Source: Ciborinia camelliae (Eukaryota; Ascomycota; Leotiomycetes; Helotiales; Sclerotiniaceae). Taken from it: 64,000 nucleotides of DNA. Within the stretch, counting starts at the first letter, position 1, and each line of letters opens with the position of its first letter. This document shows, in pieces, positions 1-64,000 of this stretch. Under the pieces are notes generated by a model. The model was not told where the DNA came from, searched no databases, and was given only the letters and a program-made list of their open reading frames with translations. Location of the stretch: NCBI GenBank assembly GCA_025890175.1, contig JANPYM010000002.1:2079747-2143746 (forward strand). The letters are read 5' to 3'. The position numbers were made by a program, and so were the translations under genes.

Positions 1-3000
1 GACCGCTAAAGCTTCTAATTCCGTCTATCTCGTTAGTGTGAGATAAAGGGGCTCCAAACAAGGAGACCGGATAACAGTTTGTTTCTCGAGCTATCTTCGG
101 ACCTCTGTACCTCGCCAATTTCCCCTCAGAGAAGACAAAATTCATTGGCGGTCGATGGGGATCGATGCATCATGATTACACTTGATTAAAAGATTCGGTT
201 CCGGTCAAGTTATCTTGCATCACCATACATATTAGCATCTTATCGGCTTTGCCGCTTACTCATATGCTAGCAATCCTTCTTGCATTTCCGCCGCTATCAC
301 ATTCTAAATACGTGCTTCTAGGTAGTAACCTATCTGATCTGGAGAGTTTGAAATGTCCTTTCTCCCCTCGGAATCAATATTCTAGTCACAATGAGCACTT
401 AGTGATCATAATTTCTTGATAGACCGATAATCCCTACCTTACCATGGTCGAACTTATCCTTTGAGTCTGACAGGTCGAACGATAGCAGGATTTCTGCATC
501 AAGATCCCACTTCGACGTATTATACGTTTCACTTGTACCAAAATGGGCCACTCTGCGAAGTTTATGAAATTATTGCAAACGTCATTTGGCGATGGAGTGT
601 GAAATCTTTCATTTCATTACGAATATTTCTTCAGGAACACTTTCTGCTGCATATAGAATGACTGATATAGCCCCAAATATTACCTCAAGACACCCACACC
701 TTCTCGCAGTGCTCCATGCTGACATCAGCACATGCATGCTGCGAAGCCCAACTCTTCCCCGCGAACCATATTTCGCGATCTGTCCCTGCATATATGACAG
801 CTCCATTTAGCCTTAATGTTCGAATTCTTGGTTCGCATCCGCATTTTTCATCATACATAAATGAGATGAGGAGAACGTTACTTTCCTGCAGGAATTGATA
901 GTTCGTATACGAGAATACACTGATATCGGGCATGGCAGCTACTAATTTGGGAACCCGGCCGAAACTCAGAGGGGTGCCTACTAATATGGCATGGCTTAAC
1001 AAGAGAGGAAACTCGTCGTCAATGGCTCCGGAAAATGCCAAGCCACCGGCATGTAGTCTGTACGCCACGCACATAAATCACACGTCTTTGCCCGAGAACC
1101 GGTACCACTATTTCAAGTCCTATGGTTCACGCTGAAAGTGCCGCAAGAAAGAGGCATGGCATAAGACATCTCGGCCCAGAATTGCCATTTTTCCCAGCTA
1201 CCCGGCAAGTTACCGATACTCGCGCTTCTCTCGTACGACATCTGAATCACTTGTGTAACCCGAGAAGGTCACAAAATGGAGTTCGAAACGAGCTGCATGA
1301 TTATTTCGCAAACCAATGCCAGAAACCGACAAGTTTTCCCACATCGGTGTTCCCATATACTATATTTTGTGGGACAGCCTCGAGAGCTATCCATGCAAGC
1401 ATGTCACCTCGAAATCTGCCAAAACATCATCACAATATCCTCTTATCCTGTGGTGTCCTGTCATATTCTGCCATATCCCTCGCAGTTTTCACTATCTATC
1501 TTCTCATATCAGCTATCGCTCCCTTCACATGCCGCAGAAAAATCTTGCTTCGTGCAGAGCAACGACTTGACCGTACAAGTGCGCTCGATTTCACACAGTA
1601 TTTGTGATATCTTTACCGCTGTTTCATAGTTTTGCATTCAGCTGCAGCACCTCAGTGACAGGTTGAGCCGCATGATGATGCAGAAGTTTATAGGATCGAT
1701 CAGTGGATGCATGGAAAGTTTCCAAAGATCCAAATCATTTCGCTTTCATTGTTGCGAGAAACACTCTCTCCATTTTCTATGCTGGAAGAGACAATCCTTC
1801 GCTGCATGGTAAGTGCCTGGCTTTATGTATGTACAATTACCTTGATTTGATCATGTTTGCGACGTGCTTCGTTTTGTCTTCTTGCTTCCGAATTGTGAAG
1901 TTTCAATACCCAAATCCAATAATCATTGGACGTAGTACTTTCAAGCTCTCTAAGAGTCAATATCCAGATGGTTAAATACAAATCGAATATCAGATGAATA
2001 CCTGATTATGCATTGGAATTGTAAACAAAACGACCCAAAATGCTGGCAGTTCGCATCTCTAATATCACCATGTCATTCTCACCATTCTTTAAAAAATGCA
2101 TGTATGCTTCATTCACCAGTCAACCAACCAATGAATGGCCCGCAAGGAATATATGCCATACCATATATATTTCCAAATTTCGTTACTACTCTCACCAAAC
2201 ATATCCCCGTGGTACAGTGGTCTACGCCTCCACCTATGCCATAGTAATCGGGGCCCTCTCAATCGGGCCAAATAGGGGACAGTTTGGTACAGTCATCTTA
2301 TAGTACAGAGTTGATTGGGACTTACAGGGCTTCACGGCCTGTTGTGGTTTTGCCATTTTCTTCTTCAGTATTTCTTTTTTTTTTGCCCTGCAAGATATCT
2401 TTTGGTACGTTGAGAGGTTGCGACCGCCTCGCCTATCTTTACAAACACCCACCCACCACAACCAAAAAGACGAATAATTTCAAAGGTCAAGAGCTTGACT
2501 TCGATCAGGAAACCCTTTATTTAATACGCCAGTCACCTAGCTATATAGAAAAAAGCAATAAGAAATTCAACTAAGAACTGACTGACTGACTGACTGCTGA
2601 ATGAATGAAAACGAACTTTTTATCAAAAAAGTGAATCTCAACCACACTGCTTGATATATCTTCATCTCCAACGATCCACTCGGTCCCGCTTATCCCCATT
2701 TACATATATCTCATCGCGTCAATTTCTCGTCGCCCTATGGTATGGACCCGCTCTCAACTGCTTTCTCTGTTGTGGATCTGGGGACTCCACCATCCCGTCG
2801 CCATCACCACCGCCATCGCTCCCGAAATCCCCGATCCCTTCTTCTTTTATTTTGTTCGTTACCTTGGATATGTGAACACGTAATATGATATTCATAGGTA
2901 GGTAGATTATGTGAGGAGGAAGGTAAAGGTTTGTATTTCATTTGTTTATTCAATTGATTCATACCTCATAATATTTCTGCAGGTGTCTACTAAATAGTAT

Positions 3001-4678
3001 TATCTGTGTATCTGTGTCTAGATAAGTTGGCTTAATGATGCCGTGGAGTGATATTGAGATACTACTAGTATGTATTGACTCGACCGAGTCGAAAATATAA
3101 AGTTGAATTATTTTTAATTGAAACTGCGCATTTTACATGGGAACTTACACTGTTCTGTTCCCTTGTTGCACTATTTGCGGATGGGTGTTGTTCATTCATC
3201 TGTATATGGTTATTACATAGGTACTATAATAATATCATCACAATCGCTCATCGAAGAGAAGACCTGTTAACTTGAGGCCCCCTTTAATGCTGGAGCCTTT
3301 ATATCCTAGGTAGTAGCATCATTAACATCACCACATACTACAAAATTATATAATAGCAGGTTGAGAAACAAGTTTAAGTATACATTCCAGAAAGACCATT
3401 AAATGGATGAGAATTCCCAATCACTGCAATTACTACAATTACCCAAGAAGGTAGGTACTCATTGAATCCTCAGTGAGAACACTGACTGACTTCATTACCT
3501 ACTTTGCATCCGTTCAACTAAATCCAAGAGCAAAGAAACCAACAACCACCATCAAACCACTAGCATAAAAAACATTCTCATACCGGCCGGCAGCTTCAGC
3601 TTCATTTCCAACATATCAGTCGCCTAAAATTAAAATCAATCATTGACTGCATCGTATCCCAGGAGGCAAAAAAATACCCAAACTTGAAAGTTAAATTTGG
3701 CGAAAGAGGTAATTTGATATGTACATAGGTACTATGGTACTATGAAGCTACCAACAACACAATATATTGTCATCTTTATTTACCTATTAAATGACAAGAT
3801 AACTGATCGCTGAAATTTCCGCTAGGGATCTGATATTGTTCTTGCGCACCGGGCAATGAATGATATCAGGGGCTCCCTCGCAATACTTGGCATTGTGATG
3901 GAAAAACAAAAATAAGAGGGGATTTTGGATATTGAATTTATCTACGTAATATATTCTCATTGATATATCAAATATGTTTCCCACCTAAGTATTCCAAGGA
4001 TCCAAACTTCTCATCCAGCTAACAGCTAACAGCTAACAGCAGAAAGAAGACCGCGGGAGATGTGAATAAACAACATTAAAGCGTATATGAAAGATTGGAT
4101 TAGATTAGATGTAGAGGGAAGAAGTGAAAGATTCAACCTATACTCAAGTAGTAGCTAAAGTTCTAAAGGAAAGGAGAGGAAAGGAATACAAGCATCAATG
4201 AGAGGTTTATAGAGAAAATTATCAATGAAGTTGTAAATGCCAGTGATTGGGATTGAGAAACCATAGGAACCCCGTTGAAAATCATTTGAGCAATGGAAAA
4301 TACTTGAGTTGGGTGACTGGTTGATGGTGGTGAGATATAACCTTCATGTAGAATATGAATATGGTATTGGTTGTTTAGGGGTGCTCTTGGATACATACCT
4401 AGGTAGGTATGTACCTATTTTTAATATTCGAACGGAAGGCTTAAACGTTGGATGAGGCATTTAGAACAATCTTTACTCAGGCAAAGGGATTCAAGGAACC
4501 AATTTTAATTGTTCTACTTGGATAATTCTTTCTTATTGCAAAAAGATTATAACATTAAAAGCCTTGAATCGATAGAATAATTTCATGTCTATTCATACGC
4601 TGACCGAACATCGCTCTGGATGTATAAACGTAACTCCCGAAATGCCAAACTAAACTCCCGCGCAAAACAACAGGCTTC
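1..4678. other. Gene-poor region, no supported gene
   Basis: I see no recognisable gene in this stretch. Open frames are short and overlap on both strands without protein-like character, apart from one weak minus-strand frame at 685-1074 (129 codons) with no recognisable domain and no clear splice context. Short simple repeats occur: a TGAC run near 2578-2596, three tandem ACAGCTA units near 4018-4040, and ACCTAGGTAGGTA-type motifs near 2897 and 4396-4412. The right end is the 3' flank of the cullin gene. Confidence 0.6.
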
Positions 4679-7529
4679 TTATGCTGTATATGTATAAGAG
4701 CCACTATCTTCTCTCTCGATATAATCTTTCTCAAGTAACTCTATACAAATCGTTAGTGTATCTCACTTAAAAGGATATTGACAACAACAAGGGAAAAACT
4801 TGCTCTCAATGTTCTTCTTAATCTCCGCCGGTTCCACAGCCCCTCTCCTCTTCATGGCGTCAATAACTTCCGCCACCAAATTCTGATGCGTCATCTTTTT
4901 CCTTGACTTCATGATCCTAACAATCGCAGCTTGGGTTTCAAAACTTCTATCTTTAGCAATCTTCTCATGCGTTTCTTGATTCTCCTCCTTGGTCTCCTTC
5001 ATTTGAATTTGATTAATTTTAATCCTGTATTTGGAATCCGAGAAATTGAGGTTGATGGTAAATGTATCAGTATGATTGACATCTCTACCCTTGGGGTGCT
5101 TGGTCAAGATTCGAATTTTGGCACACGCAAGGGACTGAAGGGTTCGTTCTAATTCGCCATCGACGAGCCCCGTTGCTTTGGAAATATCCGTGTAAGAAAG
5201 GTGGCCACCATGCTCAAGATCATTAAAAAGAACGAGTACTACGGCTTGGAAACCGCTAACGAGGAGTTCCTTTACACCCTTATCAAAAGTTGCCTTGACA
5301 ACGCTGTGTGCAAGAGAATGTTTCCAAGTCAATCGACGACCATGATGTTTGTGCTTATAATGTCGGTCATACTTCTCAATATGCCTTGCAACCTCTGCAG
5401 GAAGGTTGACTTCGATATCCGGATAGCTTGGCCAAGATGATGATGAAAGGACACTGACTTGGAGATCCAATGTGGTCTTACTTGTATTGCTGAGTGACTG
5501 CTTATATGAGATCATCTCGTCGCGAGAAAGTTCTTGATCCTTGAACATCGTCTCAAGCCTATGAGTGAATGTGCTACCACATTCGTTCCTTAATTTAGCA
5601 AGCATGTTCGCTTCGGCGTCCTGACTTGCACTGCGTGCCATCAATAGGCGACGTGCCAAATCCTTTTTGTAAAATGTCTCAAATACATCTTTACCTTCAA
5701 TGAAACGAAATAGCTCCAGACCCTGTTCCAGTTGACGGTCCAGTTCTGCGTCCTCGTCACCGGTACTGGCTTGTCCTTTCTTCTCGGCCTCATATCGATC
5801 TGTGGCATCGGTTACGAGAGAACGAGGCACAGCTTTGAGTCCCCCACGCAGTAGAAGATCCATATATTTCGCAATCATTTCTCCAACTTTAGAAGTCTTT
5901 GTACCCCATGCTTTAGCAACTTGACGGTGGTTTATAAATTCTCCAAATGCATCCCGAAGACAGAAAGTAAACGTTCCATCTCTATTGAATGCATCACGGA
6001 TGACGATATCCAGTGATCGCTTCAACTCGAGTAGACGAACGACCATTTCATCGCCTCTTTCCTTGTCCATTGCAATAGATGAACCAACTATTCGTATGTA
6101 GTTGGCGAAGGGTATCTTGAGCTGTGCCTGAATATTTGAAAGGCTCAAAAGCTGATACAAAGACTTCAGCGATGTCATTGCTTCGTCTTCTAGAAGCTTG
6201 GACACGGCCACCGTCTCTAGCAGGACACCCGAACGTTTGCTGATCAAAATCTCGTGGGCGGTATCGAGTAGTGTTTTCTTGGTAGTGCTATCGAAATTAA
6301 ATGTATCGCAACGGAGACTTTCTTTTCGCAGAAGATTATCGCAAGAGGAGATATATTCTCTTAAGGGCGAGGAGCTCTGCTCCGTCGCAAACTCTTCGAG
6401 GTAGGCTGAAGAGATTTCCTGGAATCGTTTCTCGAAGAGATTTGTGTATATACCTAGGATATGAATCGTGGCAATCGAAGCTCTGAGAAGGACCGAATCG
6501 AACAAATCCAGGCCTTCTCTATCATATCTAACAAGCTCACATATCCCTGATATAGCCTGCGTTCCTACTTCCTTAACCTCCTTTCCCTTGACAAATACTA
6601 TTTCGCGGAATTGTCGTATGCCCATGTCCTCGAGTTGCGGAAGTGTCTTCGAGTTCAGCAGATGCGATCTATCAAGATAGCTGAATATGGACCTTAGTAA
6701 TACCTGATACTACTATTAATAGCGTTCTCATAGACGGATACACTTGCAATTGCAGTCCTACCAGCTGAGTTCTCCATTCCCCCCATACTTTCTCCACAGT
6801 CCGCAGACTTTCCACCGAGTTAAGACCTGAGTTGCGTGCAAGAGCGGGGAAGAGGTCATCCTTGATATGTCTGTGGCAACGCCTTTCTAGATGCCTGTAT
6901 AGCTGATCTGCCTGTTCTTCTCCACGTCGACAAATTGTTTCGACTCCACGACACCTGTAACATTGGCGAGTTAGTAAATATCCAGAAAGAGTTACAACAC
7001 ACTGGGGAGTATGATAAGAAAGAACTTATTAAACCTACAAAACTTCCAATGGGGATACTGGCTGCTTGTTCATAAAAACCGATGTCAAAGCATCATCCAG
7101 CTCGTCCCACTTATTCTTGAAATACTGCTCCCTATCGTTTGGAGAGGTTGTCCTCAGGTTCTTAATCACCAGTCTCTTCGCTCCAGTATGTGGTTGGAAA
7201 TTCGAAGGTCTTGTCAAATCTATTGTCGTTGGGCGCGAGACCCCCATCGTCTTACTCATATTGGGTTGCAGATCAGGATTTTTTGAAGATTGAAATGTCC
7301 TCAATCTTTTCGAAGGATCCCTAGATGTACCAGAGGACGTTGAAGTATTCGTTGGGTTGCTTATTGAATCTTGGGGATCGCGATGCTTTCTTTTGCCTGG
7401 AGTTTTGGAGGAATTCGAGGAAGTATCAACTGCGCGATCGTGTGAAGGCCACATTGAACAGAAGAAACCATAAATAATATGATTTCGCCTTCCAGTTTTG
7501 TTGTGAGGGGTCGATTTTAGTGGCCGCAA
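4679..7529 (-). CDS. cul4: Cullin-4, scaffold of a CRL4 E3 ubiquitin ligase
   Basis: Cullin-4 bridges a DDB1-type adaptor and the RING protein Rbx1 in nuclear ubiquitin ligases used in DNA-damage response, replication control and heterochromatin. Four exons join in one frame: 7529-7039, 6954-6762, 6703-4804 and 4740-4679, giving 881 residues. The N-terminal 110 or so residues are low-complexity Ser/Thr-rich. The KRLVIKNLR segment that opens CUL4 follows, then the cullin repeats, the strongly CUL4-like stretch FRFIEGKDVFETFYKKDL, and the neddylation motif IVRIMKSRKK with its acceptor lysine near residue 827. The normal cullin tail (KDYIER...) appears only if the last 63-nt intron (4803-4741) is removed with a GC donor (GCAAGT); without splicing the frame ends in unrelated residues. 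The start at 7529 is the furthest ATG and is the least certain part; an internal ATG about 25 codons later is possible. The assignment to CUL4 rather than CUL3 or CUL1 rests on the N-terminal motif and the core stretch. Confidence 0.95.
4741..4803 (-). other. GC-AG intron in cullin-4
   Basis: The final intron of the cullin-4 gene starts with GCAAGT and ends with TATAG (63 nt). Joining GAG A with AG TTA CTT gives E-K-L-L-E-K-D-Y-I-E-R, the conserved cullin C-terminus. No GT donor nearby gives that frame, so the GC donor is required by the protein. Confidence 0.88.
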
Positions 7530-8302
7530 GCTCCCCGGCTTGTTGGATTGGCGATTATGCTGTAACTCCTACTGCAGCTCTTTCTACGTGTCAGATCACA
7601 ACATTAATGCTGATTGTACATTGAAGACAGATAAATCTTTCTTCTTTCCTTTTTCTCTTGTACTTCGGAATTCCTGTGGATGTTACATGAGGGGAAATGG
7701 ATAGGTATGGATGGGAAGTTCGGATATGCTAAAGACGCGAACTATGGAACGGTACGCAGACATTAGTTTATTAAGCAGGGGAAGCGATAGGCGATAGGCG
7801 ATAACGGCGATAAGGGCTCTCTTTCTAGTTTCTACCCCGTAGACTACAAGGTTATTATGGTATGGGGAAAAGCAGGCCAAAACTCAATCTTTATTACGCT
7901 TTTTGCGATATCAAAATTTTATACAAGTATAGAATCCCCCCAAAAAGTTAAGAGGGCGATTCAAGAGGTTTGAATGTTTAGTTTTACTTAAGTCAATGTA
8001 TTGGTGATATTAATGTGATATCAATCAAAACCTAACTAAAAAAAAGAGACAGGCTCCCTGGAATCTATCATCACTTACTTTATCAATGAATAGAGGTAGT
8101 GAGTATATAAAGTACATGAAATTTGAGGACTATAACATCCATTTAATCAAGTTATGATGTTTGGCATTCCAAACTCTATACACGAGCACCAAGTCATCGT
8201 TCCTCCTTGAATTAGGTATTATATGATGATGACTGCAGGTGATTTCTATTTCATCACCCACGCGTACTTGGTACACAAAATATCTAATCCAAACTCATGC
8301 TC
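7530..8302. promoter_or_regulatory. Intergenic region with the cullin-4 promoter
   Basis: These 773 bases separate the end of Nup192 from the start of cullin-4; both genes lie on the minus strand. The cullin promoter must lie here. I see no clear TATA box or other named element. A short direct repeat of GCGATAG units lies near 7784-7810. Confidence 0.5.
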
Positions 8303-11300
8303 TCAAGTAAATGATCTCAGAGTAGGTCGCTTTTGAATAATTATCTCCTCGAACTAATAATATTGTCAGAAATCGAAATAATCGAGGCTATAGATTCAAA
8401 GGAACTATCACTTACATCGACAAAGCGAGTTATAGTCATGAGTAGCATGAATGAGTCCGATATATCAACAACGCTCTGTTCTATGACGTTGTTCTCAATC
8501 CCAAGTCCCGCAGATCTTTTAAGTACAGCTAAGATAGCTGCTCTGTTGTCGACGAGAAATCTCCTCCCTTGGTCCAGACTCTGCTCATTTTGTAAGCCAC
8601 GGCTTACGAGAGCACAACAAATGACCCTCATGATTGCTGCAAGTAAGCTATAATGTCTGCTAACAGCCCCGGAGTCTATAAAATTGAGCCTCAATTAGCA
8701 CACGCATAAAATCTACCCAAACACAAAACTTACCAATCTGAAGGTCGGTATCGAGGGCAAATAACCCTGAGACCAAAATTGAATGAAACAGGCCTGAATT
8801 TAGTACAGCGGTAGCTCCCGAGCGAGTTTGTGATATATGAACAAGCAGTGCCAACCTCGCATAAAAGTCAGATAGAAGTGTAGTTGCATCTATGGCAAGT
8901 TAGTGTATATCCAGCTTCAACCCTGAATGTATTCTCACCTTCGTTTGATGCTTCCTGTAAAGCATTTCCAAAGTCCCCGATGGATTGTACGAGGATGCTT
9001 ATAAAGTTAAGACGATTGAGAGACTCAATGATGTAATTGGAGTTTTCCTGTTTGGCCATTTTCACCAAGGCCCCGAGAAGTAGCAATGCTGAAATTCTGC
9101 AATGCTGCTCTCCGACTAAGGCATCGTCGCAGATTACATCTATTAATCGATCACCTGCTAGTTTAACTGTCTGCGTACTATGCGGTTTGCGTAATCCAGG
9201 AATAGGAGCAGGACCTCGATTGCCCCGGCCAGCACGGTGAGTGCCGCCGTTGAGGTTGTTGGGATTATCTATTTCAGGATTGATGGGAGTTTCAGTCTCT
9301 GATGTTCCTGTAAGATAACGATAGCTGACGCTATAGAAGAGTTCTTTCAGGGGACCGTTGGCGCCAACGACATTGATGGCTCTGAGAGACAATTCGAATA
9401 CATGAAAGAGCTTATCGCTTAGGTTTTGTCCTAGATCACCTTCTTTGAAAGCGTCCGAATCTAGATTCAAACTAAATAAGAGCGCCTTGGTGAGTTTAGC
9501 TAGCTCTAACGCTTCAGCTGCATTCTCCAGACAGTTTTCTAGCCTGGGAAGTATTATTTGCAAAGTCTGCAATACGAAAACTATTTTAGTCGATTCATCG
9601 TAAGTCATGGTCTCTATCATCACAAGCAATAACTGAACCCAAGATTGCAGTGCCTTACGTCGAGCTGCCTTGAGTTCCTTTAACTTGTTGTCGATAAAGT
9701 AGTAGTTGAAAATCATCTTGGCTTCAATATTGAATGTAGTCATGCTTTGAGGATTTTCAAGTTTCTTTGTAGCCATGAGCTCGTATCTTCGTAAAGTCAG
9801 AAGCTCTTCGAGTTTCATCATGTTGAACAATGAAAGCGAATCGCTGCGGATCTCCTCACAAACGCTGACATCGATATCTTTGAACCAAGACAATGAGCCA
9901 AGAGATATTGATTGATCCAAAGGAATATCCATGAAGTCGAAAAGATCGAAAACGGAACAATGGTCAATTTGCTGACCTTCTTCCACCATTGTTGACCCAA
10001 GAAAGGTATTGAACATCCGCTCCTTTAAAGAAGGCAAATGACTGAGTGCTATCTTGCGTAATTCAGCAGAGATATATTGCAAGACAACAGCGCGTTGGTT
10101 CAAGAAGTTTGAGAGGCAGGAGGCAGAAGTGGAATCCAAGAACTCAGGATCTGCGAGATCTCGACCATCCCATAGCAAGCCCGGCGTAATCAAAGTTTGT
10201 CTAATGAACATTTCGAAGAACGAATTGTTAGAGCGCATCTCTATCATGACAATATTGGACGAAATGGGTGAGTGCCATAGCTGCTTAAGCAGCCGTAGGC
10301 ATTTGTATGACAAAGAAATTTGCCATGAAGAAATGCTTCCATCGGCCTCGAGAGATGTGTTGTTTGTCAGCTTTAAGATTGAATGAAATAATGAAATTCG
10401 ACGGCTGAAAAGAGAGTCCACATCAACCTCTATACGGTCATCTCTGCACTGGAACCCAAGAAGCAAGTGCGCTATTGTAGTCTGGCCGGGGCAGGCTTCG
10501 AGACAAGCAATAAGAAAGTCCAATATATGGACTTTAATGATATATGAATCGGACGTTTGGCCTTGGGTTTCGTCAATACTAGCTTCTATCTCTTGGAGGA
10601 GTGAGCGCGATATTGCTTCCGCTGCATTGTTTTCCTCCAATGCAGCAATTGCCTTGTTACGATCAATCCTCCTGTTACCTACTTTAGCAGCAGGGGCGAG
10701 CCCTGGTGAGGCAGAAAGTTTCTCAAGTAGTTTCAAGGATACTATCACCAATTCAGGATTACCAGAGCTACAGTATAGGCCCAGATCAGGAATGATAGTT
10801 AAGTGATTTAGTACTCCATCCTCGAAAGATGCGTACGCGGCATTCGGAACAGGAGTGCGGCGATGACTTGCTTGACGCTTGATTAAAGGTCGAACGATAT
10901 CTCGGTAAGTTGGCTGCAAGTCCATAATCAGCGTCACTGCACGTATCCCTTGTAGAAGACACATAATTGATGGAGAATCAGGAGCCGCACTGGCAACTTC
11001 ATTAACGTCTTGATGAATCGCGGTAAATATTGAATCCATTACGCTGGAGGTGTACACCCATTCCATTACCCTGGAGAATGGATGCAACAAGACATAAGTT
11101 TGCAGATCGGACGTTCTTATGGCAGTGTCGACTGAGACGTTGGAACGATTTGCAAATATCACAAGATCTTCGTTGAAAGTTTCCAAACAAGTCGTGATGA
11201 AAGTAAGACAAGTCAGCTGCAGCAATCTCAGCTGTATAGGGTCCATTATTTCACTCATTCTTGATCCAAAAACTTGGCCGACGGCGAAATCAACGTAAGG

Positions 11301-13752
11301 ATCTATTCCCGGCATGCGACTAGAAGCTCCTAGGAGTTCAGGGAATGGTAGGCCATCTCGCAAAGTGGTATCATCTTCGTAAGGTAACACAAGTGCATGA
11401 AGTAGCATAATGAACGCATCGGGTTCTTCAAAACCCGTACCAAATTTGCGGAGGATTGCATCAGGTGCATAAGAGGGGGGTACTGTATTTCTTTGAGTGC
11501 TGGCATTATGGGCATAACCCCCAGAAATCCAGATGTCGAGGGCTGTCCACAGATACTCGGCCGCTGGTTTTGTTTTGTTACTTAGCAAAGAACGCAGTGC
11601 TGTGAATGCACCGGCTCTAAATCGAGGTGGTATCGAACTAGCTGCAAGTTGGAAGAGCAGGTCGGTAAGTTGATATGATGGATGCTGCATCAAAAATTGT
11701 CTGGCAACAGCACTATGCGAACAGAGCTGAGATATGAGGCGGAGATAAGACTCCAGCATAATGTAAGATTCTGGCTCTAGTTCTGCTTGATCATGATTCG
11801 GCTTCCCATGACGATATGTTTGAGCTTGTGGTACTGGTTGATCTCGAAGTTTATTTGTGAAAAATGCTAGCTCTTTGAAGATTTGATTCCATGTGAGCGC
11901 ATGAGCCCGCTTCATTCTCCCGGCTTGAGGACTTTCGTCGAGCAAAAATTCGTGTGCAGCAGTAGCACACTCTTCATCACCTGAAATTGCCTGTAGCATT
12001 TCGCAAAATGCCGAGACAAGGGGAGTTGAGGCACGTCGAGAAGCCCAGTACATGAAACCAATCAATACACCATCTGGAACGTCCCAAAATCCATCTAAAG
12101 CAGCCTTTGGACGGCCGTCAAAAGCGTAAGAAATGATAACTATGAATCGCTCCAGATCTAGATCGTGCTCATGCTCATGACTGAGTTGACGTTGCTCATC
12201 CTCATCGATCCTCAACTTTCTTAAGACATCTGGTAGATTCGTTATAAAACTTTCGATGAATGTCTGCAATTGCTCCATGAATTGGTCTTCGAAAAAGTCG
12301 GAGAAAGAGACTGAATCAGACAAGAGCTGGGGAGCCTTTCTCTGTAGCCATAGCCGGAAGCCTTGACGTGACGGTTCCGACCAACTCGCGGCTTTGACAT
12401 CAGCAGAAAGAGACAACAAGAAATCAAAAGCGCCATCTTTTAGAGCCTCATTAAACTGCTGGGAGCGTTGCTTGGCCTCTGACGTTTCATTAGTGAGTTG
12501 GAGAAATGGAAGATGTATGGATTTAGCTAACCTTCCTCAAGATTAATTCCATGTGGTAACCCATCATGGTGTTCAACATAAAATCCGCTATACTCCGCCA
12601 ACCACCATGCTCGAAATGCGGCATGAGCATAAGGCAATACCCATGCATTCTGGTCGGTTTTGACATTGATTTTCTTATCCAGCGCCCTTGCATCTTGTAT
12701 CGTGGATCCACCTTCTGGAGAACCAAAGCGCCAAATATACGCAGCCAAAGCTGGAAATTGATGCACTGTAATCACTTGTTAGTCGAAGAATGTGGTGTTG
12801 TAAAACTGTAGACAGCTTGAAGTAGTTTTGGTCCTAAATACGAAACTAGAGAATGCTTACCCAAAAGATTATCATATTTGTCCGCTTTCTTCAAAACATC
12901 CAGGAGTAGCTCGAAATCTCCCACGACAGAATGGTCTGCTTTCACCAAGTACAGTACAATAACGCCTAGTAATTCATGTTGTTTGATCAGACTATGTCGC
13001 TGATACTCCATGATTTCCAAAAGATCTGGTTGCGATGGTTGTCCCAATACAGATGCACTGCTAACTTTGTCGGAAATCTTCTGGAGCCACTGCCTGATAT
13101 CACCCATAGCAGAAATACATTTTGAAATGAAAGTTTGCGTATTGCTTGTAGTTGTAGGTTTAGTTGTAGGTTTGGTTGTAGGGTTAATGAGGATCGTTTC
13201 CGTGATGATTCGTTCCAGGTAAGCCTTTAGTTCCAGCTCCTGCTCCGAATTGCCCTCCAATTCGGCATTTTGCTTGAGTGTAAGACGCAAACAATCCAAC
13301 AAAAGCTTCCGTCGCTGATGAAAGCGAATTATGGAGCAGGATAGAATTGAGCGCCCTGTCGCATCGGCATCGGCTTGTGCATCAAAGAAGATTTGGGATG
13401 CTTCAACTTCATCAAGGTTCAGTTCGTCCGCTACTTGAAAGGTTCCCTGCTTAAAGTCGTCATTGATCTCATACATCACCCCATCTCGCTCGACATTTCC
13501 TATCATAGTCATATTAAATTTGTGTCCTCGCCATGGATGATTCGAATCGTAGAAAGGTAACACACCTGTTTCGATACTCTTCCGACTTTGCTCATTCCGA
13601 TTCTTCTGGTTCAGGAGATTACGAAAAGCTGCAATATGAGCTTCTAGTTCAATAGCTAATCGGTCAAGATTCGAGAGGCGAGAATTTGACAGCGCAAGAA
13701 GGTCCGAATGCAAGGCTTGGATTTCATTCAAGCTACTGAACTGCTCCGCCAT
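8303..13752 (-). CDS. nup192: Nucleoporin Nup192 (NUP205 family), inner-ring scaffold
   Basis: Nup192 is a large alpha-solenoid of the inner ring of the nuclear pore complex, binding the linker nucleoporins Nic96 and Nup53. Six exons join in frame: 13752-12861, 12765-12532, 12478-8939, 8889-8734, 8675-8416 and 8353-8303, giving 1710 residues, the usual size for filamentous fungi. The protein begins MAEQFSSLNEIQAL and contains the family's early HPWRGH and DEVEASQIFF stretches. The C-terminus shows ATTLLSDFYARLALL and the D-I-S-D-S-F-M-L-L segment typical of the family end. All five introns are GT-AG, 49-95 nt; the last has a CTGAC branch point and leaves a tail of 16 codons, so the stop at 8303 depends on that splice (an unspliced frame would stop at 8341). 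A Pro-Thr-Thr-Lys repeat near residue 200 comes from a tandem TTGTAGGTTTAG motif. The family call is by recognition; small exon errors are possible. Confidence 0.92.
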
Positions 13753-14257
13753 TGTTGAGAAGGATGCGCCGAGGCTCTGGACACAGGGAATTGATCTGGC
13801 ATAGAACTCATAAAAGTTCGAAAGTGTATTTTTGTATTCCTTTCATGGCAAGTTGTAATTGTTTTTCTTGTCGCAGAGGCTGTAAGTTGGTAGTTTGAGC
13901 TTTCGTACGGTCATATAGAAAATTATTTGATGGAGCAAACAAGCGATGCTATTTTTGAAGCTGTCCCTGCACACGAAAAATCGCGTCGCGAAAGGCCAAA
14001 CCATCAAAATAATTAAAGGTGCCCAACGACTTACGAATAGGTCTCACGAAATTATAGTTCTACGGTGCTGCCAACTTCTGCGAACCTCAAAAATGCGAAG
14101 GTGCTTAATGTGCCTACCTTTTGATACAATTTTACTGGAGTCTGAAGGCCTTTGGAGCTCCTCCAATTATAATTCATAAGTCCGACATATCCATAACAAG
14201 CCGTGAGAGCTTCAATCTAGGAATGCTTCGAGATAGATGTGATCGCAGTTTCTCAAA
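13753..14257. promoter_or_regulatory. Shared divergent promoter of nup192 and tel1
   Basis: The two genes diverge from this 505-base region, so both promoters and 5' UTRs lie in it. I see no canonical TATA box in a convincing position. A 77-codon plus-strand frame at 13946-14179 has no recognisable character and I do not call it a gene. Confidence 0.6.
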
Positions 14258-17200
14258 ATGTCACCATCATATGGAGATCCGGAGGTAAATTTGAAGCATA
14301 TTCTAGGTAATGAATATTCTTGATTGGCTGTTCTCTCGCAATAAAGTTAAACAAATCTCAGGTATCTTGAAAAATAGAAAGGGAGATTTCACCAAGTATC
14401 TGAAAGGTAAATCTATCTAGTCCAAGTCATGGAGCTTGGCAGATTTACAGCTGCTAATAACTGGCGGGAACTAGATCTAAAAGACATCTTTCATGGTATC
14501 CACAAGGCCGATAATGTGTATGTCAGATATTCATTCGCCATTGAAGGTTTTGACCTAATCTAGACACCAGGGATCAACTTAAAGACGATACATACCACAA
14601 CATATTCGAGATTCTATTCGAAATTGTGATCGAGGAGAAACGGAAACATCTAGTCTCTGCAAAGTCAAAAAAACAGTCGGCCACTAGGTTGGAATCTTGT
14701 TCCGAGGCCATATATTCCATCGTGCAGGCCGGGGTATACAAGTTTAAGAAGAGGACCATAAACGCTCTGATTACCCACATTATTGATACAATTCCTACAT
14801 CCACTGGAGACTACTTTCAGCTGATAGCAACTGATTATCTCAAGGCACTAGGCTATCTGCTCGAGCAACCAGCCATTGCAGAAGGTCTAAAGGATATTCG
14901 GACTGAACTTATCGACTTTTCCGTCGGTGGTATCGAGTTGTACCTGGGGGATGCTGACGGAGATCTATCAGAGTCTGGCAATGGAATTGGCCATCCATCA
15001 CTGCCCAAATCTTCCACCGGGCTGGGAAGTATTCCAAAGACACCAAATTCGGTGTCTAGGCAAAACGTCGGAGACCTTTGCCAAATTCTCTTCTCGCTCC
15101 TTTCTACTACCAACAATCCTCCATTCACAACTCTTGAGCGAATGGCCGACATAATGATGCGCTTGCTACAGTATCTGAATTCGAATGTAAGCAAGCTACA
15201 TCAGGTAGCATTCTCAGTTCTTAATATCGTGTTATCATTTTTCAGTGAAGATCATACCTCGTTTTCGTTTTCAATTGGTCGAGAGTTGCTTCCTTTGATG
15301 TGTCGACTTTGGCAAGGTAAAGCAATAGCTAAGGATGAAATGATTAACTCTGTGCGAGATGAAATGTTGATTAGTTTTTACCACATCCATCTACACCTGG
15401 AGAGCAATATTATGAGCAATGATGATGTCGAGCTGCACGATAATCTGAACAATTTGCTTGAAGTTTTAAGAGCAGATTATTCTAGGCGCTCAGACCGTGA
15501 TCAACTCCAGTTAGACGATGTGGAAATCTTAGATTTGAGTTCCAGACAGATGAGCTGCGATCCTTTTCGTTTACATTGGTTCCGACTCAGATCTCATAAC
15601 AATCGCACGGCTGAACGTAACTGGGCAAACCTACTCGCCATGGCTATTCTAGAACGATTAGTGAGGGTCAAAGAGCACATACATCAAGTGACACCTAAAC
15701 TGCGAGATGATTCGGATATTTACCCACGAAAGCGCCAACGCGTTTCTCAGTCATCCGAAAGGTTACTCGATCCTCTTAAGTCGGACGATCAGAAAATACG
15801 TTTGGCAGGTTTGCAACTGATACCATTCTTACTGCAAGACTGCAAACTCCCAGCTTCTTCGCTGAGAGAGTTACTGGATCATTTGGGCAACTGTGCCTTG
15901 GACAAGCGTAGTAACATTGCATCGTGGGCTTTACTTGGTATAGCAAGGTCAGTACTATGTTATCCTTGACCTGTCATAACTGACAATCAAGTCACAGTTG
16001 TACATATCAGGTATGTGCTGCAGAGGAATCCTTAATAGATTGGAAGCAGCTCTGGCATAGCGGAGCTAAATCGCTCACTTTTGCGGGTACTTGTCGCGCC
16101 GCTGCTCTGGCGCTTCATGCAATTCATGCCAAACTCCTGGTTGATTATCATGACATCGAAGACAATGTGAACGCAATCATCACTGCAGCTGACATTAGTG
16201 GCCCGCCAGTCCTCTGTGACTCATCGATTTTTCTGGTCGACCACTTGTTGCAAGTTCACGTTGGTGAAGCTCCTGGCGCAAGCCTAGCAGCGTGCCAGCA
16301 TGTGATCCGCTGGGTTTTCGGAAGATGGAATCCAGGTATGAAACTCATTGTGCTATGTTTGATGAAAACTTACAAATCTCAAGCCGATAGATTATTCATT
16401 GCTCGATATGGAAACCATTTGCGCCCTTCTTACTTTGTTAAGTTGTTGCGGACAAGCCTTGGCCTACCAAGATTGCCTGTGTACTCAAACAGTCGTCATA
16501 TAGGAGGTGTACTGTCTCAGGCATGGCAACAACACTTGGATAGCGAAAAGGTTCTCCGTTATCTCTTACTACTTGACGATGGTCCACCTGTCGAAGCAGA
16601 TTTCGTGTGCCGATCCTGTCCAAAGTCCACCGCAGATTATGATGTGATTTTCCAATTAGATAGTGCTCACTTCAGTTCTACCCGAAAGCTGATACTCGAG
16701 TTTCTATTGTCCAAATGTAACGAGCTTCTGCAAATCTGGAGAAGCTTTAATGCAGAACGTTCTCTGCAGATTTCCACTGATATGTATCGAGGCTCACTAA
16801 ATACATGTATCACTGGTCTTCTCCTACTACCGCATTTTGCCAATGCCAATTTAGAGCAGTTATCTATTTTAGGGGAAGACCTCCGAGGATTGAGTGATGA
16901 GTTGCTGGGATTTTTAAGAAGATCCGATGCCAAAGATTTTCAGGCCACCCAAGAGTTTATTGACACTCTTTTACAAACCATCCAGCCTCATATCCCTCCA
17001 TGCGATTCCACTCAATCCAAGCACGTCGTGGAGCAGAATTCTCAGTTACTGCAATTTTTAAGTCTTGTCGCAGGAGAGATCAAGCGTCGCCGTTTAAGGC
17101 CAGAGTCACTTTCAGCGCTTGATGATGATGCCATGGATATTGATGATGAATTTTCCACCCAGAAGAGTCACTCAGCAATAGAAACGCAAAAGCTGAATAT

Positions 17201-20200
17201 TCCCAGGCGAGCTATGGCACTAGAAATGAGTTCTTCATCCTTTTATATAGATACAGTATGCCGACTAATGCTAGTCGCTGGCATGCATGAGTCCCCTGAA
17301 AGTTGCACGGTGCCAACTTCTTTCATCGATGAGCTACTCTCTATGAAGGATGAAGAAATACTATCGTGTCGTCCACTCATGCGCGACATACTCCAATCTG
17401 ATCTAGTGCTTGATGAGACGCATGCCTATCACCTTCTCGAGCGTGTGGGGCACATTCTATCATCAGCCGATTTCATGGCTAGCGAAATTGCCATGTGCGC
17501 ATGCTTGGACGTATTGGTAGGACTTTTACCTATCTGGTCAGTGGAAGAGCAGAGTCCTTTTGGGATTCACGCTACGCAACTTTATGATTTTCTAATTTCA
17601 CGGATCCAAAAAGGCAAAGCTTCAACAGTTGTGCAGCTAGGGATTGTTAATTTGCTGCGACAGCTTTTGAGAACGAATCAGAATTATGGAAATGCACCTT
17701 CTCGACCCTCGCCACGTACAAGTCTGTTGGCGCTTCTCGAAAAGGGTACTGCTTCTACGAAGTTTTTCATTGGTGGTCAGCTCTCGGAAATATTTGAGCT
17801 GTTCACGTTGAAAGAGCATGACAGAATATTTGTAGATGTGCTTGAGCTCTTACCTTCTGATCCAGAATTCTTGGAAGGCATCGCGCTTCGACTTTATGTC
17901 CTAGCCAAACTAGCTTCCCGTTGGTCAACGCTTCTGCGAAGATGCATTTACCATATCTTCGAAACTCCGGGTAGAATTCTTGGTTCTGTTCGGCATGCAA
18001 CTCGGTGTTTATCCATTGTTGCTTCTGCGCTCGCAGTGCAAAGTCCACAAGAGCTGTTTGCATTATTTGCGCCTCAAATTCTCTACACGTGGCTCGAGAT
18101 AGAGACAATGGACGATATACCATACCAAATATTTGGCTTCGCTACTCTCAGCGAGTTATTGGTATTTGCCCAGGAAGAGGCGTCCGCCCTTATGATGATG
18201 CGGGGTCATGATTCCCAACTGGATCACCTCGCCGAGCTGCTAAAGATTCCCGCAACCCAGCTACTTCAGAAATGTTTTACGAAAGTTATGGCATATTGTA
18301 TTGCCAACGATATAAGCATTCCGCCTTCGAGTGACAAGAAACATATAAGTGGTGAGATTCGACTAAAAAAACGCCTCGGTCAAGAACTGTTCTTGGAATG
18401 TGTCAATCTCCATTTTACAGATATATTGGCTACCCTATTTAATATCATAGACCAAGAACAGCATGTCGAAAAGTCATTTGCCAAGGATGAGAGCTTGGTG
18501 TATGCTGCCACTATTATGGGGAAAATTAAATCTCTGAGCTCGTCCGAGATCGCCTTGCCTGCAAACCAGCAACCTGCGTTCAAAGCAAAATACCTCTCAC
18601 ATGAAATCAAACATTTGTGTGCAAGAACAGTGCATGAGGCAGGCGATTTATACACTCCAAGTTTAGTAGCTTTCATTTCTAGAAAGTTACTTAGAACTAT
18701 CCACCCTGCACTTGGATCGCTGCATGCTTGCTCTGTATTGCGGAAGCTTCGTGTTCTGATCTCGCTTGCCGGAAACTCTGTAACTCAAGGTTATCCTTTG
18801 GAAATGCTTCTTCGATCTGTAAGGCCTTTCATCAAGGACCCTGAATGTGCAGATGATGCTATCGGAATTTTGCAATATTTGTTGAGTCAGGGCTCAGAAT
18901 ACCTAAAATTATCCCCATCGTTTGTTGCAAGTATTACCCTTTCAATACTCGGATCTTTGCGTGTCTTCATGCAGGAGAGTAGATCTAGCACAACACAGGA
19001 GAGTCAACACCAAGCTACAATGTCCAAGGCTCAGAAGTTTCATCTCTGGGTTGGGAAGTATGCTTCTAAGTATGAATCTCCTGTTTTGGTGGGATCTTTG
19101 AGTTCAAGTTTCAAATCTCTCGTGGCCTCTGCTCAGGAGGTTCGAGCAATCGGGAATGCTGAAAAAGGAACAGTAGAAAGCACACTGCTGGACCAGCTAC
19201 TGGAGGATGAAAAGAATGGAGGCGCTTTACTGACCCTACCTGCTAGAAAGCTCGCGCTCAGTATGCTCTGCTCCGAATTTCAATGTCCTACCTCGTTCAG
19301 GGCCGATATATATGGCGAAGATGCAGCTGCCGAAGAAAGGGCTGCTGTCGTCTGGAAATCTTGCAGAGGAAATTCATCGAATAAACAATATATGTCTTGG
19401 GCCGCGCGGGTACTCGGGAGAGCTTTTGCGGCTACTGGCCATGTGCACCACGAACTTTTGCAAGAATCCACATTGTCCCAAATGAAGGAATTAAAGACGC
19501 CATCCAAAGTTAACCTTCGAGCAAGGGCATGCATATTGAGTATTTTACAATCGTTAATCTTAGGGGATGATCGTTCATCAGTGGGAATTGCCGAGACGGC
19601 TTTACGTATCATTGTTACAACTTCAGACGAGCAGATTTTGGAAATCAGTCGTCAAAGCTTATCACCCCCAGTGTTCGAGGCGTCAGCGTGGAATCCATAT
19701 CCTGTTCCACCCTGTGAGATCACAGAACCTGTAAATGATGTGAATAGCTTAGGGGACCATCTCGAGGCAGATTCCATCCTTTGTCCTAATTGGCTACGGG
19801 ATCTCTCTACTGCATTGGTCAGAGCTGTCCCTCAAGACCCCATACTGTGTGCCTTAGCGCCAGTACTTAGGGATGTACCAGACTTTGCCGATCAATCATT
19901 TCCGTTCATTCTCCACCTTGTACTCTCCACAGATTTCCCGGCACAAAAGAATAACCGTAACCAAATCTCTAATGCATTTGCGGTGTGGTTTTCCAAGAGT
20001 CAATCCGTCGAAAAGAACAACCTGAAAACGCTCATTAACTCAATTCTGTATTTACGCACTCAACCTCTACCTCATGAGAAGTCTTCGGCGGATCGTTTGC
20101 ATTGGTTGGATCTCGACTACCTTAAAGTCGCTACAGCAGCCATGCATTGTGGAATGTTTAAAACGGCTCTAATATTTGTCGAAGAATACCAATCGATCCC

Positions 20201-23200
20201 AATCAAATCATCTCGACGTTCTTCAATGATGAAAGACGGCGGTGAGGCTCCCGAGATTCCCACAGACTTACTTCTTGCAATTTTTGAGAACATTGATGAC
20301 CCGGATCTATATTATGGAGTGCAACAGACAGCCAGCTTAAGCACGATATTAGCTAGGCTAGAATATGAGAGGGATGGGCCTAAAAGTCTTGCGTTCAGAG
20401 GGGCACAATATGACAGCCACGTTAAGCAGCAAGACCCTGGAGCCGCCCTGGACGCACAGTCTCTTGTTAAGGCACTGGATATGCTTAGCTTAAGTGGTCT
20501 TTCTCACTCTCTGCTGCAAGCACAACAGAACTCCGGAACAGCTTGCACATCATTGGATTCTATGTTTCGTACCGCTCGTAAACTAGAACAATGGGACATT
20601 CCAGTCCCTGCAAGCGACAACCACTCAGTGACGATATACAAAGCCTTTCAAGCGGCTCATCTTGCTACTAACCGTGGAACGTTCATGAAAGCAATAAATG
20701 AAGGGCTTGGGGGTACAATGGAACGCCTCGTGCGAGACGACCTTAGTGCTAGTGCCCTTCATGAATCACTTAGGACCTTGGCGGCTCTTTCTGAAATGGA
20801 TGAAGTACTTAGCTCTCAGGGATCCGAAGAATTTGAAGAAATTCTAGCCAGATTTCAAAAGCGATCCGAATGGATGAAGACAGGGAGGCAAGTACTTCTC
20901 ATATTCGATCATAATCATAGCTAATACGAATATAGGTTTGACGATATTAGTCAGATGATTTCTTGCAGGGGCACGACCTTAAGTACCCTGAGCCAGCAAC
21001 CACGTCTTCGAGATATACTCAATCTCTCCTCTCAAGATACAAGACTAGTGGAAGTGCATGTTGCTCTCATGGCTTCGTCGCTGAATCGTGCTCATGGTGC
21101 TCTACAAGAATCTTTATCTCTCGCAACTTCATTGATTGATCTTATCAAACCGTGCCAGTCCCTTGGTTTGGAAATTGAAGCTGCAGTTCATATGGAGACC
21201 GCGGATGCATTGTGGGAGCAAGGTGAAATGACATCCTCGATAGGCATGTTGCGGGCCTTGGACAATGCATCCTTCTTAAAGGCGCAGACTATATCTGTTG
21301 GTCGTCCTGATCTCCTATCGAAGATTGGTCACCAAGTCTCTGAAGCCAGACTCGAAAAGCCTGATCGGATCATTGAGAAATATCTAAAACCTGCACTCAA
21401 AGACTTAAAAATGTCTGATGGCAATGAAGCTGCAAAGGTTTTCCATCAGTTCGCAGTATTTTGTGACCAACAACTACAAGACCCTGACAGTTTGGAAGAT
21501 TTGGAACGAATGAAGAAGTTGAGCGAGATGAGATCCAGTGATGTTGCCGACTACGAAGAACTCCTGAGAAAGGCCACGTCGTCGACAGAGAGATCAAGAC
21601 ATGCTAGTCATCTAAAAAAGGCCAAGGCATGGCTCGGACTAGACGAGCGAGAGTATCGTCGCCATTGCTCTAGCAGGGAAGAGTTTTTGCGCCAATGTTT
21701 GGAAAATTACCTTCTTGCTTTAGGTGCTTCGGATAACCATGATAGTAATGCTCTACGTTTTACGGCACTATGGCTTGAACATTCTGCGGAGAATTTTGCC
21801 AATGAAGCTGTCGCCAAAGTTCTTGCCAAGGTACCTAGTCGAAAATTCGCCACGCTGATGAACCAGCTGAGTTCTCGTTTACTTGATAATAGCTCGACAT
21901 TTCAGCAACTTCTATTTAATCTAGTTCTACGAATCTGTACGGATCATCCATATCATGGAATGTACCAGATATATGCTGGGTCCCACAGTCGGCCAAATAA
22001 CAAAGATGAAATAGCTGTTTCGAGGAATAAAGCCACCCTCAAGGTTTCAGAGCAACTTAAAAGAGGTGAGAACTCACAGGCAATTTGGGTTGCGTTGGGC
22101 GCCGTCATACAGCCATACACTCAGCTCGCAGGCGAAAAAGATGATCAGAAGTATAAAACAGGTAGAAAGCTTTCAATTAAAGATTCCCAAGCAGGGCTAA
22201 AACTCAACAATTCCCTGAAAAGGCACTCAATTCCTCCCCCGACAATGCAAATAGATCTTCGTGCAGATAAAAATTATTCCAAGGTTCCGAAAATGGTCAG
22301 ATTCGAGTCACAGATGAGCATCGCATCTGGAGTAAGTGCACCAAAGATCATCACTGCCGTGGCGGACAACGGTGCGCGATTTAAACAATTGGTATGAACA
22401 CAGCATAAGGGACATCAACATTATAGCTAACATCTATTAGGTAAAAGGCGGCAATGATGACCTGCGCCAAGACGCCATCATGGAACAGGTGTTCGCGCAA
22501 GTCAGCGAACTCCTAAAAACAAACAGAGCTACTCGGCAAAGAAATCTCAGCATCAGAACCTACAAAGTCCTACCATTGACCTCCATAGCTGGCGTCATCG
22601 AATTTGTTCCAAGCACTATCCCCTTGCATGAATATCTCATGCCAGCACACGAGCGCTTCTATCCGAAAGACCTGAAAGGAGGCGTATGTCGCAAAGAGAT
22701 TGGGGAGGTCCAAGGTCAGTCAACGGAAGCACGAGTAAAGAAATTCAGATGGGTCACCGATCGTTTCCATCCTGTCATGCATTACTTCTTCACAGAACAC
22801 TTCAATGATCCTGATGAGTGGTTCACGAAACGCCTAGCATATACCCGCAGCACAGCTGCTATATCAATTCTAGGCCACGTTCTCGGTTTAGGAGACAGGC
22901 ATGGACACAACATACTTCTCGATTTCGAGAGTGGTGAAGTGGTACATATAGATCTTGGTGTAGCCTTTGAAATGGGCCGGGTTCTTCCAGTCCCTGAATT
23001 GGTACCTTTCCGTCTCACCCGCGATATCGTCGACGGAATGGGCATAACGAAAACCGAAGGTGTATTCCGACGATGCTGCGAATTCACCCTCTCTGCTTTG
23101 CGCAAGGAAGCCTATAGTATTATGACGATTCTTGACGTTCTACGATATGATCCATTGTACAGTTGGTCTATATCACCGGTGCGACTTGCAAAATTGCAGG

Positions 23201-23515
23201 CAGCGCAAAGTGTAGCACCGGAACCGGGAATGGGACACGAGAGAGATGTTGGGAAACAAGCAGTCAATCAACCAAGTGAAGCTGATAAAGCTTTGACAGT
23301 GGTTAACAAGAAATTGTCGAAGACATTGAGTGTGGAAGCTACAGTCAACGACTTGATCAATCAAGCTAGTGACGAGAAAAATTTGGCGGTTTTGTATTCA
23401 GGTATGTTCTATTACTTCTATTCCGTCTCTTCTTTCTATTCATCTGGTGTAACGACTTCATCTATTTGGAACGGATTGCTAATCAATACCTATAGGTTGG
23501 GCTGCATATGCGTAG
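14258..23515 (+). CDS. tel1: Tel1, ATM-family phosphatidylinositol 3-kinase-related protein kinase
   Basis: Tel1/ATM is a very large nuclear Ser/Thr kinase recruited to double-strand breaks and telomeres by the Mre11-Rad50-Nbs1 complex. Eight exons join in frame: 14258-14306, 14362-14406, 14451-14517, 14571-15947, 15998-20887, 20936-22391, 22441-23401 and 23496-23515, giving 2954 residues. The three tiny 5' exons encode an EVNLKHILG...[16 protein letters not shown] stretch that fits the TAN motif region of Tel1. A long HEAT-repeat solenoid follows, then a FAT region. The kinase domain has [12 protein letters not shown] near residue 2629, the catalytic loop GDRHGHN near 2779 and HIDLGVAFE as the metal-binding loop. 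The FATC end is completed only by the last 20-nt exon, which gives GWAAYA. Intron 20888-20935 uses a GC donor (GCAAGT). If the last intron (94 nt) is retained, the frame stays open to 23595 and replaces the FATC tip with an unrelated tail. Start chosen because it is the ATG that opens the TAN-like segment. Confidence 0.95.
20888..20935 (+). other. GC-AG intron in tel1
   Basis: A 48-nt intron beginning GCAAGT and ending ATATAG. Exons join as GGG AG plus G TTT GAC GAT, keeping the frame; the nearest GT donor (20892) combined with the same acceptor gives an immediate stop. The frame without splicing stops at 20924. Confidence 0.87.
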
Positions 23516-25865
23516 AGACGCAGAGAGATGATCAGAAAACCACATTCAGAAGAAAACTGTACAAAGATGTATATGGGGACAAATTTCCATTTTAAAGCAT
23601 TGCTATGTATCATATTTGCGTAAAATGTCCATGATTTGAATTGCGTTATTGGAGGCATAGCTTGGTGTTCTAGATTAGCTTTTTTCTCTGGGATAGGACA
23701 TCGAATAGATAGTCAGAAATGCAATAATTTGTGATGAGGCAGGAGTCAGGAGTTGCTTTAAACAAATTCTTTGAAGATAGAAATTTGTCACTGCCAAATT
23801 CAGTCCAATCTCTTTTCTTCAGTAGGAATAGATAGTGATGAACTTCCTTGTGATTAGCTTATACTGCACCATTATTTGTTTTTTTGCCCTATGGTTTGCA
23901 ACTTTCACAAGCATGAACATTTTGAAGCAATATGGGATAGCAACTTGGTTTTAAGTGCGAATGTTCAAATACGACTGCTCATTCCCGATACACCTAGTTG
24001 GGACCCCGATCTCAATCCTTGAGTATAGTATCACTCCTCTATTTAACCTCGACTATTCTTTACTACAACTCCAAAGTAATTCTAAGCCCGACGAAGTCAT
24101 AGGAAATGAAGTCATAGGAAGACTACACGACTGGCACTGAGGTGTTTCATCATCACCGGCAAGTAAGGAGCTTTTGCAACTGGAGCAATACCAAAGAGCC
24201 ATAATCTGATAAGGTTGTAGGTTAGAAGTAAGTCTTCTTTGTGATGATAGTTATTGGCTGCTTGCTGAAAGGTTTCTTCTGGCAGGTTTTCAACTTGACG
24301 TTTCTTGTGCTGGGGAAGGCGAGTCTAGATATTCCTATATGCACACTTCCCCAGGGTACCTTTGGGTGAATTTTGTGTAAATACCCCTTTTATTTCTGAC
24401 GAAATTTTGAGCATCATTCATCATGTCCCTTGCTCAAGCAAAAGTCACGTCGTATTTTTGATTCACGATAGCTTCAGTTGCTCACCAAAGCATTGGGATT
24501 TCATAAGATCCTTCTGGTCTGACTGTCATGAAAACTCTTGTTCATTGGTTACTTTTGTATCTTGGCATGATTATCAGCACTAACCTTTGATCGACATTGA
24601 TTCATTTATATCAGCTATATGATTTGAGGTGCGTTGAACATTTTTATATGGAATCCTTCAGCGTTAATATGCATTGCAAACCCAGGGTACCGAGATAGAA
24701 AGCATTTGTTGTTTTAGTATCGATTGTTCAATTTGTGTTTGATTTTTATAGATTTTATTTAGAATTAATTTGATAATTGAATTGAGAAATAATATTGGCG
24801 AGAGCATCGTCCTGGGAACCTCATTAACAATATATCTTGGTAGTCTTGAAATTGCACAAGGTCAATGGTGTTTATTTTGTTTATTTCGATATAAAAGATG
24901 TCAAAATTATTTGCTCTCGCACATCACAAATCTCAAATCTCGTATGGACCTTGATACTGATTAACTGGTATCAACCCCTTTTGGCCTAGCCTCCTCAAAT
25001 TCCTTACTGACATAAATACTCCAGAACCATTCATAAAATCTATCTAGAATTGATTGACATCCCGTCGGTCGGCGGAGATGGACATCAGCAACCCTCATGT
25101 CCGCTCCCGAATGTCCGTTTTAGCAAGGGATGTTCAGCACAGTGGTGACACGAGCAAAAAGAAATTACTAAATGGGGCGAAGTCTCATTCCTAGCGCCCG
25201 TCAGCCTTACTGGATCCCTAACCCTTCAAACACTTACACGTTCCCATCACTTCTTTTGACGTCTACCTAGGTACCTATCTATTTCTAGAAGTCGATACAC
25301 TACCTAGTCGCTAAATAGTTGAAGCTCCTCGAATATGCATTGGCCCTATGTGATCTCGCTAAATATAAGATTTTTATGTTATCTCGATCTCATGCCCAAA
25401 GGGGTAATCAAGAAGTTCGGACGCGACAACGCTGGAATGGGAGAGGCTGTGTTTGAATTTGAATGGAATGGTAGCTCGTAAAGTACGTACGTATGAGCTA
25501 TGTATGCTATTTGATTCATTGATACATGCATATCAACGGGTGTACGTGGGGGCATTTTGTAGCCTTGCTTCAGCATGGATTCAAGCTTTGAGATGAGCGG
25601 AAATTTAACATCTTATGCTCCTATCCTGTACCTATGATTATTGATCAGCTTACCCATAATAAGTTTATTTATTGTATCGCTTTTATTTACTTCACTTTTT
25701 GCCTTCAGATAGAGTCCCTCGTTGCCATCAAGTCCTTTTCTGTACTCTGTTTCTTTAAATTCGAAGTTGGATTTGAAGTCCCAGAACCATTTCAGACTAT
25801 AATATCTCAAAGCCCTCTGAATAATCCCGTTTTGTATTTAATACTTCGGGGCCCTCGCCGCCAAA
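23516..25865. other. Intergenic region, no supported gene
   Basis: About 2.35 kb with only short unconvincing frames. It holds the tel1 3' flank and the promoter of the RTA1-like gene. A palindromic CTACCTAGGTACCTATC motif lies near 25263-25280. Nothing else recognised. Confidence 0.6.
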
Positions 25866-27051
25866 ATGGTCACCGAAAGTGCGTATCTAGAAAGCAACAC
25901 TGATTCTCATAAACTTACAATCCCATTTCACAGCTGCTAGTTACTACGAATATGATCATCCATCGAAGGGAGCAGCCATTGTTTTCGCCATATTATACAC
26001 CGCAACTTTCATTTGCACAGCATTCCAGTACATATGGCTGAAAAGTTGGTTTTGGCTATTCATGGTTGTGGCAGCAGCGAGTAAGTTTCACGAAATTCAC
26101 AGAGAATAATAGAATATATCGAAGGCATGTTACTAATACTCAATAGTGGAATCGGTTGGATATATAGGTCGAGTCTACTCGGTTTATAATACGGATGATA
26201 GAAGTGAGTAGACAATTCTCATTTCGAGGTTTATTTACCATGCTCACGAATGCAGATGCCTATATCATCCAATTTACACTCATTTTTCTCGCACCTGCGC
26301 TTATGGCTGCATCTTGCTACATGGCAATGGTATGTGTTTATCCCTCTCCATTCTGTCAATCAAACCTACCTACACACACACACAATCTAACCAACCCAGG
26401 GCCGAGTCATCCTCCACGCAACTCCCACCTCCTCCCGCACGATCAAAAACCTCTGGGTTCCACCCCGCTGGATGACGCCTATCTTCGTAACCTGCGACGT
26501 CATCGCCTTTCTCATCCAAGTTTTTGGCGCCACCTCTGCCACCTCCAAAGACCCCAAGACGGTCCAGAAGGGCTACAACATCATGAAAGTGGGTTTGGTC
26601 ATCCAACTATTATGTTTCGGATTCTTCTTGGTCGTTTCCTTGCGGTTCCACGTGGTTTCCAAACGATTCCAGAATTCGTGGCCGGATACGCAGTGGAAGA
26701 AATTGCTGATGGCGATTAATATTGCTAGTGCGCTGATTTTTGTAAGATCCGTTTCACTTTATCCGTGCTCCTTCATTCACGTATATCGTGTCTTCGTTAG
26801 TACTGATAAATTCACAGGCTCGTTCGATTTATAGAATGATTGAGTTCACCAGTGGCTCGGGCGGCTATCTCACGGTTCACGAATGGAATTTCTATGTCTT
26901 TGAAGCCCTGTTGATTCTTCCGGTTCTGGTGCTTTTTAATGTGTATCATCCGGCGAAGTTCTTGAAGAATGTGGGATGGAAACAACAGAGAGAAAAGTTA
27001 GACCTTCCTTTTGCAGAATCTAGCTTGGAGAATATAAATCCACGTCGATGA
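25866..27051 (+). CDS. RTA1-like seven-helix membrane protein
   Basis: Members of the RTA1 family are fungal membrane proteins with seven transmembrane helices, linked to resistance to aminocholesterol and to lipid or sphingoid-base export; the biochemical activity is not settled. Six exons join in frame: 25866-25878, 25934-26080, 26147-26203, 26256-26329, 26400-26741 and 26818-27051, giving 288 residues. Hydrophobic segments start at AAIVFAILYTATFI, SWFWLFMVVAAAM, IIQFTLIFLAPALM and later regions. The family hallmark near the end is clear: a helix with ARSIYRMIEF followed by a Gly-rich loop and HEWNFYVFEA, then a Pro-containing last helix reaching VYHPAKFL. The first exon is only 13 nt; the ATG (AAAATGG) is in good context and reads YYEYDHPS after splicing, as in the family. 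The gene lies tail-to-tail with the sugar transporter. Substrate unknown. Confidence 0.92.
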
Positions 27052-27469
27052 TTGATGATTGGGTCGGATATGAATGTCCAAATATATGGGGGGGCAAAAT
27101 TTTGATTCGGTGATAGTGAGTTAAAAGGGGGATGGTGGTTTAAGTGCAGTCTATTGGAATTATTTGGGGAAAAACCCGGTCGAGGGTGTAGAGGGTTTTG
27201 GCTTTGGCGTTCATCCTGGTAGAACTTTTTCTTTACGACCTTGCAAGAATATCTCCTAGGTTTAACGGCACTAGTGAGCTTGTATACACCCATCTACTTC
27301 TTTTTATATAAGTAGACTAGAAAGAACGTCTTTAATTCATAAATTTACTCCAATAATTCAATATTATTTCCCATTGACAGTCAAATAAAGCGTAGAACAT
27401 CTCACCTCCAGATACTAAGAAGTTCCCATCATTCCGGCGACCTTATAAATTCATCCATTACACCAATAC
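27052..27469. other. Convergent 3' intergenic region
   Basis: These 418 bases lie between the 3' ends of the RTA1-like gene and the sugar transporter gene. I see no gene; it should hold both polyadenylation regions. Confidence 0.6.
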
Positions 27470-29521
27470 TCACACATGTTTCATCTCTTCTGTGGCACCA
27501 TCATGATCCTTTCCCTCAGCTCGCAAATCTCCACCCGTACGCCCATTCCTCACCTCCAATCCAGTCATCTCAACTTTTTGTCCGAGTCCTTGCGCTTCCT
27601 CCCCAGTTTGTTGCAGTCCCGCCACAGCGACTTCATCACCAAACACGGCCGATATTTCCTCCAACGAAAGTTTCGCGGTCTCCGGGAAAAATAAATATAC
27701 AACTTACGCAAACATGAGCGATGAATTTCCCACATGAGATGCTGTCACGGGGGGGGGGAATAACTTACTGGGGATAAACACGATGCACCATGATATAATC
27801 ACAAAATAGTACTTCCACTTCACTTCGACGAATCCTATGGGTGCGGTTTGAAGGAGGATGATTGTGGCTATGGGAAAAAATCAAAAATGAAATTGGTCGA
27901 GGTGTAGGATAGGAGGGTTATATATATAGGGTTGGATTTCGACATACCAGCAAATTGACCAAAAAGCGAAAATCCCATTCCGATAGGTCTAATTTCCATA
28001 GGAAAGATCTCGGAGACGTAGAGATACATCGTCGTATCACAGAATGTGCTGAGAATCCCATATCAGCCAATAACCCACGATTAAAAGAGAATCATCTTGG
28101 GAATGCCCTTGGAAAGTGAGGTAAAAGAAAATAAAGAAAATCCCGAATCCGTTTGCGATCTTATTGTCTGTTCCCGCATAGACGGCTGTTACCCCTACTA
28201 GACAGGAGGTGGTGATCAGACAGCCAGTGAGTCCCGTCAAGAACATTAGTCGTCGAGAGTTGACTTGATCGTGTAGCCATGCTCCGAGTGGATTGTAGAT
28301 TACAGCTGGCGAGGAATTTGTTAATCAATTGTTCAAGTGCATCTGAATCTGACTCCCATAATTACCGGCAGTAGTTAGCCATACGGCTGATAATAGTAGG
28401 GGCATTGAGCCAGAAACACCTAGTCCAGTGTACAATATGACGGCGTAATTATTCTGGCACTAGTCAGTACAAGGAATGGTTATGTTTCTAAACCTATGTG
28501 GCTAGTATCAACATACTATTACCAATGGACCTGCAAATTCAGCACCCCATTGAGTTAAAAATCCTAACATCATTCTCTTCCGATAGCTTTTCTTGGTCCA
28601 GCAAGCCATCCAGCGATTATGTCCAGTCGAAGCAACTCTCTCATCCTCCAAACGGATTTGCTCGCGAATCTGGTGAAATTCATTTTGGGCATTGCTGTGA
28701 CTAGAATCTTGTGGCGAGGCACGTATCTTCTGAAGAGTTTTCCACGCATCATCTAATCTACCCTTCGAAACGAGCCACCGAGGAGATCGAGGGATGAAGA
28801 AAGAGCAAACGAGAAGAAGCAACGGCGACACAGATTGAAAAATGAGCGGAAATCTCCATGCAAAAGATTCATTGACTCGACTTGCGAAATAGCAAGCGTA
28901 TCCTAACCATCCGGCGAGTGTATACCCGACGACGAGAAATATGGCGTGTTGACCCACGAAGAATCCACGAATATTGGGGGTGGAAAGCTCGGCAAGATAC
29001 ATGGGACATACAGTGACGAGAATACCGATGCCGATTCCAGATACCACGCGACCTACGTGAAACATTCTATGTATACCCACTGTCAAATCCCAATATACAT
29101 TTCGAAAACTGAGAGATAACCTACGATAGTGCAAGAGCTCCACCCTGTAATAGACCTCCGAGTAAAGAAAGCACAGCTCCAAATTGTATGCTCGACTTTC
29201 GTCCATATGCTTGCGCAAACCACATGATGAATAAAGTGCCTATGGCTCCGCCGGTACTATAGAGTCCATTCGCAGTGGCTATGGCTCGAGTCGTGACTCT
29301 CGCATATCCGGGCTCGTGTTCGAGGGGAAGCTCAAAATACCGATACCATCCCGGCTGGCCAATCGTGCTGGCGATTATAGAAGAGCTGTAGCCATATGTC
29401 TATATGAGTTGTCGTCGCCGTAAGTAACTAACTGGAAGAAGATGTAAGATTACCAGATTAGAGCACATACGAGGGAGCCTAGTCCAACTACCACGCATAT
29501 TAGTTTGTTATAGCCATTCAT
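27470..29521 (-). CDS. Major facilitator superfamily sugar transporter (hexose/lactose permease-like)
   Basis: A twelve-helix plasma-membrane proton-sugar symporter by family. Eight exons join in frame: 29521-29471, 29399-29125, 29066-28517, 28453-28366, 28305-28107, 28048-27948, 27867-27769 and 27702-27470, giving 531 residues. Family signatures are visible: a first helix leading to TYGYSSSIIAST, the GRVVSGIGIG segment followed by CPMYLAELS, the central PRSPRWL motif, YLYVSEIFPMEIRP, and the cytoplasmic PETAKLSLEEI at the end of helix 12. Two splice sites are unusual. The intron 28106-28049 appears to begin with GCATTC; only this junction restores the frame and the G-T-F-C-D-T-T-M-Y-L-Y sequence expected of the family. 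The intron before the last exon ends in AAG rather than a more usual YAG and contains a run of C. Read strictly, a GT-AG rule would break the gene twice, so reduced or altered expression is possible. Substrate cannot be told from sequence. Confidence 0.88.
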
Positions 29522-30992
29522 TTTGTTGGGCTTTTCAATCATGCGAAGCCGGAGAGTGCAAAAAACTGGTTAATAATCGAAAGGAATGCTTTGAGAAAAA
29601 TCTAGCCTCGTTTCATACATCTGAAGGATGGTGTTTGTTTACCATCTGTTTACCATCGGTGAAGAAATACTCCTCGAGGTATGACGACTTTAATTACTAC
29701 TACTGTAACAAGATTATGATAAGGTTGTGCGATGTAGAGTTTGTGCTTTTGTTTTGAGCCACTTTCTTAGGTAGGTATAGACTGATATCACCAAACAAGC
29801 GTTATTGTAACATCACTCTCTCATAACTCAGAAAGTGTCCAGAGATCGCTGAATTGAAGAGGAATCAATGAATCCCAGGAGACTGCGTGAATGAATGACG
29901 ATAGGATTTCCACCCCCTTCTCCCCGCGTCAGATATACATTTGCGATTACTATCACTGCATATCACAAGTACGCCTCGTCAAAAGAGGTCCTATCAGAAA
30001 CATGGATGTCAACTGATGCCGTAGTCATCGCCGATAAAATCAGCTCCCACATCCCCATTTTCCCCGTCTATGGCGCCACTGAAAATGGCGGCTAAATGAC
30101 ATCGACCAATCTGGTTATATAAATATGAGCTCTGATCCCAATATATAAGCCGTATTTGAACATTTAACCAATGATCTCTAGACTCCACGAGATAGATGGT
30201 GAGTATAAAAGATGAGAAACTCCCACCAGTCTACCAGGCTACTAGCCCAATTCATCTTTCCAAATTGCCCAGAATAAACCAAATGACGCTCAAAATATCC
30301 ATTTTGGAAATATCCAGAAAGGAAAAATCAGTGTAAATATTGTGGCAGGAGTGATGATATAATACCTATGATTGATTGTGTTATCAACAGGCTAGGTTGT
30401 ATTATCAATTCTATCCCTATAAAAACAACCATAGCATCGAATTATGAAATTATGTACCACAACTTGCGAGTTGCTGAAATGTGGATGTGAGTTGATTTCA
30501 TTGTGTTTTTGTGGACACAAAAGTACATGTTTAATGTTAAGTTATTGTGTGTCGAAGAAGGGGTAGGATTTAGTCCTTATTTAACGAGAATGAAATGTTT
30601 TCAATGGCAATGGGATATTGCCTATATCTTTCGGGATTTCAAGCGGCCAATAAAAAGATACATTACCTTGTAACAACGGATTTTTAAAAGAGCTCAAGAT
30701 AAATCTCCTACCCAGGGAGTTTCGATTTGTTTTGAAATTCTTTCAAGGGTGGTATGGTGTTCAATCAGGATAAGTTTTGTTGCCACCGGCGTCGGTATTA
30801 GATGGGCCTTTGCACAAGATATGTTGGCTGAGTATGAATGACTGCAGAATGGTGACGAGACAATCGGTGTGTCGGTTACCAAGAAGCTAATTGGCCTTGA
30901 CCTTCGTCCCAACCCTAAGACCAAACAGGAAACCTTGAAAGAACGTCACGTAAAGATCAATGACTAGGTAGGTGGCGGCTTCCTAACTCTAA
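29522..30992. other. Intergenic region, no supported gene
   Basis: About 1.47 kb upstream of the sugar transporter and downstream of the rhodopsin-like fragment. Only short frames occur and none looks like protein. One TAGGTAGGTATA motif is present near 29769. Confidence 0.55.
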
Positions 30993-31505
30993 TTAAACGT
31001 AAAACAAACGGTAGTAGAGGAATAGAAGACTGAGTTTTGCAAACAGTTGTTGCATACCGAACTGAGCTGCCATGATATATCCAGCCTATCGTGAGCGTGC
31101 GATTAGGGAGACGCCTAGCTGTATTTTGTTTATGCTGAGCTTGCATACCTTTGTTATCTTAACTATGTCATCTTTTTTGAGCTTCACAATACTTTTTCCG
31201 TTCATCACTACCAAGACTAGGGAGTATATTGTTAGTATGATTCATGATCAACCCCAACGAAGTTGGAAAGAATTACGTTGAAGAATTGGATACTAGAAAC
31301 TCGCCATACAAAAGTGGCACACAACGTATGCGATGTAAAAGAAAGTAGCCAAGACTGCGAATAACTCTTCCCAGTTAGTCTTGCGAGCAGTACGCTTCAT
31401 AGCCACAAATCGGAGCACAGTAGCCAATATGGCCAGCCCTGCTCCTATGACAGCTATAATGAAAGCTGTCTGTTGCCAAGAATCATTGGAAATATCAAAA
31501 CCCAT
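30993..31505 (-). pseudogene. Truncated fungal rhodopsin-like integral membrane protein
   Basis: The sequence resembles the start of the fungal integral membrane family with a rhodopsin-like fold. Three pieces join in frame: 31505-31310, 31216-31149 and 31085-30993. They give an N-terminal helix (AFIIAVIGAGLAILATVLRF), a second helix after NWEELFAVLA, and then YIMAAQFGMQQLFAKLSLLFLYYRLF, the helix-3 region. Splice signals are good (GTATGG with an ATACTAAC branch; GTATGC). The frame ends at TAA after 118 residues, while family members usually run to about 300-400 residues with seven helices. Sequence below 30990 contains a few suggestive in-frame pieces but I could not join them. It is therefore either a decayed gene that lost its 3' half or a gene with 3' exons that I cannot define. 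Confidence 0.6.
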
Positions 31506-33172
31506 GATTAATGCAAGATAAATCTTTATGACGATTTCAATCAATGGTGTTCGATGGAAAAGCTTTGTGTGTGAGGTCAAAGTAGACTGATGTGAGATTT
31601 TGAGGCTCGTGCTCCATGGGAAAGGAGCATCTAAAGAGTATATCGAATTGCTTAGCTTCCCTGGAGCTGAAGATGCTAACACCCTTCAAGTAAAACCACT
31701 GAAGGTATGCTTGTATTTCTATAAAAAAAGGTTCACCAACACGCCATGGCCAAAAAGACATATCTGGGAAGCTGGGTAGGCCTTTTTCAGTCCCCTCACA
31801 GAAATTTCAGGATCCCATGATCAAATTCAGCGTCTCCTCAAGTGTTCGAAACGTCACCTAGATAAACGCTCAAGAAACCCAGGCTCGAGGTATGCAGTCT
31901 GATTTCCCACATCACAATGTATGTAGGTAGTTTTTACAGACAATGAGCAAGCGGCAAGAATCGCTAAAGCTGCACTTAGTAAGGGATGTTGTGTTTATCC
32001 ATGTTTCAAGCATAGAACTGGTGCAGTGGTGCGTTGATCCCTGCAATCATCACTGAAGTTGGGTAAATTGAGGCTTCACAAGCAAGCATTAGATTACACC
32101 GTCGGAAATACGGACGTTCAATATTGTGCATTGGTTGTTGTTGTCGACAACTCGGTTTCAACTTTTGGGTATTGGAGCTCGCACGCAGGTTTTCACACTC
32201 GTATTGCAGAAACCCACATTCCATTGCTGGTCTTCTCAAAGAATTGGGGGCCAGGAATCCAAACAGCTAGGGTGCCAAGTAAATGTGGTAAGTACAGCCG
32301 GGACAGTTGGTCATCCTCTTCTCATAATTAGACCATCTCCAAAAATGAATTTTCATCTGCTCTGTACAGATGTCCACTGGCAGAGATTTTCTTGGATTGC
32401 AACCACAGCCAAACTGCAAATTTGTGTACCCATTTATTGTGGTGCTCGAATTAGTCAACTAGCTAGCATATCCTCAAAAACAAGCCTCTCGACATGCAGG
32501 CAGCCCCCAAACAGGGAAGTCCTGCGGGAAACAATCCATTTAAGATCATTGCCTATGGTTCTTTCCTGATTGACCCCCGATGGCAAAACAGGATTTCGAG
32601 AAACTGCAGGAATCCCAAGATAGTGGACCGAGTCTATTCAGATAGATACATGCAAAGCGGGGTTGGAAATTCGGAAATTGGTGTTGTGGTGTGGATTTTG
32701 CAACTGAGATTCTGAAAGTATGCGTGTAAGAAGAGTACGAAAGGTATAGATTCACTTTTTTCTCTGCAGATGAAGATGGAAGAAAACAGTGCCGCGTATA
32801 TAGACTTTCTCTTTTGCCCAGCGAGCTATCGGCTGGCAGAAAATTGCCTGCAGACTCGGAGACGGTAAAAATGATTAGATAGAGTCGAATCAATACCGCA
32901 TAATAGGTACAAGTATACTTCACAAATACTCATGATTTAGATACAAAGTGAATTATTTAATGATCCGATTTTTGGGATAGTAAATGTGCTTGATCAATCC
33001 CTTCTTATAATATATTATCACTCCAAATTTTGCGTAGTAGGATCGTGTGGATGTTAAAACCATGAATCTGAAGTTCATTCTATAACTAATGCTTCATCAA
33101 CTTGGAGACAACCAATCCATTGAAATATCCCAACTAGTTGGATGGACATAACCAAGAGGAAACGGCCAAATC
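31506..33172. other. Intergenic region, no supported gene
   Basis: About 1.67 kb. A plus-strand frame of 147 codons at 32126-32569 overlaps several others of similar size on both strands and shows no domain, so I do not call it. Otherwise nothing recognised. Confidence 0.55.
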
Positions 33173-34442
33173 TCAAAACTCGCGACTCTCACCAACGGCC
33201 CACACGTCGAACACTCCTGTTTGAGCAAGGCCCTTGATTTCTAAAGCCTCCTTAAGCTTTTTCGGCGGCTCATCGATAGCTTCACTTGTCAATGCCCAGG
33301 TACCCCAATGAATGCCCAATGCCTTCCTACATTTCGTATCTTGAAATATTTCCACAGCATCATACGGACTTGCGTGAACTGGACTGTACATGAAGCGTGG
33401 AGCATATGCTCCAATCGGGATCAGTCCTAGATCGAACGGACCTCGTAGATTTCCAATTTGAGAAAAGTTCGGGTTCCGGGGAAGCTCATCGAAGCCCGGT
33501 CCGAGTTCCTCGATTTCCTCTGGCACACAGCGGTATCCTGTATCACCGGCAAACCAAACGGACTTGCCGCCAGATGTGACGGCCCAGGATACCCACAGTG
33601 AGTGATTGAAGTCAAATAAAGTTCGCATGGAACCATGCTGGCTGGGCAGACACGAGATCTGCGCCACGATGCGTTTCGGAGGAGATGCAGCACTTTTGTC
33701 GTCGCGGCTTGTTGTGTCCAAGTTGGCTAGTTCAGTTTGAGGGTCATTCGTCGTCCTTTCTAAAACTATCTCGCCATTATCCCACCAGTCCATCTCCGTC
33801 ACTGCACTAATACCCATATCGTGGAACCACTGGGCTAGTTTCAAGCCGACGAAAAATTGCACGTCAGGGTTTCTGCGAAGTATTTCCTTCACGCTTGTCT
33901 GTGACAGGTGATCGGGATGGTCATGACTAATGAATACAGCATCGATGGGAGGCAGTTCGTCCACTTTACAGGCGGCGGGCGTGAAGCGCTTCGGTCCCAT
34001 CCAGCTATAGCGCTCCTCAAAGACGGGATCAAATACAGCTCGAAAGCCAGATGGGAATTCCACGAGACAACTTGCATGGCCTAGCCATGTTGTGCGGAAG
34101 GAATTACCGGTGCGCGATGCTGAAAATACAGGTTGCATGACGGGAATTTTCGCTCGGGATATGTCTGGAAGGGGCAGCTTGCCTTGCAGCCGGTAACTGG
34201 ATGTTCGGAATATCAGTTTGGGGTTCTTCTGAAACTGATTTTATTTATTGGGAGGAAAATTGTACGTGCCGGAAGAAGATGAATATGGCGCGAAGAAAAG
34301 ACATGTTCCTCCATCGTCCAAATGAAGGGAATGGATTTTGGAATTTAATCAGCTTTCCGATTTGGTCTTTGACATGATGTGTTTTGCTGCTGTCTGGTGC
34401 GGTGCCAGTCTCTACGGAAATACTGCAGCTGTAGGTGCTCAT
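33173..34442 (-). CDS. NAPE-PLD-like metallo-beta-lactamase-fold hydrolase
   Basis: The closest characterised relatives are N-acyl-phosphatidylethanolamine-hydrolysing phospholipase D and the bacterial UlaG-type lactonases; both are binuclear-metal hydrolases. Two exons, 34442-34266 and 34228-33173, join in frame to give 410 residues. The metal-binding motif S-H-D-H-P-D-H lies at residues 160-166, preceded by WLGHASCLVEF and FDPVF. Downstream metal-ligand regions are SQHGSMR (the usual P-x-x-H-W position), WFAGDTGY with the bridging Asp, and IHWGTW near the end. The first exon is a weakly conserved leader with a hydrophobic stretch (FLRAIFIFFRH) that could be a signal anchor or a membrane-associating helix. 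The start at 34442 is the only ATG that precedes the spliced frame sensibly. The substrate is not determined; phospholipid hydrolysis is inference from the family. Confidence 0.9.
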
Positions 34443-35518
34443 TGCATGGATAGATAGAAGAAGCTGCTGGGGAAAGAGTCTTGTGATTAGATGGCCGAAC
34501 TTTGATTTGTTATCGCAAAGATCCGTAACCTATATGCAATATATAGATAGGTAGGTAATGAACAAGACGAGGTCTCAGAAATATTCAAAGCAGATTTGTC
34601 AAGCTCTTGCGAAGTTTATCTGTCACGCCACTCACGATATTGAATGGAAAATGGAATTGGGATAAGAAAATATAGAAATTGAATATTATATTATCCGTTT
34701 CCTTGATTCGTTATCCGGAATTTAAAATATTTTCCGGTAATCTATCAAGTCCACGTATGATAATATCCCGAAAAGAAAGTTTTTGATTGGACTGTGCCGT
34801 ATACCAACATGTTATGATCGACAACTAGCCCATCTGGAGTCTGAATATGTCCCGGCTGTGCTTTTGAAACAGTTGTTAACTTATCGTCTATATTTGCACC
34901 GCTCTTATTGGCTCATTGTGGTGGTCTTCCTTAAGTCTTGAAGGTGAGGTGGTTTGTGATGCGAGGTTGGTCGATTGGTTGACCCGTCGTGGGACATTGA
35001 GATGAGATGATAGCGGTGAATACCTACCAAGAGGCTGATATCTTGATAGGTGAGTGCTTATACGGTATACCACTATTCACCGGGCAACTAGAATATCTGC
35101 ATACTTCGAAACTTGTGTTGGTGTTAAGTTAGTATTAGTGTTGGTGTTGAAAATTACAACTGCAGATCTGCCACCACGTTCTCAGTTACACCAATGATAA
35201 AAACAAAGTCCATTAGAATTATTACTGTACGCCGTATACACGGCTCCCAAAAGAAACCTATTTGCCGCATAGTTGCAAAGTTGAGATGTGCAATTCTGCA
35301 TCGTGGTTGTTGTAAGTATCAGCGTGTTACAAAGCTGTTGGCCATGACTCTGTAATGCATTTCTTGCATCGCAAAACAGTCTGGTCTTCATACCAAGAGC
35401 CTTTGAAAACAATGTAAAATCTTGATTAAAGAATATAAAGTTGCCATTCCGTTTTAAATAAACTCATTAGGACATTAATCTCTGCCACTCAAATCCTTCC
35501 CGAGGTCTGATCATCTAT
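34443..35518. other. Intergenic region, no supported gene
   Basis: About 1.08 kb holding the promoter of the NAPE-PLD-like gene and the 3' flank of the ML-like gene. A GATAGGTAGGTAA motif lies near 34546. Nothing else seen. Confidence 0.55.
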
Positions 35519-36366
35519 TTAATTTTTCTGCATCCAGGGGATGTTAAGTTTGTCAGATGTGTTACGCAGACACCTATAATCATCACGTTCTGGAGGACAT
35601 TGGAGATCGAATTCCGTTTGAAGACAATAAATCCTATCTCCCTCCGGAGTCTTAGCATCAAATTTGACGCTCCATTGTCCCTATACAAAGTCATGAGCCA
35701 CCAGTCTGATCAAGGATACCTAGCCTAGTCATAATATACTTACCGGAGCGACCAGCCAGTCCGCAAACCACCCTGCGTAATCAATGAAGACGGACCCTTC
35801 ATTCGGTGGACAGGCTTTTTCGGGTTCGTTTGAATCGGGAGGCTGGTGCATTTTCTCGAGATAATCACATATGTTGAATGTCCCATTGAACGTACCGAAG
35901 TCTCCTGTATTTGCGGTGATATTGAATTGATAATCTACGGTTGAGTATGGTGAGATGTCGCGGGTAAAGTTGCCTACAAAATGACGTAGATGTTAGTTAG
36001 ATAAATTGTTTAGACTTAATTGGGAAATGACGAAATAATAATCTTGATAGTAATTACCCCAGATAAAAACATCGATTTCTTCAACCCTAAAATATCAAAT
36101 TAGATTATGAACTAAACTCAAGCCGACGGTCAAATCGTTACTGAGACATACAAAATAGGTTTGGGTCTGTTGACAATGCGCTCGATATCCAGGAGATCTG
36201 TGTCGCGGGATTCTGGACACAATTTGACAATTGAATCCCCGGATATTTCTCCAAGGCTATTTGAATTTCCAAAAATCAGAGGATTTTGTTGAACTTCCTT
36301 GACTGCTTTAACTAGTGCAGCTGCGTATAGCACGCAGATTGGAAAGAGTAACATGGTAAAATGCAT
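35519..36366 (-). CDS. Small secreted protein, possible ML (MD-2-related lipid-recognition) domain
   Basis: Four exons, 36366-36152, 36058 to 36086, 35973-35744 and 35680-35519, join in frame and give 211 residues. The protein starts with a hydrophobic signal peptide (MHFTMLLFPICVLYAAALVKA). The rest is cysteine-containing and beta-rich in appearance: a first Cys at KLCPES, then VEEIDVFIWG, NISP-like beta strands, FNICDYLE, KACPPNEGS, and APGQWSVKFDA followed by RIYCLQTEFDLQCP. The last segment, a strand ending in a polar sheet with sugar- or lipid-like positioning of Cys, resembles fungal ML/NPC2-type lipid carriers. I hold the family assignment only moderately; the gene structure is much firmer. 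The short second exon is 29 nt. It would act outside the cell or in vacuole/secretory compartments. Confidence 0.75.
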
Positions 36367-37145
36367 TGATTGAGTGAGATATGGTAGTTGAAGACTAAGG
36401 GAAATGCGCTTAAATTTGAGTTCAAAAAAACAGGAGGAGAGTAAGGAGGTAAATCCAAACAAAACGTTAGAGATGCGTAGATGTGCTACTAAGCCCTGCG
36501 GCACATATGTGGCTGACTCACTTGCATCTGCTCAAACACATCACCAACAATGCCCTGTAATCCTCTTGAGATTTATTGGATTTAGACTTCAAAGATAAAT
36601 CCTTTCCACCAAACAGTTTGACTTGATTTCTCTCTTCCTGAGCAAGATTAAGACTGTGCCAACTATAGCAGTTTCATACCATTTCAGCCTGATGGTGAAA
36701 TCCCTCCCAACTTATAGAACATCCCCAACCAACCTCTTTAAACCTCTTTCACAAAGAAGTCCAGTCATCAAAAAAGTTTAGGATACTTGCTCATCCTAAT
36801 AAGACTGCACAGGCAGAGAATAACATTCTTTGAGTTATCGATATGATGTTATTATATGTCATGTCAAAATAAGTTATGGTCAAACTCATGATGAACATGG
36901 ACCTGACTGAAAGATAAACTTGGTTTGGTGGGACCCAAGTACCCTGAGCCAGAGTGGACCGAGTGGTAACTTTCTCGCTTACCAGTACTGTAGTATCCAC
37001 TCCACTCTTATAATAAACAAAAGAGAAAAAATCTTCAACAAATGCATTAACATATCAAAAAGACATTATAGACCCCTCAGCCCTTCAAAAAAGAGTCCTA
37101 AAATTACCATTAGATGGCTAAATGACCAAAAATGAAAATATCAGA
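36367..37145. other. Intergenic region between the ML-like gene and the tRNA gene
   Basis: About 780 bases with no supported gene. It holds the promoter of the secreted ML-like gene (transcribed away from the tRNA) and, at its right end, the Pol III terminator of the tRNA. Confidence 0.55.
37128..37138 (-). terminator. Pol III terminator of the split tRNA gene
   Basis: On the minus strand the mature 3' end at 37146 is followed 7 bases later by TTTT (37138-37135) and then TTTTT (37132-37128), the usual Pol III stop. The 57-nt insert inside the gene has no run longer than three T, so transcription could pass through it. Confidence 0.7.
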
Positions 37146-37274
37146 TAGCAAGTCCCAGTTTCTGTCACGTGATGTTAGTATTTTGAATTATTTTTTGAAT
37201 TTGGAGATGAAAGCTTACCGATCTGGGGACCTCCGGGTTATGAGCCCGGCGCGCTTCCACTGCGCCAACTTGCT
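37146..37274 (-). tRNA. Initiator tRNA-Met (CAT) split by an intron in the T-loop
   Basis: Reading the minus strand from 37274, the parts are: acceptor AGCAAGT, TG, D-arm GCGC-AGTGGAA-GCGC, G26, anticodon arm CCGGG-CTCATAA-CCCGG, variable AGGTC, T-stem CCCAG and ATCG of the T-loop. A 57-nt insert follows (37218-37162). Then come AAA, T-stem CTGGG, acceptor ACTTGCT and A73. All stems pair perfectly, and the mature RNA is 72 nt. Initiator features are A1-T72, A54 (ATCGAAA instead of TTCGA) and three G-C pairs at 29-31/39-41. The A box (TGGCGCAGTGG) is intact; the B box is split by the insert. Without the insert removed, no T-arm or acceptor stem can form. Whether this gene makes functional tRNA cannot be told from sequence, but the perfect pairing of the two distant halves argues that it is under selection or recently interrupted. 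Confidence 0.92.
37162..37218 (-). other. mRNA-type intron inside the tRNA gene
   Basis: This 57-nt insert lies between T-loop positions 57 and 58. It begins GTAAGC, contains AATACTAACATC (a perfect TACTAAC branch-point box about 15 nt from the 3' end) and ends ACAG. These are spliceosomal signals like those of protein genes in this window. Nuclear tRNA introns normally sit after position 37 and are cut by the tRNA endonuclease; this position and these borders do not match that. I see no obvious bulge-helix-bulge across the junctions. The insert also carries the palindrome TCACGTGA. Confidence 0.8.
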
Positions 37275-37803
37275 TGTTGTTTGATGAAGGTTCTGCGTGA
37301 TTTTGGATATATATTGGGGAAATTGCAGATGGACCGATTGTGGAAAGAATGAGTCACAGTACAAGAGAATTTTCTCAAATAGGAAAGAGGGGCACCATTC
37401 GGGATCATTTCGGTATATTTTCTTTTGGGTGAGGTGGAACGGACAAAAACTGTAACTGTGTAAGATGACTGTAAGTGCAACATCAAAGGCAAAATTGTGT
37501 GAATGCAATGGATTTTTTGTATCGAGAGCATTTACTCGTTCTTTTCATTCTCAGTTATCTCATGACAAGATAGATATCTGTATCATTTTCTATCTACTCA
37601 GTACAGAATACTACCATACATCAAACCCCCAAACATATAATCGCTAACTTTTTGCATCAGGATATCAAAACATCATAAAGCTCCGTTGCACTCCCCGAGA
37701 ATAATAACAACCAACATGCTATACCAGAAAAACTTTTCACCATTCGTCCTTCTAGATTTGTATACCTCAAGACTCACTCAGAGCCTCTTCATTCACAAGC
37801 ATC
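37275..37803. other. Intergenic region between the tRNA and the LysM gene
   Basis: About 530 bases containing the tRNA 5' flank and the LysM gene 3' flank. Open frames here are short and overlap the tRNA; none is called. Confidence 0.55.
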
Positions 37804-38490
37804 TTAAGAGATAACAGTGAGACTGTCTGAAAGAGGTTGGCAGTTCATTGGAATGGTAAGAACGGGCGAAAGGGATTCAACCGAATCACTGTATCTGTAT
37901 CCAGTGTTGAATCCAAACAATTGACCAACAGTAGAATTGTATTCCTCAGCCAAATCCTTGTACACACCGTAAGTGAACTGATATGGTTGAACAGTACACT
38001 CAGAAGGACTGCATTGGGGTAATTTCATGTAACTGGTAGTGGTAATAACTTCATCAGCAGAGGAGACACCGAGCATGGAAGTGATAGCCTCGGTTGAGAT
38101 GACGGAAACATCAAGGTTGAATTTGATGGCGATTTTGTTGAGGGTATCGTTGCGGACGGGGGTGTAGGTGTGAGGTCCTCCGTAAACACAGGAGGTGGTA
38201 TCGTTCGATGCAGTGAGGAGACACGAATCATTGTCTGGATTGCAAACTTCGGCCGGAATGATCAAGACGAAACCGGTGTCAATGTATTCAGCATCTGGCA
38301 TTCTGCTGGCGCGAGCAATATCACAAACACCGCGGTTGGTGGCGGCGGCAATGCTGAAGATGGTATCGGTTTCGGTTACAGTCCAGGTGGAGGCAGTGGT
38401 ATTGAGGTTTGCTGTCGTGCAATTGGTATCCTCAGCGAAGGCAATTGAGGCCAAGCATGAAGCGAGGAGGGTAGCTTGAGAGATCTTCAT
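37804..38490 (-). CDS. Secreted LysM-domain protein
   Basis: LysM modules bind chitin and related N-acetylglucosamine polymers; secreted fungal LysM proteins can act in the cell wall or shield chitin fragments from plant receptors. The single-exon frame gives 228 residues from the ATG at 38490; the longer upstream frame is rejected because this ATG opens a clean signal peptide (MKISQATLLASCLASIAFA, cleavage after residue 19). Two LysM-like modules are clear: residues about 36-84 (TWTVTETDTIFSIAAATN...LIIPAEVC) and about 108-156 (TYTPVRNDTLNKIAIKFNL...MKLPQC). A third, weaker one spans about 168-220 (YGVYKDLAEEYNSTVGQLFGFN...LTIPMNC). The mature protein has eight Cys and several N-glycosylation sites. 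There is no transmembrane or catalytic domain. A role in host interaction is inference only. Confidence 0.9.
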   Translation of the reverse strand: MKISQATLLASCLASIAFAEDTNCTTANLNTTASTWTVTETDTIFSIAAATNRGVCDIARASRMPDAEYIDTGFVLIIPAEVCNPDNDSCLLTASNDTTSCVYGGPHTYTPVRNDTLNKIAIKFNLDVSVISTEAITSMLGVSSADEVITTTSYMKLPQCSPSECTVQPYQFTYGVYKDLAEEYNSTVGQLFGFNTGYRYSDSVESLSPVLTIPMNCQPLSDSLTVIS

Positions 38491-40363
38491 TATGATTATT
38501 GGAAGGTCGTGGGGTTCGAACTGTGGTTTGTATAAGAACAGATTATCTAGTAAATGACTGAATGACTGAATGACTGAATGAATAGATGAGAAAAGCAGAG
38601 AACGATTGAAACTTCTTATAGTTGAAGCTTTCACCTGTACATACAGTCTGGCCCTCCTGGCGCCCTGGGTATTCTGTAAGTACCGTGCGTACCAAGTGCG
38701 GATTGATGCGCTGACTGGGGGTATTGTGGATATCCCGTGGCCCAACTGAGCTGAGGTAAATCACTGCATCACATCAATATGTTCCAGGGCAATGAACGAG
38801 TAACTGAAACCTTCAGCTACCTACTTCTCTGTCTCTGGCCAAAATTATCAGGATACAGGTGGTGCGTACACCCTGCTACATACTGAATGCATACAAGATA
38901 CCCATCTATCCGGGCATGCACGTAAACAGTTGTGATCAATGCATATTGAAACAAGCAACAGCAAAAGGAATTTTTAGATGGACCGAAACATCTAACCTTA
39001 CTTGGACGGGTTTTGAGGGAGGTCAAAGTCGTGCCATCGTAATGCATTACGAATCTACAATACAAGATAGGCGGCGAAAGGGGAACTTTGGATGTTCCAC
39101 GCGAAAAATGATAGTGGGTCACCCCGCATTGCCCACCTACATTGAAGAATCAGGACCTTCGGTACCGAAAGTCTTGGCTGAAGTTTGAAGAAAAATAAAC
39201 ATTTTGTTTGATCTTGATAATTGAGGCGTGTCCGAGTATCAGTAACTTTTTGAAAATATCAATTGCCAGGTTATTTTTGCAGGAAAAGCGTCCAAAAGAT
39301 AAATGAGTACCTAACTTCCAGTTTAGGAAGTTGTTGCTGGTCTAGTTTTCAGTCGGTTCCGACGATAAGGCTGGGGTCAATTGACGCCAGTAAGGAGTAT
39401 CAAAAAATGATTGGAAAGATGGACCTTCAATTTCGTTCATGTTGAAAAAAGTGCCTCAATTGCATATTTGCGGTGAGCCACACACAGCTGGCAACACGAG
39501 CGGCACCGCAAGCAAGATAGATGCTGAGGAGTCGTTGACGTTAGTCCTTTTCTTTCAGCCGATCGCAGTCTGGATTCCTAGTGGGATTCGAGACTAATAA
39601 TGAGACTACGCAAAGATATCAGGTCATATTCCACTTGATCAGAATGGGTACCAATAATATGGTGTAGTATACACCACAAAGGGAACTCGTAGCTGTTGCG
39701 GAATATGATGAAAGCGTCATCATGCTACAGTGGATATGATTGAAGATATTTGCGTTAAATCCATATGGTTTTATTTGTATTTGGTTCCGCGTTGCATTTA
39801 GATTTCAAATCCATTATTCGTATTACGAATTCTCAAAGATAGATGTCTCTAGCATATAAATGCGCAAGTTGTGCTTGAACTCCAAGTTGGCAGATTCACA
39901 TTTTTTGGAATGTTTTCATGTCTAGAAAGAAGGAAGGATAAGTAGACTCTTTCCAGTTTTCATTGCTAGGAATTGACTTGTATGTTAAGATCTGATACAT
40001 ATCACCTGTTGATTATTCTCATCTGCATAATCTTAACACGATTTGACGTTATTTCAGATCCAAGGGTTGAGTCAATAGACCAGTCACATAGGTGATTGCA
40101 TTACTCTCCGATTTCAAAAGATCCAGCGCATGTATGATTCATTTCTTCAATAGACGGTCTATTCAGTGCCTCAAAACGAACCTCCTATGCTCTTATCGCC
40201 TTACAAAATCAGGAGAAATGTATATATGTTGAGCCAATACGAGGACCAAATATCAAAAAATTACCCTCTTCTTGGGCCATCTTTATTTTCTTTTCATTGG
40301 GAAAGTTCTGGAGGGAATGTTTTTTTTTTTTTTTTGAAGAAAGGCCTCATGTTTCAATATACC

Positions 40364-40394
<31 letters not shown>

Positions 40395-42818
40395 TGCCAT
40401 AATCATTATCCGAAATGCCAAAGTCCCAAAAACAATGTACGACCTGCTCTGCGGCTCCATCCTTCCACCTCAAGGCGTCGCTTTTTCATATATGATTGAA
40501 GTGGGGACAAGTAAAGTGGATGATGGGGAAAGTTCTAAATTTGAGGTTAAATTTTACAGTCAAAGCGTATCTAGAATTGTACACCATCACCAAGGAGGGC
40601 TTAATTCCACCACTAATTTATATCGGTCGCATACTTGGTCTCAGTAGTATACCTAGTCTCGATCATAAAGCTGTTATGGAATCTTGTACTGGAAATATCA
40701 TTCTATGGTATATTGTTACTCTTGAAGTTGTTTCAAGGAAACTCATTTCTGGAAGTTGTGGGTTAATATCATCAAGAAAATTAATGGGTTGGCGACTTCT
40801 GTATAAATGCTGGCTTGGAGAGATGGGGGATCTCATGTCTATCTCATCATCGGAGTGGGAGTGATGGAAAGATGAGTCATTGCTGCGATTGTTGCTCTTG
40901 ATTGGTTAATCAAGGTCTCCAAAAAAAGAGTTTTGTTGCATATCTAAAATTCTTCCCGAATTTCTTTTTCTCAATTTCTTCAGATAGCACGTGAAACTAG
41001 CAAATATGCCTAAGGCAGAAGCTTAATATTCACTCCAGCTCGAATTTATCTGGTGGTGATGACTGCCTGAGACCGGAAGGTGATGGAGTAGATGAGAGCG
41101 TGGTATTACTGCTTATTGGATCTAACCCATCCATATGGAACCAACACCCAGTATGATCTAAGCCCGGAACTTCTACACGTCTGTAAGCTGTTTTGAGAAG
41201 GCATGCACGTCTTCTATGCTTCTCACCAAGTAATTAACATCTGTTGTTATAAAATAGTTCTACATACACTAGCTTAGTCGGAGATTCCATAGAACTTAGC
41301 TCGATACAACAATACAATAAATTCAATAACATCTTCATAATAGAATTCCGGCCCGATATTCGCGAAGACTGGATGGGTGGATGAATATTGAGGGTGAGAG
41401 GAACGATTATCATTATTATACTTCGTCACATAGTACCCATAGCACAAATGTATTACATTAACATTACATGAGATATATAAGTAGAAGGCAAGAAGGAAAA
41501 CCTTTGTCTTGATTCTTCGAAAATACATTTTTTCAGCTACATAGTTTCTAGTTCATACTATAGATTTATTGTGCATACATATTGTATGTAATACCAGTGC
41601 AAGCTAATTGGTGGGTAGGTGAGCTATCACCTATTGTGAGTTATATCTTTAGTTATTATATACCTAAGGAAAGATAGGGGTGAGGGTTTAGACCTATCTA
41701 TAGTCATTCTGGAGAATAACGAGCAGATTTATAATGGGCTACCTCGCCTTCATGTAATTTTATAAGAATTTGAATAGAAAGATCTTGGAACCCGGGAAGA
41801 AATCCCCATCATTTTAATCTGAGATGCTAAAATACCTAATTAGCTCCTTGCTTAATATCTCAAACTAACATACCATTCCTCATCGCAAAACCGTCCACCT
41901 TTTAACCGGACATTTTCTAAAATATATTTCAGACTCCCTGGACCCCGCTGCTAATTATGTCTACCAAATTAATGCAATTAGTTAGTCAATGGTTCCATAT
42001 GATTCTCCCCAAATATTAAAAGATATCAAACGCGGATGAATGAAAAGTGGAAAAGTGTATGTCACAACATTACTACTGTAGATGATAAGATTTGTGATAC
42101 TTTGAGCTCCGACATTCATTTTCGGTCCTTGAATTAGTTTTCAGATCCTGGATGTTGGTATTGGAGGTATTGATAGGTTTTGATGATATAGGTGAAGAGA
42201 TGATTTGATGAAGAGTATTGAATAGTTAACTTTCCTTGTTTGTCGGCGGGGTTAAAAGGTTAGCGAAGAAAGGATTAGGGCTGTCTAAATTAAGATATTC
42301 TTCTCGATATGACAAACGAGATACAGAGAGCCATACCACCACGATTGCTTGCCTGTTGATTATTCCGATACTCGAATGATCCACCGCCAAAGAGTTTATC
42401 GTCCTCCGTCTCAGTCAGTGCATCATCAGTGTCTTGAATTCTCAGCCCTAAAGCTTTGGGTGTAATAGCTAGATCATGACCCTCGATATTCCTGGTTATC
42501 AACCTTGAGCATTTAGACCTCCTATTATCATAAAGTACCAATCTTTTTGAGAAAGAAGTCAGAGATAGTATGGAGATCGGGTGGTACTACCAACTCTTTG
42601 AGACCGAGATTAATATTCTCGTCTCTTCAGCGTGTACTCTGAAATATGATCAGTGCAAATTTAACACCATCATGGATGTAAAATATGACGAATTGAAGGT
42701 TACATTTATCAAACCGCTTATTGAATTTTCCGCATTGTAGACCATATTATACATCTGTCCATGTACTGTAACAGTGTGGGGTATATGTATGACATTCACA
42801 TGTTCTTACAACAACATC
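38491..42818. other. Gene-poor region, simple repeats only
   Basis: About 4.3 kb. The LysM promoter is at the left, with tandem GACTGAAT units near 38555-38584. Frames of 100-120 codons at 38859-39188, 40297-40647 and 40496-40864 overlap each other or simple sequence and show no domain. A 17-base T run lies near 40319-40335 and a TA microsatellite near 40368-40394. I support no gene. Confidence 0.55.
40366..40395. repeat. TA dinucleotide microsatellite
   Basis: An uninterrupted TA run of about 14 units, preceded 30 bases upstream by a poly-T tract. It makes the apparent plus-strand frames in this place (Tyr-Ile repeats) meaningless. Confidence 0.9.
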
Positions 42819-42884
42819 TGGTCCACCCCGTTCATCAATCCGTCCGATTAGCTAATGGGCCGGATTGATGAACGGGGTGGACCA
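42819..42884. mobile_element. Minimal hairpin MITE copy
   Basis: A 66-bp near-perfect palindrome: 24-base inverted arms (starting TGGTCCACCCCGTTCATCAA) around an 18-base spacer. ACATC occurs directly on both sides and may be a target-site duplication. The arms match the ends of the larger element at 43203-43612, so this is a shortened member of the same family. Confidence 0.85.
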
Positions 42885-43202
42885 CATCCATCACCTTCGC
42901 ATATTTCGTATTAGGTCGCAGCAACCATGTGAATTGAAGTGCTTATGGAAATTCATCACACTCTATGCAGAATCTATCAGTGTGATGGGCGGAACATTTT
43001 GTAAATCCAAAGAATCCTAAAGAATTCATCTTGATTCAGTCTAGCTCATCCACTTTCAATCTTCATTCACTTGACCAATAGATTCATCTATGGATGGATT
43101 AATCAATTTAGTCCGCTGGGAAAAAAATCTTGTAAAAGCGATGGAGCATACATACTTCAATTTCAACAATTTGATGCCTTTTATCAAATGACTATGGCGG
43201 CC

Positions 43203-43612
43203 TGGTCCACCCCGTTCGTCAATTCAGCCCATTAATTAATGGGACCACCCCATTGGTTAATGGGAACCCCTTATCCGAATGGGGCGCCCGATTAACCAAT
43301 GGGCTCTATCACCTAAAAATCGATTTTTTGAAAATATAAAATTAATGTTTATTAATGAATTAAGTATTTATTAATAATAGAATATTCGATTAATAAATCA
43401 AAATCGATTAATATTGATTGATTTTTTATATAAAAGTTTTAAAATATTTTTTTTATCAAACTTTTTTATTTTCAAAAGATCGATTTTTAGGTGGTAGAGC
43501 TCGTGGTAGAGCCTATTGGTTAATCGGGCGCCCCATTCGGGTAAAGGGTTCCCATTAACCAATGGGGTGGTCCGATTAGCTAATGGGCCGGATTGATGAA
43601 CGGGGTGGACCA
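43203..43612. mobile_element. MITE with long inverted repeats
   Basis: A 410-bp element whose two halves are inverted copies: both ends carry TGGTCCACCCCGTT, followed inward by related ATTAATGGG, CCACCCCATTGGTTAATGG, CGAATGGGGCGCCCGATTA and AAAAATCGATTTTT blocks. The centre is AT-rich. GGCC flanks both ends. There is no transposase. It would fold into one long hairpin. Confidence 0.85.
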
Positions 43613-43668
43613 GGCCCACAATATGTCCAATTTTGTCTTCTTAATGAGCCACCATGATGACACTGCAT

Positions 43669-43905
43669 TCAGATGTTCGATAGTCCATGGTAGAAGTCAT
43701 ACCATTCCTCGCCAGTGCGAAGGATGGGTGGGGGATCTTCGATTCCAGCCACTACAATAACATCTCCAACTATTTTGCCGCTGCAACGGGACATAATTTG
43801 CCGTGTGTAAGCTGCACTCTTCGCAATTTCGATGATCCCATGAGCCACTTGGCCTTGAACAACCTCGTTACTTAACGGGAGTAATAGCTGTGAAATCCAA
43901 CACAT
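43669..43905 (-). CDS. Small hypothetical protein
   Basis: A 78-codon frame beginning MCWISQLLLPLSNEVVQ and including GQVAHGIIEIAKSAAYTRQIMSRC and GEEWYDFYHGL. Composition is protein-like and it diverges from the dehydrogenase gene about 100 bp away, but I do not recognise a family, and a plus-strand frame overlaps it. It may equally be a remnant. Low confidence. Confidence 0.25.
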   Translation of the reverse strand: MCWISQLLLPLSNEVVQGQVAHGIIEIAKSAAYTRQIMSRCSGKIVGDVIVVAGIEDPPPILRTGEEWYDFYHGLSNI

Positions 43906-44006
43906 ATAAGGATGACTGCTGTTCGCTCAAAGCTAAAAAATAATTTCTCATTCAACAATCAATCAATCTTCTCAGTCATTCAGAGTATTCAATATATCAT
44001 AAAAAC

Positions 44007-44973
44007 ATGCCACCTTTCCCATCCCTAACCTCAATATGGCACACTGAAACCTACCCCTCCATATCTCCTATACGTCCCGAGCTTTCCGCTAAAGGCAAGA
44101 CCATTCTAATAACAGGTGGTGGTAGCGGCATTGGTGCTGAAACCGCCCTCTACTTTGCGACTGCAGGTGCATCTCGAATCGCCCTCCTCGGTCGTAGAGA
44201 GCAACCTCTTCTCGATACGAAGGCCTGTATCAATAAGCAATTCGCAAACGTGGAAGTTCTTGCAATCCCCGCCGATATCACCAAGAAAAGCGAAGTAGAC
44301 GCCGCTTTCGCGAAAGTTGTCGGCAAGGGAAAAGATGACGGAGCAATCCATGTTTTAGTCAGCAACGCAGCGACTCTTGGGCCTATAGTTTCCATAAGAG
44401 ATGCAGATGGTGACGAGTTCCTCGGAGCTATGCATCAAAACCTTAAAGGAACCTTGTACATCGCCCAAGCATTCCTGAAATACGCATCTACAGATGCAGT
44501 TGTCATTAATAATTCTTCTTTTGCGGCATATCTTAATGCCATTCCTGGGATGAATTCATTAGGAATCGCAAAGTTAGGGATCTTCCGCCTTTGGGATTGT
44601 CTGGTTTATGAAAATCCGGAAATAAGTGTCTTTCATGTTCAACCTGGCGTCGTGGATACTGCGATGAGTCAGCAGGCGGGTGGGCCACTCAAGGCAGTCG
44701 GGCACGAAGATGATGGTAAGTGAACAAAGTATCTAGATACAGTATAGTGAAGTTGACTTTAATTTAGTTTCTCTGGCTGCAAGCTTCATTGTTTGGCTCG
44801 CAAGTCCCGAAGCACGTTTCTTGAAGGGTAAGTTTGTGTGGGCAAACTGGGATGTAGATGAATTGAAAGCCAGAGCCAAGGAGATTGAAAAGAGTCCGGA
44901 ACTTAGTATCGGACTTGTTGGATGGCCGTTTGGGTATGCCGATTGGAAATTTCAGACTCCAAGTAGTAATTAG
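44007..44973 (+). CDS. Short-chain dehydrogenase/reductase lacking the catalytic tyrosine
   Basis: Classical SDR enzymes transfer hydride between NAD(P)(H) and a carbonyl or hydroxyl using an N-S-Y-K set of residues. Two exons, 44007-44715 and 44768-44973, join in frame and give 304 residues. The Rossmann motif TGGGSGIG lies near residue 36, with the cofactor-side NAG/NNA-like segment (VSNAATLG) near 120. The Ser region (VINNSSFAAY) is present, and so is Lys in GIAKLG. The position of the catalytic Tyr, four before that Lys, is Leu (S-L-G-I-A-K). PGVVDTAM follows as usual. The enzyme is therefore either inactive as a classical reductase or uses another chemistry. The second exon gives a C-terminal FVWANWDVDEL region common in fungal members. 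The ATG is in good context (AAAACATG). Function unassigned. Confidence 0.88.
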
Positions 44974-47123
44974 CTAGCTTCTGATAAAGCTAAGAAGATT
45001 GTAAGTCTGATGGGGTATTGTCTGGCAGCCATTTCCTAGGGGAGGTCAGACTTTTGTCAATATGAGACAACAGAAAGGTCCTGTATATCTAAAAGCTACT
45101 TCGTCTAGGTTATTGAGATTTTACGCTTTTGCTCTTTAGAGATACCTCGGACAGTTTAGAAGTACCTATCCGATGTGTTCAGGACTCAACTACTCAATGG
45201 ACTGTCGAATCTTATAGATCACTGCCCATTCCACAATAATACCCAAACCTCTACATCAATCCTTCAACCATCCTCATTCCTCAATCTACTAAACTCTGCT
45301 TCTTGATTCACAGTACTCAACTTTCCATTAAGACCCCCCCCCAAAAACTGTTTTAGAAGACGCCGAATGACTCAACACGTCGATAACGTCTTGAGAGCTC
45401 TTTTCGAAGCTATATTCAAAATTATCCATTAGATCGTGAAATATTTCCAGTGACGGTCACAGTATTTCCCCTACCTTAGATGCTGAGTAAGCGGGGCCAG
45501 GACGAGATTTTTCAACCGTTCCCATTGCTATTCGTACATTTTTGCTAATCACTTAAATCCTGTCAGGTTTGGATCGAAATTTTCTAACCCTTTGGATAGC
45601 CATCTTGTAGATAAGGCAAAATAGACACACGTTTTTAGGAGTTTAGTGTCTCTGTTCGCGGGATTAGCATAGCCTAGGACCGTTGACCCTGGGAAAATAT
45701 CCCCAAATGTTTAATATTCCATGGTAAGCTGTAAGCATACCCGAGTATCCAAAAAGTCAAACATGATCTTGCATTGATAGCCAGCTTTGTGCCGCTCGAT
45801 GGGTTCGACCCGAGCTTAGCAATCAAAATTTGCCAGTGGTGTTCAATCATCTCGGAGGTGCAGAATTTCAAAAGTTCTTGAACAAACGCAAGCATTCGAG
45901 CTCTTAAAATTAAGACGTGACTTTTCCAACATTAAATCAACCAATTAGAAGTTAAGCCCTCGTTTAATTCTGAAACTATAAACCCGAACCCAGTAGCCGG
46001 GAAATATCAAACTAGTTAGGGCCATCGGGCTTCTCCAGAAGAAAAAACCACATACTATAGAGAATGTCGAACACATCCACTCAATAGTAGAAGGTCAGTA
46101 TAAAGCACTATAGTATTTAAATATTTATTTAATAGAACAAGTACATAACTTATTTGCATCATGAAAAAAGGTACTAAGGCACACTAAAGCTAAAGTTGAA
46201 ATGCTATTGTGACGTCACAAGCGATAGCCAATCCGAATACGCCTGGCATATCCCTCGACTAGGTAATTAAATATAAACTATTTCTAGAATCTGACTTAAT
46301 CATCGCCTCAAATTAATATCTAGTACATTAGCACAAACTTTCATCCATTTAACAATACACAGAAGAATGCAGCTGTTCCAAATGATGAAGCAAACTGAGA
46401 AGATATTGTTTGATTAGACTCTTCTTATGGAGACCGTGACATTCAGATCCTCTATCTGATCTTGCCGGCCTTTCCAGCTGCCGTTTTGGTATTATTATGC
46501 ACGATGATTGCGAACATAGGCCTGTTCAATAAGCGGATAACACCGTTATATCTGGCTCTATATCCTGAAATATCCAAGATTTATAAATACTTGCGCCAAA
46601 ACCTCCGTTGAAAGAAACTAGTCATAAAATTGCACGTATTAAGTCGAGTCAGTGACGGTAGTGTCAGTTATAATGGTTGATATTGAAGTACTTAGTATTA
46701 CATTAGTACGTTCGAACATCAATATTACTCACTTCAATATACATTAACTTCAACATTTAATAGTCTTTACTATTTATGGAAATAACGTGACTACAATTCA
46801 ATAAATTACATTTGAAATTTGGCAAATTCCAATAAATATGGGATATGGATATTAATTAAAACGTCGGTCTGATATAGGAGTTCCATTCTGAGCTTAGTAT
46901 AGGATAGGATGGTAGAGGGGGAGGATGGGAGCTTTGTTACGCTACATATACTTTTATTAACTATACTTTCAAATAAATCTGTTTCCGTTAACAACGTCTA
47001 ATTTAATAAAAAGTTAAGATTTCCAAACTTTTGTTGAAGTTTCATTCACGTAGAATTGTGGAGGAAATACTAATAGATGTATAATAGGTAGAGATTATGA
47101 ACTCGATATAGGATCTCTTATTC
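44974..47123. other. Intergenic region, no supported gene
   Basis: About 2.15 kb, AT-rich toward the right. Short frames only. A GGGTTCGACCC motif near 45800 looks like a Pol III B box but has no tRNA around it. Nothing else recognised. Confidence 0.55.
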
Positions 47124-49935
47124 TCAATCACTATCTTCTCCTTCAATCTTCATATTCATATCTACAATTAAGCGGTCATCGTCTTCTTCCTCCATGCTAC
47201 CTTCCTCCTTCTTCCTTTGATCTAATACTGAATTATCTAGCGGCACTTCGTCCTCACTCTCGTCGTCTTCATCATCACCTAGACTGTTCCATCCGTATAT
47301 TAATTCCTCCATCATGATATCCAATTCACCTTCTAACCGCAGTGGAACTCTGCGATCGAATGGATGGAAGACTATTATATCGTCAATTTTCTAATGAGAT
47401 CCCGGGTCAGTACGTACGCAGTGTTTGGAGCATGTGTTGGAGGAGTGAATCGGAAGGGATTGTACAAGATACATACTAGATCTGCCAATTTCTCGCTTTC
47501 AAACTTATACAACAAATGGTGACCAAACCAGAGCGAAGTCAAACCACTTTCGATTCTTTTATCCTTGCTCGATGCGTGAATTAATCGCGTCGTGACTTGC
47601 ATGGTGGCTGGTTTGTCACCACAACCTACCTTCGCATTGTGAACATATCTCTTGATGAACATTTCGTACCTGTTCATACATATCCACCTCGTCAGCGTAG
47701 TTCAAATTTACTCATTTCACGCCAAGTGTCATCGAGAAAACGTACCTAAGCATTGTGGTATTTGTTTCAACCGTGCCAAGAACTAGGTTTTCTATGTCTT
47801 GAGTGTTGGACAACTGCCCCGGAATCTCAGCGTTACTGCGTCCACCAAATGAGCGAGCGGATCTATGAAGCCACTAAACATGAATGAGCAACCACAATAT
47901 CTTTAAGCTTGTCTGGTGCTTACCTCAGCTCGAAGTTGCCTTTTATCATATGGATCCTCTCTGAACAGAAGTTTCAAAATCTGTATCTATCAGCAAATCT
48001 TCTGTTCCCAAGTCCGCAAAATACATACCACATTGGCGCTTAGATTTGACATAACTTGTTTTTGACTCAGTTCACGTTTAATTCCAGCAGCTGCCTGTGA
48101 GCTGGCACTTGAGACAGTTGTGATTGTCCCCTCGGCGCCCTCACCTTTAATATACTGGATCTGTTTACCGTTTCGTTCCTTCGTTTTTCTCAACGTGTAA
48201 AGACTTCCCACGACATTTCTAAAGATTTTTGTGAGTTCCTTTGGGTCCTCGGTTATGAGTTGCAATGGCTTTCGATAGATCTTGGTATCTGTGGCATTAT
48301 TCAGGATCTTAAAATCCTTTTTAGTGGTCAACAATCTATACAAATATGTAGGATGCCGGCCCAACATCTCGTAGTAGATCTTTGGAAATTGTTCTTCTAA
48401 GTTATCATCACTGGAGAAGAACTTTACCACAATCTTGCTCATCGCTGGTTTATATCTCAGTTCTGAGTCAAAGAAAATTCTCTCGATGCTTTCTTTTATT
48501 GTTTTGCTTGCATTATCCTTAGAGGGGAAATCGGTTGCCGTTGAAAGTACCCCGATATATTTGGATGGTACGGCAAGATAGATCGTAACAGCTTCGATTT
48601 GTTTTTGGGAATTGGCGTCAAATTTGGGGTCCCAAAATCGCGTAAGAACATTGTAGAGCCTCTTCGGCTGGGACTGAGCGCTTTGTGCAATTCCTTCACG
48701 TTTCGAAGTTAGTCTGGCTTTCTCTAACATCTATATCGAAGACGATGTGTCAATCTTACTCATGAAATTGGAAAATCCTATACGGATACGGGACTCGACC
48801 AGGTCATCAACGTTCCTTTTTGATCGCTCACTATACATTGTGTCAAAGATCCACGGTCCTGCGTGTTGCCCATTGGTAGTCCAGACTGGAAAAGGAGGAT
48901 TCTTCTCGTCTCCTCGATAGTACTTGGAATACGTATCATAGTCGCGATCAAGAGCATCGTGGTCATGGTAAATACGAAGCTGGAGGTCTTGAAGCCTGAT
49001 GTAACAGTCTTTCAGGTACTATTATCTGATTAGTACGTGTTTGGAACGCGAGCCTAAGCGGACGATTTTGAGCTAAGGCTCCAATGTCCAGTCGCTTGGC
49101 GGTCATTTTATTCGGAAGCCCAGCTGCTAAATCTTCGTGCAAACATAGAAAGGTCGAGTTTAACATACCATACGAGGGCTACTACCTGATCCACAATAGA
49201 CGTAGTCGACATCGTCGTCGAAGCTTGGGTTACTCTTATTTGTCCCTCGATAGGTCCAAACGTTAATTGTTTGAAACTGCCCTTCAATCTTGCTGAACTA
49301 TTTTCAATATATTAGACAGTTTTTACAAAATAAAGAACCAACAAGACGCTAAAGAGATCTTACCTTCGTTTCCTGATTTGGGGTAGCAGCGCTGACTACT
49401 AACTTTCCGCGAGAGAGACTGTAAAGAAACGAGGTCCGACACAATTTCACTCTCGGCGCGGCGACTTTCAATGTTTTCTTGCCCTTTAACGTAAATCCTA
49501 TGAGTTTGAGTTCTTAGCTTCTGATAATGAGCTTTCAGTGAAGATGTAAGCCTTAGACGCACCATCATAGGTCGAGTTTAGCAGATACCCTATACCGTTC
49601 AGATCTGAATCATCTAAACTCTCAACTTTATTCAAGCGCCGAAGTTTCATTTCTATCACGGTCAAAATATACCAATATCAGAAATTCAAGGGATACAAAC
49701 GAGAACTAGGGCTTGCGGCAACTGGCTCAATAGCAGGTTTGATAGTTTTTATATCGTTTCCCTCTCCTGGTTTCATCGATACGTATAACAGAAGCTGATC
49801 GGCAGTGACATCTCCATCGTTTGGATCTTCTCTGATCTGTTTGCTGTTCTGGTCGGTGTCTTGAGTATCAATTTCGTTGGAACGTTTATTGTTTAGAGAA
49901 GATTTTATCATTTTGTCGTGGGTCAATATTGACAA
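47124..49935 (-). CDS. Unrecognised multi-exon gene with acidic C-terminus
   Basis: Several frames chain together on the minus strand through plausible GT-AG introns, and I do not recognise the product. From 5' to 3': 49935-about 49703 (polar, SKQIREDPNDGD); a short exon with MKLRRLNKVESLDDSD; an exon with FTLKGKKTLKVAAPRV; one with GQFQTINVWTYRG; one with YLKDCYIRLQDLQLRIYHDH and PFPVWTTNGQHAGPWIFD; the largest (48730 to about 48030) with KRLYNVLTRFWDPKF, AVTIYLAVPSKYIGVL and KIYYEMLGRHPTYLYRLL; then LKLLFREDPYDKRQLRAE; a piece at 47677-47375 (SGLTSLWFGHHLLYKFESEKL); and a very acidic tail at 47324-47124. The junction before 48730 gives a clean frame only with a weak GTCGAG donor, so a frameshift or wrong exon is possible. 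The true start may be the ATG near 49911. No signal peptide or membrane helix seen. Exact boundaries are approximate. Confidence 0.5.
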
Positions 49936-50706
49936 CTTATCAGCTTGGTCGATGTCCGACTGTACAATTATTAATGAGCTTAAGAGTGCAAGTGAACGGT
50001 GATGGATGATTGTGTACTTAAATGATTTTCTTTTGGTTTAAATATCTTTCCAACGAATCCGTCGTCAGCTCGGCAAATCAATAGTTTTCAGCCAGCCACC
50101 ATGTATTATTCAGGGGTACTCGTCACCATATATTCGACGCTACCTTTGTTGGCTAGCTCATAGCCCTAACAGGGGCAGACCCACTGCGAAATTCCCCACC
50201 ATCGCCTAACATCTTCAAAATGAAAGCCAAAATCACTCGATATTGTTTAGCCTTTTTTTCCCGCGAAGACAGGAAAGACCTTTTTGTGATTGCTTCTTCG
50301 ATGTGAGGTCCAAACCCAGCTTGTAGCTACACGGTCATCTCCGCATGGTGAGTATCTGAGGCTCGAAGACCAATGGATTGATTCCTACGTGATTGGGGCT
50401 GAATATATTTTTTTTTGTCTCTCTAGTCTTCTGTTCTCCGAATGAATGAGAAAGTTCTCTTCTGCGGGTGCTTTTCAGAAATATGGTCCCTGTTGCGACT
50501 ATCGTACCGTTCGTCTCCATTTCAATATTTTAAATTTTTCAATTTTACCATCATTTCTTAAAGCTCTCGCTTTTCCTCTGTCTTCCATTGCTTTGGAAGC
50601 TATTTTTACCCCGTTTACTATAAGTACATGTTGATATATCACGTCATAAGAGCTCATTCTCTCAGTCATCTGATTCTATATCGAAATTCTTGTTGAAAAT
50701 AACAAA
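49936..50706. promoter_or_regulatory. Divergent intergenic region
   Basis: About 770 bases between the unrecognised minus-strand gene and the 1444-residue plus-strand gene, so it should hold both promoters. No named element seen; the last bases before the start (AACAAAATGG) are a good fungal start context. Confidence 0.5.
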
Positions 50707-53700
50707 ATGGCGGAGGGCTTAGAAAATATGGTCTTCATAAACGAGAAGTTGGCCTTTGAGGCTGAGCCAACAGACTTCAAAGATACGATAATGATCACCC
50801 AGTCCGAAATCTTAGATCGAGATATAGATCTAGGCGCACCCCACTTGGGTAAGAAATCAGGATTCCCAAATCATAATTGCCACGAGATGCACGATGCAAT
50901 CAACCATGCTGCGTGGACGGCTGGTATTCACGATCATATCACCGAGACTGTGGTTCATGGAGCTGTCGTCATCGATCCGACTGTGTCTTTTGACCTTCCT
51001 CCGGTGATATCAAGCGCAATGAGAACACCTAATGCCCCTCCGCCAAGCGCCACTGGAAAAAGAGCACCGCCTGAAGGGTTCCTGCTGAGCGGTTCAATAT
51101 TATTATTTGGTTCGGATACTCTTGTTGCCGACTTTTATGGATATCATGGCCCACGTCCGGACACATATGGTTATGGCAATAGCCGAATTCCGGTGTATCA
51201 GATGGCAGTACTCCAAGATGACTTGAGACTTTCTTCAATTATTCCAGCAGCCAAAGGCAAGGAATTTGATGCCATCGCTTTGAAGGATGTTACTATCACT
51301 TACCAGGTAAAGAAGTGCAACAATACCTGAAAAACAAAAGCAATAACAGCTAACAACCTACCTAGAACATGATTCTTGATAAGACAAAGTCTGAAGGCTT
51401 CACGATGGAAGCTTCAATTGTCTTTGACGAGTCTTACGGTGCTGTGCACGACGTACTGTCGAATTTTTTGGGTTTTAATGATCCCACTCTTCGCATGTCA
51501 TGCGTGCTTCAAGACATTGCTGAATGGCACGCTCCTATGGAGATCAATTCATTTCGTTTGTCAGGTACCTTCACAGACTCAAAACCAAAGCCTGCTTGTG
51601 ACAAGCTTCAACTAACCAGTGTGGGATTGACTATGACTGGGTATGACACTGCCAGCTACAACGAAAACGGCGAAGAAGTTCGAGGTCTTTCTTATGGGTT
51701 TGGACTCTTTGGAACTATGCATCTAGTGGTTCCTGGATCGATATTGCCTTTGGAGATGGCGTTCAAGATCGAGGAATGGGAAGATTGTGTGTCTCTTGGG
51801 GCCACATTGGAGGGGAAATGGGAACATGCATTCGGTATCTCATGCTTAACGGTATGTTTGTCCAATCACATGTTCTCAATTGTACTGACGCATGAATTCT
51901 AGCTGGATAAGGTCAAGCTAGGTGTGATGTTTGATGTTCATGCACCGCTACAAACCCTAATGTTCCAAGTTTCTGCGACCTTCGAAATTGGCGATACTCA
52001 TGTGACCCTTGGAGGCTTATATTCCACGGATGGTAACTTTGAGTTATCTGCAACACTACGGGATCTTGATTTCCATGGACTTTCTGCGATATTTAGCCAT
52101 TTCTTTGATGACGATCTAGACATGCCAGAAATAGATCTCTTTCTCGGTGAGGCGACAATAACCATATCCAAACACTCTGGATTTAGTCTTGTTATTCATG
52201 ATCTAGCAATTGGTGATCACACAGCCGCTGATGCTGTTGTGGAGATTGGCTCTGCCGGTGTACTTCTGAGAGCCGATCTGGATGGTGATATCTTGAACAT
52301 AAACGATGTTGAAATCAAACGAGCTTTTGTTGAAATGAATTTTCAGAGGCAAGGTAAGAATGGAAGGAAAAGCCCTTCGAAAACTAGTGTGATGTTTGGA
52401 GGAGATGTACACTGGGAAGGCCATAATATCGATGTGGGTGTTCACGTATACCAATCTCCAGAAGCCGACAAAAATAACTTAGAGTACACAATCATTGGGT
52501 CATTCAAGACGGAACCTGGAGTCGAAGGTTTGCCATTCGTTCGATTAGTCCCAGAACTCAAAGGCAGTTTCTTGGAAGATGTGACACTTCAAAATGCTGC
52601 ACTGGTTATTGCCTCCCGCGATGACACAGCACTTGGAGCGATGAACAAAGCCAACTTTCCAATTCAAAAAGGTTAGCTATGACCATCGCCCCCAATGTAA
52701 CATTTAATTACTGAATGACTTCTCAGGTATCAGAGTTTGCGCACATCTTGGGGAATTGACTTCAGCCAGCGCCATATTCTCGCGAGGCAAACATACACCC
52801 TCTCTGACACTTTGTGCTGGCTGGTCCCCCAAGGAAGGTTTTTCATTAGATATTCTAGCGCCCAACGAGTGCGTCATTGACCTCGGGCAAGGTATTATCA
52901 CAGATCCTTTTGCTTTGCGTATTGTTCTTGGTGGAACGACTCCAGCGTTGAAGTTGATCTCTGGGGCAAAGGTATTTGTTCAAGGCCAGAAAGAACCTCT
53001 CCATTTCACTCTAGATTTGGATATTGATGCCGAAGGCGCTGCCGCCACAGGCCAGCTCTCGACCGAAGGAGGTTGGATCAACCCTATGGGTCTTAGTGAG
53101 AAGTTAATCATTGGTCCAAACCTGGCTTTGAAGGTAGGCATGAAATGGACAACCTTTGCTGTACATGGCCCAGGTGAGTTTGGGTTTGTTGGAGGCATAT
53201 CTATTGGTAAAGTTCAGGGCCAAATTGCGTTTAATATTGATGAGAATCCATCACGTAGGTGGAAGATTCGACCATTTGACGATCCTAGCTGACTCCATCA
53301 CAGGAGAAATGTTGTATGCCAAAGTTGAGAGGCTGGATATACAAGACGTGGTTGAATTTGCAAGTGTCCTCACCACAATGACGCTAGAACAGGTATAAAG
53401 CTTTATTACCGATTTTAATATTAGACTAACTGTTTATAGCCTCCTAATGTGGTCAAATTTGAGAAAGTGGAAATATATGTCTGTCCCGGAGGAACAACAA
53501 TGGGAACATTGGTCTACCCGCCAGGGTTCTCGTTTAGGTAAGTCTTTGAATCTTTTGGCACCGGTGGAAGAATTCTGACACTGTCAGTGCGGACGTGGTA
53601 CTTTTTGACATCCATGCCGATGTCATGTGCTCTGTGGGCTCGAACGGGATAATATGCAAAGGAGGGATTGATTCTTTTAGTCTCGGACCACTTTTCATTC

Positions 53701-55514
53701 GTGGTGTAAACGGCCCTCGAGCTATGTTCCATCTCGAGCTCACTAGCTCCCAACAAGCGGGAAAAATTGATGGCATGGTGGAAATATTTGGCACTGAGTA
53801 AGACTTCCAAACCACAGCGTGAGACTGCTTGAATGACGTCTAACAAAATGTAGAGTTGCTATTGTGGCACACTTCGAGCTTCAGCCTAAGCTATCGTTCG
53901 ACTTTCTCTTTCATCTCAACTTCCTCGGCCTCTACACGTTTGAAGTTCATGCTTATCCCCATGATAACCCAGTAGAAGGTTCATGCAATGTCACTTCCAC
54001 TAGTTACCGGCTGGAAGCAGAATTTCACAAGCAGATTCGTGGAAATATTGCAGACAATTTAGACAAGATGTTTGAGGAGAGAGCGCGAAAGGAAAGAGAT
54101 GAGAACCAGCACACACTCGAAGCGATTGAATCTGCAAGAAATCGATGGAAAGCAACCTGTGAAGCCTGCGAGGCCCGACTCAACGCTGCTCATGATGCGT
54201 ACATTTCGAAGAAAGAAAACACGGAGAAGGATAGAGATCGCATCGTGGAGGAAGATCGAGCAAAAATTGCAACCCTTCAGGCAAAGCTTGACGATCGCTC
54301 GCGGGAGATGAAAGAAGGCGTTTCTAAAGCGCAGCAATGGCTGAACGAAAAGAATGATGAGCGAGCCGCAAGGATGAGAGCAGAAACAGAGTCTCTTCAA
54401 AGGACCGAGTCTGAATGGGATGAAAAGATTCGCGATGCGCATCGTCGTGTCGACGAGACCACTCGAGCTCTGCATGATGGATTTGGAAGCCTTGAGTAAG
54501 TGACAATTCCCCAAATCAAATAATTGATTGGTACTAATTGAGTAGGGACAATATTCGTGAAGCTAGAGAGAAAGTTCAGTCTCTCGAAAATGATGCGGAT
54601 GATATTATGCGCGATATCTATAACTGCGAAAATGCCAGCGGATGGGATTTACCAGCCAAAGCACAGATTCCATACCATTATACCAAGTATGCCGGGGTTG
54701 AAGTAGCCAAGGAGATTGCAGACAAGTCCCTTTGGATCTTGCTACAATTACTGGAGAGCGCTGATTACATTTCATGTAAAGGTGCTAAGGGAGCGGCCGA
54801 CATCGCTCTTGATGGGGTGCTTCACAGTTCTCATATTCTCATTGCAGCTGCGAAAGCTGCACTAGCACTGACGGATGAAGTGACCAACAAATTGGTCCAG
54901 GCGGCGAACGCCGGATTAGAAAATGCAGGAAAGCTTGGACAGGTGGCCGTGGACATGGCCAATGGCTTACTGGAAGCGGCGAAGAATCTGAGCCCTGCGA
55001 TCATAGCAGGAGCCCATGCATTGGTTAGCGCACTCGCTGATTGTGCGGAGTGGCTAGAGTACCATGCTGCCGAGTTGGCTTTGAAAATTGCGAAAGAGGG
55101 GGGCAACGATGCACTAATCCTTGCCGAAGTTGGAGTCCAGGTCGGCCACGAGATTTCACAAGTGGCTATGCGAGGGTGGCAAATAGTCATGAGGTTATTG
55201 GGATCACTTGTGGATATCACCGATGTGTCATTGAAGGGAGAGTTGGGTACTCCAGTTGGCAATTTTTCTTTCATGGCCGATGTGAAAGGGACGATTGGGA
55301 AGGAACTTCATTTTTTCCACTACTGTCTTAAATTTGACACTGGTTTCATTTCCGAATTCATGGAAGCATTGTTCGATAAGTAATTCTGCCCTTGCCTTTG
55401 TAAAATGATTTTGACGCTAACTAACATCAAATCAGGTTGGTGGATTTGATTGAGGAGGGCATTCTTGAGGTTGGAAACGCTGTTGGAAAGGTAATCACAC
55501 AAGTACTAGATTGA
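50707..55514 (+). CDS. Large unrecognised protein with coiled coil and alanine-rich helical end
   Basis: Ten exons join in one frame: 50707-51306, 51366-51851, 51903-52671, 52727-53254, 53304-53392, 53440-53537, 53588-53797, 53854-54495, 54546-55379 and 55436-55514, giving 1444 residues. I do not recognise the family. Residues 1 to about 980 are rich in alternating beta-like segments with recurring G-LFGTM, LGATLEGKW, VTLGGLYS, FELSATLRDLDFHGL and TIIGSFKTEPG stretches, suggesting repeated beta units. Residues about 985-1165 form a long charged coiled coil (many E, K, R with heptad spacing). Residues about 1190-1380 are Ala-rich amphipathic helix (repeats of AA-ALA, AANAGLENAGKLGQVAVD). There is no signal peptide and no convincing membrane helix. 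If the GTAAT at 55491 is used as a donor the frame continues to about 55608, into MITE-like sequence. Function unknown. Confidence 0.78.
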
Positions 55515-55571
55515 AGTTGCAGAGTGACATTGATTTTAATCATACGTAGATGGAATTGTACCTCGCTCTCA

Positions 55572-55615
55572 ATCTGTCCCACCCCGTTCCTTAACTAGGC
55601 GCCGATTGGTTAATG
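55572..55615. mobile_element. Solo end related to the hairpin MITE
   Basis: TGTCCCACCCCGTTCC followed by GGCGCCGATTGGTTAATGG resembles one arm of the element at 43203-43612. I find no matching opposite arm close by, so it is a solo or decayed copy. It begins about 60 bases after the stop of the 1444-residue gene, in its probable 3' UTR. Confidence 0.55.
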
Positions 55616-55964
55616 GACTGATATCATTAAGATATCACGACCTAATCCTAATTTCTGAAGCCTACACTAATAGTGATATTCTGAGCCATGAATTGGATAA
55701 TAATTTTCGAGGTCATAATTTTGAGATTGGGATAAGAAATATAGTCCTCAAGTACCTCGAAAATCCCCTCTCAAACCATCAACTGGTTAGAAAACAAGGG
55801 CAAACTATTGCAACATAAACCTGAAATCGGACGTACGAACTATTCAAATATCTTCCAACAAATCCTCAAGAACAAGGTTTCAAACAGGTAAGTAGAGTGA
55901 GTACGTTAACAGCAAAACAATTGCTGATTGGGAGTAAGTAAGTTCATCATGAGCTACCCAATGC

Positions 55965-56722
55965 TACCTTAGCGGAGGTACTAGGGGTTTAAAAACAGTG
56001 ATTTTATTGTGATCAGGTTTAGAAACTATATCTCAGTTGGTGGAGTATTCGCATTATATTTAAAAATAAAGCGTTTTTGAAAATAAAGCGTTTTTGAAGA
56101 TAAAGCGTTTTTGAAGATATAAAACGTTTTTGAAGATATAAAACGTTTTTGAAAATATAAAGCGTTTTTGAAAATAAAACGTTTTTGAAAAAAAAATCGT
56201 TTTTAAATATTTCTAATTTAAAAAAAAATAAAAAGAAATATCAATTAAGATATTTTATATTCTAAGTTTCAAGTTTCAATTAATTTTTTTTTTCAACTTT
56301 GAAATTCAAATCAAACGCATTACCATTACACTATAAAGGATATGTTTTGTTTTGTTTGAATTAATTAAAAATAAATAAAATTATATAGTTAAAATAGTTT
56401 TAAAAACGATTTATTTTCAAAAACGCTTTATTTTCAAAAACGCTTTATTTTCAAAAACGCTTTATTTTCAAAAACGTTTTATTTTCAAAAACGGTGTTTT
56501 GATTCAAAAACGGTGTTTCGGTTTAAATACGGCTTTTTTATTAAAATATCATTTTTTATTAAATATAATATTTTAAAAAACATTATAATATATTTATAAA
56601 TTATTTATCTTTATATATATTATTTATTTTCGAAATCACAATTTATAATTTTCAAATACAGCTTTTTATAATAGGTATAGTATATTAACGGTTTCTCAAC
56701 ACCTGGTACCTCCGCTAAGGTA
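55965..56722. mobile_element. 758-bp inverted-repeat element with internal tandem repeats
   Basis: The ends are exact inverted repeats of TACCTTAGCGGAGGTACC type (55965-55980 onward and 56705-56722). Inside, the left arm has about nine tandem copies of a 16-18-base unit (GAAAATAAAGCGTTTTT and variants) and the right arm has the reverse complement in about five copies. The centre is very AT-rich. There is no coding capacity. This looks like a non-autonomous transposon able to form a long hairpin, of a different family from the TGGTCCACC element. Confidence 0.85.
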
Positions 56723-57410
56723 CCTATATATACACAGTACAATCAGATGAATTTGGAAAGGACACTATCTTTTGCAGATGAGCTTCCTCTCGAGTAATGA
56801 ATTGATAGGTATTAATAGGTCTGTCGGTTCGAGTGACCAACTAAGTGTAATAATAATTAATGAACCCTTCTCCCCAGCGCTCACTTCTTGAATTGTTCAA
56901 TCCCAATGCAGCCCTCCGCCATTTGGCGGGTACCATGTATTCCCAAGACAATGTAAATATTCAAGTTATCCATCCGAAGAGAAAAGCGCCCTAGAGCAAG
57001 TATGAGAACGCTGTCGTATGCGATGGACAATACCAACAGACCATATCATGAGGTCTTAGTGTTTATAAGACTAGCCAAAAAGCCAATCGGAAAGTTCATT
57101 TCGTACCTTGTATTATGTATGTGGATGTCTTTGTATATATATCCCAACATATCACGTCCCTGAGTTCTATTGTTTCAATCGTCGAGTCTTCTGTCGAAAC
57201 TGATGTAAAATGCTTTGGTCTAGCATGTTTGTATTATCTAGAGGTAGTTCGTAATCCGTAAAAGTCGTCATGTAGTCATGGAATATTCGTAAAGTCCTGG
57301 GGTGAATTCTGCCCACCTCTCGTAGACTTCAGACAAGAGTCTCGATAGTGTAGAAGACCCATGGGATGATATCCACATTCCCATTATTCGTCTTATTAAA
57401 TTCCCTCCCC
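56723..57410. other. Intergenic region, no supported gene
   Basis: About 690 bases between the inverted-repeat element and the 3' end of the 2EXR gene. I see nothing recognisable in it. Confidence 0.55.
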
Positions 57411-58094
57411 TTATATTATCCACATCTGCACACTCGGCTTCCCCTCAATCCATTCCCCATCCCCATGTTCTAATTCCCACTTTACCGTCTGCACATACCA
57501 CTGACACTGCGCAATTTCTCGATCCGTCGTCTGACCCTCAAATAACATTCTCCCACCTAACAATTCCCTTCCCCTGACCACCAACCTACTTCTTTCATAA
57601 ACCTCTCCATAACCCTGCTGCTCCTCTTCATATCTTTTCAAAAACAATGTGAGATTCTGCAACCCACGTAAATATTTAATCTCCGAAAGTGCATCGAATC
57701 GAAATAATCGGAGAATTTCCCACAGATGCACATCGATATCTATCCGCTGAATCAATTTCCTTTGCACGCAGCTCTTAAAATCCGTCGCCAGATCGCCCGA
57801 TGGCGAACAATCTTCGTGGTCAAAACAGAGAGTATCTAGGGAGAAGTTTATGTATATTGTGGAATCATAGGAGGGGTTAAGCTGGAGAAGGACGTAGTGT
57901 TCGAGGAAAAGAGTGCGGGTTTCGGATGAGATGGATAGAAGGACTGAAGGGGGAACAGATGTAAAATAGGATTTGTTTGTTCGGGAGTAGCGGATAGGAA
58001 GGGTACGAGGCCCGGGAAGTAGGTTGGACCATATTTTAAGGCGGAGCTCGGAAGGGAGTTTGAGGAATGAGGGGGTCGTTGTGATGGTTGACAT
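57411..58094 (-). CDS. 2EXR-domain protein
   Basis: The 2EXR family is a large, mostly uncharacterised fungal group related in appearance to F-box starts. The single exon gives 227 residues from the ATG at 58094. That start is chosen because the hallmark follows directly: F-L-K-L-P-S-E-L-R-L-K-I-W, then LPGPRTLPI at about residues 10-35. Next come a region typical of the family, PPSVLLSISSETRTLFLEHYVLL, and LDTLCF. The upstream in-frame ATG at 58166 would add 24 residues of Thr-rich sequence and cannot be excluded. No membrane segment or catalytic motif. Expanded families of these genes are common in leotiomycetes; function unknown. Confidence 0.82.
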   Translation of the reverse strand: MSTITTTPSFLKLPSELRLKIWSNLLPGPRTLPIRYSRTNKSYFTSVPPSVLLSISSETRTLFLEHYVLLQLNPSYDSTIYINFSLDTLCFDHEDCSPSGDLATDFKSCVQRKLIQRIDIDVHLWEILRLFRFDALSEIKYLRGLQNLTLFLKRYEEEQQGYGEVYERSRLVVRGRELLGGRMLFEGQTTDREIAQCQWYVQTVKWELEHGDGEWIEGKPSVQMWII

Positions 58095-59333
58095 AGTGGG
58101 GGTTTCGATGGTACGAGTCGTGATTCTGGTAGATGTTGGGTGAAAGAGATATATTCCACAATTCAAGAGATCCTTTTATGATTGTGATTATCGCAATCTG
58201 TTGGATGTAGAAATATTGGTTTTTGGTCGTGATTGATTGATTGATAATTGTAGGTGATTGTAGGTAATTGTGATTCAAATTTTGATTGTGGTTGTGATTA
58301 TAGGTATGATTGTAGATGGAGATCATTTAGTGTTTGTTGTCATTCGGGATGAGGTTGAGGATGAGGAGGATGATGATGCCGTAAGTGGTCATTTTGGTCA
58401 TTTTTGGTGGTTTCTGATTAGCGTAAAGCTTAAGATTTAGCTTCATACTAAAATGCTTGGCATTGGCATTGGCATATGTCTTTTCTTCCTTTTCGTATCC
58501 TCAACATCAATCACAACGAGTATAAACACTTTCAGTGATTGAGATATATATCACTTTTTTAAAAAAATTTCCTTGATGTATGATATCGAATCAATATTCA
58601 CTCATCAAAACATCAGCATGATCACCTCCTTACTGGCATGAGAAGAACACTTATTGCATACATTTGAGATAGATGTTGATGTGATATTGTCCCATATGTA
58701 TCAGTGAACTGGTTATATTTTGTGCAGTGATGAGTTAGATGGATGGAACATAAGTATCAGATGTCGAGGTACCTTGGTAGTATCAGATGACTTGGTTGTT
58801 TGAAATGTGTCACCTGTGTCTCCAAAATTAAGGATTTTTAGATATCCAGGTAATATACACATTTTCTTTTCTCTATCATCTAATCCTAACATTGTAATCC
58901 ATAGGTACTATACGTCTAATCGATACATACAGGTACAGGAATCCCAAACCCATATGAACTCTGATTAACCATGGTATTTCGGATATATTCCCACCGATCC
59001 ATAACTCCAAAACAACAACCCGATCGTATCTAGCGTCATCATATAAATAATTCATCAAGTTCATATACCTTCCCGAGGATGACGAAACCTATCCACCCAA
59101 TCCAATAAATTCAGTTCTTCTACCTCATTTCCATACCCTCGACCAACATATTCTTTTCTGTCATCGTACGTCCTCCTTTTCTTGTGTCTCATCACCGGTA
59201 GCTTCATCTTCATCCCCATAGACGCTAGTTAGATTTCCACCCAATATCTCGGTCTCTGAGGCTTATATTCTTCACGTCTATTCTTCCAACCAGACTAGCA
59301 AGCCCGCGGCCCTTTCAAAATCATATCCTCCTC
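58095..59333. other. Intergenic region, no supported gene
   Basis: About 1.24 kb. A GATTGATTGATTGTAGGTGATTGT-like simple repeat lies near 58230-58300 and makes spurious Asn-His-rich minus-strand frames. No supported gene. Confidence 0.55.
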
Positions 59334-59761
59334 TCACGAAATCAGCATCTCCATTTGATAGAATATCGCGATTCGAATCCTGACGATGTCGAATATATCC
59401 ATGCAAAGTTTTCCATCTGAAAATCTCATCTCCAATCCGAGCCAAGCTTTCAGCATTCCAAACCCCTTCTCTTTTTGCTCTCTCATCTTCGATATCTTAA
59501 CTGCTTCGCGTCGTAACATCAGATCTGGATATTTTTACACCCTTTCATTAAAAGTGGAGGTATATTGCCACATGCAAAGATAAACGATTTGATAAAAGCA
59601 GGATGGTTAACCATCGCACAACAAACGGTATTGATTTCCCAATATCCGGGAAGAAGGTTGTGAATGCGATTCTCATTATTAGTATCAGGGAATTGAGCAG
59701 GAGGAGGAGACGAGAAAGATGATGGGGATGGGGATGGATCAGAATAAGCTAGACGAATCAT
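59334..59761 (-). pseudogene. Possible broken ORF
   Basis: Two minus-strand frames abut: 59761-59519 (Ser/Pro-rich start, then YWEINTVCCAMVNHPAFIKSFIF) and 59519-59334 (REAVKISKMREQKEKGFGML...FDIVRIRIAIFYQME). Both look like protein, and together they read like one helical protein with a frame change near 59525-59535. No intron fits the join. I do not recognise a family. It may be a frameshifted gene or a chance pair. Confidence 0.3.
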
Positions 59762-60857
59762 GCCGAGCCTTTTTTAAGTGTAATAAGAAGACCAAAACAC
59801 GATTCCTAGTGCTAAAGAATGAATCCGCAAGATTCCGGCTGTGAGGAATTCGCAGTGGTCGTTTGGGTCTATCAAATCCAGATCGCGCAAGATGGAAGAA
59901 AGATTGAACTGCAGATGTACAAACTCCAACTTCTTTTGAAAGTAAGGGCTCGTTCGAAGAGGGACCATCGGAATGGAATGGAATGGAATGTCGGGGGGTG
60001 CAAGTACGTGACAGCGGACACAGTACGTATACGTACCTCTATCTATATTTGTAAAAGACACAAGTTATCTACTCCATAGAAGATCAACAATAACAATCTA
60101 CCGGGATACACTTTCGGAGTTCCAAATCTGGGAACTATGGAAGTTTTATTCTATACCGAAATATCGAGACCTCATCTCACCAAGAGAATAGAAACAAGGG
60201 GTTCGCTCGCTAAGCTCTAGCGATGGGGAAATGTACAAGGACCCTCCCCTCCCTCTCTCTCCCCGGCTACCCTTCTCCCCTTCTCACTCCCTTACACCTT
60301 AATTTGATAGATCCAATTATTCATACAGTGCTCCCAATCGTGAACTGCAGAGAACGAAAAAAATGGGCAACGACTTCTCAATCTCAACAGCGTTTTAAAA
60401 TACCCATTATCCTGCCAAAACAACCTTAGCATCAGGTATGCAGGAACGCGCGCCCGTCCATATCCATACCCATCGAACGAAGTGTGTCTGCATCTTCGAC
60501 CTTAGTCCCGATCATCGAGATCAGCACCGACTTTTGCCATTCCCAGAAATCTAGATACGGAAAGGAAGCCGCTTTGCACGCGAGAAAAATGGGCGATGGG
60601 GGAGATGTTCTGGAATGGGAATCGAAATCGCCATTATATATCTGATGAGAGAAGAAAGTAAGTACTCATAGCTTCTCCGTGCTCTAAAAAGCGATATCAT
60701 TCATTTATATAATATCGATGGGCAAAGAAACTTGAAGTATTGCTGCTCTGGATGATGAATAATATCCAGAAATCACAATAATTATTTTACTCCACCGAGG
60801 TGTATACAAACCCCCCAAAAAGGCCCCACGAAAACACTGCCCATACGACACTTGACA
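59762..60857. other. Intergenic region, no supported gene
   Basis: About 1.1 kb. Overlapping frames of 86 and 95 codons occur at 59774-60079 on opposite strands; neither has recognisable features. Nothing else seen. Confidence 0.5.
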
Positions 60858-62176
60858 TCATAGCCACGTGACTAAACCCCCCCCCCATTCATCATCTCGC
60901 AATGGCCTAGCACGACGCAGTGTAAAAGCCAGCGAGAGCGTTTCCCGAGGTTCATCTTTCTCATTTTCCTCCTCCTCGTTCATCCTGATTCGTTTCCTCT
61001 CCCACAAATACCAGACGCTCAAGATGAAGAGAGTGACCGGAAACGTAATCGCCCAATCGATCCCAAAACGTGGAGATACGGCCGAAGCCAGCGTGGTAGC
61101 GTCGTGGAAATCAAAAAGTGTCGTCGAGAGGATCGACTGTAGTGTTTTCTTTGAGTCACCGTCGGCGGGGAAAATGGGTCGGGGGAATCTTCTTACCGCG
61201 ATGAATGTTCCGGGGAGAAAGACGATGCCGAGTATGGCGATGGTTTTCATGGATGAGGAATCTCGTTTGCTTGCCAAGGCCATTGCGTACTGTAGCTTGC
61301 TCATCTCATACTGTAGCTTACCATCTCGTTGTGCGAGGACAATGGTGGACTTTCCCCGGACATCAGTTCAAAAGACGGTTTATTCAAGGGGTCGGGTCAC
61401 TCACCCGGCTTTATTGGCTCTCCAATCGCTGCAGGGTGACGTTGGCGTCGGCCTCTATTCCATGTTGTTTGGTCTTGTAGAGGGTCAAAGCCGTGATAAA
61501 CATACGGTGTATTTTCCGATGTTTTGATTTCTTCGCCGTTTCTGTTGGGGGAATCTGATGCAGAAATAATTCCATGGTCTCTTTGAAAGATTCAATGACT
61601 CGGATATATACCAAAGGGGGTTATCACAGTGTTTGGGCGTGGCATTTGTTGATATTTTGACCGATCACATCGAGTGGTATGAGACCGTTTTCCCGGTCTT
61701 CCTTCCGCCGCCCCGCGTGCACCGCAACCGCATGTTCAATCCTGAGTAGCCAATCTCGAGCATGTTTCTCCTTGATTTCGGTCTTGTGGGATAAATTGCG
61801 ACTGAGGATTATAAATGGTAGGAGCATCGGATGACTAGTTTCGAAGATGCAAGCTTTTAAATCTTTCAAACATTCCACCATATCAGATGATGGAGTTCCC
61901 TTACAGAAACCCCTTGTAAGACCAGTTCTTATTTCGTGACTCGGACATAATTCCCAACCTCTTGTAAGCCCCTTCTTTCGTATGTCTGATTTTCGAAAAA
62001 TCATCTCTATCATGATGTTCACGGGTTAACCATGGAACCGTCGAATATATGAGACGTAATGAATACAAACGCAGATGAGGGTTCTCTTCAGCTTCATCGA
62101 GCGATGACCAAAACAAGACGCTAATGGCATTTGAACATTCAATAGCCCTAAATGGCAATTTCCATGCTTCGGTCAT
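60858..62176 (-). CDS. CorA-like fungal membrane protein
   Basis: The C-terminal half shows the pattern of the fungal CorA-like group: a soluble helical region, then KRDSSSMKTIAILGIVFLPGTFIA as the first transmembrane helix. A 60-nt intron (about 61201-61142, GTAAGA to CTACAG) follows, and then SILSTTLFDFH and the second helix WAITFPVTLFILSVWYLW, ending in a charged tail. Upstream pieces on the same strand are MTEAWKLPFRAIEC...WSYKGFL (62176-about 61912), LHPMLLPFIILSRN...RDWLLRIEHAV (about 61842-61624, joined by a good intron) and ESFKETMELFLHQIPPTE (61614-61411). I could not fix the junctions between about 61640-61600 and 61440-61330. The true magnesium-channel GMN motif is not present, so ion transport is not implied. 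The start may lie further upstream than 62176. Confidence 0.65.
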
Positions 62177-63280
62177 GGATATATAATGATAAGACGGGAT
62201 GCTTATGGTGTCCGGTCCAAATGTTTCCGGATGTTTGGCATTTTTTTGAAGTCTAAGAATAAAGTCAGCTCGAATAACCCAATCTCACATAAATAAAGAG
62301 GCAACCTAACACTAATCGTACTCCTGACAATAGAGTTACCCCTGGTGGCAGCGAACATGTCTTTAAAAGCACGTTGGAAACACCTGCATGTCTTTAAAAG
62401 CACTTTGTGAAGCACTTCTTCCTACCCTACTTACCTTGAGCGAGATATTTCATTTTTTGTTATCTTTTGTTATTTTGGAAAGAGGAGTTGTGGTTTTTAT
62501 ATTTTTTGATATTATTTGAAGTTTTTGAAGTTTTTGAAGTTAGATGATGGTATATGGTATTAGATGGAGCTGTTCTTTTGAGATGGAGAGTTCTGGGACT
62601 CGGAGTGAGGTGGGTGGGTATATGGGTAGGTAGGTATGCGGGTAGGTATGCGGGTAGGTATGCGGGTAGGTATGCGGGTAGGTATGCGGGTAGGTATGCG
62701 GGTAGGTATGCGGGTAGGTATGCGGGTAGGTACGTGGGTAGATAGGTAGGTAGATAGGTAGGTAGATGTTTAAATGAATGTATGAAAAAGTTGGGTGGGT
62801 AGATGGATGGGATGTTAGATCAGATCAGATGTATCACTTGAGAAGGGAAGGCAAGGAAAGGGACGGGAAGGATATTTTGACGATGAATACCTATTAATGT
62901 TTATTGTAAACTAGCTTGGGAGAGAACATTAAAGGAGGGAGATATTACGTAGGTAGGTATTTAGACATCGTGGGTTCAACCGTAGATTGGTTGATTTTTG
63001 GATAACGTTTAGATGATACGCGTACTTATACCCAGACGGAGGATTTCTTGATTTTGTGTTATATTATGCCACCTACACAAAACAAAATATTATCAACGCT
63101 CATTGACTTTAACGGTAAATGATTATTCCTTTTTTTGCTGAGTGATGGTTGCAAGATTGCGAGAGTAGTGACCTGATAGCTGAAAAGAAAGAGAAAAATA
63201 CTTAAGAGGGCGAAAGAATGCAAGAAAACCGAACTACGATTCCGACGATGAAGCTAAGTAGCTCTAGCTCCGCTCTAAAA
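62177..63280. other. Intergenic region with a 12-bp minisatellite
   Basis: About 1.1 kb with no supported gene. It contains the tandem repeat described separately and further TAGGTAGG motifs on both sides. Confidence 0.55.
62616..62766. repeat. 12-bp tandem repeat (GCGGGTAGGTAT) with TAGG flanks
   Basis: Nine nearly perfect units of a 12-base repeat lie at about 62624-62732, passing on the right into TAGATAGGTAGG repeats. It produces a spurious plus-strand frame of Tyr-Ala-Gly-Arg repeats. The core TAGGTA is the same motif that appears singly across the window. Confidence 0.92.
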
Positions 63281-64000
63281 TCAACAAGAGATGAATTCCC
63301 TCTTAATATCCCTCAAGAACTTCGCGACGAGTTCGACCACGACCTCGGGTTGTTCCTGTTGAACCCAATGGCCCGCCGCATCCAGCAATTGCACGCCTCG
63401 GAACTTCGTACACACATCTTGCATCCGATCCAGCACCCCCGGTTCCTGAAACGTACCCCAATCTTTCTTCCCAGCGATGAACAACAAAGGGACCTCGATT
63501 TTCCTGCCCGCGAATAATTCCACATCTTTCATCCACTGCGCATCGGTATTCACTCGATACCAATTCAACATTCCTTGAAATCCCGTGCGTGCGAATTCGT
63601 CAACATAGACTGCTAAATCCGGTTCACTCATCCATTTTCCCATGTCTGCTTGGACTTTCGAGTCCGGTTCATTTTTCATCCCTTGCTGCACCACGTCGCG
63701 CATGGAGGAGTGCAGTGGCATCACGTAGTAGGTTGGTAATTCTTGTAACTCGGATGCTGACCATTCGGTCAATGGGTGCGGCTGATTACCAAGCCAATCG
63801 GCAGATTTCAGGTAAAAATACCCGCGGAGGAATTGGGTCAGGGTGGATTTGGGGGTGTCCATTTCAGGGGCTGCGGATGCGCTGGAATAGTACCATTTGT
63901 AATGTTTGCGGGGGGAGGGGAGATGGGCTAGTGCATGGTGGATATCTTGGGTTGGGGGTGAAGGGGGGGGGGATTTGAGGTGGATGGTGTGGATGGGAGG
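63281..64000 (-). CDS. Alpha/beta hydrolase, epoxide hydrolase-like (5' part outside window)
   Basis: The C-terminal part of a soluble epoxide-hydrolase or haloacid-dehalogenase type alpha/beta hydrolase. The open frame runs from the window edge; reading begins to look like the family at HHALAHLPSPRKHYKWYY, goes through the cap region (YFYLKSADW, YYVMP) and ends REFISC. The third catalytic acid is probably the Asp in AGKKDWGTF, and the catalytic His is in AAGHWVQQEQP. The nucleophile Asp and oxyanion-hole segment lie beyond 64000. An intron acceptor close to the window edge cannot be excluded because of the C-rich sequence near 63965. The product would act on epoxides or related small molecules in the cytosol or peroxisome; substrate unknown. 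Confidence 0.85.
   Translation of the reverse strand, partial: PPIHTIHLKSPPPSPPTQDIHHALAHLPSPRKHYKWYYSSASAAPEMDTPKSTLTQFLRGYFYLKSADWLGNQPHPLTEWSASELQELPTYYVMPLHSSMRDVVQQGMKNEPDSKVQADMGKWMSEPDLAVYVDEFARTGFQGMLNWYRVNTDAQWMKDVELFAGRKIEVPLLFIAGKKDWGTFQEPGVLDRMQDVCTKFRGVQLLDAAGHWVQQEQPEVVVELVAKFLRDIKREFISC

Follow-up and report, generated by a model that had tools for sequence, protein, structure and literature searches.

Background

Introns of tRNAs and introns of mRNAs are conventionally treated as separate entities, with distinct enzymes, distinct sites and a distinct chemistry of removal. Nevertheless, mRNA-type introns are already known in fungal U6, U3 and rRNA genes, those of ascomycete rDNA having reportedly been described by Bhattacharya in 2000. 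In fission yeast the spliceosome removes an intron from U6, which is a Pol III transcript, and the mRNA-type introns of U6 are thought to have come from reverse splicing (PMC10484740). A survey of fungal U3 genes names U3 and U6 as the only small structured RNAs then known to be often interrupted by introns, and it reports for both Sclerotinia sclerotiorum and Botrytis cinerea one U3 copy with an intron and another without it (PMC5832005). In the Sclerotiniaceae, then, a structured RNA can have spliceosomal introns in certain of its copies and lack them in others, the pattern also met here for the tRNA. The spliceosome also removes introns from the Pol I-transcribed rRNA of ascomycete rDNA (PMC8527467). 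Among tRNAs proper, Cyanidioschyzon merolae possesses atypical introns in the D- and T-arms, one of them in the T-arm at 53/54 (PMC9602550), and the disrupted tRNAs of this organism are described as bulge-helix-bulge (BHB)-mediated (PMC3978253). No published case of a tRNA with an mRNA-type, i.e. spliceosomal, intron was found among open-access papers.

Results and discussion

An initiator tRNA gene interrupted in the T-loop

The locus lies on the minus strand of the window, by which we mean the whole 64-kb stretch of DNA from the camellia-blight fungus Ciborinia camelliae that was analysed. Joining 37274-37219 to 37161-37146 produces a 72-nt tRNA-Met(cat) that ARAGORN calls with all arms paired, and the joined exons are identical at 72/72 bases to three uninterrupted initiator tRNA-Met genes of the same genome. 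The proposal of the first-pass annotation that the two pieces form a complete initiator tRNA once a 57-nt insert is taken out is thereby upheld, as is the dependence of the tRNA call on its removal: the 129-nt genomic form with the insert retained receives no call, and ARAGORN returns zero tRNAs for the whole 64-kb window. The Rfam tRNA model gives the locus 24.7 bits, short of its gathering score of 29, with a match that stretches into the insert. The 5' exon (37219..37274; nt 1-56, up to T-loop position 57) is identical to the first 56 nt of the three intact genes, while the 16-nt 3' exon (37146..37161; nt 57-72, from T-loop position 58 to the discriminator) is defined by ARAGORN and by the intact copies. 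Between them lies the insert (37162..37218), which is missing from the three intact copies and is placed after the 4th base of the T-loop AUCGAAA, i.e. between standard positions 57 and 58. As the junction can be slid by one base, with a G at both places, we fix its position according to the GT-AG rule.

Anatomy of the insert

Read on the minus strand, the 57-nt insert begins, as had been claimed, with GTAAGC (37213..37218) and ends with CAG (37162..37164), and it contains the branch-site consensus TACTAAC (37174..37180), after which 12 nt follow to the intron end rather than the 15 nt given earlier. The 5' end of the U1 snRNA presumably pairs with this donor through six contiguous pairs, from G-1 to G+5. 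A palindrome, TCACGTGA, which we take to be of the E-box type, occupies 37165-37172 between the branch site and the 3' splice site.

Both the length of the insert and its spacing after TACTAAC are close to the medians (56 nt and 11 nt, respectively) of 94 further strings in the genome with the pattern GTAAGC/T..TACTAAC..CAG, which are intron-like pattern matches whose reversed-pattern controls gave 16 rows versus 33 and 38 versus 75. Even a looser architecture, GTRNGY..CTAAC..YAG over 45-75 nt, is found in just 5 of the 3,963,040 start-by-length combinations on both strands of the window, the insert included. The insert is unusually A-rich, at the 98th percentile of the comparison strings, and is predicted to be unstructured, with a minimum free energy of 0.0; among the 63 comparison strings measuring 50-65 nt, 3 have values that differ from it by no more than 0.5 kcal/mol.

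The earlier description of the insert as exactly like the introns of neighboring protein genes is too loose, in that two introns located at protein-alignment gaps in the Tel1 kinase gene of the window use the branch sites GCTAAC and ACTGAC; TACTAAC is shared with a candidate intron at 7002-6955 recognized by its sequence pattern. A de novo intron finder applied to ORF pairs gave 12 hits versus 5 and 9 in two fake-signal controls and was not used.

The site of interruption, 57/58, is not the canonical 37/38 position of nuclear tRNA introns, and no bulge-helix-bulge is formed at the insert ends, where 1/4 and 2/4 helix pairs are available in the two junction registers and 3/4 at best under relaxed rules. 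A search of the genome for a second copy of the insert, in which one candidate was scored and whose initial look skips common words, returned only the insert itself at E values up to 10. An introner or other mobile intron family, which would comprise many near-identical copies, was accordingly set aside. The insert thus combines a donor complementary to U1, a branch consensus at a typical distance from the acceptor, and GT..AG ends, all hallmarks of U2-type introns, and its exact removal restores the product of the exons, namely the tRNA-Met(cat) with 72/72 identity. Taken together with the length, the missing BHB and the lack of a second copy, these features bear out the earlier designation of the insert as spliceosome-type, and by anatomy it is very probably a spliceosomal intron.

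Initiator copies and other tRNA genes of the genome

The genome searched is the 46.2-Mb, 27-contig assembly that contains the window; a nucleoporin fragment of the window is 99% identical to a C. camelliae protein and shows, in the next named matches, mostly 88-90% identity to Sclerotinia, Botrytis and Monilinia, with two partly covered rows at 84%. A whole-genome DNA search combined with a pattern search allowing up to 3 mismatches recovered four initiator tRNA-Met genes, of which three are uninterrupted. A fifth pattern match (C1:1956632), partial and with 3 mismatches, is not a tRNA according to ARAGORN. The first-pass annotation had held that many intact initiator genes coupled with no spliced reads would mark a dead copy; it is the intact-gene half of this pairing that is borne out, and with three such genes the cell need not depend on the interrupted one.

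The 3' flank of the interrupted copy aligns with those of two intact copies (scores of 69 versus a shuffle maximum of 44, and 71 versus 53; 200 shuffles each), and its 5' flank matches that of one intact copy (41 versus a shuffle maximum of 33), with no match of the 5' flank to the other two intact copies in local alignments. These matches indicate that the interrupted copy is a diverged paralogue of the intact genes, and by parsimony the insert would have been gained. The 3' flank of one intact copy (L002) has in common with the interrupted copy the string CTCTTTTTTGAAGGGCTG (window about 37078-37096, minus strand), which is found some 50 nt beyond the tRNA, much farther out than the first terminator. 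In another intact copy (L003, on C27) the 3' flank is very A+T-rich compared with the homologous flank of the interrupted copy, for which repeat-induced point mutation could be the cause.

To place the insert among the other tRNA introns of this genome, a tRNA family search was considered that listed 61 matches, with 62 of the 2182 candidates scored. ARAGORN, as run here with introns sought in the anticodon loop only and with several isotype calls plainly misnamed, predicted 68 genes (66 distinct) in those 61 loci, 41 of them with an intron at nt 31-39. Long variable loops were drawn for another two genes, 94 and 95 nt in length, which are read as having ordinary anticodon-loop introns. When each sampled intron was shifted by up to 4 nt, GT..AG ends arose for a single 8-nt piece, and none of the sampled tRNA introns looks spliceosomal by these sequence features. 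A tRNA gene broken in the T-loop would score under the cut-off of the tRNA model, as the interrupted copy itself does; given this and the restriction of ARAGORN to the anticodon loop, the interrupted copy cannot be called the only such gene of the genome.

Transcription signals

Upstream of the tRNA, at -39 to -33 (37307..37313, minus strand), is a TATATAT element that agrees with TATAWAW at 7/7 positions. Between -60 and -20 this full score is reached by 15 of 69 other tRNA genes, a score of 6 or 7 by 52 of the 69; the three intact initiator genes score at best 5 to 6 of 7. The TATA-like matches of the 69 genes are mostly located at -65 to -36, with -39 being near the edge of this range. Downstream, the first T4 run, resembling a Pol III terminator, starts 8 nt past the tRNA end (37135..37138); a T4 follows within 100 nt in each of the 69 other tRNA genes, at a median of 10. 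The locus thus displays the upstream TATA-like element and the T-run terminator expected of an active Pol III gene, as do most of the tRNA genes sampled. Box A is unchanged, given that the exons are identical to those of the intact copies. As the insert contains no T4 run, Pol III could read through it; as a sign of Pol III selection this avoidance is weak, with 62 of the 94 comparison strings likewise T4-free.

The intact box B of an active Pol III gene is missing. Matrix scoring places it as GATCG/AAAC, split by the insert into a 5' half at 37219..37223 and another half at 37161-37158. With a matrix built from the 69 tRNA genes, the intact initiator copies score 5.7, which is the lowest value in the set; read across the insert, the box scores -7.7. 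The best substitute in the gene or in the 100 bp downstream reaches -2.2, a level shared by 6.6 sites per kb of strand across the window, and there is no GWTCRANNC on either strand within 600 bp, where 0.7 would be expected. The U6 gene of fission yeast is said to have an intron-borne box B; no equivalent was found in the insert by either the matrix or the GWTCRANNC pattern. The split box B counts against ordinary Pol III expression. Transcription of the locus would require either initiation by Pol III from the TATA element or read-through by Pol II. The latter could originate in a LysM-domain ORF at 38760-37804 (Pfam PF01476, 30 bits versus a cut-off of 20.9), which runs in the same strand direction and ends about 530 bp upstream of the tRNA.

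Introns in other structured RNAs of the genome

Both U3 snoRNA genes that were found (C25:446625-446893, minus strand; C26:1271515-1271776, plus strand) appear, from their Rfam matches and the alignment of the two copies, to be interrupted, behind a short first exon, by an mRNA-type intron. The putative introns are of 74 nt (GTGAGT..TACTAAC..CAG) and 90 nt (GTAAGC..TACTGAC..CAG), the latter sharing its donor with the tRNA insert. The Rfam U3 match begins in the last intron bases, and a family search therefore misses the first exon. With both U3 genes so equipped, mRNA-type introns in structured RNAs seem to be at home in this genome.

The U6, U2 and SRP RNA genes were considered as further hosts and rejected, their matches spanning the full models at about model length. 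There is in addition a weak second U6-like match below the cut-off (C6:53104-53206; 29.9 bits), a second, lower-scoring U2 match above it (C12:849625-849824; 69.8 bits), and a pair of SRP RNA matches of equal score and same orientation about 1.5 kb apart (C25:71038-71324 and 72813-73099).

Spliced precursor or dead copy

The above observations lead us to lean, with limited assurance, to the reading that the spliceosome removes the insert from a precursor, after which the tRNA would fold and have its ends cut. Unblemished exons and splice signals, the TATA element, the terminator and the missing donor intron speak for it, and the broken box B and the three intact copies against it. Also on its side are the typical length and branch spacing of the insert, its lack of predicted structure, the U3 introns of this genome and the spliceosomal removal of introns from U6 and rRNA. 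Transcription might be started by TFIIIB at the TATA element, together with box A, or alternatively might come as Pol II read-through from the upstream LysM-domain gene. The donor would then be recognized by U1, and the branch site likewise recognized, in an A-rich, unstructured insert; the T-arm would be rebuilt by splicing, and the ends would subsequently be cut by RNase P and RNase Z. As for its origin, one copy could have gained the intron, for example by reverse splicing into a tRNA followed by gene conversion. Folding predictions for the unspliced precursor weigh against this reading: the T-arm is disrupted in the best-energy fold (-30.2 kcal/mol), to which a forced cloverleaf is inferior by 1.1 kcal/mol, and the 5' splice site, with a mean pairing probability of 0.51, is half paired. 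A fuller claim would be that the spliceosome matures a nuclear tRNA, the initiator of all translation, that no tRNA before it was known to have an mRNA-type intron, that it is transcribed from a TATA element without an intact box B, and that part of the initiator tRNA supply is tied to splicing capacity; this claim hangs evenly in the balance.

The principal alternative, which we regard as possible if rather doubtful, is that a true intron sequence entered one initiator gene and destroyed its box B, and that the locus is no longer transcribed, the three intact genes being sufficient. The fall of the box B score from 5.7 to -7.7, the lack of an extragenic box B within 600 bp and the capacity of three intact copies to supply all initiator tRNA are in keeping with such a dead copy, whereas exons that remain identical at 72/72 bases, perfect splice signals and a retained TATA element and terminator are not. 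A fresh insertion by reverse splicing would further predict a recognizable donor intron, and none is seen at E values up to 10; that exons and signals are intact despite this is a weak argument against very recent copying of an existing intron, even as a recent insertion could equally explain the intact exons. It is very improbable that the tRNA splicing endonuclease cuts the insert out as an unusual tRNA intron, the mode of removal supposed for introns in the T-arm of C. merolae tRNAs: the intron at 53/54 in that organism (PMC9602550) provides a precedent for the arm, but neither junction register offers a BHB, and GTAAGC, TACTAAC and CAG at such distances are rare by chance. Comparably remote is an assembly error, a small transposon or a chance insertion of no relevance to splicing, given that the genome yielded no second copy of the insert, that its ends, compared by eye, are not inverted repeats and have a repeat of at most 1 base, and that its boundaries coincide exactly with GT and AG.

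Should the interrupted copy be spliced, the reach of the spliceosome would extend to tRNA genes, and an intron that cuts the promoter within an RNA would not preclude the synthesis of that RNA. Even if it is dead, the locus preserves in clean form the arrival of a spliceosome-type intron in a tRNA gene. With three uninterrupted sites available for comparison in this genome, it bears on how introns are gained.

Comparison with known systems

The insert resembles the atypical D- and T-arm introns of C. merolae in being outside 37/38, and differs from them in having full spliceosomal signals and no BHB. With the introns of ascomycete rDNA the spliced-precursor reading has in common the action of the spliceosome on a transcript not made by Pol II, although rRNA is long and transcribed by Pol I. 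The U6 introns of fission yeast and other fungi are, like the tRNA insert by its anatomy, spliceosomal introns in a short structured Pol III RNA. However, U6 is situated at the catalytic core of the spliceosome and thus has a ready route of insertion that a tRNA does not, and the U6 of C. camelliae, unlike the intron-bearing fungal ones, matches its model without a break. The fungal U3 introns are, according to the survey (PMC5832005), likewise canonical spliceosomal introns of a structured RNA that in some genomes vary in presence from copy to copy, as is the case for the tRNA; but they are positioned in the 5' stem-loop and found in the vast majority of the surveyed Pezizomycotina, whereas the insert occupies one copy of one tRNA.
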